Shown here: positions 1-64,000 of the stretch, one piece after another
Position numbering within the stretch: the first letter of the stretch is position 1
How the letters are laid out: each line of letters starts with the position of its first letter
Source: an uncultured Winogradskyella sp.
Lineage (GTDB): Bacteria > Bacteroidota > Bacteroidia > Flavobacteriales > Flavobacteriaceae
Assembly: GCF_947496485.1 (NCBI RefSeq)
Contig: NZ_CANMCZ010000001.1
Coordinates: 801,596-865,595 of the forward strand
Direction: 5' to 3'
DNA length: 64,000 bases
Made by a program: the position numbers and the translations under genes
Notes under the pieces: model-generated
The model's database searches: none
Seen by the model: the letters and a program-made list of their open reading frames with translations, nothing else
What the model was told of the DNA's origin: nothing

Positions 1-2
1 AA

Positions 3-491
3 AAATCAATTTTACTTATCGTCCTATTTATTTCAAGCTTTGGGTTTGCTCAGAAAAGCATTTCAAAATTACTTAAGAAATATAATACCGAAAGTATTCC
101 TTATATCTCAGTACAAGAATTAGCAATGCCAGATTCAGAAGCTATTATTCTAGACTCAAGGGAAATGAAAGAATATGAAGTCAGCCATATTAAAAATGCA
201 ATTCAGGTAGGTTACGATGATTTCGACATAGAAACTGTAGAGAAACACGTTTCTGATAAATCGAAAACCATAGTAGTTTACTGTTCTGTTGGTATTCGTT
301 CAGAAGACATAGGAGAGCAACTTAAGAAAGCTGGTTACACCAATGTCTATAATTTGTTTGGTGGTATTTTTGAATGGAAAAACAATGACTACACAGTCTA
401 TAATAATGAAGATGAACCAACCGAAAATGTACATACATTTTCAAAAGAATGGAGCCGATGGCTTTTAAAAGGAATTAAAATTTATGACTGA
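3..491 (+). CDS. secreted rhodanese-like protein, 5' end outside window
   Basis: The reading frame is open from base 3, before the first in-frame ATG (126), and encodes a signal-peptide-like stretch (ILLIVLFISSFGFAQ) followed by the true start of a rhodanese fold (YISVQEL...ILDSREMKEYEVSHIKNA). The start codon must therefore lie a few bases left of the window, and a start at 126 would cut into the fold. The active-site loop CSVGIRS is present with its cysteine, followed by the typical LFGGIFEW end. Rhodanese domains carry sulfur or bind oxyanions; here the protein would act in the periplasm. Its stop overlaps the next gene by 8 bp, so it is the visible first member of the arsenosugar-type cluster. 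The substrate is unknown. Confidence 0.85.
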   Translation, partial: KSILLIVLFISSFGFAQKSISKLLKKYNTESIPYISVQELAMPDSEAIILDSREMKEYEVSHIKNAIQVGYDDFDIETVEKHVSDKSKTIVVYCSVGIRSEDIGEQLKKAGYTNVYNLFGGIFEWKNNDYTVYNNEDEPTENVHTFSKEWSRWLLKGIKIYD

Positions 492-1113
492 TGCACTTGT
501 AATTGTGTTTGTAAAAAACATAAAACTAGGAACCGTAAAAACAAGACTCGCTAAAACCATTGGCGATTTTGGTGCTTTTGAGGTCTATTCTGAATTGGTG
601 AAAATAACAGAAAAAGCCACTGAACGCTTAGATTTTGATAAACGTATTTATTTTTCAAATTCAGTTGTTGATACCAAATGGCAAAATGACTTTAAGACTG
701 TTCAAAATGGTGTCGACTTAGGCGAACGTATGCTCAATGCTTTTAAAGATGGGTTTGAAGCTGGCTATAAAAAAATAGTACTTATCGGATCTGATTTACC
801 AGATATAAATTCTAATCACATAACCAAAGGCATAGAAGCTTTAGATGAAAATGACGTCGTTTTTGGACCAGCTGAAGATGGAGGCTATTATCTTGTAGGT
901 TTATCAAAAATGGAAGCTTCAATTTTCATAAACAAACCATGGAGTCAATCTAATCTACTTGACGAAACGTTACAAGAGTTACAGAAACGTCAGGTTTCCG
1001 TTAGTACCTTAGAGCCTCTTAATGATATTGACACTTATGAAGATTTAATAGCCTCAGGTTTTTATAAATCAAACTTAAAACTACAAGAAAAAATACAGCA
1101 AATTAATGATTAA
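484..1113 (+). CDS. rSAM/selenodomain-associated transferase 1 (TIGR04282/DUF2064 family)
   Basis: This 209-residue protein has the nucleotidyltransferase/GT-A-like layout of the TIGR04282 family: an N-terminal VIVFVKNIKLGTVKTRLA loop, a metal-site-like LIGSDLPDI near residue 100 and FGPAEDGGYYLVGL near 125. Family members are named for their co-occurrence with a Cys-rich radical SAM protein, now linked to arsenosugar synthesis. A role in attaching or activating a sugar or nucleotide unit is inference. It overlaps the rhodanese gene by 8 bp and the nucleoside phosphorylase by 8 bp, so the three are likely translationally coupled. It resembles MobA/IspD-type enzymes only in fold. Confidence 0.85.
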   Translation: MTDALVIVFVKNIKLGTVKTRLAKTIGDFGAFEVYSELVKITEKATERLDFDKRIYFSNSVVDTKWQNDFKTVQNGVDLGERMLNAFKDGFEAGYKKIVLIGSDLPDINSNHITKGIEALDENDVVFGPAEDGGYYLVGLSKMEASIFINKPWSQSNLLDETLQELQKRQVSVSTLEPLNDIDTYEDLIASGFYKSNLKLQEKIQQIND

Positions 1114-1918
1114 ATATATTTCAGAAAGCACAGAATATTTACAAAGTAAAGGCTTTGATAATCCCGAAGTTGGTATCATTTTAGGCACAGGCTTAGGTCA
1201 ACTTATCAATGAAATTGAAGTCTTAGCAGAAGCTAGCTATAATCATATTCCAAACTTTCCAACGGCAACTGTAGAGTTTCATAAAGGGAAACTCATTTAC
1301 GGAGTTTTAGAAGGTAAAAAAGTTGTGGTGATGCAAGGACGATTTCATGTTTACGAAGGTTACACATTACAAGATGTGACGTTCCCTGTTCGGATTATGG
1401 AGAAATTAGGTATAAAAACATTACTCGTCTCTAACGCTTCTGGAGCAATAAATTTAAACTTTAAAAAAGGCGAATTAATGCTTATTGACGATCACATTAA
1501 CTTACAAGGTGGTTCGCCTTTAGCTTTTAAAGGAGTTTCTGAATTGGGAGAACGTTTTACAGATATGAGTGCTCCTTATAATGCTGAGATCAATTCAAAA
1601 TTTGAAAGTATTGCCAAAGAAAACGACATAATACTACATAAAGGGGTTTATGCAAGTGTGGTTGGACCTCAATTAGAAACAAGAGCTGAATATCGCATGC
1701 TAAAAACAATAGGTGCAGATGCTGTTGGCATGAGTACCGTTCCTGAAATTATCGTTGCTAATCACTTAAATTTAAAAGCTGCCGCAGTTTCTGTTTTAAC
1801 AGACGAATGCAATCCTGATAATTTAAAACCAGTTAACATCGCTGAAATTATTGCAATGGCTGGAAAAGCTGAACCGAATATGATTACATTATTTAAAGAA
1901 TTAATAAAAACGCTATAG
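1106..1918 (+). CDS. purine nucleoside phosphorylase (PNP/MTAP superfamily)
   Basis: The 270-residue protein matches trimeric PNPs: phosphate loop ILGTGLG near residue 25, FHVYEGY near 80, VSNASGAIN near 107 and VVGPQLETRAEYRM near 190. It splits purine nucleosides into base and pentose 1-phosphate in the cytoplasm. Asp233, in LTDEC, sits where human PNP has the 6-oxopurine-reading Asn (ITN) and MTAP has Asp (ATD), which suggests adenine nucleosides as substrates. In an arsenosugar cluster this enzyme would remove adenine from the dimethylarsinoyl-deoxyadenosine intermediate. It lies in a tight operon, 3 bp before arsM. The role in the pathway is inferred from context; the family is clear. 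Confidence 0.88.
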   Translation: MIKYISESTEYLQSKGFDNPEVGIILGTGLGQLINEIEVLAEASYNHIPNFPTATVEFHKGKLIYGVLEGKKVVVMQGRFHVYEGYTLQDVTFPVRIMEKLGIKTLLVSNASGAINLNFKKGELMLIDDHINLQGGSPLAFKGVSELGERFTDMSAPYNAEINSKFESIAKENDIILHKGVYASVVGPQLETRAEYRMLKTIGADAVGMSTVPEIIVANHLNLKAAAVSVLTDECNPDNLKPVNIAEIIAMAGKAEPNMITLFKELIKTL

Positions 1919-1921
1919 AAA

Positions 1922-2890
1922 ATGAGCTATTTAGAAGCTACAAACACCTTATATAAAGAAGCAGCCTTAACACCAGATGTTGGTTTATGCTGTACAACAA
2001 ATCCGATTTGGGAGTTACCTGGTTTAAAAATTCCAAGAATAATGCAAGAGATGAATTACGGTTGTGGTTCTACAGTGCATGCTCGAGATTTAACTAATAA
2101 CCCAAAAATGCTTTATGTTGGTGTTGGTGGAGGCATGGAATTATTACAATTCTCTTACTTCAACAGACAAAAAGGTGGAGTTATTGGTGTGGATGTAGTG
2201 GATGAAATGTTAGAAGCTTCTCGTAAAAACTTTAAAGAAGCTGAAGCTCAAAATGATTGGTTTAAATCTGAATTTGTTGAGTTAAAAAAAGGGGATGCTA
2301 TGAATCTTCCTGTTGAAGATAATAGTATTGACGTTGCTGCTCAGAATTGCTTATTCAACATTTTTAAAGCTGATGATTTAAAGAAAGCCATAGCAGAAAT
2401 GTATCGCGTTTTAAAACCTCATGGTCGTTTGGTTATGAGTGATCCAACTTGTGAGCAACCCATGAATGACGAATTACGTAATGATGATCGCCTTAGAGCA
2501 CTTTGTTTAAGTGGTAGTTTACCAATTGCTGAATATGTAAAAGCTTTGACTGATGCTGGATTTGGAACTATTGAAATTAGAGCAAGAAAGCCTTACAGAA
2601 TTTTAGATCCTAAAAATTATCCAACTGATGAATTAATTTACATCGAATCCATTGAAGTTGCTGCGATTAAAGATCCAATGCCAGCTGATGGTCCATGTAT
2701 CTTTACAGGTAAAGCTGCTATTTATTATGGAGATGAAGATTATTTTGATGATAAAGCAGGACACATTTTGTTAAAAAATCAACCATTAGCCATTTGCGAT
2801 AAAACAGCAGGTGCATTACAAGCACTAGGTAGAGATGATATTTATTTCTCAGAATCTACCTTTCATTATGATGGCGGAGGTTGTTGTTAG
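1922..2890 (+). CDS. arsM: arsenite S-adenosylmethionine methyltransferase (arsenosugar type)
   Basis: A class I SAM methyltransferase of 322 residues: SAM loop VGVGGGMELLQ near residue 66, acidic motif GVDVVDEM near 88, and the Cys-containing NCLFN near 142. Conserved cysteines at 23-24, 48 and the extreme C-terminal GGGCC fit an arsenic-binding methyltransferase that converts arsenite to methylated and dimethylated species. The N-terminal CCTTNPIWELPGLKIP segment is typical of the ArsM form found next to the radical SAM enzyme ArsS. It starts 3 bp after the nucleoside phosphorylase. It would supply dimethylarsenite to the arsenosugar pathway. Alternatives such as UbiE/ArsM-like methyltransferases are less likely because of the cysteine pattern. 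Confidence 0.85.
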   Translation: MSYLEATNTLYKEAALTPDVGLCCTTNPIWELPGLKIPRIMQEMNYGCGSTVHARDLTNNPKMLYVGVGGGMELLQFSYFNRQKGGVIGVDVVDEMLEASRKNFKEAEAQNDWFKSEFVELKKGDAMNLPVEDNSIDVAAQNCLFNIFKADDLKKAIAEMYRVLKPHGRLVMSDPTCEQPMNDELRNDDRLRALCLSGSLPIAEYVKALTDAGFGTIEIRARKPYRILDPKNYPTDELIYIESIEVAAIKDPMPADGPCIFTGKAAIYYGDEDYFDDKAGHILLKNQPLAICDKTAGALQALGRDDIYFSESTFHYDGGGCC

Positions 2891-2929
2891 ATAGATCCTT
2901 TGGGCTATTATTTGAATAAAAAAAGAAAC

Positions 2930-3811
2930 ATGAAATATCTTCAACTTTTACTACTAAGCCTATTGGTGTTGGTCAGCTCATGTTGTGGGGCAAAAAAGAC
3001 AATTAAAAGTCAATCTGAACCAACAAAGGAATTAGCTGTTGTTATAGAAGTTCCTGATGTGGTTGAAACTCCAAAAATTTCAGAACTGCCTCAACCACCT
3101 CAAGAAACTGAAATGGAAGAAACCACATTACCTCTTCCTCCAAAACCTCCAAAACAGATTGAAGAATCTACTTTCAACCACAGTAGATGGAACAAGCTAT
3201 TACAACAATTTGTATCTGAGAATGGGAATGTTGACTATAAAAAAATAAGAGATGACCGGTTTCAATTAGATATTTATATAGATATTTTAACTCATAATAT
3301 GCCAACTGAAGAATGGTCCAAAAATGAAAAACTAGCCTATTGGATTAACGCATATAATGCCTTGACTATAGATTTAATACGTCGTAATTACCCTCTAGAG
3401 AGTATAAAAGACATTAAAGACCCCTGGGATCAACGTTTATGGGAATTTGGAGATAAGTGGTTAAACCTCAATGATATTGAACATAAAATATTGCGTAAAA
3501 TGGATGAGCCACGTATTCATTTCGCAATAGTTTGTGCATCAGAATCTTGTCCAAAACTTCAGAATGAAGCTTTTACTGTCGATAATTTAGAAGCTCAATT
3601 AACTAATGCTACTAAAGAATTTTTAGTTGACACATCTAAAAACGAGCTTTCACAAAATAACATAAAGCTTTCTAAAATATTTAAATGGTTTAAAAAAGAT
3701 TTTGAGCAAGGTGGTAGCTTAATTGATTTTCTAAATCAATACTCAGAAGTTACTATATCTAGTAGTGCTAAAAAAAGCTTTAAAGATTATAATTGGGATT
3801 TAAATGAATAA
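2930..3811 (+). CDS. DUF547 lipoprotein with proline-rich linker
   Basis: I chose the ATG at 2930 over an upstream TTG (2900), because it starts directly with a lipoprotein signal (LLLLSLLVLVSSC, lipobox cysteine near residue 18). A linker rich in Pro and Glu (about residues 40-80) follows, then the DUF547 domain: YWINAYNALT, LNDIEHKILR, HFAIVCASESCP with its conserved cysteines. DUF547 has no established enzyme activity known to me. Members recur in arsenosugar/radical SAM neighbourhoods, and this copy follows arsM by 39 bp. The linker suggests that it reaches away from the membrane. A second DUF547 gene is at 16864. Confidence 0.8.
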   Translation: MKYLQLLLLSLLVLVSSCCGAKKTIKSQSEPTKELAVVIEVPDVVETPKISELPQPPQETEMEETTLPLPPKPPKQIEESTFNHSRWNKLLQQFVSENGNVDYKKIRDDRFQLDIYIDILTHNMPTEEWSKNEKLAYWINAYNALTIDLIRRNYPLESIKDIKDPWDQRLWEFGDKWLNLNDIEHKILRKMDEPRIHFAIVCASESCPKLQNEAFTVDNLEAQLTNATKEFLVDTSKNELSQNNIKLSKIFKWFKKDFEQGGSLIDFLNQYSEVTISSSAKKSFKDYNWDLNE

Positions 3812-3823
3812 TCTTTCTCAACT

Positions 3824-3889
3824 TGTCATTCTGAACTTGTTTCAGAATCTCATTAAACCTATAGATGCTGAAATAAATTCAGCATGACA
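3824..3889. repeat. nested palindromic intergenic repeat (REP-like), full copy
   Basis: Two hairpins in tandem fill most of the gap between two genes. The first pairs ATTCTGAA with TTCAGAAT and the second pairs ATGCTGAA with TTCAGCAT. The whole is closed by an outer TGTCAT/ATGACA pair. Half copies of the same element are at 31484-31510 and 52204-52232. This is a dispersed repeat rather than a gene-specific terminator, though it could also fold in RNA. Confidence 0.75.
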
Positions 3890-3897
3890 AAAAAATT

Positions 3898-4596
3898 ATG
3901 ACTAAAATTTCAATCATAATACCTGTACTAAATGAGTCAAAAACTATTAAAAGTTTACTTTTTCATTTAATTGATAATGCCTCATTAAATTCAATTTCTG
4001 AGATAATAGTTGTAGATGGTGGAAGTACAGATAACACCAAAGAAATAATACAATCCTTAGGCTTAGATATTATTCTTTTAACTTCAGAAAAAGGCAGAGC
4101 CAAACAAATGAATCTTGGCGCTAAAAATGCTAAAGGTGAAATCTTGTATTTTCTTCATGCAGATTCATTCCCACCAAACAGGTATGACAAACTTATTTTA
4201 GATGAAGTTAATAAAGGTAATAATGCTGGCTGTTTTAGATTAAAATTTGACAGTAAGCATTGGTGGTTACGTTTAGCAAGTTGGTTAACACAATTTCGTT
4301 GGCGCGCCTGTCGTGGTGGTGATCAGAGTCAATTTATAACAAAAGTCTTATTTGAAAGATTAGGAGGGTTTAATGAAAATTATCTCATCTATGAGGACAA
4401 TGATTTAATAAGCAAATTATATGCTATAAATGAGTTTACTGTTATTCAACAAAAGATAACAACATCGGCAAGATGTTATCAAAAACATGGTGTTTGGAAA
4501 CTACAATATCATTTTTGGACTATTCATTTAAAACACTTTTTTGGCGCATCTGCACAAGAGCTTCATAGTTACTATAAAAAGAATATTGCATCGTAA
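3898..4596 (+). CDS. rSAM/selenodomain-associated transferase 2 (TIGR04283, GT2 family)
   Basis: A 232-residue GT-A glycosyltransferase: start ISIIIPVLNES, nucleotide-sugar site VVDGGSTDNT near residue 40, DXD-like LHADSFPP near 91, and CRGGDQSQF near 140, which is typical of TIGR04283. The family is the regular partner of TIGR04282 and ArsM/radical SAM proteins. It probably transfers a sugar or a related group to the arsenoriboside core, or builds the aglycone; this is inference. No membrane segments are evident. It is separated from the DUF547 gene by a palindromic repeat and is the last gene of the cluster. Confidence 0.82.
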   Translation: MTKISIIIPVLNESKTIKSLLFHLIDNASLNSISEIIVVDGGSTDNTKEIIQSLGLDIILLTSEKGRAKQMNLGAKNAKGEILYFLHADSFPPNRYDKLILDEVNKGNNAGCFRLKFDSKHWWLRLASWLTQFRWRACRGGDQSQFITKVLFERLGGFNENYLIYEDNDLISKLYAINEFTVIQQKITTSARCYQKHGVWKLQYHFWTIHLKHFFGASAQELHSYYKKNIAS

Positions 4597-4615
4597 TTCA
4601 TCTTGTGTATCTTTA
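4586..4615 (+). promoter_or_regulatory. Bacteroidota promoter for the AraC-type gene
   Basis: TTG at 4586-4588, 19 bp, then TATCTTTA at 4608-4615 (one mismatch to TAnnTTTG). It overlaps the stop of the preceding gene. The predicted transcript would begin at or next to the GTG start codon at 4620, so the mRNA may be leaderless. Confidence 0.5.
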
Positions 4616-4619
4616 AATT

Positions 4620-5732
4620 GTGAAACCGCTAGAAATTTTTCTTTCAATTTTGTTATCTATTGGAGCCATTCAGGGAACTATTTATGGCTTTATTCTATGG
4701 AAAAACAAAAATGTAAACACCATAGCCAATAAATTTTTAGCAGTAATTCTATGGTTTTTTGCATACAGACTTCTTGTTGAAGTTTTAAAGTTGTTCGGTA
4801 TTGGATATTATGACACTTGGTATCATATACTATTAGAATACAATTGGATTTATGGTGCTTTAATTTTCTTTTTTGTTAAAGCTTATGTGACGCCAAAATT
4901 TAAATTAAACCTCAAACAAGATTGGATTCATTTTCTTCCAGTAATTATTGAATTTATCTGGAGTAACTTTATAAAATCTCAAAATTTCTTTTGGGACGGC
5001 ACACGTGAAAGCCTTTCATGGTTAGGATATTGGGGCTATGTTGTTTGGATGCAATACCCAACACAATATGTTGTTTGTACAGCTCTAATCGTTTTTTACA
5101 TTTCGAAATCCGAAAAACTGCTATTGCAACCACAAGCGGAATCCTACGAAATAATAACAGAAAACACAAAATGGATTAGTCGTGTTTTAAAAATCATGAA
5201 ACTCTATTCTATTCTTGTCATTTTGGTTGTTTTAATAGATTTCATCTTTTTTGATTATGCTTTTAATCGTATATACCACTACCCAATATTTATAGGAATG
5301 GCCATAATCACCTATTGGCTGGGCATTGAAGGGTTTAATAAAAGAACTACATCTGTTATTAAAATTAAAACGGTTCTAGATCCAAAAGAAAAGCTTCAGT
5401 TAGAAGAAATTGCATTAAAAATTAAAACTTTAATGTTAGAAGAAAAAAGCTTTAAGAATCCAGATATTACTTTATCTAGTTTATCAGAACAAATTGGTGT
5501 AAAATCTTATTTAACTACAAAGTGTATAAATACTATTTTCGGTAAAAAATTCAATGATTTTATTAATGAATATCGTATTGATGAGTTAAAAACACTTCTA
5601 GAAGATCCGAAAAATAAAAATTACACCTTATTAAGCCTTGCTTTTGATGCTGGTTTTAACTCTAAAGCCTCTTTTAATAGAGCTGTAAAGAAATTAACAG
5701 GTGAATCCCCAAGTGCCCTAAAATCAAGATAA
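4620..5732 (+). CDS. membrane-anchored AraC-family transcriptional regulator
   Basis: A 370-residue protein with about seven hydrophobic helices in residues 1-245 and a C-terminal AraC-type DNA-binding domain (about 260-370), with two helix-turn-helix units, LSSLSEQIG near 284 and LLSLAFDAGFNSKASFNRAVKKLTG near 340. This 7TM-AraC layout is common in Flavobacteriia, where the membrane part is presumed to sense an unknown signal. The start is GTG; no in-frame ATG lies within the first helix. It precedes the secreted protein/YceI pair at 5855-6912, which it may regulate. The ligand cannot be read from sequence. Confidence 0.85.
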   Translation: MKPLEIFLSILLSIGAIQGTIYGFILWKNKNVNTIANKFLAVILWFFAYRLLVEVLKLFGIGYYDTWYHILLEYNWIYGALIFFFVKAYVTPKFKLNLKQDWIHFLPVIIEFIWSNFIKSQNFFWDGTRESLSWLGYWGYVVWMQYPTQYVVCTALIVFYISKSEKLLLQPQAESYEIITENTKWISRVLKIMKLYSILVILVVLIDFIFFDYAFNRIYHYPIFIGMAIITYWLGIEGFNKRTTSVIKIKTVLDPKEKLQLEEIALKIKTLMLEEKSFKNPDITLSSLSEQIGVKSYLTTKCINTIFGKKFNDFINEYRIDELKTLLEDPKNKNYTLLSLAFDAGFNSKASFNRAVKKLTGESPSALKSR

Positions 5733-5740
5733 ACACAGTC

Positions 5741-5770
5741 TCAATTTCTTAATTGACTCTTTATTTTTTC
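5741..5770 (+). terminator. weak terminator after the AraC gene
   Basis: TCAATT and AATTGA (5741-5756) form a 6-bp stem with a 4-base loop, followed by a T-rich run. It lies 9 bp after the stop codon. The stem is short and AT-rich, so the call is tentative. Confidence 0.4.
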
Positions 5771-5778
5771 TTCAAAAA

Positions 5779-5802
5779 CGTCTCAAATCTTTAATCGAGA
5801 CG
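5779..5802. promoter_or_regulatory. inverted repeat upstream of the secreted protein/YceI pair
   Basis: CGTCTC (5779-5784) and GAGACG (5797-5802) flank a 12-bp spacer. About 20 bp downstream lies CATCTTTG (5823-5830), a one-mismatch -7 box. The position suits a binding site for a regulator such as the neighbouring AraC protein. I saw no second copy. Confidence 0.3.
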
Positions 5803-5854
5803 ACTCGCATAAGTTCTTATTGCATCTTTGTTTCATCAATTTAAAAATCCATTA

Positions 5855-6349
5855 ATGATGAAAACAAAAGTTACATTCTTATTAGTATTCCTATTTCAAT
5901 TCGCCTTTGCTCAAGTCGATTATGGAACACCTTCTAATGCGTCTTTACCAGAGAAACTTCAAAATCTGAAAGTTGAAATTGAAGTTATGCACTTTCCAAA
6001 AGAGAATGACCCGATTAAGATTAAGGATAAATACTATTGGAAACATGCTACGGCAATTTTATCAAAACTAAGCGATGTGAAGATAATAGAGTTTGGTGCT
6101 TATCTTTTTCACAATGACAAATGGAACTTACGTAAGTCCTATGACTTAAAAGATCTTGACAAAAACTTTGGAACCAAAAAACAGGTAATGTCTCAAGGAG
6201 AGCCTTATGTGTGGTCAAAAAATTGGCGTATAGACAATCGCCTTTTTGGAGGTTGGGCCATGTGGTACTTTATAGGCGTCAATGATAAAGGAGAAACCAT
6301 TTGTGGTTATGAAACAATTAATACAACATCTAATCTTTTAAATAAATAA
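5855..6349 (+). CDS. secreted protein of unknown function
   Basis: I do not recognise a domain. The ATG at 5855 (or 5858) begins a clean signal peptide (LLVFLFQFAFAQ, cleavage near residue 20); an upstream in-frame TTG at 5828 would spoil it. The mature part of about 145 residues is soluble and rich in aromatic residues, with KYYWKHATAILSKL and FGGWAMWYFIGVNDKGE as the most distinctive stretches. It ends 2 bp before the YceI gene, so the two are surely cotranscribed. A periplasmic or surface protein working with YceI is the only inference I can support. Confidence 0.75.
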   Translation: MMKTKVTFLLVFLFQFAFAQVDYGTPSNASLPEKLQNLKVEIEVMHFPKENDPIKIKDKYYWKHATAILSKLSDVKIIEFGAYLFHNDKWNLRKSYDLKDLDKNFGTKKQVMSQGEPYVWSKNWRIDNRLFGGWAMWYFIGVNDKGETICGYETINTTSNLLNK

Positions 6350-6351
6350 TT

Positions 6352-6912
6352 ATGAAAACGAAACATCTAAAAACTTTTATTTTAATTGGCTTAATATCCA
6401 TAGCTGCATTTAGTCAAAATAAAACTGTAAATAAAAATGAAAGTACAATAAGCTGGACAGGCAAAGCCGCTTTTAATGCCTATTCATTAACAGGAACTCT
6501 AAAAGTAAAGAGTGGCAATGCTAGTATTGAAAATGATTCTATTAAATCATTGAATATTATAATTGATATGAAAAGTTTAGATCACGAAAATGGTGACTTA
6601 AAAAAACATCTAAGAGGTAAAGATTTCTTCGAAGTTAAAACCTATACCGAAGCAACTTTTACTGTATCTCAACCCTTTCAAATAAAAAATGGAAGTGCAG
6701 AAGTTACAGGTCAACTCAAAATTAAAGATGTTATAAGAACAGAGACTTTTATTGTAAATCTTAATGATGATTATTCTATGTTATCGTTTGATATTTCTGT
6801 TGATCGCACTAAATATGGTGTAAAATTTAACTCACCTAGTTTTTTCAAAAAAATGAAAGAAAATGCAATTGCAGACGAGTTTAAATTGAAAGGAAATCTA
6901 AAGTTAGACTAA
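6352..6912 (+). CDS. YceI-family periplasmic lipid-binding protein
   Basis: 186 residues with a signal peptide (FILIGLISIAAFS, cleavage near 22) and the YceI lipocalin-like barrel: STISWTGKAAFNAYSLTGTLKV at the start, HLRGKDFFEVKTYTEATF in the middle, and GQLKIKDVIRTETF near 125. YceI proteins bind isoprenoid or other amphiphilic chains; enzymatic activity is not established. It shares a transcript with the unknown secreted protein upstream. The gene ends just before a strong hairpin shared with the convergent nadV gene. Confidence 0.85.
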   Translation: MKTKHLKTFILIGLISIAAFSQNKTVNKNESTISWTGKAAFNAYSLTGTLKVKSGNASIENDSIKSLNIIIDMKSLDHENGDLKKHLRGKDFFEVKTYTEATFTVSQPFQIKNGSAEVTGQLKIKDVIRTETFIVNLNDDYSMLSFDISVDRTKYGVKFNSPSFFKKMKENAIADEFKLKGNLKLD

Positions 6913-6920
6913 AATTAAAT

Positions 6921-6952
6921 CTAAGCATTATATCAATTTGTATAATGCTTAG
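6921..6952. terminator. bidirectional terminator between yceI-like gene and nadV
   Basis: Perfect 12-bp stem CTAAGCATTATA / TATAATGCTTAG with an 8-base loop, in the 51-bp gap between convergent genes. A-rich sequence on the left and T-rich sequence on the right make it usable from both sides. Confidence 0.7.
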
Positions 6953-6963
6953 ACATATGGGAT

Positions 6964-8415
6964 TTAACTTTTTGTTCTTATTCTAATTTCATTTAAAGAC
7001 TCATTAAGTATTAATTTCCCATCACGAAACACCTCTTTTAACTCACCTTCTTGTTCTTCGTTCCAAGATACTTGATCCAATAACTTATATACTCCATTAT
7101 GTTTTTCAATCTTAACTAATCCTTTTGCAGATTTCTTGGTACCATCATCGGTAATTGGGTCTTTATAGATTTCTCTACCTGCACCGTTAACTTCGCCATA
7201 AGTTGCCTTCATAGCAAAACCAAAAGTATCGCGTGTATTATATTGATATGTGAATGAACCGATTCCTAAAACCACATTTGTTGATGCGAAGCCTTTTTGT
7301 TTTAAACGTTCACAGATTTGTTTTGCTCTGTCTAAAGTGATACTGTCACCATAAATAGCACCTATGTGCGAATCGAGTTCTTTATAACCTTTAGTATTTG
7401 TTGTACCACCAAAAGTTTCCCAAAGTAGCTGTATAACTCCTTTTCTCTCTTCTTGAGTTTTGCCGTTAGGATTTCCACATACTATATCCACTGGGTCACC
7501 TGAATCTGGACGTATAACTACTTTTCCCTCTCTAGCTAATACCTCATTTTTGAGATTTGGTAAATACTCAGTTAGCACTTTCCATAGATCCCAAGTATCA
7601 GAAACTATAGATACAATTCCATTAGGATACACTTCAGTAATTAGACGTTTAAAAGTTTCCTGTTCGCCTAAATTTGTTCCCATACACATTACGGAATGTT
7701 CTGTTGCTGCTACAGAACCACCAACTAAATCTGTATCTGAATTTGCATTATAGTAAGTCTCCAAAAAGTCAATTGCTGGTATAGTATCAGTACCTGTAAA
7801 ACTTAACAGATGACCAGCAGCAGACATTACTGCAGCTTCTAATCCTGCCATACCTCGCATTGAGAAATCATGGCCTTGCCAATCTACAAATTCTTGTATA
7901 GACGATGTTTCTTCAGCATAATTGTCTAATATTTTGCGATACTCTTTTGCAATCGTTGCTGAGTTACATGGCATCCAAAGTGTCGTTGATAATATGGTTT
8001 CGAAATAGTTGGTTAACCAGAAAAATTCTGGTTTGGTATTATACATAGTTACCATTGGTACCCTAATTGGCACTTGTGTTCCTTCTGGCAACGCTTTAAT
8101 TACCATTGGCAAATAACCTAAATCGTGTAGGGCTTCAATGTGTTCTATACCAACTTGGTTTTGACCTAAATAATTATTAATTCGTCTTGTATAGCGTTTA
8201 CAAATCTCTTCCTTCGGTTGATTGAAAAAATTAGTATTAAAATCTTCAATCATGTATTTTTTGATGAAATATTGTAGTCCAAAAAAGACAACGTCTTCTA
8301 CTCCTTCTATTCTGCTTTTTCTTGGTGTCCAGTTAGAGTATACTAATGTTGTACCTTCTGGATATTGTCTTCTATGATCTACTTTGTAACCGTCTGTGTA
8401 TAATAATGGGTTCAT
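6964..8415 (-). CDS. nadV: nicotinamide phosphoribosyltransferase
   Basis: A 483-residue NAMPT/NadV-type enzyme that makes NMN from nicotinamide and PRPP in the cytoplasm. Visible family marks are LLYTDGYKVDHRRQYPEGT at the N-terminus, WQGHDFSMRGMAG near 180 and VSDTWDLWKV with VVIRPDSGDPVD near 270-310, the phosphoribosyl site. Length matches NAMPT and is longer than bacterial nicotinate PRTs. It is last in the NAD island and has its own promoter with two palindromic operators (8426-8502), matching those before prs. It would recycle the nicotinamide released by NAD-consuming enzymes in the same island. Confidence 0.92.
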   Translation of the reverse strand: MNPLLYTDGYKVDHRRQYPEGTTLVYSNWTPRKSRIEGVEDVVFFGLQYFIKKYMIEDFNTNFFNQPKEEICKRYTRRINNYLGQNQVGIEHIEALHDLGYLPMVIKALPEGTQVPIRVPMVTMYNTKPEFFWLTNYFETILSTTLWMPCNSATIAKEYRKILDNYAEETSSIQEFVDWQGHDFSMRGMAGLEAAVMSAAGHLLSFTGTDTIPAIDFLETYYNANSDTDLVGGSVAATEHSVMCMGTNLGEQETFKRLITEVYPNGIVSIVSDTWDLWKVLTEYLPNLKNEVLAREGKVVIRPDSGDPVDIVCGNPNGKTQEERKGVIQLLWETFGGTTNTKGYKELDSHIGAIYGDSITLDRAKQICERLKQKGFASTNVVLGIGSFTYQYNTRDTFGFAMKATYGEVNGAGREIYKDPITDDGTKKSAKGLVKIEKHNGVYKLLDQVSWNEEQEGELKEVFRDGKLILNESLNEIRIRTKS

Positions 8416-8425
8416 AATATTTAAT

Positions 8426-8444
8426 TTGCGTAATTATTACACAA
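8426..8444. promoter_or_regulatory. NrtR-type operator, proximal to nadV
   Basis: TTGCGTAA-TTA-TTACACAA, arms matching at 7 of 8 positions, centre 8435. It overlaps the end of the -7 box at 8442-8449, so a bound regulator would block transcription. The centre lies 7 bp from the -7 box edge, exactly as at the prs and nrtR promoters. Assignment to NrtR is by context. Confidence 0.8.
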
Positions 8445-8471
8445 ATATAAATTAGAAATAATTATAAACAA
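8442..8471 (-). promoter_or_regulatory. nadV promoter
   Basis: On the minus strand, TTG (8471-8469), 19 bp, then TATATTTG (8449-8442), an exact TAnnTTTG box. The -7 box is shared with the proximal operator and the -33 box abuts the distal operator. Confidence 0.75.
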
Positions 8472-8502
8472 AATATTTTGCGTAATTTTTACGCAAAATA
8501 TT
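8472..8502. promoter_or_regulatory. NrtR-type operator, distal to nadV (perfect 31-bp palindrome)
   Basis: Perfect 14-bp arms AATATTTTGCGTAA and TTACGCAAAATATT around TTT, centre 8487. It is 52 bp from the proximal operator centre, the same spacing as at prs. It sits just upstream of the -33 box. Confidence 0.8.
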
Positions 8503-8525
8503 AAATAAACTTCATTAAAAGATTA

Positions 8526-9260
8526 TTAATTCTTATTTCTCCCCAGTTCGTTAGGATATAAATCCTTAACGATATCACTTTGAAAAACTTGTTTAGTATC
8601 AATATCCATAGCAGATAATCTACCCGTAAAAGCAGCACCCGTATCTACATTCCAAACATTAGCAGCATTCATTGGATGCATTTTGAAATAATTGATTGTT
8701 GGTGTATGTCCAATATAAATTTCCTTATAATGTTTGAGTCTGTTTGGGTATAATGCTGAGTTCTTTGCGATGCGTTTATCCATAGTCAAAGCCATTTCCC
8801 AAAGCGTTCTATCAAAATAGAAAATCTGAACATTAAACTCTTTTTCTACTCCATGCATTGAGGTAAAACCTGCGTGAACAAATAGCCGTTTTTGATCATC
8901 GATATGATACATGTCCATAGCTTCAAAGAAGCTCAGATGTGCTTTCTTTTCGTCTTCAGAAAAACCAGCATAACTTTCTATAGTTTCTTTTCCACCATGT
9001 TGATACCAAACTTCATTCACAAATCCAGATGCCAACCATTCTTCACACCAAGCATCGTGATTCCCTTTTATAAAAATACATGTATTGGATTTTGATAAGT
9101 CTATTAAATATGCAATCACTTGAGCAGATTCGCTCCAACCATCTACATAGTCTCCTACGAAAATGAGTTTATCGTCTTCTCTAATTTGAAATTCTTTAAG
9201 TAATTGTTTTAAGGCTTTTAATCCTCCATGTATGTCTCCTATGGCTAGTGTTCTTTTCAT
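8526..9260 (-). CDS. PPP-family metallophosphoesterase
   Basis: 244 residues with the metallophosphoesterase motifs in order: AIGDIHGG (near 6), FVGDYVDGW (near 34), IKGNHDAW (near 65), and later histidines in FVHAGFTS and YIGHTPTINY. Such enzymes hydrolyse phosphomonoesters or diadenosine/ADP-ribose-type phosphates with two metal ions. Placement between an oxygenase and nadV, in an operon with macrodomain and KptA genes, suggests a nucleotide product such as ADP-ribose 1''-phosphate; that is inference. The start overlaps the upstream gene by 4 bp (ATGA), indicating translational coupling. A protein phosphatase role is possible. Confidence 0.85.
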   Translation of the reverse strand: MKRTLAIGDIHGGLKALKQLLKEFQIREDDKLIFVGDYVDGWSESAQVIAYLIDLSKSNTCIFIKGNHDAWCEEWLASGFVNEVWYQHGGKETIESYAGFSEDEKKAHLSFFEAMDMYHIDDQKRLFVHAGFTSMHGVEKEFNVQIFYFDRTLWEMALTMDKRIAKNSALYPNRLKHYKEIYIGHTPTINYFKMHPMNAANVWNVDTGAAFTGRLSAMDIDTKQVFQSDIVKDLYPNELGRNKN

Positions 9261-9808
9261 TCTTCTAATTTATACATTACATCTGTACGCAACACATATT
9301 TTACTCCAGAAATTATTTCTTTCCCTTCATGTCGATAAGGATGCTGAAATATAAGTGCTGTTCCTTTTTTAGGGACAACAGTTTCTAACTTCCTAAATTC
9401 AGTTTCACCTCCTTCAAAATCATCATTTAAATAAATAATAAATGAAAAGAAGCTACACTCTTTATCGTTTCTCTGGTAGCTTCCATCTCGATGCATTTTA
9501 AAACGCTGTCCTTCAGTATAACGATAAATTCTAAACATTTCGTTTAAATTTAAAGCCGTATATATTCCCTTTTTTTTCGGCATAAACGGCTGCACACGCT
9601 GCCAAAGGTCATCTGCTAAATCCTGGTTAAAAAACAACAGTCTATCATTATTTCGCACACCTTTGTTCATCACTTGTGAGCCATGAATACTAATTTTAGC
9701 CTCTTCAAACTCTTGCGAATTTCCGAAATTTATATAGTGATCACACTCTTCTGAGGTTAAAAAATCTTCAACTAAAAATAAGTCCTTATGTAATTCTATT
9801 TTTTTCAT
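9257..9808 (-). CDS. 2-oxoglutarate/Fe(II)-dependent oxygenase (prolyl 4-hydroxylase type)
   Basis: 183 residues with the double-stranded beta-helix signature: MHRDGSY supplies the HxD iron ligands near residue 97, YLNDDFEGGETEF the core strands, HPYRHEGKEI the distal histidine near 156, and VKYVLRTDVMY the 2-oxoglutarate-binding Arg. Family members hydroxylate proteins, peptides or nucleic acids. The substrate here is unknown. It sits between the broken kptA and the phosphoesterase gene, overlapping the latter by 4 bp, which suggests a modification step tied to NAD/ADP-ribose or RNA metabolism. No signal peptide, so cytoplasmic. Confidence 0.85.
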   Translation of the reverse strand: MKKIELHKDLFLVEDFLTSEECDHYINFGNSQEFEEAKISIHGSQVMNKGVRNNDRLLFFNQDLADDLWQRVQPFMPKKKGIYTALNLNEMFRIYRYTEGQRFKMHRDGSYQRNDKECSFFSFIIYLNDDFEGGETEFRKLETVVPKKGTALIFQHPYRHEGKEIISGVKYVLRTDVMYKLEE

Positions 9809-9809
9809 A

Positions 9810-10356
9810 TCACTTAAATTCTATAAATTCTGAAGGCACATGTTCTGTTAACCACACATTATTTTCTGAACGATAAAACTTAAATCCCTTATCGTACATG
9901 TCTAAAGTTCTTATACTTAAAATTATTGGCACTCCTCGCCTACTTCCAACTTTGGTAGCCGTCTCTCTGTCTTCACTTAAATGCACGTGTTGCCTGCTGC
10001 GTTTTTGCAATCCCGAATGTTTAATAGAATCTATAAACTTCCCTACTGTGATGATATAAAAACGCTGGTGGTTGTATAGTTTCTAATTGTAAATCTATCG
10101 TTTTCACTGAATGACCTTGATTGGCTCTAATCATTGTTTGATCTTCATTAAATGCAAAACGTTGTTTATCATTAGTACTAACAATTTCGTTTAGCTCTTC
10201 CAAAGAAAAATTGACCTTCCTCGATTTTGCTTTTTCAATAAGCGCTTCGACATTGGCCCAACCATTTTCATTTAAGTCTAGATTTATATATTCTGGTCGA
10301 TGTCTTAACACCAAACTCAGAAATTTACTTATTTGTTTTTTATCTTTTTCATTCAT
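9810..10356 (-). pseudogene. kptA: RNA 2'-phosphotransferase (KptA/Tpt1), frameshifted
   Basis: The N-terminal half (from 10356) carries the KptA marks SKFLSLVLRHRPEY, NDKQRFAFNED and IRANQGHS, then reads through LYHHSREVYRFY to a stop at 10021. From about 10049 the next frame continues the family sequence: TVGKFIDSIKHSGLQ, RSRQHVHLS and FYRSENNVWL, to a stop at 9810. The break is at about 10050, where the expected Tyr-His-Gly-Thr is CAT-C-ACA, as if two bases (GG) were lost. Restored, the protein would be about 182 residues, the normal size. KptA moves a 2'-phosphate from RNA to NAD, giving ADP-ribose cyclic phosphate and nicotinamide. No homopolymer explains the shift, so either true decay or an assembly error is possible. 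Confidence 0.85.
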
Positions 10357-10865
10357 TTCAATAATTCTTTATATATCTGATAATTCTCATCATCAAAGCA
10401 TACAAAAATTACATCTTCAATTGTGCTACTTTTATAACTTGAAACTATCTCTACAGCAATTTCTGCTGCTAAATCTTTTGGAAATCTATAGATTCCTGTG
10501 CTAATGTTTGGAAAAGCTATCGATTTTAAATTAAACTCTTCTGCTAGTTTTATACTATTCAAATAGCAATTTGACAAATCTTGTTTTTCCTTTTCTAATC
10601 GCTTTCCTCCATTATACACAGGGCCAACAGTATGAATCACTTTTTTAGCAGGCAACTTACCTGCTGTTGTAATAACCGCTTCACCTGTTTTGCATTTTCC
10701 TTGTCGGTTTCTTATGTCACGACATTCGTCTAAAATTTGAGAACCACCAGCTCTGTGGATGGCTCCATCAACTCCACCTCCTCCAAGTAAAGATGAATTT
10801 GCAGCATTAACAATAGAATCAACTTCTATTTTTGTGATATCTCCTTTTATCACTTGAATTTTCAT
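10353..10865 (-). CDS. macrodomain protein (ADP-ribose/O-acetyl-ADP-ribose hydrolase type)
   Basis: A 170-residue stand-alone macrodomain: IKVIKGDIT-like start, [23 protein letters not shown] (residues about 20-45) with the catalytic-loop Asn and Asp, VIHTVGPVY near 76 and [12 protein letters not shown] near 118, the ADP-ribose phosphate loop. MacroD/YmdB-type enzymes remove ADP-ribose from proteins or nucleic acids, or deacetylate O-acetyl-ADP-ribose. It overlaps kptA and the ART-like gene by 4 bp each. It could clear the ADP-ribose products made by those neighbours. All recognised catalytic motifs are intact. Confidence 0.92.
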
Positions 10866-11281
10866 ATATTTTCTTTCAATCTTTCAATGCTCTCTTTCAC
10901 TAATTGATGCAGTGAACTCTTAAACTTTTCTCCAACAAAGACTCTAGTGATTTTTATGTCTCCAACAATAGCTTGATTAAAAACTTCTAAATCTTCTGCT
11001 GGAACCCATAACTCATTATGGATTTTGCCACCTACATTTTCAATCTTGTATTTTATAAACTCCTCTTCTGTAACATCAAATTCAGTCACAAAACCAAGAT
11101 AATTACCAAATTCATCGTTAGTATTCCACTTCGAAGCAATTTCAATAGCATATGCTTCATTTAGTACAGGATAAAATATGGGTTGTTGCTTTAAGCGTGG
11201 TGGGAATTTTTTAAATCCGCTTTCTGATATTAGAATTAACTCTTTCTCTCCTACAGGTCTATATAATTTTATTGTTCTCAT
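10862..11281 (-). CDS. ART-like protein of the 'ADP-ribosylation/crystallin J1' type
   Basis: 139 residues matching a small conserved family often labelled ADP-ribosylation/crystallin J1: [10 protein letters not shown] at the start, [16 protein letters not shown] near 27-42, WNTNDEFG near 52, [19 protein letters not shown] near 85-103. The pattern of an early Tyr-Arg, a central aromatic stretch and a late ELWVP glutamate is compatible with an ADP-ribosyltransferase-like fold, but I cannot prove activity. Four-base overlaps with prs and the macrodomain gene make it an integral operon member. It may be the writer that the macrodomain counteracts, or an NAD/ADP-ribose binder. Confidence 0.7.
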
Positions 11282-12117
11282 TTCATTAATTCTTTAAGTT
11301 TTATCTGCACAATACCTTCGCCATCAACACTCTTAAAACTATCTGTTGTATAAATTTTAGTAAAATATTTATTCAATCCTTCAAAACCTTTACTAAAAAT
11401 TCCATGACTAGCAGCCAAATACAATTTGCCAGCATTTTTCTTTTTTAATTCTTCTGCTAAACCGATAAAGGTTCCGCCTCCATCGCAAATATCATCAACT
11501 ATTAAACAGTCTTTTCCTGCTAAATCATCTTCATAGACTTTAAAGCCTTCAAGTTTTCCGTTTTTTACATTTCGCATTTTAGAACATTCTACAACTGGCA
11601 AACCACCTAAAAACTCTGATACTTTATAAATCTTTTTTAGTGCACCACCATCTGGCGAGATAAGATTGACTTCAGAATTTATTTCATTTATAATAGACTT
11701 AATAAATGTATGATTTGAAATCACTTTGCAATTATTAAGTAAAGCTGGAGTGACTTCAGAATGTGGATCGAAAACAATAACAGATTCAAAATGTAATCCA
11801 TTTATTAAATCTGCATAGACTTTAACTGTTAAGGATTCACCAGGAATCATCACACGATCTTGTCGCGCAGCAGGCATGTATGGCAAAAACAAGTGAATTG
11901 TTTTCGCATCCATTCTGCGTAATGCATCAACAGCAATTAACAGTAATCCCATATCATTAAATGATCGTATTCTTGTGGTCACAGTTACTTCATCAATAGC
12001 ATTTAAATCTGAAAGAATCTTAATATGTGGCTCACCTCCTGAAAATCTAAAACTTTCAAACTTAATGTTATTTTCTTTACCTAAAGGCTGAAACGAAGGG
12101 TCTAAATTTAAAATCAT
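11278..12117 (-). CDS. prs: ribose-phosphate pyrophosphokinase (PRPP synthetase), short form
   Basis: 279 residues, shorter than the usual 310-315 for housekeeping Prs. Motifs present are FLPYMPAARQDR near 87, FDPHSEV near 127 (the DPH metal site), CSKMRNVKNGKL near 185 (catalytic Lys-Met-Arg loop) and LIVDDICDGGGTFIG near 213 (PRPP loop). The usual N-terminal GN-type segment is altered. This short form resembles PRPP synthetases carried next to nadV in phage and accessory NAD-salvage modules. It makes PRPP, the co-substrate of NadV. It is first in the operon and has the same paired operators in its promoter as nadV. Confidence 0.9.
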   Translation of the reverse strand: MILNLDPSFQPLGKENNIKFESFRFSGGEPHIKILSDLNAIDEVTVTTRIRSFNDMGLLLIAVDALRRMDAKTIHLFLPYMPAARQDRVMIPGESLTVKVYADLINGLHFESVIVFDPHSEVTPALLNNCKVISNHTFIKSIINEINSEVNLISPDGGALKKIYKVSEFLGGLPVVECSKMRNVKNGKLEGFKVYEDDLAGKDCLIVDDICDGGGTFIGLAEELKKKNAGKLYLAASHGIFSKGFEGLNKYFTKIYTTDSFKSVDGEGIVQIKLKELMK

Positions 12118-12136
12118 TTGTGTTAATTTTACACAA
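12118..12136. promoter_or_regulatory. NrtR-type operator, proximal to prs
   Basis: TTGTGTTA-ATT-TTACACAA, 7 of 8 arm positions matching, centre 12127, immediately before the prs ATG. It overlaps the -7 box at 12134-12141. Position relative to the -7 box is identical to that at nadV and nrtR. Confidence 0.8.
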
Positions 12137-12163
12137 ATGTAAATTTAATAATTGTATTTACAA
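12134..12163 (-). promoter_or_regulatory. prs operon promoter
   Basis: On the minus strand, TTG (12163-12161), 19 bp, then TACATTTG (12141-12134), an exact TAnnTTTG match. Geometry is the same as at the nadV promoter. It drives the prs-to-phosphoesterase operon, and the predicted leader before the prs ATG is only about ten bases. Confidence 0.75.
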
Positions 12164-12168
12164 AATAT

Positions 12169-12189
12169 TTTGTGTAATTATTACACAAA
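12169..12189. promoter_or_regulatory. NrtR-type operator, distal to prs, overlapping the nrtR stop codon
   Basis: Perfect palindrome TTTGTGTAA-TTA-TTACACAAA, centre 12179, 52 bp from the proximal operator centre. Its downstream half covers the last codons and TAA stop of nrtR (stop at 12181-12183), so coding and operator functions share the same bases. Confidence 0.8.
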
Positions 12190-12873
12190 CTTAATATCAA
12201 AGTGGAAACCATCATCCACTAAAACATCATACTTTTTCTTGTTAAACTTGAAGAGTTTTGCAGGTCTGCCACTTCCTTCCTGATGCATTTTTTTGGTTTC
12301 TTCTAAAAAACCGAAGCTCATAATTTTTTTTCGAAAATTCCGTCTATCGATATCTTGACCAAGAATTGTAGAATATAAATGTTCTAAATCTGAAAATGGA
12401 AACTCAGTGTTAAGCAAATCAAAACCTATAGGTTGGTATAACAATTTTCCTTTCAGTCGTTTTTCAGCAGTTTGAAAAATGGTTTTATGATCAAAAGCTA
12501 ACTTAGGTAAGTCTTTTACCGGAAACCATTTGGCCTCTGCTGCATCTGTATCTGCTTTTATTTTAAAATGATTGGGACGGACTAATGCAAAATAACTAAC
12601 AGACACTACTCTATTTCTCGGATCTCTTTTTGGTTTTCCGAAAGTGTACAATTGCTCTAAATAATCAATCTTAACTCCTGTTTCTTCTTTTAATTCACGC
12701 TTTACAGCAGCTTCTAATGATTCATTTTCTAGTACCAATCCGCCAGGTAAAGCCCAAGCGTTTTTATAAGGTTCTACACCTCTTTTAATTAATAAAACTA
12801 ACAAATTGCCCTTAGATTCGTAGCCAAAAACCACAGCATCTACTGCAATTCTAATATTTTGATGTAATGTCAT
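12181..12873 (-). CDS. nrtR: NrtR, Nudix-domain repressor of NAD metabolism
   Basis: 230 residues: an N-terminal Nudix fold (about 5-145), then a winged-helix domain (about 150-230) with FRKKIMSFGFLEETKKMHQEG and GRPAKLFKFNKKKY, the NrtR hallmark. NrtR proteins bind ADP-ribose or related NAD products and then release DNA. The Nudix box GX5EX7REUXEEXGU is fully conserved here (GLVLENE...RELKEETGV), although many NrtR proteins have lost it, so residual ADP-ribose pyrophosphatase activity is possible. Operators lie before its own gene, before prs and before nadV. It has its own promoter and is upstream of the island it controls. Confidence 0.9.
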   Translation of the reverse strand: MTLHQNIRIAVDAVVFGYESKGNLLVLLIKRGVEPYKNAWALPGGLVLENESLEAAVKRELKEETGVKIDYLEQLYTFGKPKRDPRNRVVSVSYFALVRPNHFKIKADTDAAEAKWFPVKDLPKLAFDHKTIFQTAEKRLKGKLLYQPIGFDLLNTEFPFSDLEHLYSTILGQDIDRRNFRKKIMSFGFLEETKKMHQEGSGRPAKLFKFNKKKYDVLVDDGFHFDIKFV

Positions 12874-12879
12874 TTTGCT

Positions 12880-12903
12880 TTGTGTAGTATTAACACAAAT
12901 ATA
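12880..12903 (-). promoter_or_regulatory. nrtR promoter with autoregulatory operator
   Basis: Operator TTGTGTAG-TAT-TAACACAA (12880-12898, centre 12889; 6 of 8 arm positions pair) overlaps the box TATATTTG on the minus strand (12903-12896). Unlike nadV and prs there is no second operator 52 bp away and no TTG at 19 bp, so control is probably weaker. Confidence 0.6.
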
Positions 12904-12912
12904 AGAATAAAA

Positions 12913-14175
12913 CTAGAAATACTGCCCAATACCGAAAACCAAACCTTGAGTAGAGTTTTGTGTTACTCCAATACCATAATCAATTCTAAAAATAGCATTG
13001 AAGATTTTTTTATGAATAAAACGTAACCCTAAACCAGGGTAAACTCGTAAATTTTGAGAATCTGCAAAATCACCAAAATCTCCTCCAGGATTTCTCCAGC
13101 TACCAGCATCAACAAAGGCATTTCCTTGTAAAGAAAACCAACCTTTTTCGTATAATGTGTGTCGATACTCCGTATTTATAACTATTGCTGCTGTGCCTCT
13201 ATCAATAATATTACCAACACCTCTAATATTTAGGTTATTATCTACAGCAAATGGCGCAAATGGTGTATCATTATTTGTTGCCACACCTAAACGCAAACGA
13301 TTAGCCCAATTTCCTCTTTTTCCAAAACGTTTAAAGTATTGAAAGTCATTCCAGCCAATTAAGAAATCAGGTAATTGTGCATTATCTCTAGAGTGAACAT
13401 ATTGAAAATTGAAAATACTACGAAAGCCTTCAATATATTGGTAATCGTAATTAAGATTATTGTATTCGTAAATCAATTTATACAACATCTTTTTCACTAT
13501 TAATGCTTGCGGAACATTTGGATTTGTAGCACCCGATTTATATTCATAATCTTCAGTAAAAAAGTTAACACCTGCTTCTACACGATTTGTGAAGTTAATT
13601 TGATAAAGTCCTAACACCTCTAACGACTCATTATTATAACGATAGTCTGCTGTAGTATTATCAAAAAAAACAGGTTCTTGTGTAGTTAAATTTTGAAAGT
13701 TAACTGCTAGTCCCAATTGTCGGGAAAATAGATATGGTGCCCTTAAATTTATGGCATAAGAATCATATATATCTTTTTGATAAAAACCGCCAAATGTAAT
13801 GTTCTGACCAAATAAATTAAACTCATACAAACCTAAACGATAAGCAAATTCATCATCATTAGTTGTATATACATTTGCTGAAGGAATAATTGTAAAATTC
13901 TCTTCGATGTTATAAAAGACATTAAACTTATTAGGTTCTTCGGCCGGAAAGACTTGATAGTAGGCATGTGCAATGGAAGGCAAGCGTTTAAGCAACCTAA
14001 TATCTTCTTCTATCACAGTAGAATCTAAAACAACACCAGGTTTTATATTAGAAATCTTTTTAACAAATGTACTTTTTAGTTTTTTATTACCCTGTACCTT
14101 TAGGTCAGCTACTTTGTTTTGAGAAAAACCAACCGTACAAAAACTAAAGAAAAGTAGAATTAAAATTCGTGTCAT
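12913..14175 (-). CDS. short Omp85/BamA-like outer-membrane barrel with one POTRA domain
   Basis: 420 residues: signal peptide (ILILLFFSFCTVGFSQ), one POTRA-like domain (about 22-95, VADLKVQGNKKLKSTFVKKI), and a C-terminal barrel of about 320 residues ending in FGIGQYF, a beta-signal with terminal Phe. Typical BamA has five POTRA domains and about 800 residues, so this is a short patatin-free Omp85 relative of the surface-antigen D15 type. It overlaps the upstream lipoprotein gene by 4 bp and ends a five-gene envelope operon. It may insert or export one of the operon's proteins; the client is unknown. Confidence 0.8.
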   Translation of the reverse strand: MTRILILLFFSFCTVGFSQNKVADLKVQGNKKLKSTFVKKISNIKPGVVLDSTVIEEDIRLLKRLPSIAHAYYQVFPAEEPNKFNVFYNIEENFTIIPSANVYTTNDDEFAYRLGLYEFNLFGQNITFGGFYQKDIYDSYAINLRAPYLFSRQLGLAVNFQNLTTQEPVFFDNTTADYRYNNESLEVLGLYQINFTNRVEAGVNFFTEDYEYKSGATNPNVPQALIVKKMLYKLIYEYNNLNYDYQYIEGFRSIFNFQYVHSRDNAQLPDFLIGWNDFQYFKRFGKRGNWANRLRLGVATNNDTPFAPFAVDNNLNIRGVGNIIDRGTAAIVINTEYRHTLYEKGWFSLQGNAFVDAGSWRNPGGDFGDFADSQNLRVYPGLGLRFIHKKIFNAIFRIDYGIGVTQNSTQGLVFGIGQYF

Positions 14176-14912
14176 TGTAGCGTAAATTGCGAAATAAATA
14201 CTTCATTCACCCAATTATCTTCACTCACATCCATGATTGTAAATTTGTAATCTTGCCCGAGCATTAAATCAGGAGGTGTTCCTTCAGTAATATTCAAAAC
14301 TACATTAGATGTATTATAATACTGAAACTGTGTTTCAAATGTATAAGTTCCTGACAATAAATAATCATCTACTGTAGATAAAACTTCAAAAAATATAGCA
14401 TTATCAGCTTCAGAATTCACCTCCCAATTAAAAATTGGCATTAGTGGTTGGTCTTGATTTATAATTATTTGATCTGAAAAAAGTGTTGGCTGTATTATAT
14501 TTTTTGTCCTTATAGGATTAGATAATTTAATCTCACCATCTAACTCATATGTTACGATTAACCATTGTTCGGTAGTAGACGATCTAGTAAATTTACGGAG
14601 ATAACCATTAAAAAAAGGAGAATCACTGATAGTTACTAAGTTATAGTTTGAAAATAAATTTGGATCTACATCACCAGAACTTGTTTCAAATAATTTAAAA
14701 TTTGTAGCATTTCCTTCAGGATAAAAATAAGTTTCTACAATCTCTGCGTTCCCATTATTATTGGCAGAACATGCAATTACGGCTCCAATTTCAATAGCTT
14801 TGCCTTCAATATATGTAGACAAAATATTCGTATCATTTGTTAACGTACTAAAATCCTCATCAGAACAAGACATTAAAACCAATACAATTAAGACGTACTT
14901 TAAATAATTCAT
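14172..14912 (-). CDS. lipoprotein of unknown function
   Basis: 246 residues. The signal sequence ends in LVLMSCSDEDF, with the lipid-bearing cysteine near residue 16 and acidic residues after it, which in Bacteroidota favours surface export. The mature part looks like an all-beta protein (YTFETQFQYYNTSNVVLNI near 190) and resembles DUF4249-like surface lipoproteins only loosely. It overlaps both neighbours by 4 bp, between a GH113-like lipoprotein and the Omp85-like barrel. Its function cannot be named from sequence. Confidence 0.75.
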   Translation of the reverse strand: MNYLKYVLIVLVLMSCSDEDFSTLTNDTNILSTYIEGKAIEIGAVIACSANNNGNAEIVETYFYPEGNATNFKLFETSSGDVDPNLFSNYNLVTISDSPFFNGYLRKFTRSSTTEQWLIVTYELDGEIKLSNPIRTKNIIQPTLFSDQIIINQDQPLMPIFNWEVNSEADNAIFFEVLSTVDDYLLSGTYTFETQFQYYNTSNVVLNITEGTPPDLMLGQDYKFTIMDVSEDNWVNEVFISQFTLQ

Positions 14913-15919
14913 TCCTTAATCTTATAATAGTCTTTTATAACGGATTCCACAGGCTTATTTTGAGGAGTAAACCTTGGATTATCTTCTCCACCAACCTCAT
15001 CGTGTTTATGAAACCATTTCCATACAAAACCACCTGCAAACCAGTCTTCTTTCCAAAAGGTTTCAAAAAGCGCTTTTGTTGTATTGACCTGTGCTTCTAG
15101 ATTTACATCAGTCATAGTGTGATCTGAAACCCAAGGTTTACGACCCGAAAAATCCACACTTCTATAACCATATTCTGTAAATAAAATAGGCCTCTCATAC
15201 TCTTTTGCCATTTTAGCAATAATAGGCTTATGTGTTTTCCATCCTTCGATACAATCTTCAAAAGATGGTGTTTTTTCGTCACTTACAGGGAAATAAGCAT
15301 CAACTCCAATATAGTCTAATTCATCCCAGAATGGTGTTCGGCGAAACTCATCCCAGTTGGCTGCGTATGTTAATTTACCAGAATAAATTGCTCTGATTTT
15401 TTTAATTAAATCAAACCAATATTCGGGTCTGTATTTCACAAATAATTCTAATTCTGTGCCAATGCAAAATATCTCAGCGTTAACCTCCTTTGCAAGATTC
15501 GTATATTCCAATATAAAACTTGTATATGACGCTTCTAACTCTTTCCAAGTGGCTTCTGACGTCATCATAATCTCACCTGTAAACTCACCTCTCCAAACCC
15601 AAATTTGAGGCTTAAGCATTATTTTAATATTCTTTTTTCTAAGCTCTTCTATATATTGTTGTGCTCCAGCCCTAGTTTCCCCAAACCATTGTCTATCTGT
15701 ATTATGAATAATCTCTGGATGCTCTAAATTTTTAATAAAGCCAAAAGGCATTATTGCTGCGTAATTGGCATTGACTTTGACAACAGGGTTTACATGAGAT
15801 TCATCAATTACATCTCTTGAAGCTACAAAACTGACACCATTAATTTTTTCTTGTTGTCCGTTACAAGCAAATAATGTCGTTAATAAAAAGGAAAATATAA
15901 AGCGCTTAAACATTTGCAT
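14909..15919 (-). CDS. GH113-like TIM-barrel lipoprotein
   Basis: 336 residues, with a lipoprotein signal (SFLLTTLFAC, cysteine near 19) and a TIM barrel of the glycoside hydrolase 113-like type: GVSFVASRD at the first strand, IMLKPQIWVWRGEFTG near 100, FCIGTELELFVKYRPEYW near 150 with the candidate acid/base Glu, and PILFTEYGYRS near 240 with a second Glu at the nucleophile position. GH113 enzymes are beta-mannanases, but this distant group is unproven. An alternative ATG is 6 bp downstream (15913). Four-base overlap with the lipoprotein gene suggests a shared envelope job and not diet-glycan breakdown. Confidence 0.75.
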   Translation of the reverse strand: MQMFKRFIFSFLLTTLFACNGQQEKINGVSFVASRDVIDESHVNPVVKVNANYAAIMPFGFIKNLEHPEIIHNTDRQWFGETRAGAQQYIEELRKKNIKIMLKPQIWVWRGEFTGEIMMTSEATWKELEASYTSFILEYTNLAKEVNAEIFCIGTELELFVKYRPEYWFDLIKKIRAIYSGKLTYAANWDEFRRTPFWDELDYIGVDAYFPVSDEKTPSFEDCIEGWKTHKPIIAKMAKEYERPILFTEYGYRSVDFSGRKPWVSDHTMTDVNLEAQVNTTKALFETFWKEDWFAGGFVWKWFHKHDEVGGEDNPRFTPQNKPVESVIKDYYKIKE

Positions 15920-15953
15920 TAAGATTGGTTTTAGCGTCTAATTTATACAAATC

Positions 15954-16835
15954 CTAAAACAATGCTCTTAAACCTATATTAAATGTTTGCCCTAAACCTG
16001 TATCACTTCCTCTCACAAAATTAGTGTAAAGCGTTTCTATGTTTAATTCCTTAGTCAATTGATACTTAAATCCACCACCTACTGCAGTAAAATCTTGAGA
16101 AAAATTATTACCTGCATCAATAAGTTGCGAATGCTGTATAAGTCCTAAAATTGTGAATTTAGAGTTTGGAAAATAACTCAAAAATAATCCAGGTGTCAGA
16201 CGCAAACTATTATTTGCGAAACTATCTTCTTTTTTTCCAAAATTGTATTCTGTATTTAGCTCTGTAAACAACTGCCAATCTCCACTCGGAAAAGTATAAT
16301 CATAGAAAAATCTATTTTGAAAAGTGAATCCCTTTTGATCTAAAAACACACCATCCTCTACTTCATTATCTACTAAAGGAATATGAAAGGCGGTCTGGAT
16401 TGTAAAATTAGAAATACTTTTAAATGGATTAAACTTTACCGCTGGTGCAAAAGATGTAAATCCAGAACGTGCTGTACCAGTTTCACCATCAAAAGAAAAT
16501 ACATCAAGCGCTTTTCTGTCATTAATAACATTAGATCTAAACTCAAGAATTAGTCCCACATTAAAACTACTATTCTCAGAAACTCCAGTAAAAACATCTA
16601 TAGTAGAAGTGAAAAATGTTTGTCTAGGAATATCCCTTTCATCACCATTTGGACCAAACAAGTCTCGTGTTTCTGTGTATAGGTTGTTAAACCATTTAAT
16701 GTCCCATTGCCCTTTATTTAATAATTTTGAAGGTGTGTACTCTTGTATCACGCTTTTTTGTGAATCTTCATCTTCTTGTGTAAAACCTGTAAAAGATATC
16801 ATTACCGTTGCTATAAATATGCTTAATTTTTTCAT
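15954..16835 (-). CDS. outer-membrane beta-barrel protein of unknown function
   Basis: 293 residues: signal peptide (IFIATVMISFTGFTQ) and alternating strands through to the C-terminal LGQTFNIGLRALF with a terminal Phe, as in outer-membrane barrels. Distinctive parts are WDIKWFNNLYTETRD near 46 and FTAVGGGFKYQLTKELNIETLYTNF near 250. About 12 strands fit the length. It lies 29 bp after the DUF547 gene and 34 bp before the GH113-like gene, in the middle of the envelope operon. No substrate can be assigned. Confidence 0.75.
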   Translation of the reverse strand: MKKLSIFIATVMISFTGFTQEDEDSQKSVIQEYTPSKLLNKGQWDIKWFNNLYTETRDLFGPNGDERDIPRQTFFTSTIDVFTGVSENSSFNVGLILEFRSNVINDRKALDVFSFDGETGTARSGFTSFAPAVKFNPFKSISNFTIQTAFHIPLVDNEVEDGVFLDQKGFTFQNRFFYDYTFPSGDWQLFTELNTEYNFGKKEDSFANNSLRLTPGLFLSYFPNSKFTILGLIQHSQLIDAGNNFSQDFTAVGGGFKYQLTKELNIETLYTNFVRGSDTGLGQTFNIGLRALF

Positions 16836-16863
16836 TGCTTTTTATTTGGTTGTTTGTTCTTAT

Positions 16864-17574
16864 TTATTGTTTATTTAAACTCCAGTCATAAGTAAAATAA
16901 CTCAGCTTAAAATTATCAGGTATTTTTTCTATTCTATACTTATTTATAAAGTCTATTTCCGTAATTCCATTCATTGTGAAATCTTCTTTGTACCATTTCA
17001 TAATTTCAGAAGCTTGTACTCTTTTCTTTTTTGTATTTACTTTTAAGAAGCTACCGTTCAATGCCTTTTTTGTTTGAGTTTCTAACTGAGTATCTAATGT
17101 TTCTGGCATATATGCTTCACTAATTAGTGGAGGGCAGCCTATGGCACCACACACCAACACAAAATGAAAGCGCGCATCTTTAAATTTTGCTCTTAGCAAT
17201 TTGTGTTCAATATCATTAAGTGTTATTTTTTTTCCACCCAGACTATATGTTGTCTTATCGAAAAAACCATTATTATCTAGAGGAGACTTTGTAGGATAAT
17301 TGTCTATAATGCCTTTGATTACTGAAATGTTATATGCGTTAATCCAAAAGGCTTGGTAATTTTTGGCATCTGAAGCATCAACTGAAACACCTTGCGCTAT
17401 TTCTAAAAGTTCATCTAACGCAGATTGGTCTTTATAGATGTCAGAATATGACACTTTTCCATTTGAAACATGCGCTTCTAAAAACGTATTTGTCTTAGAA
17501 AAAAACGTCTCTAAATCTTGAGCGCTTATGGTTAAAGAAAAAAGAAAAGTCATTAAAAATAGGTACGGTTTCAT
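16864..17574 (-). CDS. secreted DUF547 protein
   Basis: 236 residues with a cleavable signal peptide (FLMTFLFSLTISAQ) and a full DUF547 domain: FWINAYNISVIKGIIDNYP, ITLNDIEHKLLRAKF, FHFVLVCGAIGCPPL with the conserved cysteines, and FTYDWSLN at the end. It is a paralogue of the lipoprotein at 2930 but lacks the lipobox and proline-rich linker. It is first in the envelope operon that ends with the Omp85-like gene. DUF547 has no known activity that I can name; the two cysteines could bind metal or form a disulfide. Confidence 0.82.
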   Translation of the reverse strand: MKPYLFLMTFLFSLTISAQDLETFFSKTNTFLEAHVSNGKVSYSDIYKDQSALDELLEIAQGVSVDASDAKNYQAFWINAYNISVIKGIIDNYPTKSPLDNNGFFDKTTYSLGGKKITLNDIEHKLLRAKFKDARFHFVLVCGAIGCPPLISEAYMPETLDTQLETQTKKALNGSFLKVNTKKKRVQASEIMKWYKEDFTMNGITEIDFINKYRIEKIPDNFKLSYFTYDWSLNKQ

Positions 17575-17727
17575 CGCTTTGAATTTTGATTAACGGCTAT
17601 TATGTCGCACATAAAATCGCTGGCTTACAAGATTTGTAAAAGAATTTCAGCGTCTGACTTAAGGAGAAAACCTTACACGATTGTTTAATTTAAAAACGAT
17701 ATAAATAAGAGTTTTGGATTAAGTTCT

Positions 17728-17735
17728 TATCTTTA
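17728..17735 (+). promoter_or_regulatory. candidate -7 box for the FAD reductase operon
   Basis: TATCTTTA, one mismatch to TAnnTTTG, about 35 bp before the ATG. No TTG is found 19 bp upstream. The 196-bp divergent gap (17575-17770) shows no other clear signal. Confidence 0.35.
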
Positions 17736-17770
17736 AAATCGACAGACCACTAACTAACAAACACAATTTT

Positions 17771-19075
17771 ATGGAACACATCGTTATTATTGGAAACGGA
17801 ATTTCTGGCGTTACTACAGCTAGACATATCCGAAAACTCTCCGATAAAAAAATTACTATTGTTTCTGCTGAAACAGATTACTTTTTCTCTAGAACTGCAT
17901 TGATGTATATTTATATGGGACATATGAAGTTTGAACATACGCAGCCTTACGAAAATTGGTTTTGGAAAAAGAATAGAATAGAACTTAAGAAAGGTTATGT
18001 TAAAACTGTTGAAACAAAATCCAAAACACTTCACTTTGCTGAAGGCGATACATTGCAATACGATAAATTAGTTATTGCCACAGGAAGCAAACCCAATAAA
18101 TTTGGCTGGCCAGGACAAGATTTAGAAGGAGTTATGGGCATGTATCATAAACAAGATTTAGATAACCTTGAAGTACATGCACCAAATAATAAAGTTTGTA
18201 AACGTGCAGTTATTGTCGGAGGTGGTTTAATAGGAATTGAACTGGCTGAGATGCTAAATTCTAGAAGTATTCCAGTCACCTTTTTAGTACGAGAGGATAG
18301 CTTTTGGAATGGTGTTTTACCAGAGGGTGAAAGTGCTATGATTAATAGACATATAAAAAATCATCATATCGATTTACGACTTTCTACAAATCTTAAAGAA
18401 ATAAAAGCAGATGAAAATGGTAAGGTAAAATCTGTTATCATTGAAGAAACAGGTGAAGAACTACCATGTAATGTAGTCGGTTTAACAGCAGGTGTATCTC
18501 CTAATATTGATTTTATAAAAGATTCTGAAATTGAAGTTGGTCGTGGAGTAAAAGTCAATCGTTTTTTAGAAACAACCATAAAAGATGTCTATGCCATTGG
18601 TGATTGCGCAGAACAACATGAAGCGATTGGAAATCGGAGACCAATAGAAGCCGTTTGGTACACAGGTAGAATGATGGGAGAAACTTTAGCACAAACTATT
18701 TGTGGTAACCGCATTGAATATAAACCAGGTCACTGGTTTAATTCAGCCAAATTTATGGATATAGAATATCAAACCTATGGTTGGGTATTTGGAGATAAGG
18801 GGAGACCAGAATATGAGAAGCATTTCCATTGGAAACATTCAGATGACACAAAATGTATTACTGTAGCTTATCATAAAGATACTAATGAATTCCTAGGTAT
18901 CAATACCTTCGGTATTAGAATGCGTCATGAAACTTTTGATAAATGGTTAACTGAAAAACGTGATGTTGACCATGTGATGAATCACCTATCTGAGGCAAAT
19001 TTTGATCCTGAGTTTTATTCAAAATTTGAAAATGATATTCTTTCTGCTTATAATAACCAACTACAAACCGTATAA
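17771..19075 (+). CDS. FAD/NAD(P)-dependent oxidoreductase
   Basis: 434 residues of the pyridine-nucleotide-disulfide reductase type without a redox disulfide. The FAD loop IVIIGNGISGVTTARHI starts at residue 4, the NAD(P) loop AVIVGGGLIGIELAEML is near 148, VIATGSKPN near 100 and the second FAD motif VYAIGDCAEQHEA near 277. A C-terminal region of about 110 residues (FHWKHSDDTKCITVAYHKD) is particular to this group. It is cytoplasmic and starts 3 bp from the polyferredoxin gene; the two probably pass electrons from NAD(P)H to iron-sulfur clusters. The final acceptor is not evident. Confidence 0.85.
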   Translation: MEHIVIIGNGISGVTTARHIRKLSDKKITIVSAETDYFFSRTALMYIYMGHMKFEHTQPYENWFWKKNRIELKKGYVKTVETKSKTLHFAEGDTLQYDKLVIATGSKPNKFGWPGQDLEGVMGMYHKQDLDNLEVHAPNNKVCKRAVIVGGGLIGIELAEMLNSRSIPVTFLVREDSFWNGVLPEGESAMINRHIKNHHIDLRLSTNLKEIKADENGKVKSVIIEETGEELPCNVVGLTAGVSPNIDFIKDSEIEVGRGVKVNRFLETTIKDVYAIGDCAEQHEAIGNRRPIEAVWYTGRMMGETLAQTICGNRIEYKPGHWFNSAKFMDIEYQTYGWVFGDKGRPEYEKHFHWKHSDDTKCITVAYHKDTNEFLGINTFGIRMRHETFDKWLTEKRDVDHVMNHLSEANFDPEFYSKFENDILSAYNNQLQTV

Positions 19076-19077
19076 AA

Positions 19078-20667
19078 ATGAGTAATAAATTAAATCATAG
19101 TATGTCTTTAGCAAAACCAGATGCTTTAGATATTACAACTAAACAAAAAATAGCTTTGGCAATTGGAGTCATTGGTCTATTTATATTAACTCTAGCACTT
19201 TTCAATACCAACTTTCCAAATAAAGGTTTATTCTTATTACTATCTCTAGGTTTCATAGCTATAGGAACAATTGTGTATTCTAGAGAAGCCTATTTAACAA
19301 AGCTAGAAGGCATAAAAAACGATGGTCAGTGGTTTAAATCTATTTCTTCTCGTGGAGTTTGGGGATGGATTGTTGGTGTTATTCTTACAGGATTTTATAT
19401 CGTGCTTTACTTCTACCCTCAGTATTTAGGATTAGGTGCAGATGGTGCTGCAAATACACGGTTAATAAGTTTGTTTGATCCTTTGAGTCAATTATTAAGT
19501 GGAAGAAATGCAAGTCAGTGGTTTGTATATGGCACACTCTATACAGTTGCTATTTTGGCATTTGGTTACAAATTCATACTCAAATATAGACACAATCGCT
19601 ATCAACAAATCCGCACAGTTTCGGTAATGTTCTTTCAATTAGGTTTTGCCTTTTTGATTCCAGAATTTATGTACGTTATGAATAACGATTTGCCATATTA
19701 TGACCTTAAATCAATGTGGCCACTCAACTATTATATTTTTGATGAGTGGTCTGTAAACGGTTTTCTTTCTAATGGAAATATAGGCTTAGCTTTAATACTT
19801 TTTGGTATCATAACTATCTTTGTTATATCACCAATCTTAACCTATAAATTCGGTAAACGTTGGTATTGTTCTTGGGTTTGCGGTTGTGGTGGACTGGCTG
19901 AAACTGCTGGTGACTCCTTTAGACATTTATCCTCTAAAAAAATGTCGGCTTGGAAAATAGAACGTTGGTTAATTCACTTAGTCTTGGTCTTCTCAGTAGT
20001 AATGACCACAGCAATGGTTTACACTTATTTAGGATATGATAAAAATGATTTTTGGTTAACTAGAGGTGTTTTTATCTCATTAGTGATTGGTTTTTTAACA
20101 CTCGTCTTCGCAGGAGTTATGTTTTTTAAAGGTAAAGAACTAGGTAAAGATGCTAAATACGGAGCTATTGGATTCTTTTCTGTTATTGCATTACTACTAA
20201 TAATGCATTTTACAGGCACAACAGACAATATTTTCTATGTAAAAGCCGGAGCTTTAAGATCCGCTTATGGCATTTATATAGGTTCAATCTTTTCAGGTGT
20301 TATAGGCACAGGCTTCTACCCTATTTTAGGAAGTCGATCTTGGTGTCGTTTTGGTTGTCCGATGGCTGCAATTCTAGGATTCCAACAGCGCTTATTCTCT
20401 AAGTTTAGAATTACAACTAATGGTGGACAATGTATTTCTTGTGGAAACTGTTCTAACAGCTGTGAAATGGGAATTGATGTAAGACATTATGCTCAAAAAG
20501 GTGAAAACATAGTACGTTCTAGTTGTGTTGGTTGTGGAATTTGCTCTGCAGTTTGCCCAAGAGGAGTGTTAAAATTAGAGAATGATAGTATGAAAGGGAG
20601 AATTAATCCGACTGAGATTTTATTAGGTAACGATGTTGACTTAATGGAACTTGTAAATCAAAAGTAA
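19078..20667 (+). CDS. membrane polyferredoxin (NapH/NosR/CcoG-like)
   Basis: 529 residues with about nine membrane helices and clustered cysteines: WYCSWVCGCGGLAE near 262, SWCRFGCP near 420, then two 4Fe-4S motifs CISCGNCSNSCEMGIDV near 458 and CVGCGICSAVCPRG near 485. This is the pattern of NosR/NapH-type membrane electron carriers, with ferredoxin clusters on the cytoplasmic side. CcoG is a partial match but that family is usually shorter in the membrane part. It follows the FAD reductase by 2 bp and overlaps the next start (TAATG). The electron acceptor is not encoded nearby. Confidence 0.85.
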   Translation: MSNKLNHSMSLAKPDALDITTKQKIALAIGVIGLFILTLALFNTNFPNKGLFLLLSLGFIAIGTIVYSREAYLTKLEGIKNDGQWFKSISSRGVWGWIVGVILTGFYIVLYFYPQYLGLGADGAANTRLISLFDPLSQLLSGRNASQWFVYGTLYTVAILAFGYKFILKYRHNRYQQIRTVSVMFFQLGFAFLIPEFMYVMNNDLPYYDLKSMWPLNYYIFDEWSVNGFLSNGNIGLALILFGIITIFVISPILTYKFGKRWYCSWVCGCGGLAETAGDSFRHLSSKKMSAWKIERWLIHLVLVFSVVMTTAMVYTYLGYDKNDFWLTRGVFISLVIGFLTLVFAGVMFFKGKELGKDAKYGAIGFFSVIALLLIMHFTGTTDNIFYVKAGALRSAYGIYIGSIFSGVIGTGFYPILGSRSWCRFGCPMAAILGFQQRLFSKFRITTNGGQCISCGNCSNSCEMGIDVRHYAQKGENIVRSSCVGCGICSAVCPRGVLKLENDSMKGRINPTEILLGNDVDLMELVNQK

Positions 20668-21137
20668 TGCGACTATTATTTATTTTCTGTCTTATTTGTA
20701 GTTTTGCGACTGCACAAAAGCATTATCAAAAAAACTATTTTGATAATGGGAATATTAAATCTGCTGGTTGGATTGAAAATGGTAAAAAAGTTAAGTATTG
20801 GAGAACCTATTACGAAAACGGCAACCTTAAATCTGAAGGGCATTTCAAAAATAATGTTCGCACTAAATTCTGGAAACTATACAGTTCTAATGGTGTAAAA
20901 GAAAGTGAAGGGCATTTTAAAAATGGTAAAAAAATAAAATGGTGGGTTTTCTATGATAGAAATGGTAAAGTAAATCATAAATGCCAATTGAGTAATAATA
21001 AAAAAAACGGTTACTGTTTAATGTATAAAGATGAAGAATTGACTTCTGCAGCAAAATATTCGCTCGGAAAAAAGATTAAGGAATGGACAGACTTAAAATC
21101 ATTCAAGAAAGAAAATAAACTATCTGATCTCTATTAA
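20667..21137 (+). CDS. secreted MORN-variant repeat protein (YwqK-like)
   Basis: 156 residues with a signal peptide (LLFIFCLICSFATAQ) and four to five repeats of about 22 residues of the form YYENGNLKSEGHFKN and FYDRNGKV, the MORN-variant repeat. These are often labelled antitoxin YwqK, but there is no toxin partner here. The repeats probably make a small beta-solenoid in the periplasm or on the surface. It overlaps both flanking genes by one to four bases (TAATG), linking it to the redox pair and the glycosyltransferases. Role unknown. Confidence 0.75.
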   Translation: MRLLFIFCLICSFATAQKHYQKNYFDNGNIKSAGWIENGKKVKYWRTYYENGNLKSEGHFKNNVRTKFWKLYSSNGVKESEGHFKNGKKIKWWVFYDRNGKVNHKCQLSNNKKNGYCLMYKDEELTSAAKYSLGKKIKEWTDLKSFKKENKLSDLY

Positions 21138-21826
21138 TGACCAAAATTAAAGTTATCATTCCTGCATTTAACGAGGAAGAATCTATTCCATTAGTTATAA
21201 AAGATATTCCTTCAACTGTAGATGAAGTTATAGTAGTAAGCAATAATTCAACTGACAACACAGAAGTTAATGCTAAAAAAGCAGGAGCTACAGTTTTAGT
21301 AGAGCAAAGAAAAGGTTATGGCTATGCCTGTTTAAAAGGAATGGATTACATAGCAGAACAAAATGAGAAGCCTGACATAGTTGTTTTTTTAGATGGAGAT
21401 TATAGCGATTACCCAGAAGAATTAACAAAAATAGTTCAACCAATAATCGAAGACAATATTGATTTTGTAGTTGGTGCTCGTACAAAAACATTGCGTGAAG
21501 AAGGATCAATGACTAAGCCACAAATTTTTGGTAATTGGCTGGCCACAAGCTTAATGAAACTTTTTTTTCGTTCTACATTTACAGATTTAGGACCGTTTAG
21601 AGCTATTAAATATGAAAAACTTTTAAATCTTAAGATGGAAGACAAAACTTATGGTTGGACTGTTGAGATGCAACTCAAGGCATTAAAGCAAAAATTAAGT
21701 TATAGAGAAATCCCTGTTAATTATAGAAACAGAATAGGTGTCTCAAAAGTTTCAGGTACGATAAAAGGTGCTATCTTTGCAGGCGTAAAAATCTTGACAT
21801 GGATTTTTAAATATAGTTTTAAGTGA
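21137..21826 (+). CDS. family 2 glycosyltransferase (DPM1/ArnC-like)
   Basis: 229 residues, GT-A fold: KVIIPAFNEEESI at residue 4, nucleotide-sugar site VVSNNSTDNT near 34, DXD-type FLDGDYSDYPEEL near 84, and YGWTVEMQLKAL near 172. It lacks C-terminal membrane helices, as in polyprenol-phosphate sugar transferases of the short type. It likely loads a sugar onto a lipid carrier. The start overlaps the MORN gene stop, and its own stop overlaps the GTG of the next transferase, so it is part of one long operon from 17771 to 23316. Confidence 0.85.
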   Translation: MTKIKVIIPAFNEEESIPLVIKDIPSTVDEVIVVSNNSTDNTEVNAKKAGATVLVEQRKGYGYACLKGMDYIAEQNEKPDIVVFLDGDYSDYPEELTKIVQPIIEDNIDFVVGARTKTLREEGSMTKPQIFGNWLATSLMKLFFRSTFTDLGPFRAIKYEKLLNLKMEDKTYGWTVEMQLKALKQKLSYREIPVNYRNRIGVSKVSGTIKGAIFAGVKILTWIFKYSFK

Positions 21827-23316
21827 TATATCTTCAATATACCATAATTGTAATTTACACTATTGCCATAGTGCTTATTTTCATGTACTCTTTGGCGCAA
21901 TTAAATCTGCTTTATAATTATTTATCTTCAAAAAAGAAAAGAGAAAAGTGTGACACTTTCGATTTGTCAAATCCTAAAGAAATACCTTATGTTACTATTC
22001 AACTTCCTGTTTTTAACGAGATGTACGTTATGGAGCGTTTGTTGGATAATATTGCTTTACTCGAATATCCCAAAAACAAGTTAGAAATTCAGGTTTTAGA
22101 CGACTCTACGGATGAAACTGTTGCTACTACTAAAGCTCAGGTAGATAAACTAGCCGCTACAGGATTAGACATAACTCATATAACCAGAACCAATAGAACA
22201 GGTTTTAAAGCTGGTGCCCTAAAAGAAGGTTTAGAAATCGCAAAAGGTGAATTCATTGCTATTTTTGATGCTGATTTTTTACCACAACCAAATTGGCTAA
22301 AACGTACAATCCCTTATTTTAAAAATGAAAAGATTGGTGTAGTACAGACGCGTTGGGGACACATTAATAGAAATTACTCAATACTAACTAAAATACAAGC
22401 ATTTGCATTAGATGCGCACTTTACACTAGAGCAAGTAGGTAGAAATAGTAAAGGGCATTTTATTAATTTTAATGGTACGGCTGGTATTTGGAGAAAAGAC
22501 TGCATTATTGATGCAGGTAACTGGGAGGGAGATACACTTACTGAAGATTTAGATTTAAGTTATAGAGCACAACTGAAAAATTGGGAATTCAAATATTTAG
22601 AAGATGTTGAAACACCTGCAGAATTGCCAATAGTTATTAGTGCTGCACGTTCACAGCAATTCCGTTGGAACAAAGGTGGAGCAGAAAACTTTAGAAAGAT
22701 GCTAAAACGTGTCGTGAAGTCAAATAACATTTCGACAAAAACCAAAATACATGGCCTGCTTCATCTATTGAATAGCACAATGTTTTTGAGCATATTTACA
22801 GTTGCTATTTTAAGTATTCCTATGCTTTACATAAAGAACGAATATGCGCATCTTAGAAATTACTTTTATGTGATGAGTTTCTTCGTAATGAGCACTATCA
22901 TATTCTTTGTATGCTATTGGTTTATGTACAAGAACATTTATGGTAGTGGGTTTAAAAAATTCTTTAGTTATATAGGCATGTTCTTTACATTTTTCTCAAT
23001 AGCTATGGGTTTTTCGTTACATAACTCAATTGCAGTTCTCGAAGGTCATGCTGGTAAACGCAGTGATTTTGTGCGTACACCAAAATTCAATCTGAGTAAG
23101 TATAAAGACAATTGGAAAAACAACAAATACTTACGAAAAAACTTATCGCCTAACGTTATCATAGAAGGGATTCTAATGCTCTATTTTGGCTTTGGTATGT
23201 ACAGTGCCTTTGTTGTTGGTGACCAAGGAGGTGATTTTGGTTTATTCCCATTTCACTTGATGCTATTTATAGGCTTTGGATATGTATTTTTTAAGTCTTT
23301 AAGTTCTAAAGTCTAG
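21823..23316 (+). CDS. processive membrane glycosyltransferase, family 2 (CslA-like)
   Basis: 497 residues with an N-terminal helix, a GT2 domain and four or so C-terminal helices. The processive signature is complete: VLDDSTDET (first Asp), FDADFLP (DXD), TEDLDLSYR (catalytic Asp) and QQFRWNKG (QxxRW). Such enzymes resemble bacterial cellulose/glucomannan synthases and ceramide glucosyltransferases. The start is GTG, overlapping the preceding stop (GTGA). It makes either a polysaccharide or a glycolipid; genes for an export partner such as BcsB are absent nearby, so glycolipid is plausible. Its 3' end overlaps the convergent SRPBCC gene by 4 bp. Confidence 0.85.
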   Translation: MIYLQYTIIVIYTIAIVLIFMYSLAQLNLLYNYLSSKKKREKCDTFDLSNPKEIPYVTIQLPVFNEMYVMERLLDNIALLEYPKNKLEIQVLDDSTDETVATTKAQVDKLAATGLDITHITRTNRTGFKAGALKEGLEIAKGEFIAIFDADFLPQPNWLKRTIPYFKNEKIGVVQTRWGHINRNYSILTKIQAFALDAHFTLEQVGRNSKGHFINFNGTAGIWRKDCIIDAGNWEGDTLTEDLDLSYRAQLKNWEFKYLEDVETPAELPIVISAARSQQFRWNKGGAENFRKMLKRVVKSNNISTKTKIHGLLHLLNSTMFLSIFTVAILSIPMLYIKNEYAHLRNYFYVMSFFVMSTIIFFVCYWFMYKNIYGSGFKKFFSYIGMFFTFFSIAMGFSLHNSIAVLEGHAGKRSDFVRTPKFNLSKYKDNWKNNKYLRKNLSPNVIIEGILMLYFGFGMYSAFVVGDQGGDFGLFPFHLMLFIGFGYVFFKSLSSKV

Positions 23317-23741
23317 CTTCTTTCCTCAAACGGAATAATAATTCCTTTCTCTAAATAATCTTTCAACCCTTTTAATAACATTGCCCAACAAAAAGACGAA
23401 TGTTTAAAATGGTTATTACATTCTGGCCAATCTTTATGGAAAAAATTGAGACAGATGCCTTTGTCTTTCTGTTTTAAGTTAAAACCAAACGTTGTTGGGT
23501 TCCAATCGTCATCAGACTTGGTCATTTTATAATGAATATGATCCCATTGCTTGCAACTTTTTACTTCGGCATACCAATCGTATTCATCTGTAAAATTGAA
23601 ATTGTACTCCTTACCCACTTGCGGAGTTCCTGAGCATTTTAGTGGCCACCAATTAACTAAATGTTCGGGTTCAGAAACCGCTTTGTAAACACTTTCTTTA
23701 TCACTCTTAATTATAAAATTGAAGTATATTGAATGACTCAT
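23313..23741 (-). CDS. SRPBCC (AHSA1-like) domain protein
   Basis: 142 residues forming a single START/AHSA1-like ligand-binding fold: SIYFNFIIKSDKESVYKAVSEPEHLVNWWP at the start, VGKEYNFNF near 43 and a C-terminal helix HSSFCWAMLLKGLKDYLEKG near 115, the usual pocket-closing helix. Members bind hydrophobic ligands or act as stress-linked chaperone relatives; the ligand is not predictable. It is transcribed alone, divergent from the mannosyltransferase-like gene and convergent with the GT2 gene. No signal peptide. Confidence 0.8.
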   Translation of the reverse strand: MSHSIYFNFIIKSDKESVYKAVSEPEHLVNWWPLKCSGTPQVGKEYNFNFTDEYDWYAEVKSCKQWDHIHYKMTKSDDDWNPTTFGFNLKQKDKGICLNFFHKDWPECNNHFKHSSFCWAMLLKGLKDYLEKGIIIPFEERS

Positions 23742-23812
23742 GATTTAACTTTCTTTAGATTAAAGTTATTAATCTTTTTTTTAAACGACTATATCACAGT
23801 TTTAAATAATTC

Positions 23813-23820
23813 TATCTTTG
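23813..23820 (+). promoter_or_regulatory. candidate -7 box just before the GT87-like gene
   Basis: TATCTTTG, exact match to TAnnTTTG. It ends 6 bp before the ATG at 23827, so the transcript would start at or near the start codon. No TTG lies 19 bp upstream, which lowers the confidence. Confidence 0.4.
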
Positions 23821-23826
23821 ATTTTT

Positions 23827-25203
23827 ATGCTCGGATTAGACAACTTATTTAAATATCATAAAATACCGCTACTCTTTATTGTATTGAGTACCATTTGTTA
23901 TCTCTCATTTGCATATGATTTGGTGAGAACAGATATTTCAAAATTACTTCTACTCTATATTGCACTCTTTGTATTTGCTTATCAAATTATAAAAAAGACA
24001 GGTTTTTATTTTAGGCTTTTAGTTATTTCAGCTGTCTTGTTTCGATTATTGTTTTTATTTGCTATTCCTAATTTGTCTCAAGATTTCTATCGTTTTATTT
24101 GGGATGGACGCATGATGCTTGAAGGTTTTAATCCGTACCTATATACTCCAGATAACATTATACAAAATGGAGGAACCAAAATAGCTCAAGCGAAAGAATT
24201 ATATAATGGAATGGGAGCGTTAAGCGCTTCGCATTTTACAAATTATCCACCTATAAATCAGCTTTGCTTTATTTTAGCTAACCTTTTTCCTGGAAAAAGT
24301 ATTTTAAGTTCAGTTATTGGTTTAAGACTCATAATTATAGCTGCAGATATTGGAACACTCTACTTTGGTAAAAAGCTTTTAGAGCGTTTAAAACTACCTT
24401 CAAATAGAATCTTTTGGTATGTTTTAAATCCATTTATAATTATTGAACTCACAGGAAATCTTCATTTTGAAGGAGTAATGATCTTCTTTTTAATTTGGAG
24501 TTTATATTTATTGCATTCGGGTAAATGGAAATTGGCCGCAGTTGTTTTGGCATGCTCTATTTCTGTAAAATTGATTCCTTTAATGTTTTTGCCTTTGTTT
24601 TTCTGGTGGTTTATGAGCAATAAGAAAATTGAGACTTCTGTCTTCGCAGGAATGAAAAAACTAATTTCATTTTATGGTATTATAGGAATAGTCACAATAC
24701 TTCTTTTCCTTCCATTCTTTTCCTTGGAATTCATTGACAACTATTCTAAAACGGTCGGACTTTGGTTTGGGAACTTTGAATTTAATGCAAGTATTTATTA
24801 TCTGCTAAGAGAAATTGGTTATGCCATCACTGGTTATAATGAAATTGCAATTATTGGTAAAGTGCTTCCAATAGTTTCACTACTTACTATTTTAGGATTT
24901 TCATTCCTTAAACAGAATAATGCAACTTCGAAATTGATAACTTCAATTTTACTGGTTTTCACTATATACTTGTTTCTCAGTACAACTGTGCATCCATGGT
25001 ACATAAGTACACTTGTCATCCTTTGTGTATTTACAAACTACAGATTTCCTTTAGTTTGGTCTTTCATAATTATACTAAGTTATTTAGCTTATTCTAATAC
25101 TGAAAATACAGAGAATTTATGGATAATTGGTTTTGAATACCTTATTGTATTTATTGCTTTTATTTGGGAAGTACTATTAAAAAAAAGACTGCCATTGATC
25201 TAG
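23827..25203 (+). CDS. GT87/mannosyltransferase-like multi-pass glycosyltransferase
   Basis: About 458 residues with roughly eleven membrane helices and the loop SQDFYRFIWDGRMMLEGFNPYLYTP near 90-115, which carries the acidic residue typical of GT-C transferases acting on polyprenol-phosphate sugars (GT87/PIG-M-like). I prefer the ATG at 23827 to the TTG at 23818. Together with the GT2 genes at 21137 and 21823 it could build a mannose-containing glycolipid: the GT2 enzyme charges the lipid carrier and this one uses it at the outer face. The stop codon lies inside a strong terminator hairpin. Confidence 0.8.
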   Translation: MLGLDNLFKYHKIPLLFIVLSTICYLSFAYDLVRTDISKLLLLYIALFVFAYQIIKKTGFYFRLLVISAVLFRLLFLFAIPNLSQDFYRFIWDGRMMLEGFNPYLYTPDNIIQNGGTKIAQAKELYNGMGALSASHFTNYPPINQLCFILANLFPGKSILSSVIGLRLIIIAADIGTLYFGKKLLERLKLPSNRIFWYVLNPFIIIELTGNLHFEGVMIFFLIWSLYLLHSGKWKLAAVVLACSISVKLIPLMFLPLFFWWFMSNKKIETSVFAGMKKLISFYGIIGIVTILLFLPFFSLEFIDNYSKTVGLWFGNFEFNASIYYLLREIGYAITGYNEIAIIGKVLPIVSLLTILGFSFLKQNNATSKLITSILLVFTIYLFLSTTVHPWYISTLVILCVFTNYRFPLVWSFIIILSYLAYSNTENTENLWIIGFEYLIVFIAFIWEVLLKKRLPLI

Positions 25204-25212
25204 CAGTCTTTT
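25183..25212. terminator. bidirectional terminator overlapping the GT87-like stop codon
   Basis: 10-bp stem AAAAGACTGC / GCAGTCTTTT with a 10-base loop. The left arm is the last coding bases of the transferase and the TAG stop (25201-25203) sits at the loop edge. The A-run on the left and T-run on the right suit both directions, serving the convergent gene at 25249 too. Confidence 0.75.
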
Positions 25213-25248
25213 GCTCTATAAAAAATGTTTTAAACTAACTATATGTGT

Positions 25249-25575
25249 TTAGCTAAAATCTTCGTCCTCAGCACCAGGTTCTAACTGTGGATCTTGAACT
25301 GCATCTGGATCATCATCTTCAAAATCCTCATAATCATCTTCATCATAATTTTCCATAGTTACGGCTAACTTAGTACTTACTTTAACCAAATACTTGGTAT
25401 CTTCGGTAGTAACCTCTACAGCTTCTATCAATTCATTTTTTGCATTTCTGAATGAAACGATTTGGTCATCATCATAACCATCTGGATATTTTTCGACTAA
25501 TAGGGCTAAAATTTCTGGAGTCAATTTCCTGAAATCAACAATAACTCGTTTTAGATGTGCGTCTTTTGGTTTCAT
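25249..25575 (-). CDS. conserved acidic-tailed protein of unknown function
   Basis: 108 residues: an ordered part (about 1-70; DAHLKRVIVDFRKLTPEILALL, KYPDGYDDDQIVSF, YLVKVSTKLAVTM) and a very acidic tail (YDEDDYEDFEDDDPD then EDEDFS). Small proteins of this shape occur widely in Flavobacteriaceae without a known role. The tail could mimic nucleic acid or bind basic proteins, which is speculation. Transcribed alone with its own 274-bp upstream gap shared with the divergent gene at 25850. Confidence 0.75.
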   Translation of the reverse strand: MKPKDAHLKRVIVDFRKLTPEILALLVEKYPDGYDDDQIVSFRNAKNELIEAVEVTTEDTKYLVKVSTKLAVTMENYDEDDYEDFEDDDPDAVQDPQLEPGAEDEDFS

Positions 25576-25818
25576 TTTTTTAATTTTTGGAGCTAATTTT
25601 TAATAAATATACTATTTATTTGTTTACGCTAATAGCATCATAAAATCTTTTTTCTTTCTTTCATTTTTTTCGAAAAAAAAAGAAATGTGATTGATTTTCT
25701 GATCTCCAAAACTGTTTTCGACAACTTTCCTAAAGTCCTTTACTCATTTAAAATAATACTACGCTCATTAGAAACTTGTGATTACTCAAAACAATTTTTA
25801 ACTTGCAGGTATAGCTTA

Positions 25819-25826
25819 TAGATTTG
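25819..25826 (+). promoter_or_regulatory. candidate -7 box for the CarboxypepD_reg-like gene
   Basis: TAGATTTG, exact match to TAnnTTTG, 23 bp before the ATG, with TTT (not TTG) 19 bp upstream. The rest of the 274-bp gap (25576-25849) contains a long A/T-rich stretch and no gene that I can support. Confidence 0.4.
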
Positions 25827-25849
25827 AAGCAAACAAAATATTTACAATT

Positions 25850-26284
25850 ATGAAAACACAATTAACATTAACTCAGAAATCAGCCTTTAAAACTTTTGGT
25901 TTTATAGGTATTATGATGCTAACGCTCTTTGCTTTTAATCCTATCTATGGACAAACGAAAACTACAACCTCTGCAGAAGTCGCAACAAACGAAAGAACAA
26001 TCAAAGGTTTGGTTAGCGATGAAGAAAAACCGCTTGAAGGTGTAAACGTTATCCAAAAAGGCACCAAAACTGGAACAGTTACTAATGAAAAAGGTGAATT
26101 TACGTTTCCAAAAAAACTAAAAACTGGTGATATTTTACTCTTTAGTTATTTAGGTTACGAAACTCAAGAAGTAAAAATTAAGGACAATACCACATTTATC
26201 ACTCTGAAACTAACAGCAGATTTAGTAGAAATGATAGGTGCATTAGATACTGCAAAGCCTTATAAGTCTAAGCGTAAAAATTAA
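25850..26284 (+). CDS. secreted carboxypeptidase regulatory-like domain protein
   Basis: 144 residues: a signal peptide ending in PIYGQ near 35, then one CarboxypepD_reg-like beta-sandwich (RTIKGLVSDEEKPLEGVNV, KGTKTGTVTNEKGEFTF, LLFSYLGYETQEVKI), and a short basic tail (KPYKSKRKN). This domain is the usual N-terminal plug partner of SusC-like receptors but here stands alone, with no plug or barrel after it. It may be a periplasmic adaptor or the remnant of a larger protein. Its own promoter suggests it is expressed independently. Confidence 0.8.
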   Translation: MKTQLTLTQKSAFKTFGFIGIMMLTLFAFNPIYGQTKTTTSAEVATNERTIKGLVSDEEKPLEGVNVIQKGTKTGTVTNEKGEFTFPKKLKTGDILLFSYLGYETQEVKIKDNTTFITLKLTADLVEMIGALDTAKPYKSKRKN

Positions 26285-26309
26285 ATTTTATTTATAAAAT
26301 CTAGTCTCC

Positions 26310-26354
26310 TCGAGCGCAGTTGATTGGTCTTTTATAGGTCTCGACTGCGCTCGA
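26310..26354. repeat. GC-rich inverted repeat in an AT-rich gap
   Basis: TCGAGCGCAGTTGA (26310-26323) and TCGACTGCGCTCGA (26341-26354) pair at 13 of 14 positions around a 17-base loop. Base composition is unlike the surroundings. Could serve as a terminator for the upstream gene or be a mobile palindromic repeat; no T-run follows the right arm. Confidence 0.6.
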
Positions 26355-26375
26355 TTAGATAATAATCAAATTTTA

Positions 26376-27386
26376 TTGAAATCACTCGTATTCATATTAC
26401 TATTTATTGTATTCCAATCTCATGCTCAAATCTCTGACTTTAATCATATCGATTTTAAAAAGGCAGATAGTATCGCATTGGGATGCAAGGATGAAGGTTT
26501 AGATAATCTACCTCAACTTACTTATCAACTTACATCTAGCTTAGATACAGACGTTGAACGTTTTAGAGCGATTTATAGATGGGTTTGTAATAATGTAGCT
26601 AATGACTACAATTTGTACCTAAAGAATAAACGTAAACGCGAACGCTTTAAAGACGACAGTATTAAGTTTAAAACTTGGAGCAATAACTTTAGAAAAACAC
26701 TTTTTAAAACCCTTCTAAAAGACCAGAGAACTATTTGCACAGGTTATGCTTATTTGGTAAAAGAATTGGCTAAACTAGCAAATCTAGATTGTGAAATAGT
26801 GCAAGGCTATGGCAGAGTAAGCACAACAGATATTGAAAACCTAGATTTACCAAATCATTCCTGGAATGCTATAAAATTAAAAAACAAATGGTATTTGTGC
26901 GATCCTACTTGGGCAAGTGGAATTCCAGATCCTGAAACCAATAGATTTACGTTTCAGTATAATGATGGTTTCTTTTTAGCTAATCCTGAGCTTTTTGCCG
27001 TTAATCATTTCCCAGAGGAAGCTAAATGGTGGCTTTTAGATAAAGAAATTCCAACATTTGAAACCTTTTTGGCTTCACCAATAATCTATGGTAAAGCTTA
27101 TAAAAATCTTAGTCTTCATATTGCACCAAAGCAAATGCACCATACCATAAAAAAGCACGAAAACGTAGCCTTTGAGTATAAACTCATTAAAACCATTACA
27201 CCAAAAGACATTAGCCTTATGATTGATAATGGTTTTAATAATTGGAAAACTAAACCGCAGTCAGTTTCTGTTGAAGACAAGTCGTTAATTCTAGAGCACC
27301 AATTTAAAACATCTGGTTTTTATGACGTCCATTTATATATTGGTGACGACTTAATTTCTACCTACACCTTTAGTGTAGAAAACTGA
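26376..27386 (+). CDS. secreted transglutaminase-like protein
   Basis: 336 residues from a TTG start, which places the signal peptide (SLVFILLFIVFQSHAQ) at the exact N-terminus; no suitable ATG is near. The transglutaminase core has the Cys-His-Asp triad in sequence: RTICTGYAYLVKELA (Cys near 122), LPNHSWNAIKL (His near 163) and YLCDPTWASG (Asp near 178). RAIYRWVCNNVANDY near 65 is also typical. A C-terminal part (about 250-336) looks like a beta domain. Such periplasmic proteins may act as proteases or crosslinkers; I cannot say which. Transcribed alone. Confidence 0.82.
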   Translation: MKSLVFILLFIVFQSHAQISDFNHIDFKKADSIALGCKDEGLDNLPQLTYQLTSSLDTDVERFRAIYRWVCNNVANDYNLYLKNKRKRERFKDDSIKFKTWSNNFRKTLFKTLLKDQRTICTGYAYLVKELAKLANLDCEIVQGYGRVSTTDIENLDLPNHSWNAIKLKNKWYLCDPTWASGIPDPETNRFTFQYNDGFFLANPELFAVNHFPEEAKWWLLDKEIPTFETFLASPIIYGKAYKNLSLHIAPKQMHHTIKKHENVAFEYKLIKTITPKDISLMIDNGFNNWKTKPQSVSVEDKSLILEHQFKTSGFYDVHLYIGDDLISTYTFSVEN

Positions 27387-27425
27387 TAGTCTTAGTTTAT
27401 TTAGATACTATTAGTAGTCTTCTAC
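27375..27425. terminator. imperfect stem-loop between convergent genes
   Basis: GTAGAAAACTGATAGT pairs, with a small bulge, with the stretch ACTATTAGTAGTCTTCTAC. It covers both 3' ends (stops at 27386 and 27422), so it probably ends both transcripts. Confidence 0.4.
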
Positions 27426-27802
27426 AATTCCACTAAAATATTGTTGATGTCTATCTCTAACTCTTTATTGTCGCATTCAACAAGACTCAATGGTACTTTT
27501 TGTCCATAATCAACATTATTTGTTACAACAACAATTACATCGTTATCAGACAATTCAACCCATCCACTATCTGTAGTGCTAGATATATTCTGCGTATGTA
27601 ATATGCTATAATCCTGACCGTAAACTATAAAATCGAAGCTACGTGTACCATTATTAGTTAATCTAACTTTTGGCAAATCATCAATACATGTTTGCAGCTC
27701 AGCGGTAGGATTAGTAATTGCTGAGTTTTCTTCAATTTCAGACAAGTCTGTTGTACAATTTACTATAAGTAAAAGCACAAAAATGTATCTTACATTTTTC
27801 AT
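27422..27802 (-). CDS. small lipoprotein of unknown function
   Basis: 126 residues. The signal IFVLLLIVNC places the lipid-bearing cysteine near residue 16, followed by TTDLSEIEEN. The mature part is short and beta-rich (VRLTNNGTRSFDFIVYGQDYS, VIVVVTNNVDYG), with paired cysteines near 39 and 109 that may form a disulfide. I recognise no family. It is separated from the upstream pseudouridine synthase-like gene by 129 bp and converges with the transglutaminase gene. Confidence 0.7.
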   Translation of the reverse strand: MKNVRYIFVLLLIVNCTTDLSEIEENSAITNPTAELQTCIDDLPKVRLTNNGTRSFDFIVYGQDYSILHTQNISSTTDSGWVELSDNDVIVVVTNNVDYGQKVPLSLVECDNKELEIDINNILVEL

Positions 27803-27931
27803 AAGTAGGTTATTTTATACAATTTGGGACAACAAACATATATAAAATAAACAAACCACCGACAAAACGTAGTACTTATTCGATGAACGGTAAACTCAAA
27901 AAAATGTGAAATTTGGTGTTAATCCCAGGAA

Positions 27932-28771
27932 TTATAACATTTTCAAGGTATTTATCTCTTGTTCTGTTAAGTGTTTCCAGTGACCTCTAGGAATGTCTTT
28001 TTTTGTTAAATGACCTATTGCAACACAGTCTATTTTTACAATATCGTAGTTGAGATTATCAAAAATTGTACGTAAAATGGTGTTTCCAGTGTTCTTAATT
28101 TTAATTCCTATTTGATTTTTAGATTCACCTTTAATATAACTTATCTCTTCAACAGCAATTAATTTTCCTTCAACCTTAAAGCCTTCTTGAATCTTTTTTA
28201 AATCTTCAAACTTTAAATTTTTATCCAATTCTACTTGAAAAAGTCGCGCTACACCGTTTTTTGAATTCGTGAATTTTTGAACCACTTTATCGTCGTTAGT
28301 AAACAATAACAAACCCAACGAATTTCTTCCTAAACGACCAATAGGCTTAATGTTAGCATTAGTAGCATTCGCTATCAGATCCATAACGGTTCTCCCTTTA
28401 CCTTCTGCTGTCGTTGTAGCAAATCCCTTTGGCTTGTTTAATAAAACATAGACTTTAGCTTCTGGAGTGATACGTTGACCATCAAAACGAACCTCATCAG
28501 TGCGTTTCACTTTATAACCCATTTCGGTAACCACTTTACCATTGACTGTAACTAAACCAATAGCTATATTTTCATCTGCTTCTCGACGAGAACACATACC
28601 AGAATTAGCTATATATTTATTTAAACGTATCTCATCTGGATTAGATGTGACATTAGATTTTGTTTTCTTCTTAAATGGAGCATTCCCTTTGGCAAAACCT
28701 TTAGTTTTACTATTAGCATGTCCTCTTCCTGAAGTTTTTCCTTTTCCTCTGCTATCTTGATTTCTGCTCAT
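27932..28771 (-). CDS. RsuA/RluB-type pseudouridine synthase-like protein lacking the catalytic Asp
   Basis: 279 residues: a Gly/Lys-rich basic N-terminal tail (1-45), an S4 RNA-binding domain (IRLNKYIANSGMCSRREADENI, about 47-95) and an RsuA/RluB catalytic domain (about 105-270). The family motif GRLDxxTxGLLLxT appears as GRLGRNSLGLLLFTND, with Gly (GGA) at the catalytic Asp position. Other elements are intact: LLNKPKGFATT and IRTIFDNLNYDIVKIDCVAIG. Without the Asp it should not isomerise uridine by the known route, but could bind rRNA. The reading frame is clean, so it is not a broken gene. Confidence 0.8.
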   Translation of the reverse strand: MSRNQDSRGKGKTSGRGHANSKTKGFAKGNAPFKKKTKSNVTSNPDEIRLNKYIANSGMCSRREADENIAIGLVTVNGKVVTEMGYKVKRTDEVRFDGQRITPEAKVYVLLNKPKGFATTTAEGKGRTVMDLIANATNANIKPIGRLGRNSLGLLLFTNDDKVVQKFTNSKNGVARLFQVELDKNLKFEDLKKIQEGFKVEGKLIAVEEISYIKGESKNQIGIKIKNTGNTILRTIFDNLNYDIVKIDCVAIGHLTKKDIPRGHWKHLTEQEINTLKML

Positions 28772-28834
28772 TGTATAATTTTTTGCAAAGGTATAACAAT
28801 AGTTTACATGTACTAACCTCTGTTACAGTGATTT

Positions 28835-29587
28835 TTAAAAAGAAATTTTATTTTTACTTAACTCAATTTTTTGAACATATTCATAATCAAAAAATCCTGC
28901 TTTTATTTCTAAAACAACCATATCTCCTACATTGATTTGATTCCATAACTGTCGTTTTAGTTTAAACCTTTTTTTTGCATTGTCTATTTCAATAAAAATC
29001 CAATATGCCTTTGAACGTGCACCACCCGAAGATTTGTCATTTACTATAAAATCTGACCTAACGACATTCTTAGCTGCATATAAAGAATTTAAATAACTTG
29101 CACTCGAAGTTGAAATAAACATAAATCCTAAAACAAAACCAAAAATTATAGCATAGCGCCTTCCGCTTTCTTGAAAAACTGTAGGTCTAGATAGCTTCAA
29201 TAAAAACAAACTTATTATACCAACTACAAAACCAACTAAAGTAAAGCTTTTCCAAAATCTGGGTTCTTCTATCATATTTTCAATAGTATCCATTTGAAAT
29301 ATTAAAAATATGAGTCCACCGCCAAATAAAGCAACAGATACATGCTGCCAAACCTGATCTTTAAAGCTTGGTTTTTTTTCTCTTTTATGTTTTGTAGGAA
29401 AGATATCATAAAGAATCTCTTCAGAATTTCTAACAAACCAAATTAGGTTATGTACAACTATTAGAAATCCAGCTAAAGCAATAAATCTCAACCATGAAGT
29501 TGCTTCATAAAACGGAATTATTAATAACAACCCACCCACTATTTGAGTACAATGTATGAGAAGTTTTTTTTTCTTTTGTCTATTCAA
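28835..29587 (-). CDS. membrane protein of unknown function
   Basis: 250 residues from a TTG start. There are about four to five hydrophobic helices (IVGGLLLIIPF, FIALAGFLIVVHNLIWFV, VALFGGGLIFLIF, FTLVGFVVGIISLFLL, YAIIFGFVLGFMFI) and a soluble C-terminal part of about 80 residues (DFIVNDKSSGGARSKAYWIFIEI) that looks beta-rich. No family recognised. It lies 29 bp downstream of the nitrilase gene and may be cotranscribed with it. Confidence 0.7.
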   Translation of the reverse strand: MNRQKKKKLLIHCTQIVGGLLLIIPFYEATSWLRFIALAGFLIVVHNLIWFVRNSEEILYDIFPTKHKREKKPSFKDQVWQHVSVALFGGGLIFLIFQMDTIENMIEEPRFWKSFTLVGFVVGIISLFLLKLSRPTVFQESGRRYAIIFGFVLGFMFISTSSASYLNSLYAAKNVVRSDFIVNDKSSGGARSKAYWIFIEIDNAKKRFKLKRQLWNQINVGDMVVLEIKAGFFDYEYVQKIELSKNKISF

Positions 29588-29616
29588 AATAAATTGTGAA
29601 TTCGGACTTAATTACT

Positions 29617-30564
29617 TTATTTAATTTCAACAGTAGTTTGTCTCTCTCTATTTACAGTCAATTTAGTTACATCTGGTCTCGAATAATGACCAACAGGATC
29701 AAAGTTTTGTCGCTCTTCTAGCACACGATTAAATTCTATAGTTTGAACGATTAAACCTTCTTTATGTAATACAGGTTCAACAATCCATTCACCATCTGGT
29801 CCTGCAATACAACTACCTCCGTTAGCTAAAGTATCTGGTGCATTTTTGAGAATAGCATCCAAATGCGGAGTGTTTTTTGGAAAATCGGATTTTGACATTA
29901 AACTTGACACCGAAACGACATAAGAGCGAGATTCTCTAGCGATAAATCTCGTGATATCTTTTGTGTTATGATGACTACCAGGCCAAACTGCAACATGTAA
30001 GTTTTCACCTTGACCATATAATGCTGTACGCGGCAATGGCATCCAATTTTCCCAGCAATTTAGTCCGCCAACCGTGAATGCTTTTAAAGGATGTACTTGT
30101 AAACCGTTGCCATCACCTGGAGCCCAGGTTAAACGTTCATCATAAGTAGGCTGCAATTTTCTGTGTACTGATTTTATTTCCCCTTTTTCACTGATATAAA
30201 CCAAAGATGCATAAATGCTATGACCTCCTCTATCAGTTGGTCGTTCCATAATGCCCAGGTATATCGCCATTTTATAGGCTTTGGCTAATTGACACACACC
30301 ATTTAATTCACCTTTTTCAATGCAAATAGAATTGCTGACGTAATGTGCATGCAGCTCTTTGTTTACATCTTTATTCCATTCTGCACCACCAGTTAATGCT
30401 AACCAAAATGGATATCCAGGTAATAAGGCTTCTCCAAATACAATAAGCTCGCAATTTTGTTTTGCTGCGTCTTCAATAGAACTTTCAATTTTTTGTAAAG
30501 TGGCACTTTTATCTAACCAAACAGGTGCGATTTGTGCTATGGCTATTTTTAAGTTTGAACTCAT
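29617..30564 (-). CDS. nitrilase-family carbon-nitrogen hydrolase
   Basis: 315 residues with the Glu-Lys-Cys triad in order: FGEALLPGYP (Glu45), VHRKLQPTYDERLTW (Lys near 135) and GGLNCWENWMP (Cys near 170). GLNCWEN with the following Trp-rich stretch is characteristic of true nitrilases (branch 1) rather than amidases. It would convert an organic nitrile to acid plus ammonia, or an aliphatic amide, in the cytoplasm. It is one base after the UbiA gene. The natural substrate is unknown; plant-like nitrilases take aryl- or indole-acetonitriles. Confidence 0.88.
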   Translation of the reverse strand: MSSNLKIAIAQIAPVWLDKSATLQKIESSIEDAAKQNCELIVFGEALLPGYPFWLALTGGAEWNKDVNKELHAHYVSNSICIEKGELNGVCQLAKAYKMAIYLGIMERPTDRGGHSIYASLVYISEKGEIKSVHRKLQPTYDERLTWAPGDGNGLQVHPLKAFTVGGLNCWENWMPLPRTALYGQGENLHVAVWPGSHHNTKDITRFIARESRSYVVSVSSLMSKSDFPKNTPHLDAILKNAPDTLANGGSCIAGPDGEWIVEPVLHKEGLIVQTIEFNRVLEERQNFDPVGHYSRPDVTKLTVNRERQTTVEIK

Positions 30565-31467
30565 TTAAATTCGGTTTAAAACGACAGATACGTCAATTAA
30601 TAATATCGAAAATACTCCAGCAACTATTATAAATTTAAGGATGTTATGAAGTAAAAGATAATGGTTTTTATTGTTTGATTTCCAGAGTATGATTAGAAAA
30701 ACTAAGAGTAGAATTATGCTGAGATAAAAGAAATAATACATATGCCCTATTTTAAAAAACAATATCAATACTACTGCTGCAACGATTGTTAATATTGCAA
30801 CGATAGTAAGCATTAGCTTCGATATTTTTTCGCCATATACTACTGGAACAGTTCTGTAATCTAAAGCTAAATCTCCTTTTAGGTTTTCAAGATCTTTTGT
30901 CAATTCTCGCATAGAAACTAATAAAAAGAGAAAAATAGCATGTGCAAAAACCACCAATTCAAAATTCTTATAATAAATAAAAATGGCAAAAAATGGAGTT
31001 ACTGTTAATATAGCAGAAACGATATTACCAGTCATTGGTTGTTTCTTTAAACGATGCGAATAAAACCAAATTGCGAAGATGTAGAGTGCAAAAAAGATTA
31101 CAGCTTTAAAAGACACATAACTAGCAAAAACAACAGCTAAAAAATTCAATACAAAGTAAAATGAAAGCTTGGTATTTTGACTTACCAATCGATCTAACAT
31201 TGTCTTTCTAGGTTTATTTATTAAATCTTTTTCAGAATCATAAAAATTATTAATTATGTAACCAGCAGCAATTGTAGCAGATGATGCTAAAACCAGCATG
31301 AGTAAATTAACATCAAATAGGACTGACTTTATCGTTTTATCAGGTGCAAAAATGTAAATAGAAGCTAAATATTGAGCAACAACTATAACAAGTACGTTGT
31401 AACCACGGACTACCGAAAACAGGCTGAAAAATTTAAGAAGAATATGTTTCTGCCGTCTTGATAACAT
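30565..31467 (-). CDS. UbiA-family prenyltransferase
   Basis: 300 residues with about eight membrane helices and the two Asp-rich prenyl-diphosphate sites: NNFYDSEKDLINKP (near 68) and RELTKDLENLKGD (near 187). It is most like the geranylgeranylglycerol-phosphate/menaquinone branch of the family. It follows mevalonate kinase and decarboxylase genes in the same direction, a placement that ties it to isoprenoid use. The acceptor (quinone ring, glycerol phosphate or other) cannot be decided. A REP-like element sits just before it. Confidence 0.85.
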   Translation of the reverse strand: MLSRRQKHILLKFFSLFSVVRGYNVLVIVVAQYLASIYIFAPDKTIKSVLFDVNLLMLVLASSATIAAGYIINNFYDSEKDLINKPRKTMLDRLVSQNTKLSFYFVLNFLAVVFASYVSFKAVIFFALYIFAIWFYSHRLKKQPMTGNIVSAILTVTPFFAIFIYYKNFELVVFAHAIFLFLLVSMRELTKDLENLKGDLALDYRTVPVVYGEKISKLMLTIVAILTIVAAVVLILFFKIGHMYYFFYLSIILLLVFLIILWKSNNKNHYLLLHNILKFIIVAGVFSILLIDVSVVLNRI

Positions 31468-31483
31468 ACATTAAATTTTTATG

Positions 31484-31510
31484 GAATTCTGAAACAAATT
31501 CAGAATGACA
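31484..31510. repeat. palindromic repeat, half copy
   Basis: GAATTCTGAA-ACAAA-TTCAGAATGACA lies in the 48-bp gap between the UbiA and mevalonate kinase genes. It matches one hairpin of the element at 3824-3889, including the terminal ATGACA. Confidence 0.7.
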
Positions 31511-31515
31511 GAGGA

Positions 31516-32445
31516 TTAGAAGTTATAAACCACTTCTAACTTATGTGCTTTCAAAGCTTCTTTAGCTTTATCGATATTCTCAGTAAACCCAAGAATATAA
31601 CCTCCACCACCAGAGCCACAAAGCTTTAAATAATAATCGTTGGTTTCAATACCTTTTTTCCAGAGTTCATGAAATTGTTTTGGTATCATCGGCTTGAAAT
31701 TATTTAACACAACCTTAGATAGCTGCTTAGTATTCTTAAATAACGATTTAATATCACCTTTTAAGAAATCATCAACACAAGCGTCTGTATGTTTTATAAA
31801 TTGGTCTTTGAGCATACTACGGAAGCCTTCATTTTTCATGTTTTCCATAAAAATACTAACCATTGGTGCAGTTTCACCAACAATACCACTATCTAATAAA
31901 AATACGGCGCCTTTTCCTTCAGTTTGTTGAGACGGTATTCCAGTGGCTTCGATATTATCTTTAGAGTTTATTAATATTGGAAGGCTTAAATAACTATTTA
32001 AAGGATCTAATCCTGAAGATTTACCATGAAAAAACGATTCCATTTCTGAGAAAATCGTTTTTAACTTTAAAAGCTTTTCACGTGTTAAATTCTCTAAGAC
32101 AGTGATTTTATCTGAAGCATATTTATCATAAATCGCCGCAACTAATGCCCCACTACTACCAACACCATAACCTTGAGGAATAGAAGAATCGAAGTACATA
32201 CCAGCATCGACATCATATTGTAAAGCATTAATATCGAAAGTCACTAAATTTTCGTCTAAGTTCTTTAAATACTTAACAAAACGTTTTAAACTATTATTAG
32301 ATTCAATAGCGTCTTGTGTAGGGTTCTCGTCTACTTTTAAAGCTCCGTTGTAAAAATTATAAGGAATAGATAAACCTTTGGAATCTTTTATGATTCCATA
32401 TTCTCCGAATAAAAGAATCTTAGAATAAAATAGTGGTCCTTTCAT
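31516..32445 (-). CDS. mevalonate kinase-like GHMP kinase
   Basis: 309 residues, GHMP kinase fold: FYSKILLFGEYGIIKDSKGL (substrate loop near 6), GYGVGSSGALVAAIYDKYA (ATP loop, near 91) and CGSGGGGYILGF (near 277). It is adjacent to diphosphomevalonate decarboxylase and is the usual mevalonate-pathway kinase in Flavobacteriaceae; whether it acts on mevalonate or phosphomevalonate is not decided by sequence alone. It is cytoplasmic. The gap of 40 bp to mvaD fits one operon. Confidence 0.85.
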   Translation of the reverse strand: MKGPLFYSKILLFGEYGIIKDSKGLSIPYNFYNGALKVDENPTQDAIESNNSLKRFVKYLKNLDENLVTFDINALQYDVDAGMYFDSSIPQGYGVGSSGALVAAIYDKYASDKITVLENLTREKLLKLKTIFSEMESFFHGKSSGLDPLNSYLSLPILINSKDNIEATGIPSQQTEGKGAVFLLDSGIVGETAPMVSIFMENMKNEGFRSMLKDQFIKHTDACVDDFLKGDIKSLFKNTKQLSKVVLNNFKPMIPKQFHELWKKGIETNDYYLKLCGSGGGGYILGFTENIDKAKEALKAHKLEVVYNF

Positions 32446-32485
32446 ATATAATAGCAGTTTCCTTTAACAAATATACGTATTAAAA

Positions 32486-33559
32486 TTATATTCGGTTTGC
32501 ACCTAAACCAATTTCATCGCAAATATAGTGTCCGTTTTGGCAGTATTGCGTTAATTCTTTCTTAATGAAATTGAGTACAGTCTCTTTTTCATTTTCAGGA
32601 TATAGTACGTGCACATTTGCTCCAGCATCTAATGTAAAACATACATTAGAATTATTTTGCTCCCTAAATTTCCAGATTTTATTAATAATTTCTAGAGTAT
32701 TCGGCTTCATCAAAATAAAGTAAGGCATACTTGTCATCATCATTGCATGGAGCGTTAAAGCTTCACTCTCCACAACTTTAACGAATTCATTTAGGTCACC
32801 TGAAGCCAAAATAGTTTTCAGCTTAGCAAGATTTTCATGTGCCTGAGCAAATCGCTCTTTTGCAAATGGGTGACCAAACATCAATTTATGACCAACAGTA
32901 CTACTTACTTGTTTTTCACCTTTATCAACTAATAAAATGGTGTCTTGGTAATTTTTGAAGTTTTTGTGTACTTCTCCTTCAAACTTTACTCCATAAAGGT
33001 CTGAACTTTCTGTGCTTTCATTTTTCCCCCAAACCACGAGTTCACCTTCAACACTTCTACATGCGCTACCAGAACCTAAACGCGCTAAAAATGATGCTTT
33101 TTGGTTAAAGTAGTCATCAGCATAATCAACACCTAAATCTTCCTCAACACTCATTAAACATAGCGCTAAAGCACTCATACCAGAAGCTGATGATGCAATG
33201 CCAGAACTGTGAGGGAATGTATTTGAGGTTTCGATTCTAAAATGATAATTCCTCAAAAATGGCATATACATTTCTATACGCTCAAAAAAGGTTTGAATTT
33301 TTGGTTTAAAGGCCTCATTTTTTTCTCCTTCAAAATACACATCGAAACTAAAATCTTTACTTTCTTTTTTAGTATATATAACCTCTGTAATCGTTTTACA
33401 ATCTGAAAGTGTAAAGCTTATTGAAGGGTTTTCTGGAATCTGATGTTCTTTTTTTCCCCAATATTTAACCAATGCTATATTACTTGGTGAGGACCATTTC
33501 ACTGAACCCTTTTCAATATTGTTATTATATGTATTGAGAATAAAATCTTGTTCTGTCAT
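32486..33559 (-). CDS. mvaD: diphosphomevalonate decarboxylase
   Basis: About 357 residues from ATG 33559; a TTG three codons upstream overlaps the previous gene. Marks: WSSPSNIALVKYWGKKEHQIPENPSISFTLS (near 23), HSSGIASSASGMSALALCLM (near 115, ATP loop with the catalytic Ser) and FTLDAGANVHVLYPE (near 317, containing the Asp). It converts diphosphomevalonate to isopentenyl diphosphate. It sits with mevalonate kinase and a UbiA enzyme, which together indicate the mevalonate rather than the MEP route. Confidence 0.92.
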   Translation of the reverse strand: MTEQDFILNTYNNNIEKGSVKWSSPSNIALVKYWGKKEHQIPENPSISFTLSDCKTITEVIYTKKESKDFSFDVYFEGEKNEAFKPKIQTFFERIEMYMPFLRNYHFRIETSNTFPHSSGIASSASGMSALALCLMSVEEDLGVDYADDYFNQKASFLARLGSGSACRSVEGELVVWGKNESTESSDLYGVKFEGEVHKNFKNYQDTILLVDKGEKQVSSTVGHKLMFGHPFAKERFAQAHENLAKLKTILASGDLNEFVKVVESEALTLHAMMMTSMPYFILMKPNTLEIINKIWKFREQNNSNVCFTLDAGANVHVLYPENEKETVLNFIKKELTQYCQNGHYICDEIGLGANRI

Positions 33560-33564
33560 TGATT

Positions 33565-34098
33565 TCAAATATCTGACAAAGATAATAGTTTTACCATAGT
33601 TTTATAGTTTCTAGACGTAGCACTGACATTTAACTTTCGTTCAAAAAAATTAAGATTGAATTTTGCATTACCATAGCCATTAGCACAATAGAAATAGAGA
33701 CAGTCATTTAAAATGACATATTCTTCGTTTTCATAGGTTTTCTTACAAGCTTCTTTAACTAAATCTTCGTTTGGAATTACTGATAATATGGCAAAATAAC
33801 TGTTTACTTTCTTTTTTTTAGGAAATGGACAATTATTAAAAGCTGATTCTAAATCATCTCTAAATCGCACCATAACTGAAACCTCAAAACCGAAATGGTC
33901 TAGAATTGACTTTTTGATACTAACTTCTAATTTTTCTTTGTCTTCCTGTAAAGATTGAAAAATCACATTTCCACTTTGGATATAAGTTTTCACATTTTTA
34001 AAACCAGATTTAGTCAATAATTCCCTTAGATCAGCCATTGGGACTTTTTTGTGACCTCCTACATTAATTCCTCTTAGAAGTGCAATGAAAGTATTCAT
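33565..34098 (-). CDS. DUF1697 protein
   Basis: 177 residues matching DUF1697: FIALLRGINVGGHKKVPMADLRELL at the start, TYIQSGNVIF near 40, and RNYKTMVKLLSL at the end. The family is widespread in bacteria and has no established activity. The gene overlaps the HI0933-family gene by 4 bp and stops 6 bp before mvaD, so it is carried within a longer transcript without obvious link to isoprenoid synthesis. Confidence 0.85.
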   Translation of the reverse strand: MNTFIALLRGINVGGHKKVPMADLRELLTKSGFKNVKTYIQSGNVIFQSLQEDKEKLEVSIKKSILDHFGFEVSVMVRFRDDLESAFNNCPFPKKKKVNSYFAILSVIPNEDLVKEACKKTYENEEYVILNDCLYFYCANGYGNAKFNLNFFERKLNVSATSRNYKTMVKLLSLSDI

Positions 34099-35309
34099 TT
34101 ATTGATGTTTTTAGCAACGATATAAGCACCTGTCCAGGCATTCTGAAAATTAAAACCGCCTGTAACAGCATCTACATTAATAATCTCTCCTGCAAGATAT
34201 AAATTTGGAATTCGCTTGCTTTCAAAGGTTTTAAAATTCACTTCCTTTAAATCTACTCCACCAGCAGTTACAAATTCTTCTTTGAAGGTACTCTTCCCTG
34301 TAACATTAAAGACAGCTTTTGTAAGTTGAGATGATAAATCCTCTAATTGCTGTTTATTGATATCTGCCCAACGTCCTGTTTCATTGATATTAGATGCTAA
34401 AACTAACTGCTTCCAAAGTCGCTTAGGCAAATCGAATTGTGCTGAGTTAACTATCGTCTTTTTTGCAAATCCAAGTTTAAAGTCTTTAAGTTGATCTAAA
34501 CAAGATTCAAAATCTAATCGAATAAAATTTATCTCAATTTTAAAATTGTAATCTAATTTTGCTAATTCAATAGCACCAAAAGCGGAGAGTTTTAAAATTG
34601 CTGGAGCACTCATTCCTACATGTGTAATTAGCAAAGGTCCTTCTGAAACTAAATCAGTTCCTAAGACTTTAATTTCAACATCTCTTGCTACGACTCCTGG
34701 AATATCTTTGATGCGTTTATCTTTAATATCGAAAGTAAATAGTGATGGTACAGGCTGTACAATAGTGTGCCCTAAATCTTCGAGAAGTTTCCAGATTTTT
34801 GGATTACTTCCTGTGGCAACAACTACTTTATCACCGATAATTGTATCTTGAGAGGTTTCTATTTTGAAATCATTTTCTCTGGCATCAATTGATTTTACAG
34901 AATGGTTATAAAACACCTCAACCTTATGCTTTTTAGCTTCATTTAAAAAGCAATCAATTATCGTTTGGGATGAATTAGACACTGGAAACATTCTGCCATC
35001 ATCTTCGATTTTCAACTCTACTCCGCGCTCTTCAAACCAAGCTATAGTATCACCTGTCATAAAGCTGTGAAAGGGTCCTAAAAGTTCTTTTTCACCTCTA
35101 GGATAATTTAACACCAATTCTGAAGGCGTAAATTCTGCATGCGTTACATTACAGCGTCCTCCTCCAGAAATTTTTACTTTTTGCAAGCCAGTTTTTCCAC
35201 GTTCTAAAATAGCAATTGACAACTCAGGATGTTGCTCCGCAATATTGATGGCAGCAAAAAAACCTGCTGCACCACCACCTATAATTATAATGTCTTTTTT
35301 AGTAATCAC
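34095..35309 (-). CDS. HI0933/YhiN-family flavoprotein (NAD(P)/FAD-dependent oxidoreductase)
   Basis: 404 residues from a GTG start: FAD loop IIIGGGAAGFFAAINIAEQ at residue 6, GGGRCNVTHAE near 50 (family marker), and the C-terminal signature VTAGGVDLKEV ... LAGEIINVDAVTGGFNFQNAWTGAY. The family includes flavoproteins acting on bile-acid-type or other hydrophobic substrates, but the general role is unclear. It sits 18 bp after egtD and 4 bp into the DUF1697 gene. Cytoplasmic. Confidence 0.87.
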   Translation of the reverse strand: MITKKDIIIIGGGAAGFFAAINIAEQHPELSIAILERGKTGLQKVKISGGGRCNVTHAEFTPSELVLNYPRGEKELLGPFHSFMTGDTIAWFEERGVELKIEDDGRMFPVSNSSQTIIDCFLNEAKKHKVEVFYNHSVKSIDARENDFKIETSQDTIIGDKVVVATGSNPKIWKLLEDLGHTIVQPVPSLFTFDIKDKRIKDIPGVVARDVEIKVLGTDLVSEGPLLITHVGMSAPAILKLSAFGAIELAKLDYNFKIEINFIRLDFESCLDQLKDFKLGFAKKTIVNSAQFDLPKRLWKQLVLASNINETGRWADINKQQLEDLSSQLTKAVFNVTGKSTFKEEFVTAGGVDLKEVNFKTFESKRIPNLYLAGEIINVDAVTGGFNFQNAWTGAYIVAKNINK

Positions 35310-35327
35310 TTTTTAGATTGAAATCAT

Positions 35328-36266
35328 TTACTTCTCCCACAAACTGTCTGTAAAATAGTGCTTACAATCTAAAAAATTAGTGTTTACTTTAAAACTCGTC
35401 GTTTTTGCTAAACTTTGAATATCATCAATACTATATTTTTTAGAAAGTTCTGTCCAAATCAACTCATCATAGTCAAAATCAATTGATTTATTTAGTGCTT
35501 TTAACTCTACAGTTTGTTTTCTAAGGCTGACAATATAGCTTTTTACATTACCTGTCATTGGATTGTAATGGCAATAAAAATCGAAATCATCAATTTTAAA
35601 ATCGGCTTCTAATTCTCTATTAATCCTTAGGAGTAAATTTAGGTTAAACCTTTTGGTTATACCATGTTTATCGTAATAGGCATTATGAATTAGTATTGGA
35701 TTTTTCTTTAAATCGAAACCTATAAGAAGCTTATCTCCAAACTTCATTACATCATTAAATAAGTTTAACAAATCCTTAGCTTTGTTTTCATCATAATTTC
35801 CAATATTTCCACCCAAAAATAATAACAAACTTGGATAGTCACTCTGCTTATTAACTTTTAGAATTTCAAAATAATCTCCAACCTTAGGTTTAATGTTCAA
35901 ATTGGGAAGTCGCTCTTTTAATCGTTTGGTAAGCACATCTATGGCTTCTTGAGAAATGTCAATAGGCACATAATTGAATTTAATATTACTATTAACCAAA
36001 TATTCTAAAAGCTTAAAGGTTTTTAGCCCATCTCCAGCTCCTAATTCTACAATATTAAATGGTGTAGAAAACTGTAACGCTTCAATGATTTGTTGGGATT
36101 GCATTGATAATATTTCAAACTCAGCATTGGTGAGATAATACTCTGGCATATTCATTATTTCCTGAAATATGCGACTACCTTTGTCATCATAAAAGTACTT
36201 GGAAGATAAATATTTATTCTCAGCTGTTAAGCCAGCTAGCACATCTTGTGCAAAAGTGTCTATCAT
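35328..36266 (-). CDS. egtD: L-histidine N-alpha-methyltransferase
   Basis: 312 residues of the EgtD family (DUF2260/methyltransf_33). Marks are YDDKGSRIFQEIMNMPEYYLTNAEFEIL near 25, the SAM loop IVELGAGDGLKTFKLLEYL near 68, FLGGNIGNYDENKA near 148 and FYCHYNPMTGNVKSYIVS near 228. It trimethylates histidine to hercynine with three SAM. The neighbouring egtB (1 bp away) completes the pair needed for the hercynine sulfoxide step of ergothioneine synthesis. No EgtA, EgtC or EgtE gene is in the window. Confidence 0.92.
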   Translation of the reverse strand: MIDTFAQDVLAGLTAENKYLSSKYFYDDKGSRIFQEIMNMPEYYLTNAEFEILSMQSQQIIEALQFSTPFNIVELGAGDGLKTFKLLEYLVNSNIKFNYVPIDISQEAIDVLTKRLKERLPNLNIKPKVGDYFEILKVNKQSDYPSLLLFLGGNIGNYDENKAKDLLNLFNDVMKFGDKLLIGFDLKKNPILIHNAYYDKHGITKRFNLNLLLRINRELEADFKIDDFDFYCHYNPMTGNVKSYIVSLRKQTVELKALNKSIDFDYDELIWTELSKKYSIDDIQSLAKTTSFKVNTNFLDCKHYFTDSLWEK

Positions 36267-37433
36267 TTATTTTACTAGTCTTATTCCTGAAAATTGCCAA
36301 CGCATTTCAGGTTGAAAAAAATTTCTATAGGTTGGTCTGCTATGATTTTTTGAAGTAGCAATTGATGCACCTCTAAGGACCATTTGATTAATCATAAATT
36401 TGCCATTGTATTCACCAAGAGCACCTTCTACTTTAGTGTAATTTGGATAAGGCAAATAGGCACTATTCGTCCATTCCCATAATTGTCCATAATTAAACTG
36501 GGCAGAGGCAATTTCCCATTCAAACTCAGTTGGTAAACGCATTCCTTTCCATTGTGCGAAAGCAAATGCTTCGTAAAACGTTATGTGACTTACAGGTAAA
36601 TCACCTTCTACTGTTTTAAAACCCTGAAGCGTGTAGTACATCCATTTTCCATTGACCTTATGCCAATACATAGGTGCTTTTATATTCTTATTTTGAACAA
36701 ATTCCCAACCATCTGCATGCCATAAATTAAAATCTTCGTATCCACCTGCTTCAATAAACTCTTTATATTCTGAATTGGTTACCAATCGGTTTGAAATCTC
36801 ATAATCTTGAAGATAAACCTTATGTCTTCCTAACTCGTTATCCCAACAAAAGTTGTCACTCTTATGACCTATTTCATAAATCCCTTCCGAAATCTGAATG
36901 AATTCTTGATAGCTTTGTTCTTTCTGTAGCTGAATCTTATAGTCTAATTTTGGAAATGAGGGTTGATTACCAAAGATATATTTGATATCGTAAATCAGTA
37001 ATTCTTGGTGCTGTTGCTCGTGTTGCAAGCCTATTTCAATAATACTGCTGATTTCTTCTGAAATTCCATTTGACATAAAATCAGCTAATTGCTCGTTAAC
37101 ATATGTTCTAAATGCAAAAACCTCGTCTAATGTTGGTCGTGTCATTAAACCACGATTTGAACGAATTACGCGTTCACCAACATTGTTGTAGTAACTATTA
37201 AAATAGAAGGCAAAATCTTTATTAAAGACCTTATAATCAGGCTTAAATTCTGTTAGTACAAACTGTTCAAAAAACCAAGTGGTATGCGCTAAGTGCCATT
37301 TTGGAGGTGAGACATACTCAACTGGTTGTACCGAAGTATCTTCAGGATTTAATGATTTACATATAGCTTCTGTCTGTTTTCTTACTTCTAAAAAGTGAGC
37401 TTTTGTAATGATATTGGTTGTTATTGTTTGCAA
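36267..37433 (-). CDS. egtB: hercynine oxygenase / ergothioneine sulfoxide synthase
   Basis: 388 residues: DinB-like N-terminal domain (WHLAHTTWFFEQF near 46, and HEQQHQE near 137, providing iron-ligand histidines) and a C-terminal formylglycine-generating-enzyme fold (GHKSDNFCWDNELGRHKVYL near 193, RLPTEFEWEIAS near 298, FQPEMRWQFSGIRLV at the end). EgtB joins a thiol to hercynine with oxygen. The start is TTG three bases after the upstream stop; no nearby ATG exists. Which thiol donor (cysteine or gamma-glutamylcysteine) is used is not settled by sequence. Confidence 0.92.
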   Translation of the reverse strand: MQTITTNIITKAHFLEVRKQTEAICKSLNPEDTSVQPVEYVSPPKWHLAHTTWFFEQFVLTEFKPDYKVFNKDFAFYFNSYYNNVGERVIRSNRGLMTRPTLDEVFAFRTYVNEQLADFMSNGISEEISSIIEIGLQHEQQHQELLIYDIKYIFGNQPSFPKLDYKIQLQKEQSYQEFIQISEGIYEIGHKSDNFCWDNELGRHKVYLQDYEISNRLVTNSEYKEFIEAGGYEDFNLWHADGWEFVQNKNIKAPMYWHKVNGKWMYYTLQGFKTVEGDLPVSHITFYEAFAFAQWKGMRLPTEFEWEIASAQFNYGQLWEWTNSAYLPYPNYTKVEGALGEYNGKFMINQMVLRGASIATSKNHSRPTYRNFFQPEMRWQFSGIRLVK

Positions 37434-37436
37434 TGG

Positions 37437-38660
37437 TTAATCTTGAATTATTTGTGTTTCAAAAATCACCTCATTTGCAATGGTTTTATGCACTGGACAA
37501 CGTGACGCAATTTCTTTTAATCTTTCTTGTTGAGCGTGATCTAAATTACCAACAAATTTCAATTTTTTACTGATATGATCTAAATATTTAGGCTTTTCAA
37601 ATTCAACTTGTAAATCATCGCTATGCTTTCTAGAATGTGATATATAAACAAATACTTCTTGCAAATCCCACTGCTTACGTTCAGCATACATCTTTAAAGT
37701 CATTACTGTACAAGCAGCCAAAGCTGCATTTAAATACTCATAAGGCGATGGACCAAAATCACTTCCACCAACAGAAGCTGGTTCATCAGCTATAATTGTA
37801 TGATTTTTAGTTTGAATAGATGTTGTAAAATTATCCTCTTTAATGTTTAAATGACCAACCAGTTGTTCGCCTTCAGTACTCAACATTATATTTTCTGTCT
37901 GCGGAAAATAACGTTTTGCCCATGTACCAATAACCTCTCCTACATACTGACTGTCCTTTTCTTGTGTTAATAGGTGGTCCGCATCATCTAAGGTTACAAA
38001 ACTTTTAGGATGATGAGCACTTAAATATAACTGTTGTGCATTTTCTATTCCTACAATCTTATCAAAAGGTGAATGTAAAATTAATAAGGGTTTTCTTAAT
38101 TCCTTAACGATTTTAGGTAAATCTGTAACATTAAAATCATTAATAAAATCTTGATTTACCACAAATGGTCTTCCTCCAATATTTACTTCAATATTACCTT
38201 TATCTTCGATAGCTTCTATCTGGTGAGAAAATAAATGCTTAACATGCGAGACTGTAGCAGGTGCACCAACAGTTGCAACTGCTTTTACAGCTTCAATTTT
38301 TGAAGCTGCTACCAAAACTGCAGCACCACCCAAAGAATGACCAACCAATAAACTCGGTGCTTGGTAATGCTTGGCCATATAAGCGTGTACATCCAATAAA
38401 TCTTCTACATTAGCTGAGAAATGACTATCTGCAAATTCTCCTTCGCTACGTCCTAAGCCCGTAAAATCAAAACGTACAACTGCAAAACCATCTTGTGTAA
38501 GCGCTCTACTTATATGTCTGACTGCGCTTAAGCTACTACTACAGGTAAAACAGTGTGCAAAAATGGCATAATAGTTTGGCTTTTGATTTGCAGGTAACTC
38601 AAGCTGAGCATTAAGAACTAATCCTTTTCTGTTTTCTATTTTGAGTTTTGTACTTTTCAT
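37437..38660 (-). CDS. alpha/beta hydrolase fused to OsmC-family domain
   Basis: 407 residues in two halves. Residues about 1-255 form an alpha/beta hydrolase (nucleophile elbow [14 protein letters not shown] near 103, [13 protein letters not shown] near 192, DADHLL near 226). Residues about 265-407 are OsmC-like ([34 protein letters not shown], and the second redox Cys in SRCPVHKT). OsmC/Ohr domains reduce organic hydroperoxides with a Cys pair (here near 331 and 392). The fusion would suit hydrolysis and detoxification of acyl peroxides. It lies between egtB and a DUF427 gene. Confidence 0.88.
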
Positions 38661-38688
38661 TTTATGCTGAATTAATCTCAGTATCTAA

Positions 38689-38970
38689 TTAATCTTCAAT
38701 TTGAACACCTCTCCAAAAGGCTACCTTATTTTTAATCCCTTTGGCCAATTCTGAAACTTCTGGATAAAACCAAGCTGCATCTTTATTTTCTTTTCCATCA
38801 ACTTCTAAAGAATAGTATGACGCCGTCCCTTTCCATGGGCAAACCGTGTTTGTTTGACTAGGTTTAAAGTATTCTTCTTTTATACTTTCGTGTGGAAAAT
38901 AATGATTGTTTTCTATAATGACCGTATCATTACTTTCTGCTATGACTTGATTATTCCAAATGGCTTTCAT
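38689..38970 (-). CDS. DUF427 small protein
   Basis: 93 residues with the DUF427 pattern: MKAIWNNQVIAESNDTVIIENNHYFPHESI, then TNTVCPWKGTASYYSLEVDG and AAWFYPEVSELAKGIKNKVAFWRGV. The fold is a small beta domain without assigned activity. It is embedded in the redox-related gene row between the hydrolase-OsmC fusion and the flavodoxin-like gene, 28 bp from each, so shared expression is likely. Confidence 0.87.
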   Translation of the reverse strand: MKAIWNNQVIAESNDTVIIENNHYFPHESIKEEYFKPSQTNTVCPWKGTASYYSLEVDGKENKDAAWFYPEVSELAKGIKNKVAFWRGVQIED

Positions 38971-38995
38971 ATTATACTACTTTATTGTTTAAATA

Positions 38996-39727
38996 CTATC
39001 TATATTCAGGGTTTTCAAAAGACCATTTAGTTCCATCATCCCATGCTTCTCTCGAATTCCCATAATTACTATACCCTTTATTATCCTTTAATAATTTTGC
39101 TAAATGCAATAAGTTGTACGTCATAAATGTTGTATTTCTATTGGTAAATTCAGAATCGAATCCAACTGGTGGATTTATTACCTCATCCTTCCACTCTGAA
39201 TCACCATAGCTTGGTCCTGGACCTACTTCTCCAATCCAACCGCAATCAGCTTGAGGAGGAATAGAATACCCAATATGTTGTAAAGCATAGAGAATACCCA
39301 TAGCACAATGCTTTACCCCATCTTCATTACCTGTGACTACACATCCACCCACTTTACCATAATAAACGTATTGTCCTTTATCATTTGTTTTTCCGCTCAT
39401 TGCGTAAAGACGTTCAATTAATTTTTGAGCTTCTGAAGATTTTTCACCCAGCCAAATCGGAGTCCCAATTATTAAGACATCGGCTTCCATAACTTTCTCA
39501 TAAATTTGAGGCCATTCGTCTTTATCCCATCCATGCTCTGTCATGTCTGGATAAATACCTGTTGCCACATCAGTATCGATAAGTCTAATAACTTTAAACG
39601 AAACCTTTTCTTTTTTTAAAATGTTTTGAGACACCTTCATTAATGTTTCTGTATGACTTTTATTAGGTGATTTCTTTAACGTACAATTGATGTACAAAAC
39701 TTTTATATCTGAAAAATTCATAGTCAT
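38996..39727 (-). CDS. flavodoxin-like NAD(P)H-dependent FMN reductase
   Basis: 243 residues, flavodoxin-fold: NCTLKKSPNKSHTETLM at residue 14 (FMN phosphate loop), IGTPIWLGEKSSEAQKLIERL near 93 and YGKVGGCVVTGNEDGVKHCAMGILYALQHIGY near 125. Enzymes of this type reduce quinones, azo dyes or metals through FMN. Placed directly after selO (13 bp) and before DUF427 and OsmC genes, it fits an oxidative-stress set. An alternative ATG is two codons in. Confidence 0.85.
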   Translation of the reverse strand: MTMNFSDIKVLYINCTLKKSPNKSHTETLMKVSQNILKKEKVSFKVIRLIDTDVATGIYPDMTEHGWDKDEWPQIYEKVMEADVLIIGTPIWLGEKSSEAQKLIERLYAMSGKTNDKGQYVYYGKVGGCVVTGNEDGVKHCAMGILYALQHIGYSIPPQADCGWIGEVGPGPSYGDSEWKDEVINPPVGFDSEFTNRNTTFMTYNLLHLAKLLKDNKGYSNYGNSREAWDDGTKWSFENPEYR

Positions 39728-39740
39728 ATATATTTATTAG

Positions 39741-41303
39741 TTAGGAACTACAAGACAACATAGAGCAACCTACTTTATGTCTTGCCCAATCTGGTCGTTT
39801 TGCAAACCATTTGTCGTTTTCTGGCTGTTCTGCGTATGGTTGCTTTAATAATTCAAATAATTCATCTATTAAATTATAGTCGTTTTTATTCGCATCATCT
39901 ATGGCCAACTGTGCCATATAATTTCTTAGTACGTATTTGGGATTGACTTTATTCATATGTGCTTTTCTTTCATCATCTCTCAATGTCTCTTTATGTAACC
40001 TTTTGTCGTATGCCTTAAACCAACCTTGCCATTGTTCTAAAACTTTGCCTTTTATCTCTTCAGGTTTATAAAATGCTTCTTGGATCTGTTCTATTGCAAC
40101 TTCAAACTCATTTTTCTTAAAATCACTTAGTAATCTGAAGAATATCGTCATATCAGTTTCTGATAACAGCAAACAATCCTCTAAATCTGTAATTAATTTT
40201 GAGTCCTCTTCATCTGCATGTTTTAATCCTAATTTTGAACGCATCATCTGTAACGATTGAGTTTCAAAATCTTTTTGGTAGTGATTCAAAATAGTTTCAA
40301 AGGGTTCTGCTTCTTCTACTAATGGATACAATGCATTAGCAAGTTGCAATAAATTCCAAAGTCCAATGTTGGGTTGATTACCAAAGCGGTACCTCTTATT
40401 CTGTTTGTCTGTTGTATTTGGTGTCCATCCAAAATCGAAATCTTCGAGCCATCCATAAGGTCCATAATCTATAGTTGAACCTAGAATAGACATATTATCA
40501 GTATTCATTACACCATGCACAAAACCGACACGTTGCCAATGAATGATCATCTCTAAAGTTCGTTTAGAGACTTCCTTGAAAAATTTTATATAAGTTTCTT
40601 TTGATTGTTGACCTAATTCAGGATAAAAGTACTTAATGGTATAATCTGTTAGTTTTTTTAGATTTTTATAATCTTTTCTCGCAGCGAACAATTCAAAATT
40701 ACCAAATCTAATAAAGGTGGGTGCAACTCTCGCTACAATGGCGCCTTTTTCATATTCTCTATTACCGTCATAAAGCATATCTCTAAGCACATCGTCTCCT
40801 GATAGCATTAAACTTAGCACTCTTGTTGTTGGTACACCTAGATAATGCATAGCCTCGCTACACAAATACTCTCTGATGGATGACCTTAATACCGCTAGAC
40901 CATCTCCTTGCCTTGAATATGGTGTCTCACCAGCTCCTTTTAACTGAACTGCCCAACGTTTATTATCATGCTCTACTTCAAAAAGATTAATGGCTCTTCC
41001 ATCCCCTAATTGTCCTGCCCAATTCCCAAACTGATGACCAGCATAAGCCATGGCATAAGGTTTAGTTTTTGGATAAATTTTTATGCCTGAAAATATTTCT
41101 AAAAATTCTTTAGAACTTATATCTTTCTCTTCTAAACCTATCGCTTCAACCATTTGATGTGAAGCATGAATCAGTTCAGGTTCAGATGGCACCTTAGGAT
41201 TTACATAAGAATGCGTAGCTTCAAAAACTTGACGTCTTGTATTTTTATTATTTGAATCAGTTGGTAATTCTTTATTAAATGTATCGCTTAAGTTTAACCG
41301 CAT
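39741..41303 (-). CDS. selO: SelO-family protein adenylyltransferase (pseudokinase fold)
   Basis: 520 residues, the usual SelO length. AYAGHQFGNWAGQLGDGRAINLFEV near 88, WAVQLKGAGETPYSRQGDGLAVLRSSIREYL near 114-145, and HGVMNTDNMSILGSTIDYGP near 250 give the inverted nucleotide site and metal-binding Asp residues. The C-terminus CSMLSCSS keeps the Cys position held by selenocysteine in animals. SelO AMPylates proteins and is tied to redox stress. It is first in the row of redox genes and so may be the regulatory member. A 245-bp non-coding gap precedes it. Confidence 0.93.
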   Translation of the reverse strand: MRLNLSDTFNKELPTDSNNKNTRRQVFEATHSYVNPKVPSEPELIHASHQMVEAIGLEEKDISSKEFLEIFSGIKIYPKTKPYAMAYAGHQFGNWAGQLGDGRAINLFEVEHDNKRWAVQLKGAGETPYSRQGDGLAVLRSSIREYLCSEAMHYLGVPTTRVLSLMLSGDDVLRDMLYDGNREYEKGAIVARVAPTFIRFGNFELFAARKDYKNLKKLTDYTIKYFYPELGQQSKETYIKFFKEVSKRTLEMIIHWQRVGFVHGVMNTDNMSILGSTIDYGPYGWLEDFDFGWTPNTTDKQNKRYRFGNQPNIGLWNLLQLANALYPLVEEAEPFETILNHYQKDFETQSLQMMRSKLGLKHADEEDSKLITDLEDCLLLSETDMTIFFRLLSDFKKNEFEVAIEQIQEAFYKPEEIKGKVLEQWQGWFKAYDKRLHKETLRDDERKAHMNKVNPKYVLRNYMAQLAIDDANKNDYNLIDELFELLKQPYAEQPENDKWFAKRPDWARHKVGCSMLSCSS

Positions 41304-41548
41304 ACTTGCAAACTTTCTATTAGAATTCTTTAAACGATTAGTCGTTAAAGTAGTTGATCACTTTGCAATAGCTATCAACATGAGCTAAGTTACTACTTTA
41401 GTAAGTGTAAAGACTATAAATAATTCTTAAATAAATTGAGCTGTGACTTTAACTTTTCTGGAATATGAATAATACATAACATGAACTCAGTAAATTAAAT
41501 AAAGAACAATTATTAATTGTGAATCGATATAAAATAATGAGTAGTTAA
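41304..41548. other. non-coding gap upstream of selO with inverted repeats
   Basis: Holds three short inverted repeats close to selO: AACGA-TTAG-TCGTT (about 41333-41346), AAAGT/ACTTT (about 41347-41364) and TTACT-ACTTT-AGTAA near 41390-41404. I see no gene and no clear -7 box. These may be binding sites for a redox regulator. Confidence 0.3.
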
Positions 41549-43921
41549 CTATGCTTTTATCTCTTTCATTAAATCATCATAAGTGTAAAAGGCTTTATCA
41601 TCTTTGTCCTTGTGATACAATACACTAACTCTAATTGCTTTTAAGCCAGTAACAGCTTGTAAATCTTGAAGCTCTACAATCTCAACATCATCATCTAAAT
41701 ACTTTTTAGACTGTAAGAATTTAATATATCTTAAGTATTCTCTTTCGTCTTCCTTTTGAGAATAAACGATACTGATTTTTCCTTTTTGGGTTACACGCTC
41801 TGTGCTATCCTTTATAAAAGCCTTATCAACTCGCTTTTTTACGATTTCGTAGCGAGCATTATAAGTACCATCTACATCAAATTGCTTTTCGTCCATTCTA
41901 AAACTTATAGATAATGGTTGATTGAAAACCAAAATCATAGAAGCCACATCTAAGGCTATTGGAAAATCTGATTGCATTTGATAATAAGAATTTTCCATTT
42001 CTACCATCACTTGCAATTGCCATAATCTAAGATTATATAAATATATAGGGTTAAAACTATCTTCTTTAGTAATAGATTCACCTATATACATATTGTGTTC
42101 TACACCATCAGTTTTAAAGCGTTCAAAATAATGCGGATACATTGCCTGTGCTTCGGCCTGTTTATGATCCAAAAGTGATGCCATTTCTTTATTGATTAAC
42201 GCAATGGTATCGTCATAATTCTTTCTATGATGATATAATGCATTAACACTCTCATCTATTTGATTGAAATAATTATCAATTTCAACTCTTAATTCATCTG
42301 TAGAATAAAGATGTTTTAAAATGGGTTCTATATCGTCATTGACAAACTCTGAGATTTGCTGCTCACTGTCGACTTGAAAATTAGTTTGCAAGCCTTTTAG
42401 AAAATCATCTATTTGAAACATGTATTGATCGTAGATAGGTAGACTCTCTATTTTTGCAGCAGCTTTTAAGATTGCTTTAACTGCGCTTAACTGTAATTTT
42501 AAATCTTCCTGAGTCGCCCAATTTCTGGCTTCTGATGACCCTTTAATGTCTATTTGTCCGTAGAGTGGATATATGTTTTCAAAAGCTATTTTATTAAAGC
42601 TTGGCTCAATACCACTCATCTGATCTTTAATAAAAAGTTTTGCTTCTTTTTCAAATCTCCAATGTACACTTGGATGAATAGATGTACATTCTTTTTGAAT
42701 GATAGCTTCGATTAAATTCTCTTCTTCGTTCTTAGAACGCTCAACTGCTGAAATGATAAAAGGCATAACATCTATCAATTTATTAGCATTGATACTATTA
42801 AGAGCTTTTGCCTCTTTTGAAACAATCTCTAATATACCCATTAAGCCATCATCATTTGCTATTGGTGCAAAAATAGCACTTTTAAAACCTTGCTCATGAA
42901 GCACTTTGACATGTGGCGCATTGCCTTTAGATAATTTAAATAAACGATCTACATCCGAAATTGAAAAGAATGAGTTTTCATTTATTAATCTATTGTATGA
43001 CCAATCACAAAGCGCATCTGAACATGGTTTGCTTTCTAAATCATTAAGTAAAAAACTATTCATTCCAACACCATAAACACGCTCAAATGTGTTTTCTTCT
43101 TCGATATATATCGAAAAACCTACTTCCAAGTTTTTTAATCCAAATAGAGAACGAAAGATATCATAAAAGCTTTTCATAAAGCTTTTATCTTTACGCTTAT
43201 CTTCACCAATTAAAGATGACTTTATATTGGATATAGATTGATCGTCTGTAACATCAAAAATATTTGAAATCACAAAACCATTAAATTCATAACTGTTTGG
43301 CGGAAATTTCTCTTTCCATAAGTCAATATTTTCAAAATTATCTAGTAACTCATCGTAATCTTTTTGAGTAATTTTAGGTGCATTTTCCTTTGGAATGATT
43401 TCAGTAAAATCTGCATTATAAAGAATCTTATAATAGCGCATTATACCATTGGTATCAGGTATTTCGTAAAAAAAAGGGCGTTTAAAATTTAGACTATAAC
43501 CATAGCAAAAATTTAAAATAATGGTACATGCAATAATATAAGTCTGATCTACAGGCATATTTTTTATCTGTAATTCAAACTCATCACCAGCAGTTTTCAA
43601 GATCGATTTAAAACGTTCTGAGGAATTAAAAATTACATTATGAAAAGGTACCGAAGCCGTTTTAATTTCATTTTTAGTCAAAATAGGACTAAATGCATCT
43701 TGCAGAATACCTTCTATTTCTTTTTCGTGATTTTTAAGTATTGATAAGTCACTGAAGCCTTCTCTAAGAATTGGATTATTCTCAGCAATTTCTAAAACAC
43801 GACGTGCATTTGCAGCAATAAAATCGTTATCAGCACGAATTAAATCTTCATACTGATTGAGATATTTATTGAAGCTTACCTTAAGTATTAAAGGTGATTC
43901 AATATTGTCGTTTATATCCAT
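41549..43921 (-). CDS. large GAF-domain protein
   Basis: About 790 residues, starting at the ATG 43921 rather than the upstream in-frame start at 43945. Residues about 230-400 form a GAF-like sensor domain (FKSAIFAPIANDDGLMGILEIVSKEA near 355). The flanks are helical and recognisable only as a family seen in Flavobacteriaceae (LRVEIDNYFNQIDESVNALYHHRKNYDD). No kinase, cyclase or DNA-binding domain is visible. It may sense small molecules or redox state and pass this to a partner. Upstream (43943-43950, minus strand) is a TAACTTTG box. Transcribed alone, after the end of the maltose locus. Confidence 0.75.
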   Translation of the reverse strand: MDINDNIESPLILKVSFNKYLNQYEDLIRADNDFIAANARRVLEIAENNPILREGFSDLSILKNHEKEIEGILQDAFSPILTKNEIKTASVPFHNVIFNSSERFKSILKTAGDEFELQIKNMPVDQTYIIACTIILNFCYGYSLNFKRPFFYEIPDTNGIMRYYKILYNADFTEIIPKENAPKITQKDYDELLDNFENIDLWKEKFPPNSYEFNGFVISNIFDVTDDQSISNIKSSLIGEDKRKDKSFMKSFYDIFRSLFGLKNLEVGFSIYIEEENTFERVYGVGMNSFLLNDLESKPCSDALCDWSYNRLINENSFFSISDVDRLFKLSKGNAPHVKVLHEQGFKSAIFAPIANDDGLMGILEIVSKEAKALNSINANKLIDVMPFIISAVERSKNEEENLIEAIIQKECTSIHPSVHWRFEKEAKLFIKDQMSGIEPSFNKIAFENIYPLYGQIDIKGSSEARNWATQEDLKLQLSAVKAILKAAAKIESLPIYDQYMFQIDDFLKGLQTNFQVDSEQQISEFVNDDIEPILKHLYSTDELRVEIDNYFNQIDESVNALYHHRKNYDDTIALINKEMASLLDHKQAEAQAMYPHYFERFKTDGVEHNMYIGESITKEDSFNPIYLYNLRLWQLQVMVEMENSYYQMQSDFPIALDVASMILVFNQPLSISFRMDEKQFDVDGTYNARYEIVKKRVDKAFIKDSTERVTQKGKISIVYSQKEDEREYLRYIKFLQSKKYLDDDVEIVELQDLQAVTGLKAIRVSVLYHKDKDDKAFYTYDDLMKEIKA

Positions 43922-44063
43922 TATTTTTGATTGTGCTAGTAACAAAGTTACAAATATTTAGATTTAGTCGTTTTATACAAGACTAACTAACATGTCTTTT
44001 TGTTACATCAATTTGTGTTAAATAAGATGACAAATTTCTTTTACAAGGAATAAAGTTTAGTTC

Positions 44064-46184
44064 TTATGTCTTCTTTAAACTAATCGCAAATCCTCCACCT
44101 TCGGCAAGTTTAACTGTAAGCTTAGAATCCTTTTTAATATCAATTTTTTCAATTTTAATATCTAGAGGATTATCATTCCAATGTGCATTTTTGCCATCCT
44201 TATAAATGATAGCTTCATAAGTTTGATTATCATCTAAAAAACTAAACTCTAATTCTAGTACTCTTGAGTTTTCGTCTGATATACCACCAACAAACCAATT
44301 ACCAGTTTCTCTTTCCTTTCTGGCAATAGTTACATAATCGCCAACTTCTCCGTTCAAAACTTTAGTCCGCTCCCAATCCACTCCTACATCTTTAATGAAT
44401 TGTAAAGGTTCTGGATTTGCTTCGTAATGTTCTACTAAATCTGCCGCCATTTGCACAGGACTGTAGATTACGACATATAATGCCAGCTGTTGTGCTAATG
44501 TTGTATTGACTTGATTATCTTTTTTGTACTCATCAAATTTTATATTGAAAATTCCTGGTGTAAAATCTATAGGACCAGACAACATTCTGGTAAAAGCTAC
44601 AATAGGTAAATGCTCTGGTGGATTACCACCATCACTTGCCCAAGCGTTAAATTCTTGACCTCGTAAGCCTTCTCGAGAAATTATATTTGGATAGGTTCTA
44701 CGCAAACCCGTGGCTTTTATAGGCTCATGAGCGTTTACAGCAACCTCATATTCTGCTGCTTTTATCGCTGCTTTATTATACTGATTCACCATATATTGTC
44801 CATGATGGTATTCTCCTTTTGGTAAAATTTTACCAACATAGCCAGATTTTACAGCGTGCATCCCATATTTCTTCATCAAAGCATAAGCCGTATCTAATTG
44901 CTTCTCATAAGTTTCGGTTGCAGCTGATGTCTCGTGGTGCATAATAATATCAACCCCTTTTTCTTTTCCATAACGCACTACTTCATCGATATCATAATCT
45001 GGATAGGTCGTCACAAAATCGAACACACCTTCTCTATCTTCAAAACCAATCCAACGTTCCCAGCCTGTATTCCAACCTTCCACTAAAACACCACCAATAT
45101 TGTTCTTAGCAGAAAAGTCAATAAACTCTTTTACATTTTCGGTTGTTGCACCATGTTTGCCATGAGCTTTTCCAGTATCTACCCATTCATCATCAATCAT
45201 TTCCATTCCATAATCCCAAGACGATTTTCCTAAATGCATTTCCCACCAAACACCAGTATATTTCATCGGTTTAAACCATGATACATCTCCTAATTTGTTT
45301 GGTTCATTTAAATTAACAATTAGGTTAGATTCAACTAAATCTGGTGCGTTATCGGTAATCTGAATAGTTCTCCAAGGCGTATTGAACGGAACTGTACGCT
45401 TTACTTTATAATCGACGTTTTCTGAACCAACGAGATTGCTCTTTAAGTTTAAATTTTTAGTGTCAACCTTTAAGGTCATACCAGAATAATCAATTAAAGC
45501 CGCTTCATGAAAACTTAGATGCACACCATCACTACCAACCATAGTCACTGGTGTATTTACCGCATTTTCTGGAATGTATGTTTGTGCTAAATCGTTATGA
45601 TTTGCGAATTGTAAAGCATCTATTTCAGAAAGATTCGTGGTGTTATATAAATGCTCATAGATATCCCAATCACCAGGAATCCAAAAGGTTTTATAATCTT
45701 CTTTTAGGTTAAATTCTGTATGCTCTTCTGTAATAAACACATCGCCTCTTAATCTTGATTGTTCTGGGAATTCATATCTAAAACCTACACCATCATCATA
45801 GACTTTAAAAACGATATTCAAGAAACGCTCTGGAGACGTTTCCTCTTGAAGCTCTATTTTTAACTCGGTGTAATTATCAGCAACATCTAACTGTTCGCCC
45901 CAAGGCATTCGCCATGTTTCGTTAAATATGCTAGTACTTGTATTTTTAATTATAAAGTTTTCATTTAAAGCTGGTACATCTTTGAATTCAAAGCCTAAAT
46001 ACGAGGTATCTACAACTATATTATTATTGAATTTTACTTTATAAAAAGGTTTTCCTTCATTATCGATATTAAAATTAACCGCAATTTTGGAATCTGGAGA
46101 TTTTACTTCTAAAACGTTTTTATCAGCATCAGAACAAGAGAAAAACCCAATTGTTATAAAAAGTATGATGAATTTAATCTTCAT
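44064..46184 (-). CDS. GH97 alpha-glucosidase lipoprotein (SusB-like)
   Basis: About 706 residues from ATG 46184, which gives the cleanest lipoprotein signal (FITIGFFSCSD, Cys near 17); the longer start at 46199 is possible. The GH97 catalytic glutamates are present: MHHETSAATE (base), NAHEPIKATGL (base) and LRGQEFNAW (acid), the inverting SusB arrangement. It removes glucose from maltooligosaccharides in the periplasm or at the surface. It overlaps the preceding GH13 gene by about 10 bp and is the last gene of the minus-strand maltose operon. Confidence 0.9.
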   Translation of the reverse strand: MKIKFIILFITIGFFSCSDADKNVLEVKSPDSKIAVNFNIDNEGKPFYKVKFNNNIVVDTSYLGFEFKDVPALNENFIIKNTSTSIFNETWRMPWGEQLDVADNYTELKIELQEETSPERFLNIVFKVYDDGVGFRYEFPEQSRLRGDVFITEEHTEFNLKEDYKTFWIPGDWDIYEHLYNTTNLSEIDALQFANHNDLAQTYIPENAVNTPVTMVGSDGVHLSFHEAALIDYSGMTLKVDTKNLNLKSNLVGSENVDYKVKRTVPFNTPWRTIQITDNAPDLVESNLIVNLNEPNKLGDVSWFKPMKYTGVWWEMHLGKSSWDYGMEMIDDEWVDTGKAHGKHGATTENVKEFIDFSAKNNIGGVLVEGWNTGWERWIGFEDREGVFDFVTTYPDYDIDEVVRYGKEKGVDIIMHHETSAATETYEKQLDTAYALMKKYGMHAVKSGYVGKILPKGEYHHGQYMVNQYNKAAIKAAEYEVAVNAHEPIKATGLRRTYPNIISREGLRGQEFNAWASDGGNPPEHLPIVAFTRMLSGPIDFTPGIFNIKFDEYKKDNQVNTTLAQQLALYVVIYSPVQMAADLVEHYEANPEPLQFIKDVGVDWERTKVLNGEVGDYVTIARKERETGNWFVGGISDENSRVLELEFSFLDDNQTYEAIIYKDGKNAHWNDNPLDIKIEKIDIKKDSKLTVKLAEGGGFAISLKKT

Positions 46185-47865
46185 GATTATATTTTTCAAT
46201 TAGCACAATATTGAAATCTGAATCTATAGTTATTTTTCCTTTTTCTACAGTTGCTGTTTTGCCAGAATAAGTGTCACGTAACATTACTCTTTCTTCAAAA
46301 ACTTTAGACACATCTATAATTTTCTCACCTTTTTCAAGATCTAATCCAACAACTACTTTGTCTTTAAAATTGCCATTCTGATAGCTTCTATAAAAATAAT
46401 AAGGTTCCGCTGACATCATATGATGTGTACCTGCACCAACCGCAGGATGATTTGCTCTAAACTTCCCTAATTTCTGCCAATGTGTAAGTACTTCTTTTGT
46501 TCGTTTTCGTTTTGCAATAGAATCCCAATTCATCATTGAACGTAAAGTTGCATCACCTTCTGTACCTGGAACAACTAATGAGCGTGATGACTCATCACCA
46601 TAGTACACTTGTGAAGTTCCTGGCGACAACAATAATTTATTTGCAGTTTCGTAAGGTTTTTTTCGTTGTGCATCAAACGGGCTACCATCATCGTGTGAAC
46701 TCAAATAATTTAATGTTCCGAAATCTTTTAATTCACCATTTAAAACACCTGAATATTTATTAAATAAATCTTCGTAACTCAATTCTTTTGAGTTCCACTT
46801 AAATTCAAAATTGATTAAACTATGAAAACTTGCAGGATCAAAATAGTTCACTTTTTTATCTCCAAAATCAAAAAGTTGACCACTACTGATATTATAATTA
46901 TAGACTTCACCAACAAGATAAAAATCGTTATTATCTAAAACTTTTTCAGGATTGTTTTTTTTATACTCTGCAAAAGCATAATCACATTCAGCTTTAAATT
47001 CTTGCCAAACGTAGGCTTCTGTGTGCTTTACTGTATCGGCTCTATAACCATCTACACCAAATTCAGTAATATAATCAGTTAACCATTTTATGATATAGAA
47101 ACGTGGTGCTCTAGGATATCCTGTTCTCTGAAAAAACGCATCAAGTTCTTTTACCTCCTGCTCGTAACGTCCTTCTGCTTTCCATTTCTCTACCAATTGC
47201 GGTGGTAACTCAACATTGTCATTGCTTTCGGTTTTAATATCTGGGAGGTTAGCTACTAATGTGCAAGTCACTGTATTCTCATAATTATCGTATTTACATT
47301 GTGGCCCAGTTCTCACCCAATCATCTGGCCAAACAGGATCTTTTTCTGTTACAGGACCTGTATGATTAATTACTGCGTCTAAAACTATTCGAATACCTCT
47401 AGCATGTGCTTCTTTTACCAATTCGTGTAGATCTTCTTTAGTCCCAAAATTTGGATCAATTTTTGTCCAATCTTTGGCCCAATACCCATGAAATCCATAA
47501 GAGACACCTGTTCCTTCATCGGTTGCATCATGAATTTGCTCTACAATTGGTGTCATCCAAATGGCATTAATCCCTAAATCTGTAAAATAACCTTCTTTCA
47601 CTTTTTGAGTAATTCCCTTTATATCTCCACCATTAAATCCTCTTAACTTTCCTGGTTCTCTTGTTCTATCAAAGTTAACATCGTTGTTTATATCACCATT
47701 ATTAAAACGATCTGTGAGTAAAAAATAAAGATTTGCACCTTCCCATATAAATGGCGTTTCAGTATTTGTTGGTTGGTCAACTTTAGCTACAGTTTCTTTT
47801 GAATTCTTGTTTTCACAATTGATTAGCATAATACTCAATATGAATAATGGAATAATTTGTCTCAT
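46174..47865 (-). CDS. GH13 alpha-amylase-type lipoprotein
   Basis: 563 residues, lipoprotein signal FILSIMLINC. The four conserved GH13 regions are intact: IVLDAVINHTG (I), VDGYRADTVKH (II, nucleophile Asp), FYLVGEVYN (III, acid Glu) and NYLSSHDDGS (IV). The CKYDN/TVTCT cysteines near 186-198 are an extra loop. It probably trims starch or maltodextrin. It lies 4 bp after the next GH13 gene and overlaps the GH97 gene, within the operon. Confidence 0.9.
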   Translation of the reverse strand: MRQIIPLFILSIMLINCENKNSKETVAKVDQPTNTETPFIWEGANLYFLLTDRFNNGDINNDVNFDRTREPGKLRGFNGGDIKGITQKVKEGYFTDLGINAIWMTPIVEQIHDATDEGTGVSYGFHGYWAKDWTKIDPNFGTKEDLHELVKEAHARGIRIVLDAVINHTGPVTEKDPVWPDDWVRTGPQCKYDNYENTVTCTLVANLPDIKTESNDNVELPPQLVEKWKAEGRYEQEVKELDAFFQRTGYPRAPRFYIIKWLTDYITEFGVDGYRADTVKHTEAYVWQEFKAECDYAFAEYKKNNPEKVLDNNDFYLVGEVYNYNISSGQLFDFGDKKVNYFDPASFHSLINFEFKWNSKELSYEDLFNKYSGVLNGELKDFGTLNYLSSHDDGSPFDAQRKKPYETANKLLLSPGTSQVYYGDESSRSLVVPGTEGDATLRSMMNWDSIAKRKRTKEVLTHWQKLGKFRANHPAVGAGTHHMMSAEPYYFYRSYQNGNFKDKVVVGLDLEKGEKIIDVSKVFEERVMLRDTYSGKTATVEKGKITIDSDFNIVLIEKYNHED

Positions 47866-47869
47866 TGTA

Positions 47870-49750
47870 TTATTTGATTTTTAAAATAAATGACTCTAAT
47901 GGCTTAATGTCTATTCTAACTTGTGCCTCTCCGTTTTCAACATTTAAAGTTGAAGAATAAGCATTATATAATTGATCTTTAATTTCATACTCACCATCTT
48001 GAAGTTTTAATTTAGCAACTAAATCTTCTGGCAATTGCAACTCAAAACCATAAGTGTTATTTGCATTGAAGTTCGAAATAATGATTAATTGCTCGTCATC
48101 ACTCCAGCGCACAAAGGACAATACTTTATCATTATACCATTCTGTGTTTTGCTGATTATAAGCATGAATATCTTGATAGTTACCAGCTAATGCTGAACTA
48201 TTAATTGTGAAATTCAATAGACGTTTGTAAAAATCTCGAAGCTGCTTTTCTTTGGTAGTAGATTGTCCGCCATCGAAGGTTTTATTATTTACCCAACGCA
48301 CTAAACTTGGTACTGAACCATAATCGAAAATTGAAGTCCGCGTTGGATCACCAAAACCTAAATCCTCTTCTCCAGGCTCACCAAATTCTTGTCCGAAATA
48401 AATCATAGTTGGTGCTGTAGTTGATGTTGCAGAAACGACCATTGCCGGCTTTCCTTTCTCAGCACTACCAGCAAAATCAGGACTAGCTATACGTTGCTCA
48501 TCATGATTTTCTAAGAAGTGAAGCATATGGTGTTCAATATCACTTAAATCATCTAAAATTGGAGGAATATTATCTGTTTTTCCATGACCTTGCATGACGT
48601 GTTTTAATGTATCATACAACTGCACTTTATCATAGAGATAGTCCATTTTTCCTTTTTTAATGTAATCTCTATACAGACTAGGATTGTAAACCTCAGCTAA
48701 TAAAAAAGCATTAGAATTTTTCATTTTGATATGAGAATTCATATAACTCCAGAATTCTACTGGCACCATTTCTGCCATATCAAATCTAAAACCATCTACA
48801 CCTTTTGCTGTCCAGTACAAAGCAATATCTTTAAACTTTATCCAAGAGCTTGGCACTGTTTTCTCTTGCCAAAACTCAAAGTGTTTTTTGTAATCTTCAG
48901 TATCGAAACCTTCAGGTAATTCGTCAAAATCTTTTTTACCATCTGGACTTACTCCGTAATTCACTTTAACAGTTTCGTACCAATCATTTACATCTGGTTG
49001 TGAAGCCCGTGAGCCGTTACCAGTCCATTTGGCTGGCACTTCCTCAAATTTACCATCTGCCATAGGATGATTTTCGCCACCTAAAGGTTGATAACCATTT
49101 TTCCAATCAGGAATTTTAAAAGCTTCGCCAGGATTGTAATAGAAGTTATTATTAACGTGGTAGGTTTTTGTTTTATCATCTTCTGCACCAAAATCTGAAG
49201 TTCCCTCTGGATTAGTTAAGCTTTGATAATTTCTCGCTACGTGATTAGGAACAATGTCGATTATAACTTTGAGTCCTGCTTTATGAGAACGCTCTATTAA
49301 AGCATCAAACTCTTCTAATCGATTGTCTACATTTTCTGCTAAATCAGGATTCACATTATAATAGTCCTTAACAGCGTAAGGAGAACCTGCTCGTCCCTTC
49401 ACAATATCAGGATCGTCGCTAGAAATACCATATTTGGTGTAATCTGTAATCACATTGTGATGTGGTACGCCAGTGTACCAAATGTGCGTTACCCCTAAAT
49501 CTTTAATTTCGGATAAGGCTTTATCAGTAAAATCATTGAACTTCCCTACTCCATTTTCTTTGAGTGTTCCCCAAGGTTTATTATTAGTGTTAGTGTTACC
49601 AAATAAACGTGTAAATACTTGATATACGACTTCTTTTTTCTTCATCTCTGATTTTATAGTTTCAGGTTTAACTATTTCTTTTGATTCGTTTTTACAACCT
49701 AAGAATATGGTAATAACAATGAAACTTAATACTTTAATCCTTTTGTTCAT
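47870..49750 (-). CDS. GH13 alpha-amylase-type lipoprotein
   Basis: 626 residues, lipoprotein signal with Cys near 19 (IFLGCKN). GH13 regions: VIIDIVPNHVARNY (I), VDGFRFDMAEMVP (II), FLLAEVYN (III), and LENHDEQRI (IV). It has a C-terminal all-beta domain after about residue 540. The subfamily differs from the adjacent GH13 enzyme, so the two probably prefer different chain lengths. It is placed 3 bp after the GH31 gene. Likely periplasmic or surface-exposed. Confidence 0.9.
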   Translation of the reverse strand: MNKRIKVLSFIVITIFLGCKNESKEIVKPETIKSEMKKKEVVYQVFTRLFGNTNTNNKPWGTLKENGVGKFNDFTDKALSEIKDLGVTHIWYTGVPHHNVITDYTKYGISSDDPDIVKGRAGSPYAVKDYYNVNPDLAENVDNRLEEFDALIERSHKAGLKVIIDIVPNHVARNYQSLTNPEGTSDFGAEDDKTKTYHVNNNFYYNPGEAFKIPDWKNGYQPLGGENHPMADGKFEEVPAKWTGNGSRASQPDVNDWYETVKVNYGVSPDGKKDFDELPEGFDTEDYKKHFEFWQEKTVPSSWIKFKDIALYWTAKGVDGFRFDMAEMVPVEFWSYMNSHIKMKNSNAFLLAEVYNPSLYRDYIKKGKMDYLYDKVQLYDTLKHVMQGHGKTDNIPPILDDLSDIEHHMLHFLENHDEQRIASPDFAGSAEKGKPAMVVSATSTTAPTMIYFGQEFGEPGEEDLGFGDPTRTSIFDYGSVPSLVRWVNNKTFDGGQSTTKEKQLRDFYKRLLNFTINSSALAGNYQDIHAYNQQNTEWYNDKVLSFVRWSDDEQLIIISNFNANNTYGFELQLPEDLVAKLKLQDGEYEIKDQLYNAYSSTLNVENGEAQVRIDIKPLESFILKIK

Positions 49751-49753
49751 TGA

Positions 49754-52189
49754 TTATCTTTTTAGTTTGATTTTAATTTCTTTTTCAGTTGATGCTTTCC
49801 ATATGACAGGAATACTCAAAGTTCTATTTTTTGAATTATAATTCACTTTAGTTTTTTTACCATCTACCTTAATGTATTTTGGCTCTTTTTCAATATTGTG
49901 AATTATATAGTCGATTGATTTAACTGGTATTGTAAATCTAGATCTCTTGACTGTATTAAATTCGAGTTTGAGATTTGATCCTTTATAATTAGATTCGAAT
50001 TCTAATAACTCAAAGTCTCCATTTTCAATACTATTTGTACTCATACCGTCATCATTATAAAATTTGAGTTTATTTTCTGGAAAACTCTTGTCAAAGTAAT
50101 AATGAAGTTCTATACTATTGCTATCATATTCCGACGTCGATTGAATAGATTTACTCAGTGGAATAAAAGCTCCAGCTCTTACATAAGTTGGAATAAAGGC
50201 TTCGTTCAACTTAACTGTTTTTGTTTGTCCTCCTTTTATTAATTCGTCGTTTTCAATATCAAACCAATTACTAGTTTTTGGAAAGTAAATCTCTTGTTCT
50301 GTTTTACCAGCTTCTAAAACAGGTGATACTAAAATATCATTTCCCCATAAATACGCTTTTGAATAATTAAATAATTCTGGGTTATCTGATTCTTCAAAAA
50401 ATAATGGTCGCATTAAAGGTTTACCATCTATATGATTTTCAAACATTAAGTTATAATTATATGGTAGCATTCTATAGCGCATTTGTATTGCGAATTTTGC
50501 CAGTCGCTTTGCTTTTTCACTTCTAAAAATAGGCTCACTTGCCACATCTTCGTGTGCATGAGGTCTAAATATGGGATTAAAAACCCCATATTGTAACCAA
50601 CGTACATAGAGCTCATCATCTAAGTTAGCTCCTGCAAATCCCCCTAAATCTGAATGCATATACGCTAAGCCTTGCATACCCATTTGTAATGCAATCGCAG
50701 GCTGTGGTTGCAAACCTTCCCAACTTCTACTTACATCCCCAGACCATGGTACTAATCCATAACGTTGCGAACCTGAATAGCCTGCTCGCATCAAAATGAA
50801 AGGTCTCCTGTTTGGATTCGCTTCTAAACTGGCTTCATAAACTAGCTTTGCCCAATCATGCCCGTAAATATTATGAACTTCATCTGCTTTTGCATTTTCA
50901 AAATTTACCCAAGATGGCAGTGCTTCTGGTTCTCCTAAATCTCCCCAAAACCCATTAACACCATATTCTGATATGTCTTTATAAATATCTTTGAACCACT
51001 TTTTGCCTTTCGGATTATAGATGTCTATTATACCACCATTACCAAAATAAAACTCAAATTCAGCAGAATTTCCTAAACTGTCTTTTGCTAAGATTCCTTT
51101 TTCTACCGCTTCGTCCCATCGGTTAGAAGTTTTTAAAACATAAGGCTCAGTGATGAGGATAGTTTCAACATTTTGAGACTTTAGGGTTTTAATCATTTTC
51201 TCTGGTTCAGGAAATGAATCTTTATAAAATTCAAAATTCCCCAACGTTCCTTGAATCTCCTTACCGAACCAATATAAATCTAGTATTACAGCATCAACTG
51301 GGACTTGATCTGTTTTAAATTTATCGATGGTTTCTAGAGTTTCTTTTTGTGAATGATAACCAAATCGGCTTGAAAAATTACCTAACGTCCAACGCGGTAA
51401 CATAGGTTGTTTTCCTGTTAAATCTGTATAATTGTCTATAATATCATACCATGTTTCACCAACAATAACTTGATAGGTTTTACGCCCAGAAATAGTTTCG
51501 TAGGTTAGTGTATTTTCAGCTTTACTATCTAAATCTAGATATCCCACAGGTGCATTATCGAAATGAATCATGTACTTATTTGACGATAATACTATTGGCA
51601 TCGTATAATTCATCAGTTCACTTCTAGTACCATAACCATAATGCGCACGATTATATAAAGGTAAACGATTGCCTCTTCTGTTCATTCCAAGAGCTCTTGA
51701 GCCAGCTCCATAAAGGACTTCATCTTTAGTGAGGTTGAATTCTATTTTTTCTGTGGAATCAGCAACAATATTATCTTTCGCCAAATCCATTGACTCGTGA
51801 ACACTTTTGAAGTAGCCTCGTTTTTCAGATGTAATTAGTTTGTCGTTGTAGTAGTATGAAATTTGAAATGGGCTTTTGGTAATAATAATTTCAATTCCCT
51901 TAGTTTTTAGGAGGACATCTTTATCTCTTTCGATAACTTCAAAACTTGAGAAGTCAGGCTTTTTTATAACCGCATGAGAGTTCTCCAAGTTAAATTTTTC
52001 ATTATCAGGTAAGAATATAGTTTCAACAATCTCTGGAGAATATGATAAAAAAATATAAATACCATCGTTTACTTTAATACTAGGTAATCCTTCAGCCCAA
52101 TTAAAAGTTTCAAAAAATCGCTCAGTGTTTTGAGCTGTTATTGAGTACGTGAAAAGTAAAACTGATATATATAAAATTATTTTCTTCAT
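49754..52189 (-). CDS. GH31 alpha-glucosidase
   Basis: 811 residues, secreted with signal peptide (ILYISVLLFTYSITAQ). The GH31 barrel shows VILDLYWFGK near 302, the nucleophile in GFWGDLGEPE near 418 and RAGYSGSQRYG with WSGDVSRSW near 480 (acid side). C-terminal beta domains follow from about 680. It hydrolyses terminal alpha-glucose, consistent with maltose or isomaltose use. It is separated from the esterase by 45 bp that contain a palindromic repeat. Confidence 0.92.
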   Translation of the reverse strand: MKKIILYISVLLFTYSITAQNTERFFETFNWAEGLPSIKVNDGIYIFLSYSPEIVETIFLPDNEKFNLENSHAVIKKPDFSSFEVIERDKDVLLKTKGIEIIITKSPFQISYYYNDKLITSEKRGYFKSVHESMDLAKDNIVADSTEKIEFNLTKDEVLYGAGSRALGMNRRGNRLPLYNRAHYGYGTRSELMNYTMPIVLSSNKYMIHFDNAPVGYLDLDSKAENTLTYETISGRKTYQVIVGETWYDIIDNYTDLTGKQPMLPRWTLGNFSSRFGYHSQKETLETIDKFKTDQVPVDAVILDLYWFGKEIQGTLGNFEFYKDSFPEPEKMIKTLKSQNVETILITEPYVLKTSNRWDEAVEKGILAKDSLGNSAEFEFYFGNGGIIDIYNPKGKKWFKDIYKDISEYGVNGFWGDLGEPEALPSWVNFENAKADEVHNIYGHDWAKLVYEASLEANPNRRPFILMRAGYSGSQRYGLVPWSGDVSRSWEGLQPQPAIALQMGMQGLAYMHSDLGGFAGANLDDELYVRWLQYGVFNPIFRPHAHEDVASEPIFRSEKAKRLAKFAIQMRYRMLPYNYNLMFENHIDGKPLMRPLFFEESDNPELFNYSKAYLWGNDILVSPVLEAGKTEQEIYFPKTSNWFDIENDELIKGGQTKTVKLNEAFIPTYVRAGAFIPLSKSIQSTSEYDSNSIELHYYFDKSFPENKLKFYNDDGMSTNSIENGDFELLEFESNYKGSNLKLEFNTVKRSRFTIPVKSIDYIIHNIEKEPKYIKVDGKKTKVNYNSKNRTLSIPVIWKASTEKEIKIKLKR

Positions 52190-52203
52190 TTAATGTCTTT
52201 TTC

Positions 52204-52232
52204 GAGATTCTGAAAATAAGTTCAGAATGACA
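52204..52232. repeat. palindromic repeat, half copy in the maltose operon
   Basis: GATTCTGAA-AATAA-GTTCAGAATGACA sits in the 45-bp gap between the GH31 and esterase genes and matches the hairpins at 3824-3889 and 31484-31510. It may tune mRNA stability in the operon. Confidence 0.7.
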
Positions 52233-52234
52233 AT

Positions 52235-53197
52235 CTATTTACCTAGCAAAAAAGTAAGTGGTTGGTCTAATCTTTTATTCCATGAGTTTTCTGAATGATC
52301 AGTACCTTCAAAAAATAAATTCATAGCTTCTTGTTCTGTATATCCTTTTGTTTTTAGGATTTTATCTATTCTAGGTGCATATTGTGGGTAATGTTGATCT
52401 AGAGTTTTATTACCATAATCAAAATACAATTTATGATTTCCAGATTTTGGTAAATTGGCTTCCATATAATTGAAAATAGCTTCTGGATATGGGTTGTTTG
52501 GGCTTGGCATGGCACCAACCCAGTGAGTCGATACACAACCTGCACCTCCAAAAACTTCTGGATATTCAGAAATAGCATACATAGACATTAAACCACCCAT
52601 ACTTGAGCCCATAACGAATGTGCTTTCTTTATCAGTATGCACAGAATACTGATTATCAATTACTGGTTTTAATTCTTCAACTAAAAATTTAAGATACTCA
52701 TCACCTTTTAAATTAGTATTTAAATTATTCTGTTTTGCCATCTCCATTAAATTAGCTTTAACGTCCTTATCGATAAAATCCATGGCTTTTTCAGGAAATA
52801 AATCGAGCCAACGTATTTGCGGAATATTATGAATACCTACAACTATAAAGTCTTTCACTTTTCCTTCTCTATTGAGTTTTGTTGCCCAATCATCTACTTT
52901 CCATTCTTGCTTATTCCATGTTGTTGTGGAGTCAAATAAATTCTGTCCATCATGCATATAGAGTACACTATATTTTTTGTCTTTTGAATAGCTTTCTGGT
53001 AACCAAACATCTACTGATCTTGGTGTAATATACTTTGATGGAAAACTATCTACTCTGTATAAACTCCCACTAGCTAAAACTGCTTTTTCTAATTTTAGAA
53101 ATTCAATTTTAGTACTAAATCCTAAATTTTTAAACTGATTTTTTTTACTAGAAAGTATAAACAAAAAAGCGAATACAATTATTATTAGATTTTTCAT
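52235..53197 (-). CDS. secreted esterase of the CE1/esterase-D type
   Basis: 320 residues with an N-terminal hydrophobic signal and the alpha/beta-hydrolase core SVDVWLPESY, YMHDGQNLFD near 82, and the nucleophile elbow VMGSSMGGLMSMYAI near 194; FEGTDHSENSWN near 300 carries the catalytic His. Similar esterases cleave acyl or feruloyl groups from glycans. Within a maltose locus its substrate is not obvious; acetylated starch or a conjugated sugar are options. It overlaps nothing but is 3 bp from the SusA-like gene, so is surely cotranscribed. Confidence 0.82.
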   Translation of the reverse strand: MKNLIIIVFAFLFILSSKKNQFKNLGFSTKIEFLKLEKAVLASGSLYRVDSFPSKYITPRSVDVWLPESYSKDKKYSVLYMHDGQNLFDSTTTWNKQEWKVDDWATKLNREGKVKDFIVVGIHNIPQIRWLDLFPEKAMDFIDKDVKANLMEMAKQNNLNTNLKGDEYLKFLVEELKPVIDNQYSVHTDKESTFVMGSSMGGLMSMYAISEYPEVFGGAGCVSTHWVGAMPSPNNPYPEAIFNYMEANLPKSGNHKLYFDYGNKTLDQHYPQYAPRIDKILKTKGYTEQEAMNLFFEGTDHSENSWNKRLDQPLTFLLGK

Positions 53198-53199
53198 AG

Positions 53200-55161
53200 T
53201 TATAGTTTAGTGGTTAAAATTGTAACCCCCTTGGTTTTTAATTCTATAACATCTCCCCAAAGTTTGGTTTGTTCAGTAATGATGTTCTTTAGTGTTTTTC
53301 CTTTTAGACCCATTTCCTCTTGGTAATTCAGATCAATAGTTATGATGTCTTCATTCTTATTTAAGATTAAAACAACAGTTTCATCTTCAAAAGTTCTGTA
53401 CATGAAATATGTACCAACAAAGGGTGCAAAATGTGTTGTTTTACCTTCGTGAATGGCTTTACTATTCTTTCTATAATTAAAGAGTTTTTTTATGAAAGAT
53501 TGCATCTCTTTTTGATCTTCAGTTAAGCCATCACCAGTAAACGCATTAACTGCATCACCTTCCCAACCTCCAGGAAAATCTGTACGAATTAATCCGTGGT
53601 CACCTGGTTTAGCAAAGTCATTCATTAAAATTTCGGTTCCGTAATACATTTGCATAATTCTAGGCATCATAGCATAAGTTGCCATTGCCATTTTTGTGTT
53701 GGTGATATCACCTTCCATTTGTGTAAAAATTCGACTCATATCATGGTTTCCTTCAAAAACCATAATATCTTTTGGACTCGCATAATGAAAATCGTTAGCA
53801 AGCCCTTCATAAATTTTCACCAAACCTTTATCCCAAGATTCTTTTTCTTTTATTCCATCTACTACTTTTTGTTGCATGGCAAAATCCATAGCAGATTTTA
53901 AATTAGAATCATAGCCATCTCTATTATTAGCTCCTTCTTGCCAATAACCAATAAGCAATGGGTTGTAACTCCATTCTTCACCAACTATACTAAAATTAGG
54001 ATATTCGTTCATAATTGCACCAGCCCAATCACTCATAAAATCTTTATCTGGATAAGGATAGGTGTCTTGTCTAATACCGCCTAACTGTGCCGTTTCTATC
54101 CACCATATACTATTTTGAATAATATACTGAGCCATAAACGGGTTACGTTGGTTTAAGTCTGGCATAGCTGCTACAAACCAACCTTCATTATTTCCTTTTC
54201 TATCAGCTTCGGAAGCATAGATATCTTGATTTGTTGTACGTCTATGATTAGAGTTTATGGTATATGAGTTATTCCAATTGTCTTTATTCCTTTCGAAATT
54301 CTCTTGAAGATTTACCCAGTCTTTAAACGGTAAATCTTTCATCCACCAATGCTCTAAGCCACAATGATTAGCTACTTGATCCATAACTAATTTCATGCCT
54401 TTTTCCTTAAGTTTAGCTGAAAGTGTTTTATAGTCTTGTAAGGTTCCGAAACGAGGATCAATTTCATACAAATCCGTAATTGCATAACCATGATACGATC
54501 CTTGAGGCATGTCATTTGTCAACAATGGTTGAGGCCAAACTACTGTGAATCCTAAATCATGGATATAATCTATATGATTTGTTACTCCTATTATATCTCC
54601 ACCATGCCTGGCATAATCATTATTTCGATCTGTGGTTTGCTCTAGCATTTTTGGTTGCCCTTCAATACCTAATGGTGTATCATTAGTTGTAACTCCATTT
54701 ACAAAACGATCTGGTGTAATTAAATAAATAGCATCAGAACTGTCGAAACCGACATAGTCTTCAGAAGATCTAACACGCTCTTTTAGCTCGTATGTTTGAA
54801 CTAATTCTGAATCATCTTTGAACTTAAAACTTATATTAAATTTACCGGCTTTTACATTTTCAGAAACTTCTAAATCTAAGAATAAATAATTAGGACTATC
54901 TGCTTTGTGAACTTTAACTAAACTTACTCCAGCATATGAAATTTTTGGTGTTGCGCTACCGACATTTGGATGTTTCACTAAAAGTTGAAGGTTCTGATTT
55001 TTAAAACCTATCCACCAATATGGTGGTTCTACTTTATCAATATCATTAGACTCTACAACGGGTTGATCAGAAACTGAATCTATTTCACTACTTGCCGTAT
55101 CCTTGCAAGATGACACTAAAATTAATAGGCATATTGAAAGACTTCTTATTATGTTTTTCAT
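53200..55161 (-). CDS. GH13 cyclomaltodextrinase/neopullulanase-type lipoprotein (SusA-like)
   Basis: 653 residues, lipoprotein signal LLILVSSC (Cys near 19). Residues about 45-130 form a cyclomaltodextrinase N-terminal domain (VEPPYWWIGFKNQNLQLLVKHPNV), followed by the GH13 barrel: LVMDQVANHCG (I), LGGIRQDTYPYPD (II), FSIVGEEWS (III), FEGNHDMSR (IV). Region II has the Arg-x-Asp nucleophile. It opens cyclic or short maltodextrins. It begins 42 bp after the GH65 gene. SusA in Bacteroides is the closest functional analogue. Confidence 0.9.
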   Translation of the reverse strand: MKNIIRSLSICLLILVSSCKDTASSEIDSVSDQPVVESNDIDKVEPPYWWIGFKNQNLQLLVKHPNVGSATPKISYAGVSLVKVHKADSPNYLFLDLEVSENVKAGKFNISFKFKDDSELVQTYELKERVRSSEDYVGFDSSDAIYLITPDRFVNGVTTNDTPLGIEGQPKMLEQTTDRNNDYARHGGDIIGVTNHIDYIHDLGFTVVWPQPLLTNDMPQGSYHGYAITDLYEIDPRFGTLQDYKTLSAKLKEKGMKLVMDQVANHCGLEHWWMKDLPFKDWVNLQENFERNKDNWNNSYTINSNHRRTTNQDIYASEADRKGNNEGWFVAAMPDLNQRNPFMAQYIIQNSIWWIETAQLGGIRQDTYPYPDKDFMSDWAGAIMNEYPNFSIVGEEWSYNPLLIGYWQEGANNRDGYDSNLKSAMDFAMQQKVVDGIKEKESWDKGLVKIYEGLANDFHYASPKDIMVFEGNHDMSRIFTQMEGDITNTKMAMATYAMMPRIMQMYYGTEILMNDFAKPGDHGLIRTDFPGGWEGDAVNAFTGDGLTEDQKEMQSFIKKLFNYRKNSKAIHEGKTTHFAPFVGTYFMYRTFEDETVVLILNKNEDIITIDLNYQEEMGLKGKTLKNIITEQTKLWGDVIELKTKGVTILTTKL

Positions 55162-55203
55162 ACTTCTAATTTTTATGTTCTTGACTTAGGGCTACAATAT
55201 TTG

Positions 55204-57510
55204 TTATACTCTCACCAAACTATCTGGTGAAATTGTTACGGATTCTCCATTTACTAAAATTTGTAATTCAGTATCTCCTTCTAATTCAAACTGAGTTTCA
55301 TTTTGATTCACACTAACTTTTAAAATCTGATTTCTAAAGTTGACTTTGAATGAATAGGCTTCCCATTGTTGAGGAATTTTAGGCTCAAAAGTTAAGGTGT
55401 CATTTTTAACACGCATACCACCAAAACCTTCAACAATACTCATCCAAGTACCTGCCATTGAAGTAATATGTAAACCTTCATGCACTTCGTGGTTATAATC
55501 ATCCAAATCTAATCTAGATGTTCTTAAATAGAAGGTATAAGCTTGTTCCATTCTATCTAGCTTTGCTGCTTGAATACTATGTACACAAGGAGATAATGAG
55601 CTTTCATGCACTGTAAATGGCTCATAAAAGTCGAAATGACGCTCTAATTCTTCAGTTGTAAATTGGTCTTCAAAGAAGTACATGCCTTGAAGTGTGTCAG
55701 CTTGCTTAATATAAGGTGAACGCAATATTCTATCCCAACTCCATTTTTGGTTGATTGGTCTTTGAGATTTATCTAAATCTGCAACGGTTATTAACTCTTT
55801 ATCTAAGAAACCATCTTGTTGCAAATAGACATTGTACTTTTCTGAATAAGGAAAATACATGTTATCTGCCACTTTTTTCCAATGTGCTAATTCTTCGTGA
55901 GAGATCTTTGTTTTGCCAGATATTCTTCTATAATCTTCTTCAAAACCCTCTTTTACTTTTTCTATATTTTCTAATGCATAGTTAATACACCATTGTGCAA
56001 TGTAGTTTGTATACCAATTGTTATTAATGTTATTTTCATACTCATTCGGTCCCGTAACACCAAGAATTACATATTTATTCTTATCTGTTGAAAATGTTGC
56101 TCTCTGGTGCCAAAAACGTGCAATACCAATTAGTACTTCTAAACCCATTTCTGGTATATAACTATAATCACCAGTGTATCTGTAATAATTAAAAATAGCA
56201 AAAGCAATAGCTCCATTTCTATGAATTTCTTCAAAGGTTATTTCCCATTCGTTATGGCATTCTTCACCATTCATGGTTACCATAGGGTATAATGCAGCAC
56301 CATTCTTAAACCCAAGTTTTTGGGCATTTTCAATGGCTTTTTCTAAATGCCTATATCTGTAAGTTAGAAGTGTTCTTGCCACACTTTGGTCTTTTGTAGC
56401 CATATAAAATGGAATACAATAGGCTTCAGTATCCCAGTAGGTACTTCCTCCATATTTTTCACCTGTAAATCCTTTTGGCCCTATATTTAAAGTGGCATCT
56501 GTACCTAAATAAGTTTGGTTTAAATGAAAAATATTAAAACGAATACCTTGTTGTGCTTTTACATCTCCATCTATAGTGATGTCTGACATATCCCAGATTT
56601 TTGCCCAAGCATTTTTCTGATTTTCTAGCAATTTAGAAAAGCTAAGTTTTGTCGCTTTTTCTAATACTGACTTCGCTTCATTGACAAAATTATTTTTATC
56701 GTGGTTTCTATCAGCCAAATAACCACCAAACTTATGTATCGTATAAACTTCATTTTGTTTTACATTGTGACGATAACTAAACGACGCATAATTTGCATCT
56801 GCTTTTATGTTTGGTTCAATGATAACAGATTTTCCATCTATAAATACTTGAGACTCCATGAAGGTGCACGTATAGAAATCTGTCTTCATCGTTTTAGCCT
56901 GAATAAATGCTTGGTTGTTTTCGTGGCTTACACTCAATGTATCCCAAAACTTATCATCCCAATTGGTATCTTCATTAGTTATACCGGAATCTAAATAGGG
57001 TTGAAATGTAATCTCAGCATCAGTATTTAATGGCTTAATATTAAAATCAATTGCCCCTACTTCATCAATATCTAAACTTAAAAAACGCTTGGTACTTATC
57101 TCAACTTCAACATCATTTTGAAGTGTTGCTATAAAACTACGAGACAACCAACCTTCTTTCATGTTTAGCTCTCTACGAAAGTTTTTTACACTTTTAGAGT
57201 TGAATAAATCGAGTTGCTCGTTATTAACTAGCACATTTATTCCTATCCAATTTGGTGCATTTAAAACTTTGGCAAAATATTCTGGATAGCCATTTTTCCA
57301 CCAACCAACTCTGGTCTTGTCTGGATAATAAACACCTGCTATATAGCTTCCTTGAAATGTAGGTCCAGAATATGCTTCTTCAAAATTGGCACGTTGTCCC
57401 ATTGCACCATTACCAATACTAAATAAACTCTCAGATGCTTTAACTTGATCTGGATTAAATCCTTCCTCAATTATTGACCAAGGATTTGATATGATATAAT
57501 CTAAGTTCAT
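55204..57510 (-). CDS. GH65 maltose phosphorylase-type enzyme
   Basis: 768 residues without a signal peptide. GH65 marks are FSIGNGAMGQRANFEEAY near 30, FTGEKYGGSTYWDTEAYCIPF near 348 and the catalytic Glu in HNEWEITFEEIHRNGA near 428, plus a C-terminal beta domain. In the cytoplasm it splits maltose (or another alpha-glucobiose) with phosphate to glucose and beta-glucose 1-phosphate. The next gene, pgmB, takes that phosphate. The tail includes the usual FGGMRVKNDTLTFEP. The exact linkage preference (maltose, kojibiose, trehalose) is not decided here. Confidence 0.9.
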   Translation of the reverse strand: MNLDYIISNPWSIIEEGFNPDQVKASESLFSIGNGAMGQRANFEEAYSGPTFQGSYIAGVYYPDKTRVGWWKNGYPEYFAKVLNAPNWIGINVLVNNEQLDLFNSKSVKNFRRELNMKEGWLSRSFIATLQNDVEVEISTKRFLSLDIDEVGAIDFNIKPLNTDAEITFQPYLDSGITNEDTNWDDKFWDTLSVSHENNQAFIQAKTMKTDFYTCTFMESQVFIDGKSVIIEPNIKADANYASFSYRHNVKQNEVYTIHKFGGYLADRNHDKNNFVNEAKSVLEKATKLSFSKLLENQKNAWAKIWDMSDITIDGDVKAQQGIRFNIFHLNQTYLGTDATLNIGPKGFTGEKYGGSTYWDTEAYCIPFYMATKDQSVARTLLTYRYRHLEKAIENAQKLGFKNGAALYPMVTMNGEECHNEWEITFEEIHRNGAIAFAIFNYYRYTGDYSYIPEMGLEVLIGIARFWHQRATFSTDKNKYVILGVTGPNEYENNINNNWYTNYIAQWCINYALENIEKVKEGFEEDYRRISGKTKISHEELAHWKKVADNMYFPYSEKYNVYLQQDGFLDKELITVADLDKSQRPINQKWSWDRILRSPYIKQADTLQGMYFFEDQFTTEELERHFDFYEPFTVHESSLSPCVHSIQAAKLDRMEQAYTFYLRTSRLDLDDYNHEVHEGLHITSMAGTWMSIVEGFGGMRVKNDTLTFEPKIPQQWEAYSFKVNFRNQILKVSVNQNETQFELEGDTELQILVNGESVTISPDSLVRV

Positions 57511-57555
57511 ATTTTATATTTAATTAATGCCTTTTCTATGGTAGGCATCACATTT

Positions 57556-58212
57556 TTAATTATTAATTAATTCTTTTATAAATTCTTCTGAGATTTCTGT
57601 AAAATCTTTGAATACATATTTTGCATGTCCTAAAACGGATTTACTGCCAATACCAATAGATATCATATTAGCAACATTTGCAGCTTCTACACCAGCTACA
57701 GAATCTTCAAAAACGATGCACTGTTCTGGCTTCATGCCTAACAATTTTGCTGCTATTAAAAACACTTCAGGATCTGGTTTTGCTTTACTCACATCATTAC
57801 CATCTACTATGGCATCAAAATATTTTTTTAGATTTACACGCTCCAAAATTACCCTTGCGTTTTTACTTGCAGAACCTAGTGATATAGGTTGTTGTTTTTT
57901 GATTAATGAATTTAATACTCTTGGAACATCTGGTAATATTTCGTTACTATCCATTTCTGCGATATAACTTAAATACTCTTCGTTCTTTTTACCCATGAGC
58001 TCGATAAACTTTTCTTGCGAAATGGTCTTATTTCCCCAAGACAATATTTTTTCTAACGACTTTACTCGGCTTACACCTTTTAATTGTTCGTTTTCTTCTT
58101 CTGTAAAATCTATATCTAAACTTTTAGCTAGTCTTTGCCATGCTAAAAAATGATATTTAGCTGTGTCAACAATAACACCATCTAGATCGAATATGAATCC
58201 TTTTTTATTCAT
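57556..58212 (-). CDS. pgmB: beta-phosphoglucomutase
   Basis: 218 residues of the HAD superfamily. The motif FIFDLDGVIVDTAKYHFLAWQRLA carries the nucleophile Asp and the DTA characteristic of beta-PGM; GSASKNA near 115 and VFEDSVAGVEAA near 168 complete the HAD signature. It interconverts beta-glucose 1-phosphate and glucose 6-phosphate. It sits between the MFS transporter and GH65 genes, completing the import-phosphorolysis-mutase path. Cytoplasmic. A 6-bp hairpin ATGCCT/AGGCAT is in the gap to GH65. Confidence 0.92.
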   Translation of the reverse strand: MNKKGFIFDLDGVIVDTAKYHFLAWQRLAKSLDIDFTEEENEQLKGVSRVKSLEKILSWGNKTISQEKFIELMGKKNEEYLSYIAEMDSNEILPDVPRVLNSLIKKQQPISLGSASKNARVILERVNLKKYFDAIVDGNDVSKAKPDPEVFLIAAKLLGMKPEQCIVFEDSVAGVEAANVANMISIGIGSKSVLGHAKYVFKDFTEISEEFIKELINN

Positions 58213-58217
58213 TATTT

Positions 58218-59738
58218 TTAATTTGAAACTTTATCATGAACCCTCAAAGTTAACAGTCCTGCAAATATCATTGACACACCTCCAACAAATAATGCATAAA
58301 CAGGTTCATTATTGAAAAATTTTGAAACCATAAAACCTAGTATTGAAGCTGCAACTAATTGAGGAATTACTATAAAAAAATTGAATACTCCCATATAATA
58401 ACCCATTTTACTAGCAGGTAAAACTCCTGATAACATAGCGTAAGGAATTGATAAAATAGAAGCCCATGCTATACCAACACCAATCATTGGCAGCCATTCT
58501 AAATTTAATGCTGTTGGATTACTGATGAAATAGATTGACATTAGTCCTAATCCACCTAAAACTAAAGCTAAAAAGTGTGTGAATTTTCTACTGGTTTTTT
58601 TTGCTAAAAGTGGTAGCAAAAACGCCACTGCTGCGGCTATAATATTATAGTTGGCAAACATATTATTAACTCGGTTTGCACCGTTATTATAAGCTACAGA
58701 AGTCGTATCAACCGAATTGTATATATGCTCTGTTACGGCTGGTGTCATGTAAATCCACATTGAAAATAGTGCAAACCATGAAAAAAACTGGACCCATGCA
58801 AGCTGTTTCATTACACTAGGCATATTTTGGAAATCATTCATTATGGTTACAAATCCATTATTATTGTTTCCACCTTTTTGCATGAAGCCAGAAATAATTA
58901 AAGCCAAACCGCCAAGACCTAATAGCCCTAATGTTAAAACGTATAAATCTTTTTTGAGATCAAATCTATAAACTAGATAAGTACAAATCACACCTATCAA
59001 TAAAACAATAAAACCATTTCTTACATGTATTTTGCCATTAGAAGTGAACCAGCTTTGTGGTTTATCTTCTAACTCAAAATCATTTGATTCATTACTTTCA
59101 AATGCTTCCATTTCTTCAGGACTATACTCTTTAGACTTTAATACAGTCCATAGAACAGCAATTAAAAAAACTGCGCCACCTATATAAAATGAATATTTTA
59201 CAGAATCTGGAATAATGCCTTCTGGTGCTGTATTTGAAACTCCGTAATAGGTTAAAATATTTGGAAGTTTCGAAGCCACATATGCTCCAATCCCTATAAA
59301 AAAACTTTGCATTGCAAACCCTTTTGTAGCTTGATGATCTGGCAAATTATCTCCAACAAAAGCCCTAAACGGCTCCATTGAGACATTAATAGATGCATCC
59401 ATTATCCACAACATGCCTGCTGCAAACCACAGTACAGGTGAATTTGGCATTATAAATAAAGCTAATGACGCCAGAATAGCTCCAACTAAAAAGTAGGGCC
59501 TTCGACGTCCTAATTTTGAGTGCCAAGTTCTATCGCTAAAATAACCTATAATTGGTTGAACTATCAAACCTGTTAGCGGCGCAGCTACCCATAGAATTGG
59601 AATATCTTCAATTTCTGCTCCAAGAGTTTGAAAAATTCGACTGACATTAGCATTCTGTAGGGCAAAACCCATTTGAATTCCCAAGAAACCGAAACTCATG
59701 TTCCAAATTTCCCAAAATCCTAGTGTACGCTTTTTCAT
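58218..59738 (-). CDS. MFS sugar transporter (SLC45/GPH-like maltose carrier)
   Basis: About 506 residues from ATG 59738; an upstream in-frame start (59777) adds a hydrophobic stretch that does not fit the family. Twelve membrane helices are predicted, with LGRRRPYFLVGAI near 76 (the MFS loop 2-3 signature) and QMGFALQNANVSRIFQTLGA near 20, typical of the sucrose/maltose MFS family. It would bring maltose or maltodextrin across the inner membrane. It starts the minus-strand operon, with its own promoter at 59830-59859, and precedes pgmB by 5 bp. Confidence 0.88.
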   Translation of the reverse strand: MKKRTLGFWEIWNMSFGFLGIQMGFALQNANVSRIFQTLGAEIEDIPILWVAAPLTGLIVQPIIGYFSDRTWHSKLGRRRPYFLVGAILASLALFIMPNSPVLWFAAGMLWIMDASINVSMEPFRAFVGDNLPDHQATKGFAMQSFFIGIGAYVASKLPNILTYYGVSNTAPEGIIPDSVKYSFYIGGAVFLIAVLWTVLKSKEYSPEEMEAFESNESNDFELEDKPQSWFTSNGKIHVRNGFIVLLIGVICTYLVYRFDLKKDLYVLTLGLLGLGGLALIISGFMQKGGNNNNGFVTIMNDFQNMPSVMKQLAWVQFFSWFALFSMWIYMTPAVTEHIYNSVDTTSVAYNNGANRVNNMFANYNIIAAAVAFLLPLLAKKTSRKFTHFLALVLGGLGLMSIYFISNPTALNLEWLPMIGVGIAWASILSIPYAMLSGVLPASKMGYYMGVFNFFIVIPQLVAASILGFMVSKFFNNEPVYALFVGGVSMIFAGLLTLRVHDKVSN

Positions 59739-59798
59739 GAAATAGTATGTTATGATTAATACTATTCTAATAAGCAATGCTTATCAAAACTTATTTGT

Positions 59799-59814
59799 AG
59801 AAGTGAAAATATAA
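59799..59814 (+). repeat. 16-bp direct repeat shared with the susC leader
   Basis: AGAAGTGAAAATATAA, identical to 61136-61151. Here it lies on the plus strand between the MFS gene and its promoter, so it is reversed relative to the MFS transcript. Confidence 0.5.
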
Positions 59815-59829
59815 GTTTCGAATAAGTGT

Positions 59830-59859
59830 CAAAGATATATAAAGATTTTAATGTGGCAA
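59830..59859 (-). promoter_or_regulatory. promoter of the maltose operon (MFS to GH97)
   Basis: On the minus strand, TTG (59859-59857), 19 bp, then TATCTTTG (59837-59830), an exact match to the Bacteroidota boxes. It leaves an untranslated leader of about 85 bases before the MFS ATG. Confidence 0.65.
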
Positions 59860-59869
59860 TGATAAATTT

Positions 59870-60916
59870 TTATTTAGTAGATTCTCGTTCAACTAAATCT
59901 GTTGGAATAACAACTGTCTGAAACTGTTCTTCTTCAGTATCAAATTCAGTTTCAATTTTATCAATTAAGAGATCTGCTGCCTTTTCTCCCATTTGCTGAG
60001 CATGCTGACTCACAGTAGTCAGACTAGGTGTTGCATGTTTAGAAAGTACTCCATCAGTAAATCCAATTACCTGTATATCATTTGGGACACTCAATCCTAA
60101 TTTCCTTGCTACTTTCATTGCCGATAGCGCATACAATTCATTAACTGCAAATACACCATCTATTTTTTTATTAGACTTAAAAAGTTGCTCAATTTCAGCC
60201 TCAAGAGTTTCTAAATGAACCTCATAATCCAATGTATCATCCATCTTAAGTATTAAATCCGCCTCAGGTGTTATTCTATTTTCATGTAAAGCTTCCAAAT
60301 AGCCTTGTGTTCGCAGCTTACCAACACTGACATAATCCTTAGTGGTGATTAGCGCAATGGATTTGCACTTGTTAGCTATTAATTTTTCTACTGCATTTTT
60401 GGCTCCTTTAAAGTCATCAACAATAACTTTATCGCACTTTATATCAGACACGACTCTATCAAACATTACAATAGGCATTCCTTGACTCATTGTTTCATTA
60501 AAGTGATGATAATCTTGCTGCTGCAATGTTTCTTTAGACATGGAAAGAATAAAGCCATCTATACTGCCATTAGCTAGCATTTCCATATTTATAACCTCCT
60601 TAGAAAAAGATTCATTTGACAAACCAATAATAACATTATAACCTCTTTTATTTGCCACTAATTCAACACCTCTAATTACTTTAGAAAAAAAGTGATGTAC
60701 TATTTCGGGAATAATAATACCAATAGTGTTTGTTTTTCGATTTTTTAAACTAAGAGCAATATTATTTGGACGATAGTTATAAAGCTTAGCAAAAGCCTGA
60801 ACTTTCTGAATGGTATCAGCACTTATCTCTTTGCTATTCTTAAGAGCTTTTGATACTGTAGAAATAGAAACATCTAATTCTCTAGCGATTTGCTTTAAGG
60901 TTATTTTCCGTTTCAT
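59870..60916 (-). CDS. LacI-family transcriptional regulator
   Basis: 348 residues: N-terminal HTH (TLKQIARELDVSISTVSKALKN, residues 5-26), hinge, and a periplasmic-binding-like effector domain (NTIGIIIPEIVHHFFSKVIRGVE near 62, VIGFTDGVLSKHATPSLTTV near 290). Position next to the maltose operon and divergent susC-like gene makes it the likely sugar-sensing regulator. A palindrome with central CG that fits LacI binding is at 61061-61078. Whether it activates or represses cannot be told directly, but the operator position points toward activation of susC. Confidence 0.9.
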   Translation of the reverse strand: MKRKITLKQIARELDVSISTVSKALKNSKEISADTIQKVQAFAKLYNYRPNNIALSLKNRKTNTIGIIIPEIVHHFFSKVIRGVELVANKRGYNVIIGLSNESFSKEVINMEMLANGSIDGFILSMSKETLQQQDYHHFNETMSQGMPIVMFDRVVSDIKCDKVIVDDFKGAKNAVEKLIANKCKSIALITTKDYVSVGKLRTQGYLEALHENRITPEADLILKMDDTLDYEVHLETLEAEIEQLFKSNKKIDGVFAVNELYALSAMKVARKLGLSVPNDIQVIGFTDGVLSKHATPSLTTVSQHAQQMGEKAADLLIDKIETEFDTEEEQFQTVVIPTDLVERESTK

Positions 60917-61060
60917 TTTTGCGCTATTTTTAGGCGAATATAGTTCAAAAAAAAGTTTATCTAAATTATTGAATTCTCAATTTTAACATCCTATCGGTAT
61001 CAAACTCCTATTTTTTTTATTATTTTCCTAATAAAACCCTGTTTTTGAGAAAGTTTTTAA

Positions 61061-61078
61061 CACGCAAACGTTTTCGTG
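61061..61078. promoter_or_regulatory. candidate LacI-type operator
   Basis: CACGCAAACGTTTTCGTG is an 18-bp palindrome with one mismatched pair and a central CG within AAACGTTT, the usual LacI-family pattern. It lies about 45 bp upstream of the nearest -7 candidate for susC, a place typical for activation. Confidence 0.65.
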
Positions 61079-61135
61079 ACTTATGTCATATTTTTTAACA
61101 CTCATATAACGCTAATTTTACATAGATTTATCGCA

Positions 61136-61151
61136 AGAAGTGAAAATATAA
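61136..61151 (+). repeat. 16-bp direct repeat in the susC leader
   Basis: AGAAGTGAAAATATAA, identical to 59799-59814 near the MFS promoter. It lies 35 bp before the susC-like ATG, in the predicted untranslated leader. Confidence 0.5.
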
Positions 61152-61186
61152 ATCAATTAACTAAGCAATTAACTTAAAAACATTGT

Positions 61187-64000
61187 ATGAAAACATTCTT
61201 AAATGCTTTACTATTCTGTCTCATTATGATACCTGCAACATTGATGGCTCAATCGACCGTTACTGGTACAGTTACAGACAAAGCAGATGCCACGCCTTTA
61301 CCAGGTGTAAATGTCTTAATTAAAGGTACTGCCAGAGGAACTGCTACAGATTTTGATGGTAAATATACATTAGAAGTCAATGAAGGTGAAACAATCGTGA
61401 TATCCTATGTTGGATATACGACACAAGAAATTGTCTTTACAGGACAAACTACTGTTGATGTAGAACTTCAAGAAGATTCGGCTCAGTTAGACGAGGTGGT
61501 TCTTATTGGTTATGGTACTACAACAAAGAAAGATGCTACAGGGTCGATAGAATCTGTTACAGCTAAAGATTTTACAAAAGGTAACATAGTAACACCAGAA
61601 AACTTATTGCAAGGTCGAGTTGCTGGTGTAACTGTAACAACAAGTGGTGCTCCGGGATCTGGCTCTGAAATTAAAATTAGAGGTGGGTCTTCAATTAATG
61701 CATCTAACAATCCCTTGATTGTTATTGATGGCTTGCCAATATCTAATGATGGTGTATCTGGCTCTAGAGGGGTTTTAGCTAATATTAACCCTAATGATAT
61801 AGAATCATTTACGGTTTTAAAGGATGCTTCTGCAACCGCTATTTACGGTTCTCGTGCATCAAACGGTGTTATTATAATCGTCACTAAAAAAGGTAGATCT
61901 GCATTAAGTGTTGATTATGATGTACAATATACCTTAGGTAAAAACGCAGACGAAATTGATGTGTTTTCTGCTGATGAGTTTAGATCACTTGTGAATTCTC
62001 AACCAATAAATGGTACCACTTTAGATACTAGTTTATTAGGTAGCTCAAACACAAATTGGCAAGATGAAATATTTAGAGAAACTGTTTCTGCTCAACACAA
62101 CGTAACAGTTAGAGGTTCTCTATTTGATGCTTTACCGACACGTTTATCATTTGGTGTAAGTAGAATAGAAGGTACACTCTTAACATCGCTTTTCGATAGA
62201 CGTAACTTATCTGTGGCCTTAAACCCTACATTATTTGATAATCATTTAAAGATAAGCGTAAATGCTAATCTAGCTTTTGAAGATAGTCGTTTTGCTAATA
62301 ATGGAGCAATTGGATCGGCTTTACGATATGACCCAACACAACCTGTTTACGATCCTAATTCTCCTTTTGGAGGGTTTTATCAGCATAGAAATGGAAATGT
62401 TCTTTCTCAAGGAACTACCAATCCAGTAGCAACTTTATTACAAGCTAATAATCGTGGTGACGCCAATAGATTTTTTGGTAATGTGAATTTTGATTACAAA
62501 TTCCATTTCTTACCAGAATTAAAAGCGGTACTTAATTTAGGTTACGATAAAACTGAAGGTAAGCCTATTAGTCAATCAGTATTTGCTACAAATGACGATG
62601 TGACTAGTAATCTTTCTTTCACTAAGCAAACGAGAACAAATGAATCTCTTGATGGTTTTTTAAACTATAAAAAAGAATTTGGGAATATAGGAACTGACTT
62701 TACGGCAGGTTACTCTTACCAAAGATTTACAAATGAGGGTTCATTTACAGGAAACCTTAATGATCCATTGAGTGTAGGTGATACATTTGCTGATCCAGAT
62801 GTTGTATTAATTGGTTTCTTTGGAAGAGCTAATTTGAGCTTTTTTGATAAATACTTAGCAACATTTACATACAGACGTGATGGTACATCTCGTTTTGGTC
62901 CAGATAACCAATGGGGCGATTTTTATGCTGGTGCTCTAGCATGGCAAATTAGTGATGAAGATTTCCTTAAAGATTCTAAAACAATCTCTAATTTAAAGTT
63001 AAGAGGTAGTTACGGTATAACAGGACAACAAGAAATTGGTGCTGCTGATATATTTTTAAGCCGTTACAGAGCAGGTAATGAAAATTCACAATTTCAGTTT
63101 GGTAATGAGGTAATCAGATCCCTAATCCCATCTGTAATCAACCCAGATATAAAATGGGAGGAAACAAGGACTATAGAAGTTGGTCTTGACTACGGTTTAT
63201 TTGACAATAGAATAAGCGGTAGTATTAATGTTTTCCAAAAAGATTCTGAAGATTTATTATTTCAAGCACCAGTGCCAGATGGAAGTAATTTTTCTAACAG
63301 CGTGATACAAAATATTGGTAACTTAAGGATTCAAGGTCTAGAATTTTCTATTAATGCAGATGTCATTAGAAAAGAGGATTTCAATTTAGGTTTCAACTTT
63401 AATGCTTCATTATTTGATAGAGAAATAACTGAATTAGCTTTTGGACAAGATGTAACTGCTGGTGGTATTTCTGGTGGTACAGGAAACTTTATACAATTGC
63501 AAAGAGAAGGTGAAGCTCCTACATCCTTTTATGTGTTTAAACAGCTTCAAGATGCTCAGGGTAATTTCATCGAGGGAGCTTATGCCGATTTAAACGGTGA
63601 TAATATTATTAACGATGATGATCGCTATATTAAACAAAACCCTGATCCAGATGCTGTTTTAGGTTTTCAAACTAATTTAGAGTATAAAAACTTTGACTTT
63701 GCCTTCAACCTGAGAGCTAACATTGGAAACTATGTTTATAATAACGTAAATTCATCAAGAGCACAATACGAACTATTGCAGGATAATTCGGTTTTAGGAA
63801 ACATTCCATCTTCTGTACTGCAAACTAATTTCCAAAGAACATCAGATGTAATCATCTCTGATGCTTATCTTGAGAATGCTTCATTTTTAAGAATGGATAA
63901 CATTACTCTTGGTTATACATTTACTGATATTTCTAAGTTTCTGAAATCTGTTAGAGTTTGGGGAGGTATGCAAAATGTATTTGTAATAACAGAATATAGC
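61187..64000 (+). CDS. SusC/RagA-family TonB-linked outer-membrane receptor, cut at right edge
   Basis: The frame is open from ATG 61187 to the window end (938 codons, no stop). Signal peptide LLFCLIMIPATLMAQ; CarboxypepD_reg-like domain (STVTGTVTDKADATPLPGVNV, about 22-95); TonB-box-like region DSAQLDEVVLIGYGTTTKKD near 98; plug (LQGRVAGVTVTTSGAPGSGSEI, IKIRGGSSINASNNPLIVIDG, about 120-230); then the barrel. It should form, with a SusD-like lipoprotein just past the edge, the maltooligosaccharide import pore. It is divergent from the LacI-type gene. About 50 residues of barrel are probably missing here. Confidence 0.93.
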   Translation, partial: MKTFLNALLFCLIMIPATLMAQSTVTGTVTDKADATPLPGVNVLIKGTARGTATDFDGKYTLEVNEGETIVISYVGYTTQEIVFTGQTTVDVELQEDSAQLDEVVLIGYGTTTKKDATGSIESVTAKDFTKGNIVTPENLLQGRVAGVTVTTSGAPGSGSEIKIRGGSSINASNNPLIVIDGLPISNDGVSGSRGVLANINPNDIESFTVLKDASATAIYGSRASNGVIIIVTKKGRSALSVDYDVQYTLGKNADEIDVFSADEFRSLVNSQPINGTTLDTSLLGSSNTNWQDEIFRETVSAQHNVTVRGSLFDALPTRLSFGVSRIEGTLLTSLFDRRNLSVALNPTLFDNHLKISVNANLAFEDSRFANNGAIGSALRYDPTQPVYDPNSPFGGFYQHRNGNVLSQGTTNPVATLLQANNRGDANRFFGNVNFDYKFHFLPELKAVLNLGYDKTEGKPISQSVFATNDDVTSNLSFTKQTRTNESLDGFLNYKKEFGNIGTDFTAGYSYQRFTNEGSFTGNLNDPLSVGDTFADPDVVLIGFFGRANLSFFDKYLATFTYRRDGTSRFGPDNQWGDFYAGALAWQISDEDFLKDSKTISNLKLRGSYGITGQQEIGAADIFLSRYRAGNENSQFQFGNEVIRSLIPSVINPDIKWEETRTIEVGLDYGLFDNRISGSINVFQKDSEDLLFQAPVPDGSNFSNSVIQNIGNLRIQGLEFSINADVIRKEDFNLGFNFNASLFDREITELAFGQDVTAGGISGGTGNFIQLQREGEAPTSFYVFKQLQDAQGNFIEGAYADLNGDNIINDDDRYIKQNPDPDAVLGFQTNLEYKNFDFAFNLRANIGNYVYNNVNSSRAQYELLQDNSVLGNIPSSVLQTNFQRTSDVIISDAYLENASFLRMDNITLGYTFTDISKFLKSVRVWGGMQNVFVITEYS

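What the first reader, a model, noticed from the sequence alone, without database searches (positions are those of the whole stretch)
6964..12903. NrtR-controlled island joining NAD consumption to nicotinamide recycling
Seen: in one direction lie nrtR, prs, an ART-like gene, a macrodomain gene, kptA (frameshifted), a 2OG oxygenase, a metallophosphoesterase and nadV; prs to the phosphoesterase is joined by 4-base overlaps. Known: KptA and ART enzymes release nicotinamide from NAD; macrodomains process ADP-ribose products; NadV plus PRPP restores NMN; NrtR senses ADP-ribose-type ligands. Inference: the set is a closed NAD-use and repair loop, possibly for RNA end repair or nucleic-acid/protein ADP-ribosylation during stress or phage attack. 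The oxygenase and phosphoesterase are not explained by NAD salvage alone and may define an undescribed modification step.
Basis: partly seen in the sequence, partly recalled or inferred. Interest (0 to 1): 0.82.

Follow-up and report, generated by a model that had tools for sequence, protein, structure and literature searches.

The report
ADP-ribose recycling operon in flavobacteria
A flavobacterial operon, apparently switched on by ADP-ribose, seems to combine enzymes that add and remove ADP-ribose tags with a two-enzyme shortcut, best known from phages, that turns ADP-ribose and nicotinamide straight back into NAD; this suggests what the bacterial version of that shortcut is for.

Summary
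The gene set is real: nrtR, "prs", an ART-like gene (artL), macrodomain, frameshifted kptA, 2OG oxygenase, metallophosphoesterase and "nadV" on one strand, headed by five NrtR-type operators with no other exact copy in the 4.1-Mb genome. Related loci keep the set with variable additions. Main correction: "prs" and "nadV" are probably not PRPP synthase and NAMPT but Adps and Namat, the NARP1 pair (ADP-ribose -> ADPR-PP -> NAD+). The window NadV matches crystallised phage Namat at 633 bits and carries its exact clamp motif, which fits in 16 of 18 bacterial NadV-like ORFs examined; "prs" is nearer phage Adps (31-40%) than housekeeping Prs (21-24%). NrtR keeps ADP-ribose-contacting arginines. artL has an ART fold nearest RhsP2, an RNA 2'-OH ADP-ribosyltransferase, and is fused or adjacent to PARG, which reverses that mark, in 48 of 80 relatives. 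Reading: an ADP-ribose-induced operon that strips ADP-ribose from targets and rebuilds NAD+. It resembles predicted anti-ADP-ribosylation host systems but adds writers and NARP1. All activities are inferred. The oxygenase is nearly island-bound but unexplained; the phosphoesterase is not island-specific. New variant of a known kind.

The parts
12181..12873 (-). nrtR: Nudix-domain repressor, probable ADP-ribose sensor; the only NrtR_WHD match in the genome
   Evidence: PF21906 7.7e-24 and NUDIX 6.6e-23; sole PF21906 match in own genome; equivalents of Arg41 and Arg98 of Shewanella NrtR kept, by my reading of the alignment; intact Nudix box by my reading of the translation
12879..12899 (.). NrtR-type operator just upstream of nrtR
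11278..12117 (-). 'prs': probable Adps (ADP-ribose to ADPR-PP)
   Evidence: 31-40% identity to three phage Prs-like proteins encoded next or near to NadV genes (33% to the SPbetaL1 one) against 21-24% to nine housekeeping Prs; separate housekeeping prs in own genome at 350 bits, island copy 140 bits
12117..12137 (.). operator, prs-proximal member of a pair 52 bases apart
12169..12189 (.). operator, distal member of the pair upstream of prs
   Evidence: paired operators in 74 of 76 related loci
10862..11281 (-). artL: small ART-fold protein of a family without a matching Pfam model
10353..10865 (-). MacroD-type macrodomain (O-acetyl-ADP-ribose deacetylase / ADP-ribosylhydrolase type)
   Evidence: PF01661 8.7e-48; 5cb3 2.9e-56 and MACROD2 4iqy 1.1e-45
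10021..10356 (-). kptA, first part (frameshifted gene)
   Evidence: PF01885 1.3e-29, profile positions 2-106
9810..10010 (-). kptA, second part, another frame
   Evidence: PF01885 5.3e-13, profile positions 121-176
9257..9808 (-). 2OG-Fe(II) oxygenase, prolyl-4-hydroxylase-like
   Evidence: PF13640 3.5e-13; 3itq/5hv0 4.6e-9; near nrtR in 28 of 31 rows
8526..9260 (-). calcineurin-like metallophosphoesterase
   Evidence: PF00149 1.3e-17; PRK00166 4.5e-18 and TIGR04075 Pnkp 1.3e-15, both below their curated cut-offs; 4j6o 2.1e-10
8477..8497 (.). operator, distal member of the pair upstream of nadV
8425..8445 (.). operator, proximal member of the pair upstream of nadV (52 bases apart)
6964..8415 (-). 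'nadV': probable Namat (ADPR-PP + nicotinamide to NAD+)
   Evidence: 633.6 bits to Namat 9w5x, 475.7 to 9ke8, 250.7 to 6tac and less to the other NAMPT entries; motif GSFTYQYNTRD identical to SPbetaL1 Namat

Best explanation
This is an ADP-ribose-responsive operon that processes ADP-ribose conjugates and recycles ADP-ribose to NAD+. NrtR represses three promoters (nrtR, prs-to-phosphoesterase, nadV) at 21-base palindromes, in tandem pairs at the latter two. When NAD+ is broken down by an ART, KptA, sirtuin or NADase, nicotinamide and ADP-ribose conjugates appear. The macrodomain (in relatives also PARG, ARH and NADAR) frees ADP-ribose; the phosphoesterase may help clear phosphorylated ADP-ribose left by KptA. 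Free ADP-ribose releases NrtR, and Adps plus Namat rejoin ADP-ribose and nicotinamide into NAD+ in two steps. artL probably transfers ADP-ribose, perhaps to RNA, and is reversed by the hydrolases. Shown here: gene content, conservation, operators, Namat motif, Adps-like sequence, ART fold of a model. Inferred: every enzymatic activity, the ligand, artL's target and the biological setting (NAD+-depleting or ADP-ribosylating attack). The oxygenase has no assigned step.
For: Namat: 633.6 bits to 9w5x, the crystallised SPbetaL1 Namat (entry identity from PMC12774641). The clamp motif defined in that paper is exact (GSFTYQYNTRD) in 15 bacterial NadVs and fits in a 16th, of 18 bacterial NadV-like ORFs examined; by my count SCL Arg40 corresponds to window Arg35 in the alignment. 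Adps; own housekeeping prs lies elsewhere. NrtR: operator pairs 52-55 bases apart in 74 of 76 loci, 0 in one Markov control; five exact operator sites in the genome, all in this island; one NrtR_WHD match; RDxR in 76 of 76; ADP-ribose as NrtR ligand and Arg41/Arg98 contacts from passages of PMC4666351. Conjugate processing: accessory genes in relatives include ARH, NADAR, PARG, a second Macro and SIR2. artL fold; fused to PARG in 23 and adjacent in 25 of 80 loci; PARG was the only hydrolase type reversing RhsP2 2'-OH RNA ADP-ribosylation in PMC11833690.
Against: No activity was measured. Namat also makes NMN from PRPP in vitro, so motif and homology do not prove the in vivo substrate. NadV was not found in 19 of 30 genomes searched. 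Two of the 18 NadV-like ORFs miss the strict motif: L139 (G342), GSYTYQYKTRD, by one position, and L007, beside an artL relative, altogether. The phosphoesterase is not near a strong nrtR match in 75 of 122 rows, as in G226. NrtR's best solved relative is the arabinose regulator AraR (165 bits), before 3gz5 (114.6 bits; recalled as Shewanella NrtR). The window itself lacks the PARG-artL pair; a PF10021 search of its genome found nothing, but its controls did not ring either. 70 of the 80 loci are Chryseobacterium by record title, so counts there are not independent.
Confidence: 0.65

Rival explanations
1. Ordinary NrtR-regulated nicotinamide salvage: prs makes PRPP and nadV makes NMN; the other genes are loosely attached NAD users.
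For: Family annotations; Namat retains PRPP-dependent NMN synthesis in vitro; a minimal nrtR-prs-nadV arrangement exists in L099.
Against: Exact Namat clamp motif in the window and 14 other NadVs, L099 included; island prs is 21-24% identical to housekeeping Prs; a complete housekeeping prs exists elsewhere.
Confidence: 0.12
2. A writer-eraser unit, like a toxin-antitoxin or a signalling pair: artL (in relatives also DUF4291) ADP-ribosylates RNA or protein, macrodomain/PARG reverses it, and NARP1 repays the NAD+ spent.
Against: artL was not found in islands that keep other ADP-ribose enzymes (L100, L101, L105); conserved residues of artL were not checked against a known active site; the window's macrodomain is MacroD-type, and a MacroD-type enzyme did not remove 2'-OH marks.
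Confidence: 0.3
3. An RNA-repair operon centred on KptA and the Pnkp-like phosphatase; the NAD genes only feed KptA.
For: After nrtR, KptA is the gene found in most loci (74 of 80); the phosphoesterase resembles the phosphatase part of bacterial Pnkp, below cut-off (placement of that part recalled).
Against: No RNA ligase among the window operon's family matches; KptA is broken in the window and not found in L093, L099 and L016 while nrtR, prs and nadV remain; many accessory genes are ADP-ribosylhydrolases.
Confidence: 0.12
4. A defence or counter-defence locus: NARP1 shared with phages, with NADases and ADP-ribosylhydrolases as exchangeable cargo, protecting the host during NAD+-depleting immunity.
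For: In G574 (L093) the slot between prs and the phosphoesterase holds a 637-aa SIR2-TPR protein matching PADLOC SIR2 models of Argonaute systems; strong variation of cargo between relatives; phage NadVs up to 63% identical.
Against: No close artL relative confirmed in viral contigs; no PADLOC match for artL or NadV, a generic 2OG model for the oxygenase and weak ones for the phosphoesterase and prs.
Confidence: 0.3

Closest known systems
NARP1 (Adps + Namat), phage and Paenibacillus foliorum (PMC12774641, parts 1-5 of 6 read)
   Same: Homologous pair; exact Namat clamp motif; Adps-like divergent Prs
   Different: The two genes are separated by conjugate-processing cargo and placed under NrtR; the paper states the physiological role of bacterial NARP1 needs further study
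ARG-centred host systems against viral ADP-ribosylation (PMC9503650 section 3.8 read whole; other passages)
   Same: Nudix HTH regulator, ADP-ribosylhydrolases, phosphatases including calcineurin-like, Macro and NADAR, exchangeable modules; in relatives perhaps also vWA (my reading of the sequence, no Pfam match)
   Different: Those were sought by absence of coupled ARTs or sirtuins and are described from lineages including actinobacteria, planctomycetes and proteobacteria; here ART-fold, KptA and SIR2 proteins and NARP1 are present, in Bacteroidota
NrtR regulons of NAD metabolism (recalled; Rodionov 2008 not held; passages of PMC4666351)
   Same: NrtR controlling NAD synthesis genes through palindromes
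   Different: Here operators also head ADP-ribose-processing genes, including in relatives where nadV was not found; Nudix box intact in 74 of 76, whereas PMC4666351 says it is impaired in NAD-type NrtRs
RhsP2 RNA 2'-OH ADP-ribosyltransferase and PARG (PMC11833690, abstract, passages and section 19)
   Same: artL and DUF4291 models match RhsP2 best; PARG beside them in many relatives
   Different: Standalone or PARG-fused chromosomal proteins; RNA target not shown

Membership tests
NARP1 | NAMPT-like enzyme with Namat clamp motif GSX-Phi-X-Phi-X-Phi-TRD | tested here: met
   GSFTYQYNTRD in the window; 16 of 18 bacterial NadV-like ORFs examined fit the strict pattern
NARP1 | Adps gene nearby, distinct from housekeeping Prs | tested here: met
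   31-40% to phage proteins encoded by NadV genes' neighbours, 21-24% to housekeeping Prs
NARP1 | NAD+ made from ADP-ribose, ATP and nicotinamide | not testable with these tools
   needs purified enzymes
NrtR family regulator | Nudix domain plus NrtR winged helix | tested here: met
   PF21906 and PF00293 above cut-off
NrtR family regulator | palindromic operator at target promoters | tested here: met
   five exact sites, all in this island; pairs in 74 of 76 loci; binding not measured
NrtR family regulator | ADP-ribose as ligand | tested here: inconclusive
   Arg41 and Arg98 equivalents conserved by my reading, RDxR in 76 of 76; AraR has Gly at the latter; no binding measured
ADP-ribosyltransferase superfamily (artL) | ART fold | tested here: met
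   [not shown]
ADP-ribosyltransferase superfamily (artL) | catalytic residues in place | tested here: inconclusive
   R8, Y37, Y44 and E90 invariant in 41 of 41, not superposed on a known active site
ARG-centred anti-ADP-ribosylation systems | ADP-ribosylglycohydrolase core | tested here: not met
   no ARH among the window operon's Pfam matches, though 69 of 80 relatives carry one
ARG-centred anti-ADP-ribosylation systems | no coupled ART or sirtuin | tested here: not met
   artL and kptA here; SIR2 in 73 of 80 relatives
KptA/Tpt1 | full-length open frame | tested here: not met
   split over two frames in the window

The most novel reading that the evidence does not exclude
Flavobacteria run an endogenous, reversible RNA 2'-OH ADP-ribosylation system: RhsP2-fold transferases (artL and DUF4291) write, PARG and other hydrolases erase, and NARP1 turns the released ADP-ribose and nicotinamide back into NAD+, the whole cycle induced through NrtR by ADP-ribose, its own intermediate.
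Probability: 0.22. Interest if true: 0.92.

Novelty: new variant of a known kind. Interest (0 to 1): 0.72.

Why it matters
It gives bacterial NARP1, whose physiological role is stated to be open (PMC12774641), a regulator, a likely inducer and a set of partner enzymes. It links an ADP-ribose sensor to a pathway that would consume ADP-ribose. It also names two candidate ADP-ribosyltransferase families, artL and DUF4291, each often lying next to the hydrolase type shown to remove the mark made by their nearest structural relative. All of this can be tested with purified proteins.

Tried and rejected
Rejected or weakened: prs/nadV as plain PRPP and NMN enzymes. Phage origin of artL: no close relative confirmed in viral contigs. 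Foldseek of artL against BFVD gave one match at E <= 0.001, a phage protein described as carrying a GIY-YIG_UPF0213 domain (E 1.9e-5, TMq 0.57); not followed up. Foldseek against PDB gave no match at E <= 0.001 for artL, so the ART reading rests on the re-alignment and on ART names heading its list; families not in that list are not excluded. The reversed-pattern control is uninformative because the pattern is nearly palindromic, and the pattern was drawn from the window's five sites, so their zero mismatches are by construction. PARG in own genome: none found, controls silent, so undecided. The role of the oxygenase stayed open; sequence only places it near prolyl 4-hydroxylases.

Limits of counts: one search found 112 relatives and kept the best 80; all 80 were used, 70 of them Chryseobacterium by record title. 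One search used all rows listed, but only the 73 strongest nrtR rows (E <= 1.1e-79), whose own list was cut. The 18 NadV-like ORFs are those from bacteria; three phage ones (L109, L111 fitting, L110 not) are apart. The housekeeping Prs were picked from loci with a DTxGT loop pattern, so any loop contrast is circular; the identities are not. Adjacency of artL and PARG means a gap of -20 to 200 bases; 12 loci have PARG elsewhere or beside an incomplete artL ORF, and 20 have none.

Papers not held: Rodionov 2008 and de Souza and Aravind 2012, so earlier notice of this gene set there cannot be excluded. Not-in-print statements rest on the searches in the held library; one search found no paper naming DUF4291.


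Full report
Observation. Families are confirmed for NrtR, Prs-like, Macro, KptA (in two frames), 2OG oxygenase, metallophosphoesterase and NAMPT-like. artL matches no Pfam, NCBIfam, PHROG or PADLOC model. Four of five junctions from prs to the phosphoesterase overlap by four bases; kptA/oxygenase has a 1-base gap.

Regulation. The window holds 21-base palindromes at 12879-12899, 12169-12189, 12117-12137, 8477-8497 and 8425-8445; the pairs are 52 bases apart. They head three units: nrtR, prs to the phosphoesterase, and nadV. In the 4.1-Mb genome the pattern drawn from them has no other exact match; two further places have one mismatch. There is one NrtR_WHD match. In related loci 74 of 76 with nrtR have a pair 50-56 bases apart, mostly 54 or 52; a single Markov control gave 0, and 316 sites stood against 26. 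Of 78 pairs, 54 precede NADAR, so NrtR appears to control ADP-ribose enzymes also where no prs or nadV follows.

Conservation. One search gave 80 loci. kptA occurs in 74, SIR2 in 73, ARH in 69, the phosphoesterase in 67, Macro in 62, NADAR in 61, PARG in 60, DUF4291 in 53, the oxygenase in 48, prs in 9 and nadV in 4. Of the twelve families counted, every ORF but one SIR2 lies on the artL strand. Some loci end at contig ends, so these are lower bounds. In 395 genomes of the order artL occurs in 31; 30 of 33 artL rows lie within 20 kb of a strong nrtR match, 26 near the phosphoesterase and 18 near the oxygenase; the oxygenase lies near nrtR in 28 of 31 rows, the phosphoesterase in 47 of 122. In 296 genomes of the phylum artL occurs in 10.

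Gradient of content. Hand-picked loci run from nrtR-prs-nadV (L099), through nrtR-prs-SIR2/TPR-phosphoesterase-nadV (L093, G574), to 21 matched genes between nrtR and nadV (L103). L016, Edaphocola by its record title, has nrtR-prs-artL-phosphoesterase-nadV. In G226, of the window's genus, only the phosphoesterase was found in the 13-kb stretch taken, beside genes resembling the window's flanks by my own reading of the translations.

NARP1. The window NadV aligns to 9w5x/9w5w at about 633 bits, to 9ke8 at 475.7 and to 6tac at 250.7. PMC12774641 identifies 9W5X and 9W5W as SPbetaL1 Namat and defines the clamp motif. Window and crystallised Namat share GSFTYQYNTRD, while 6tac lacks the aromatic residues; 9ke8, whose source the table does not give, has GAQTYQRNTRD there. 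Of 18 bacterial NadV-like ORFs examined, 15 have GSFTYQYNTRD, L107 has a variant that fits, L139 (G342) differs at one motif position (GSYTYQYKTRD) and L007 has no such motif. The island prs is 31-40% identical to three phage proteins encoded by neighbours of NadV genes and 21-24% to nine housekeeping Prs. I therefore read the pair as bacterial NARP1. The paper shows bacterial NARP1 works in Paenibacillus foliorum and leaves its physiological role open. NadV was not found in 19 of 30 genomes searched, so NARP1 is not present in every island.

Sensor. Passages of PMC4666351 state that ADP-ribose suppresses DNA binding of two NrtRs and name Arg41 and Arg98 of Shewanella NrtR as ligand contacts, with Gly in AraR at the latter. 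By my reading of the alignments both arginines are kept in the window protein; RDxR occurs in 76 of 76 related NrtRs, RDPR at the expected place in at least 73. The Nudix box, said there to be impaired in NAD-type NrtRs, is intact in 74 of 76; the two exceptions are short ORFs. These NrtRs may hydrolyse as well as sense ADP-ribose (inference). By sequence the nearest solved structure is nevertheless AraR.

Oxygenase and phosphoesterase. The oxygenase is prolyl-4-hydroxylase-like and almost confined to islands; its step is unknown. The phosphoesterase resembles ApaH/PrpE and bacterial Pnkp, below their cut-offs. A calcineurin-like phosphatase is listed among the partners of the ARG-centred systems of PMC9503650, where phosphatases are proposed to process released ADP-ribose. 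Clearing ADP-ribose phosphates left by KptA is my inference.

Comparison. The nearest described kind is the predicted ARG-centred host system, which shares a Nudix regulator, hydrolases and phosphatases but was sought by the absence of coupled writers. The present set adds writers and NARP1 and occurs in Bacteroidota. No paper listed was seen to join NARP1 with NrtR and ADP-ribosylhydrolases; only listings and the passages named were seen, and subscription papers were not searchable. Verdict: new variant of a known kind, with the activities still to be measured.

Noticed in passing
[not shown]
   Followed up: partly
L093:7775-9688 (G574): A 637-aa SIR2-TPR protein, matching PADLOC SIR2 models, sits between prs and the phosphoesterase where the window has artL, macro, kptA and the oxygenase.
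   Followed up: partly
L023:6861-8830 and similar loci: A recurrent unit of a small protein, a protein that looks to me vWA-like (no Pfam match; PHROG 2971, unknown function) and an adenylosuccinate-synthetase-like enzyme in 47-53 of 80 loci, also in NARP1 islands L100, L102, L103 and L105.
   Followed up: no
L021:7988-9996: An SPFH/Band 7 protein next to a protein that looks to me like an NAD kinase (no Pfam match), in 16 of 80 loci.
   Followed up: no
window 12181-12873 and 76 related NrtRs: Intact Nudix signature in 74 of 76 related island NrtRs, unlike the impaired one described for NAD-type NrtRs.
   Followed up: partly
L059:14894-15892: NadR-like protein by my reading (Pfam AAA_28 plus CTP_transf_like) in four of 80 loci, a possible substitute for NARP1 where nadV is absent.
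   Followed up: no
L103 (G289): Two artL paralogues, at 54% and 43% identity to the window's, in one island.
   Followed up: no
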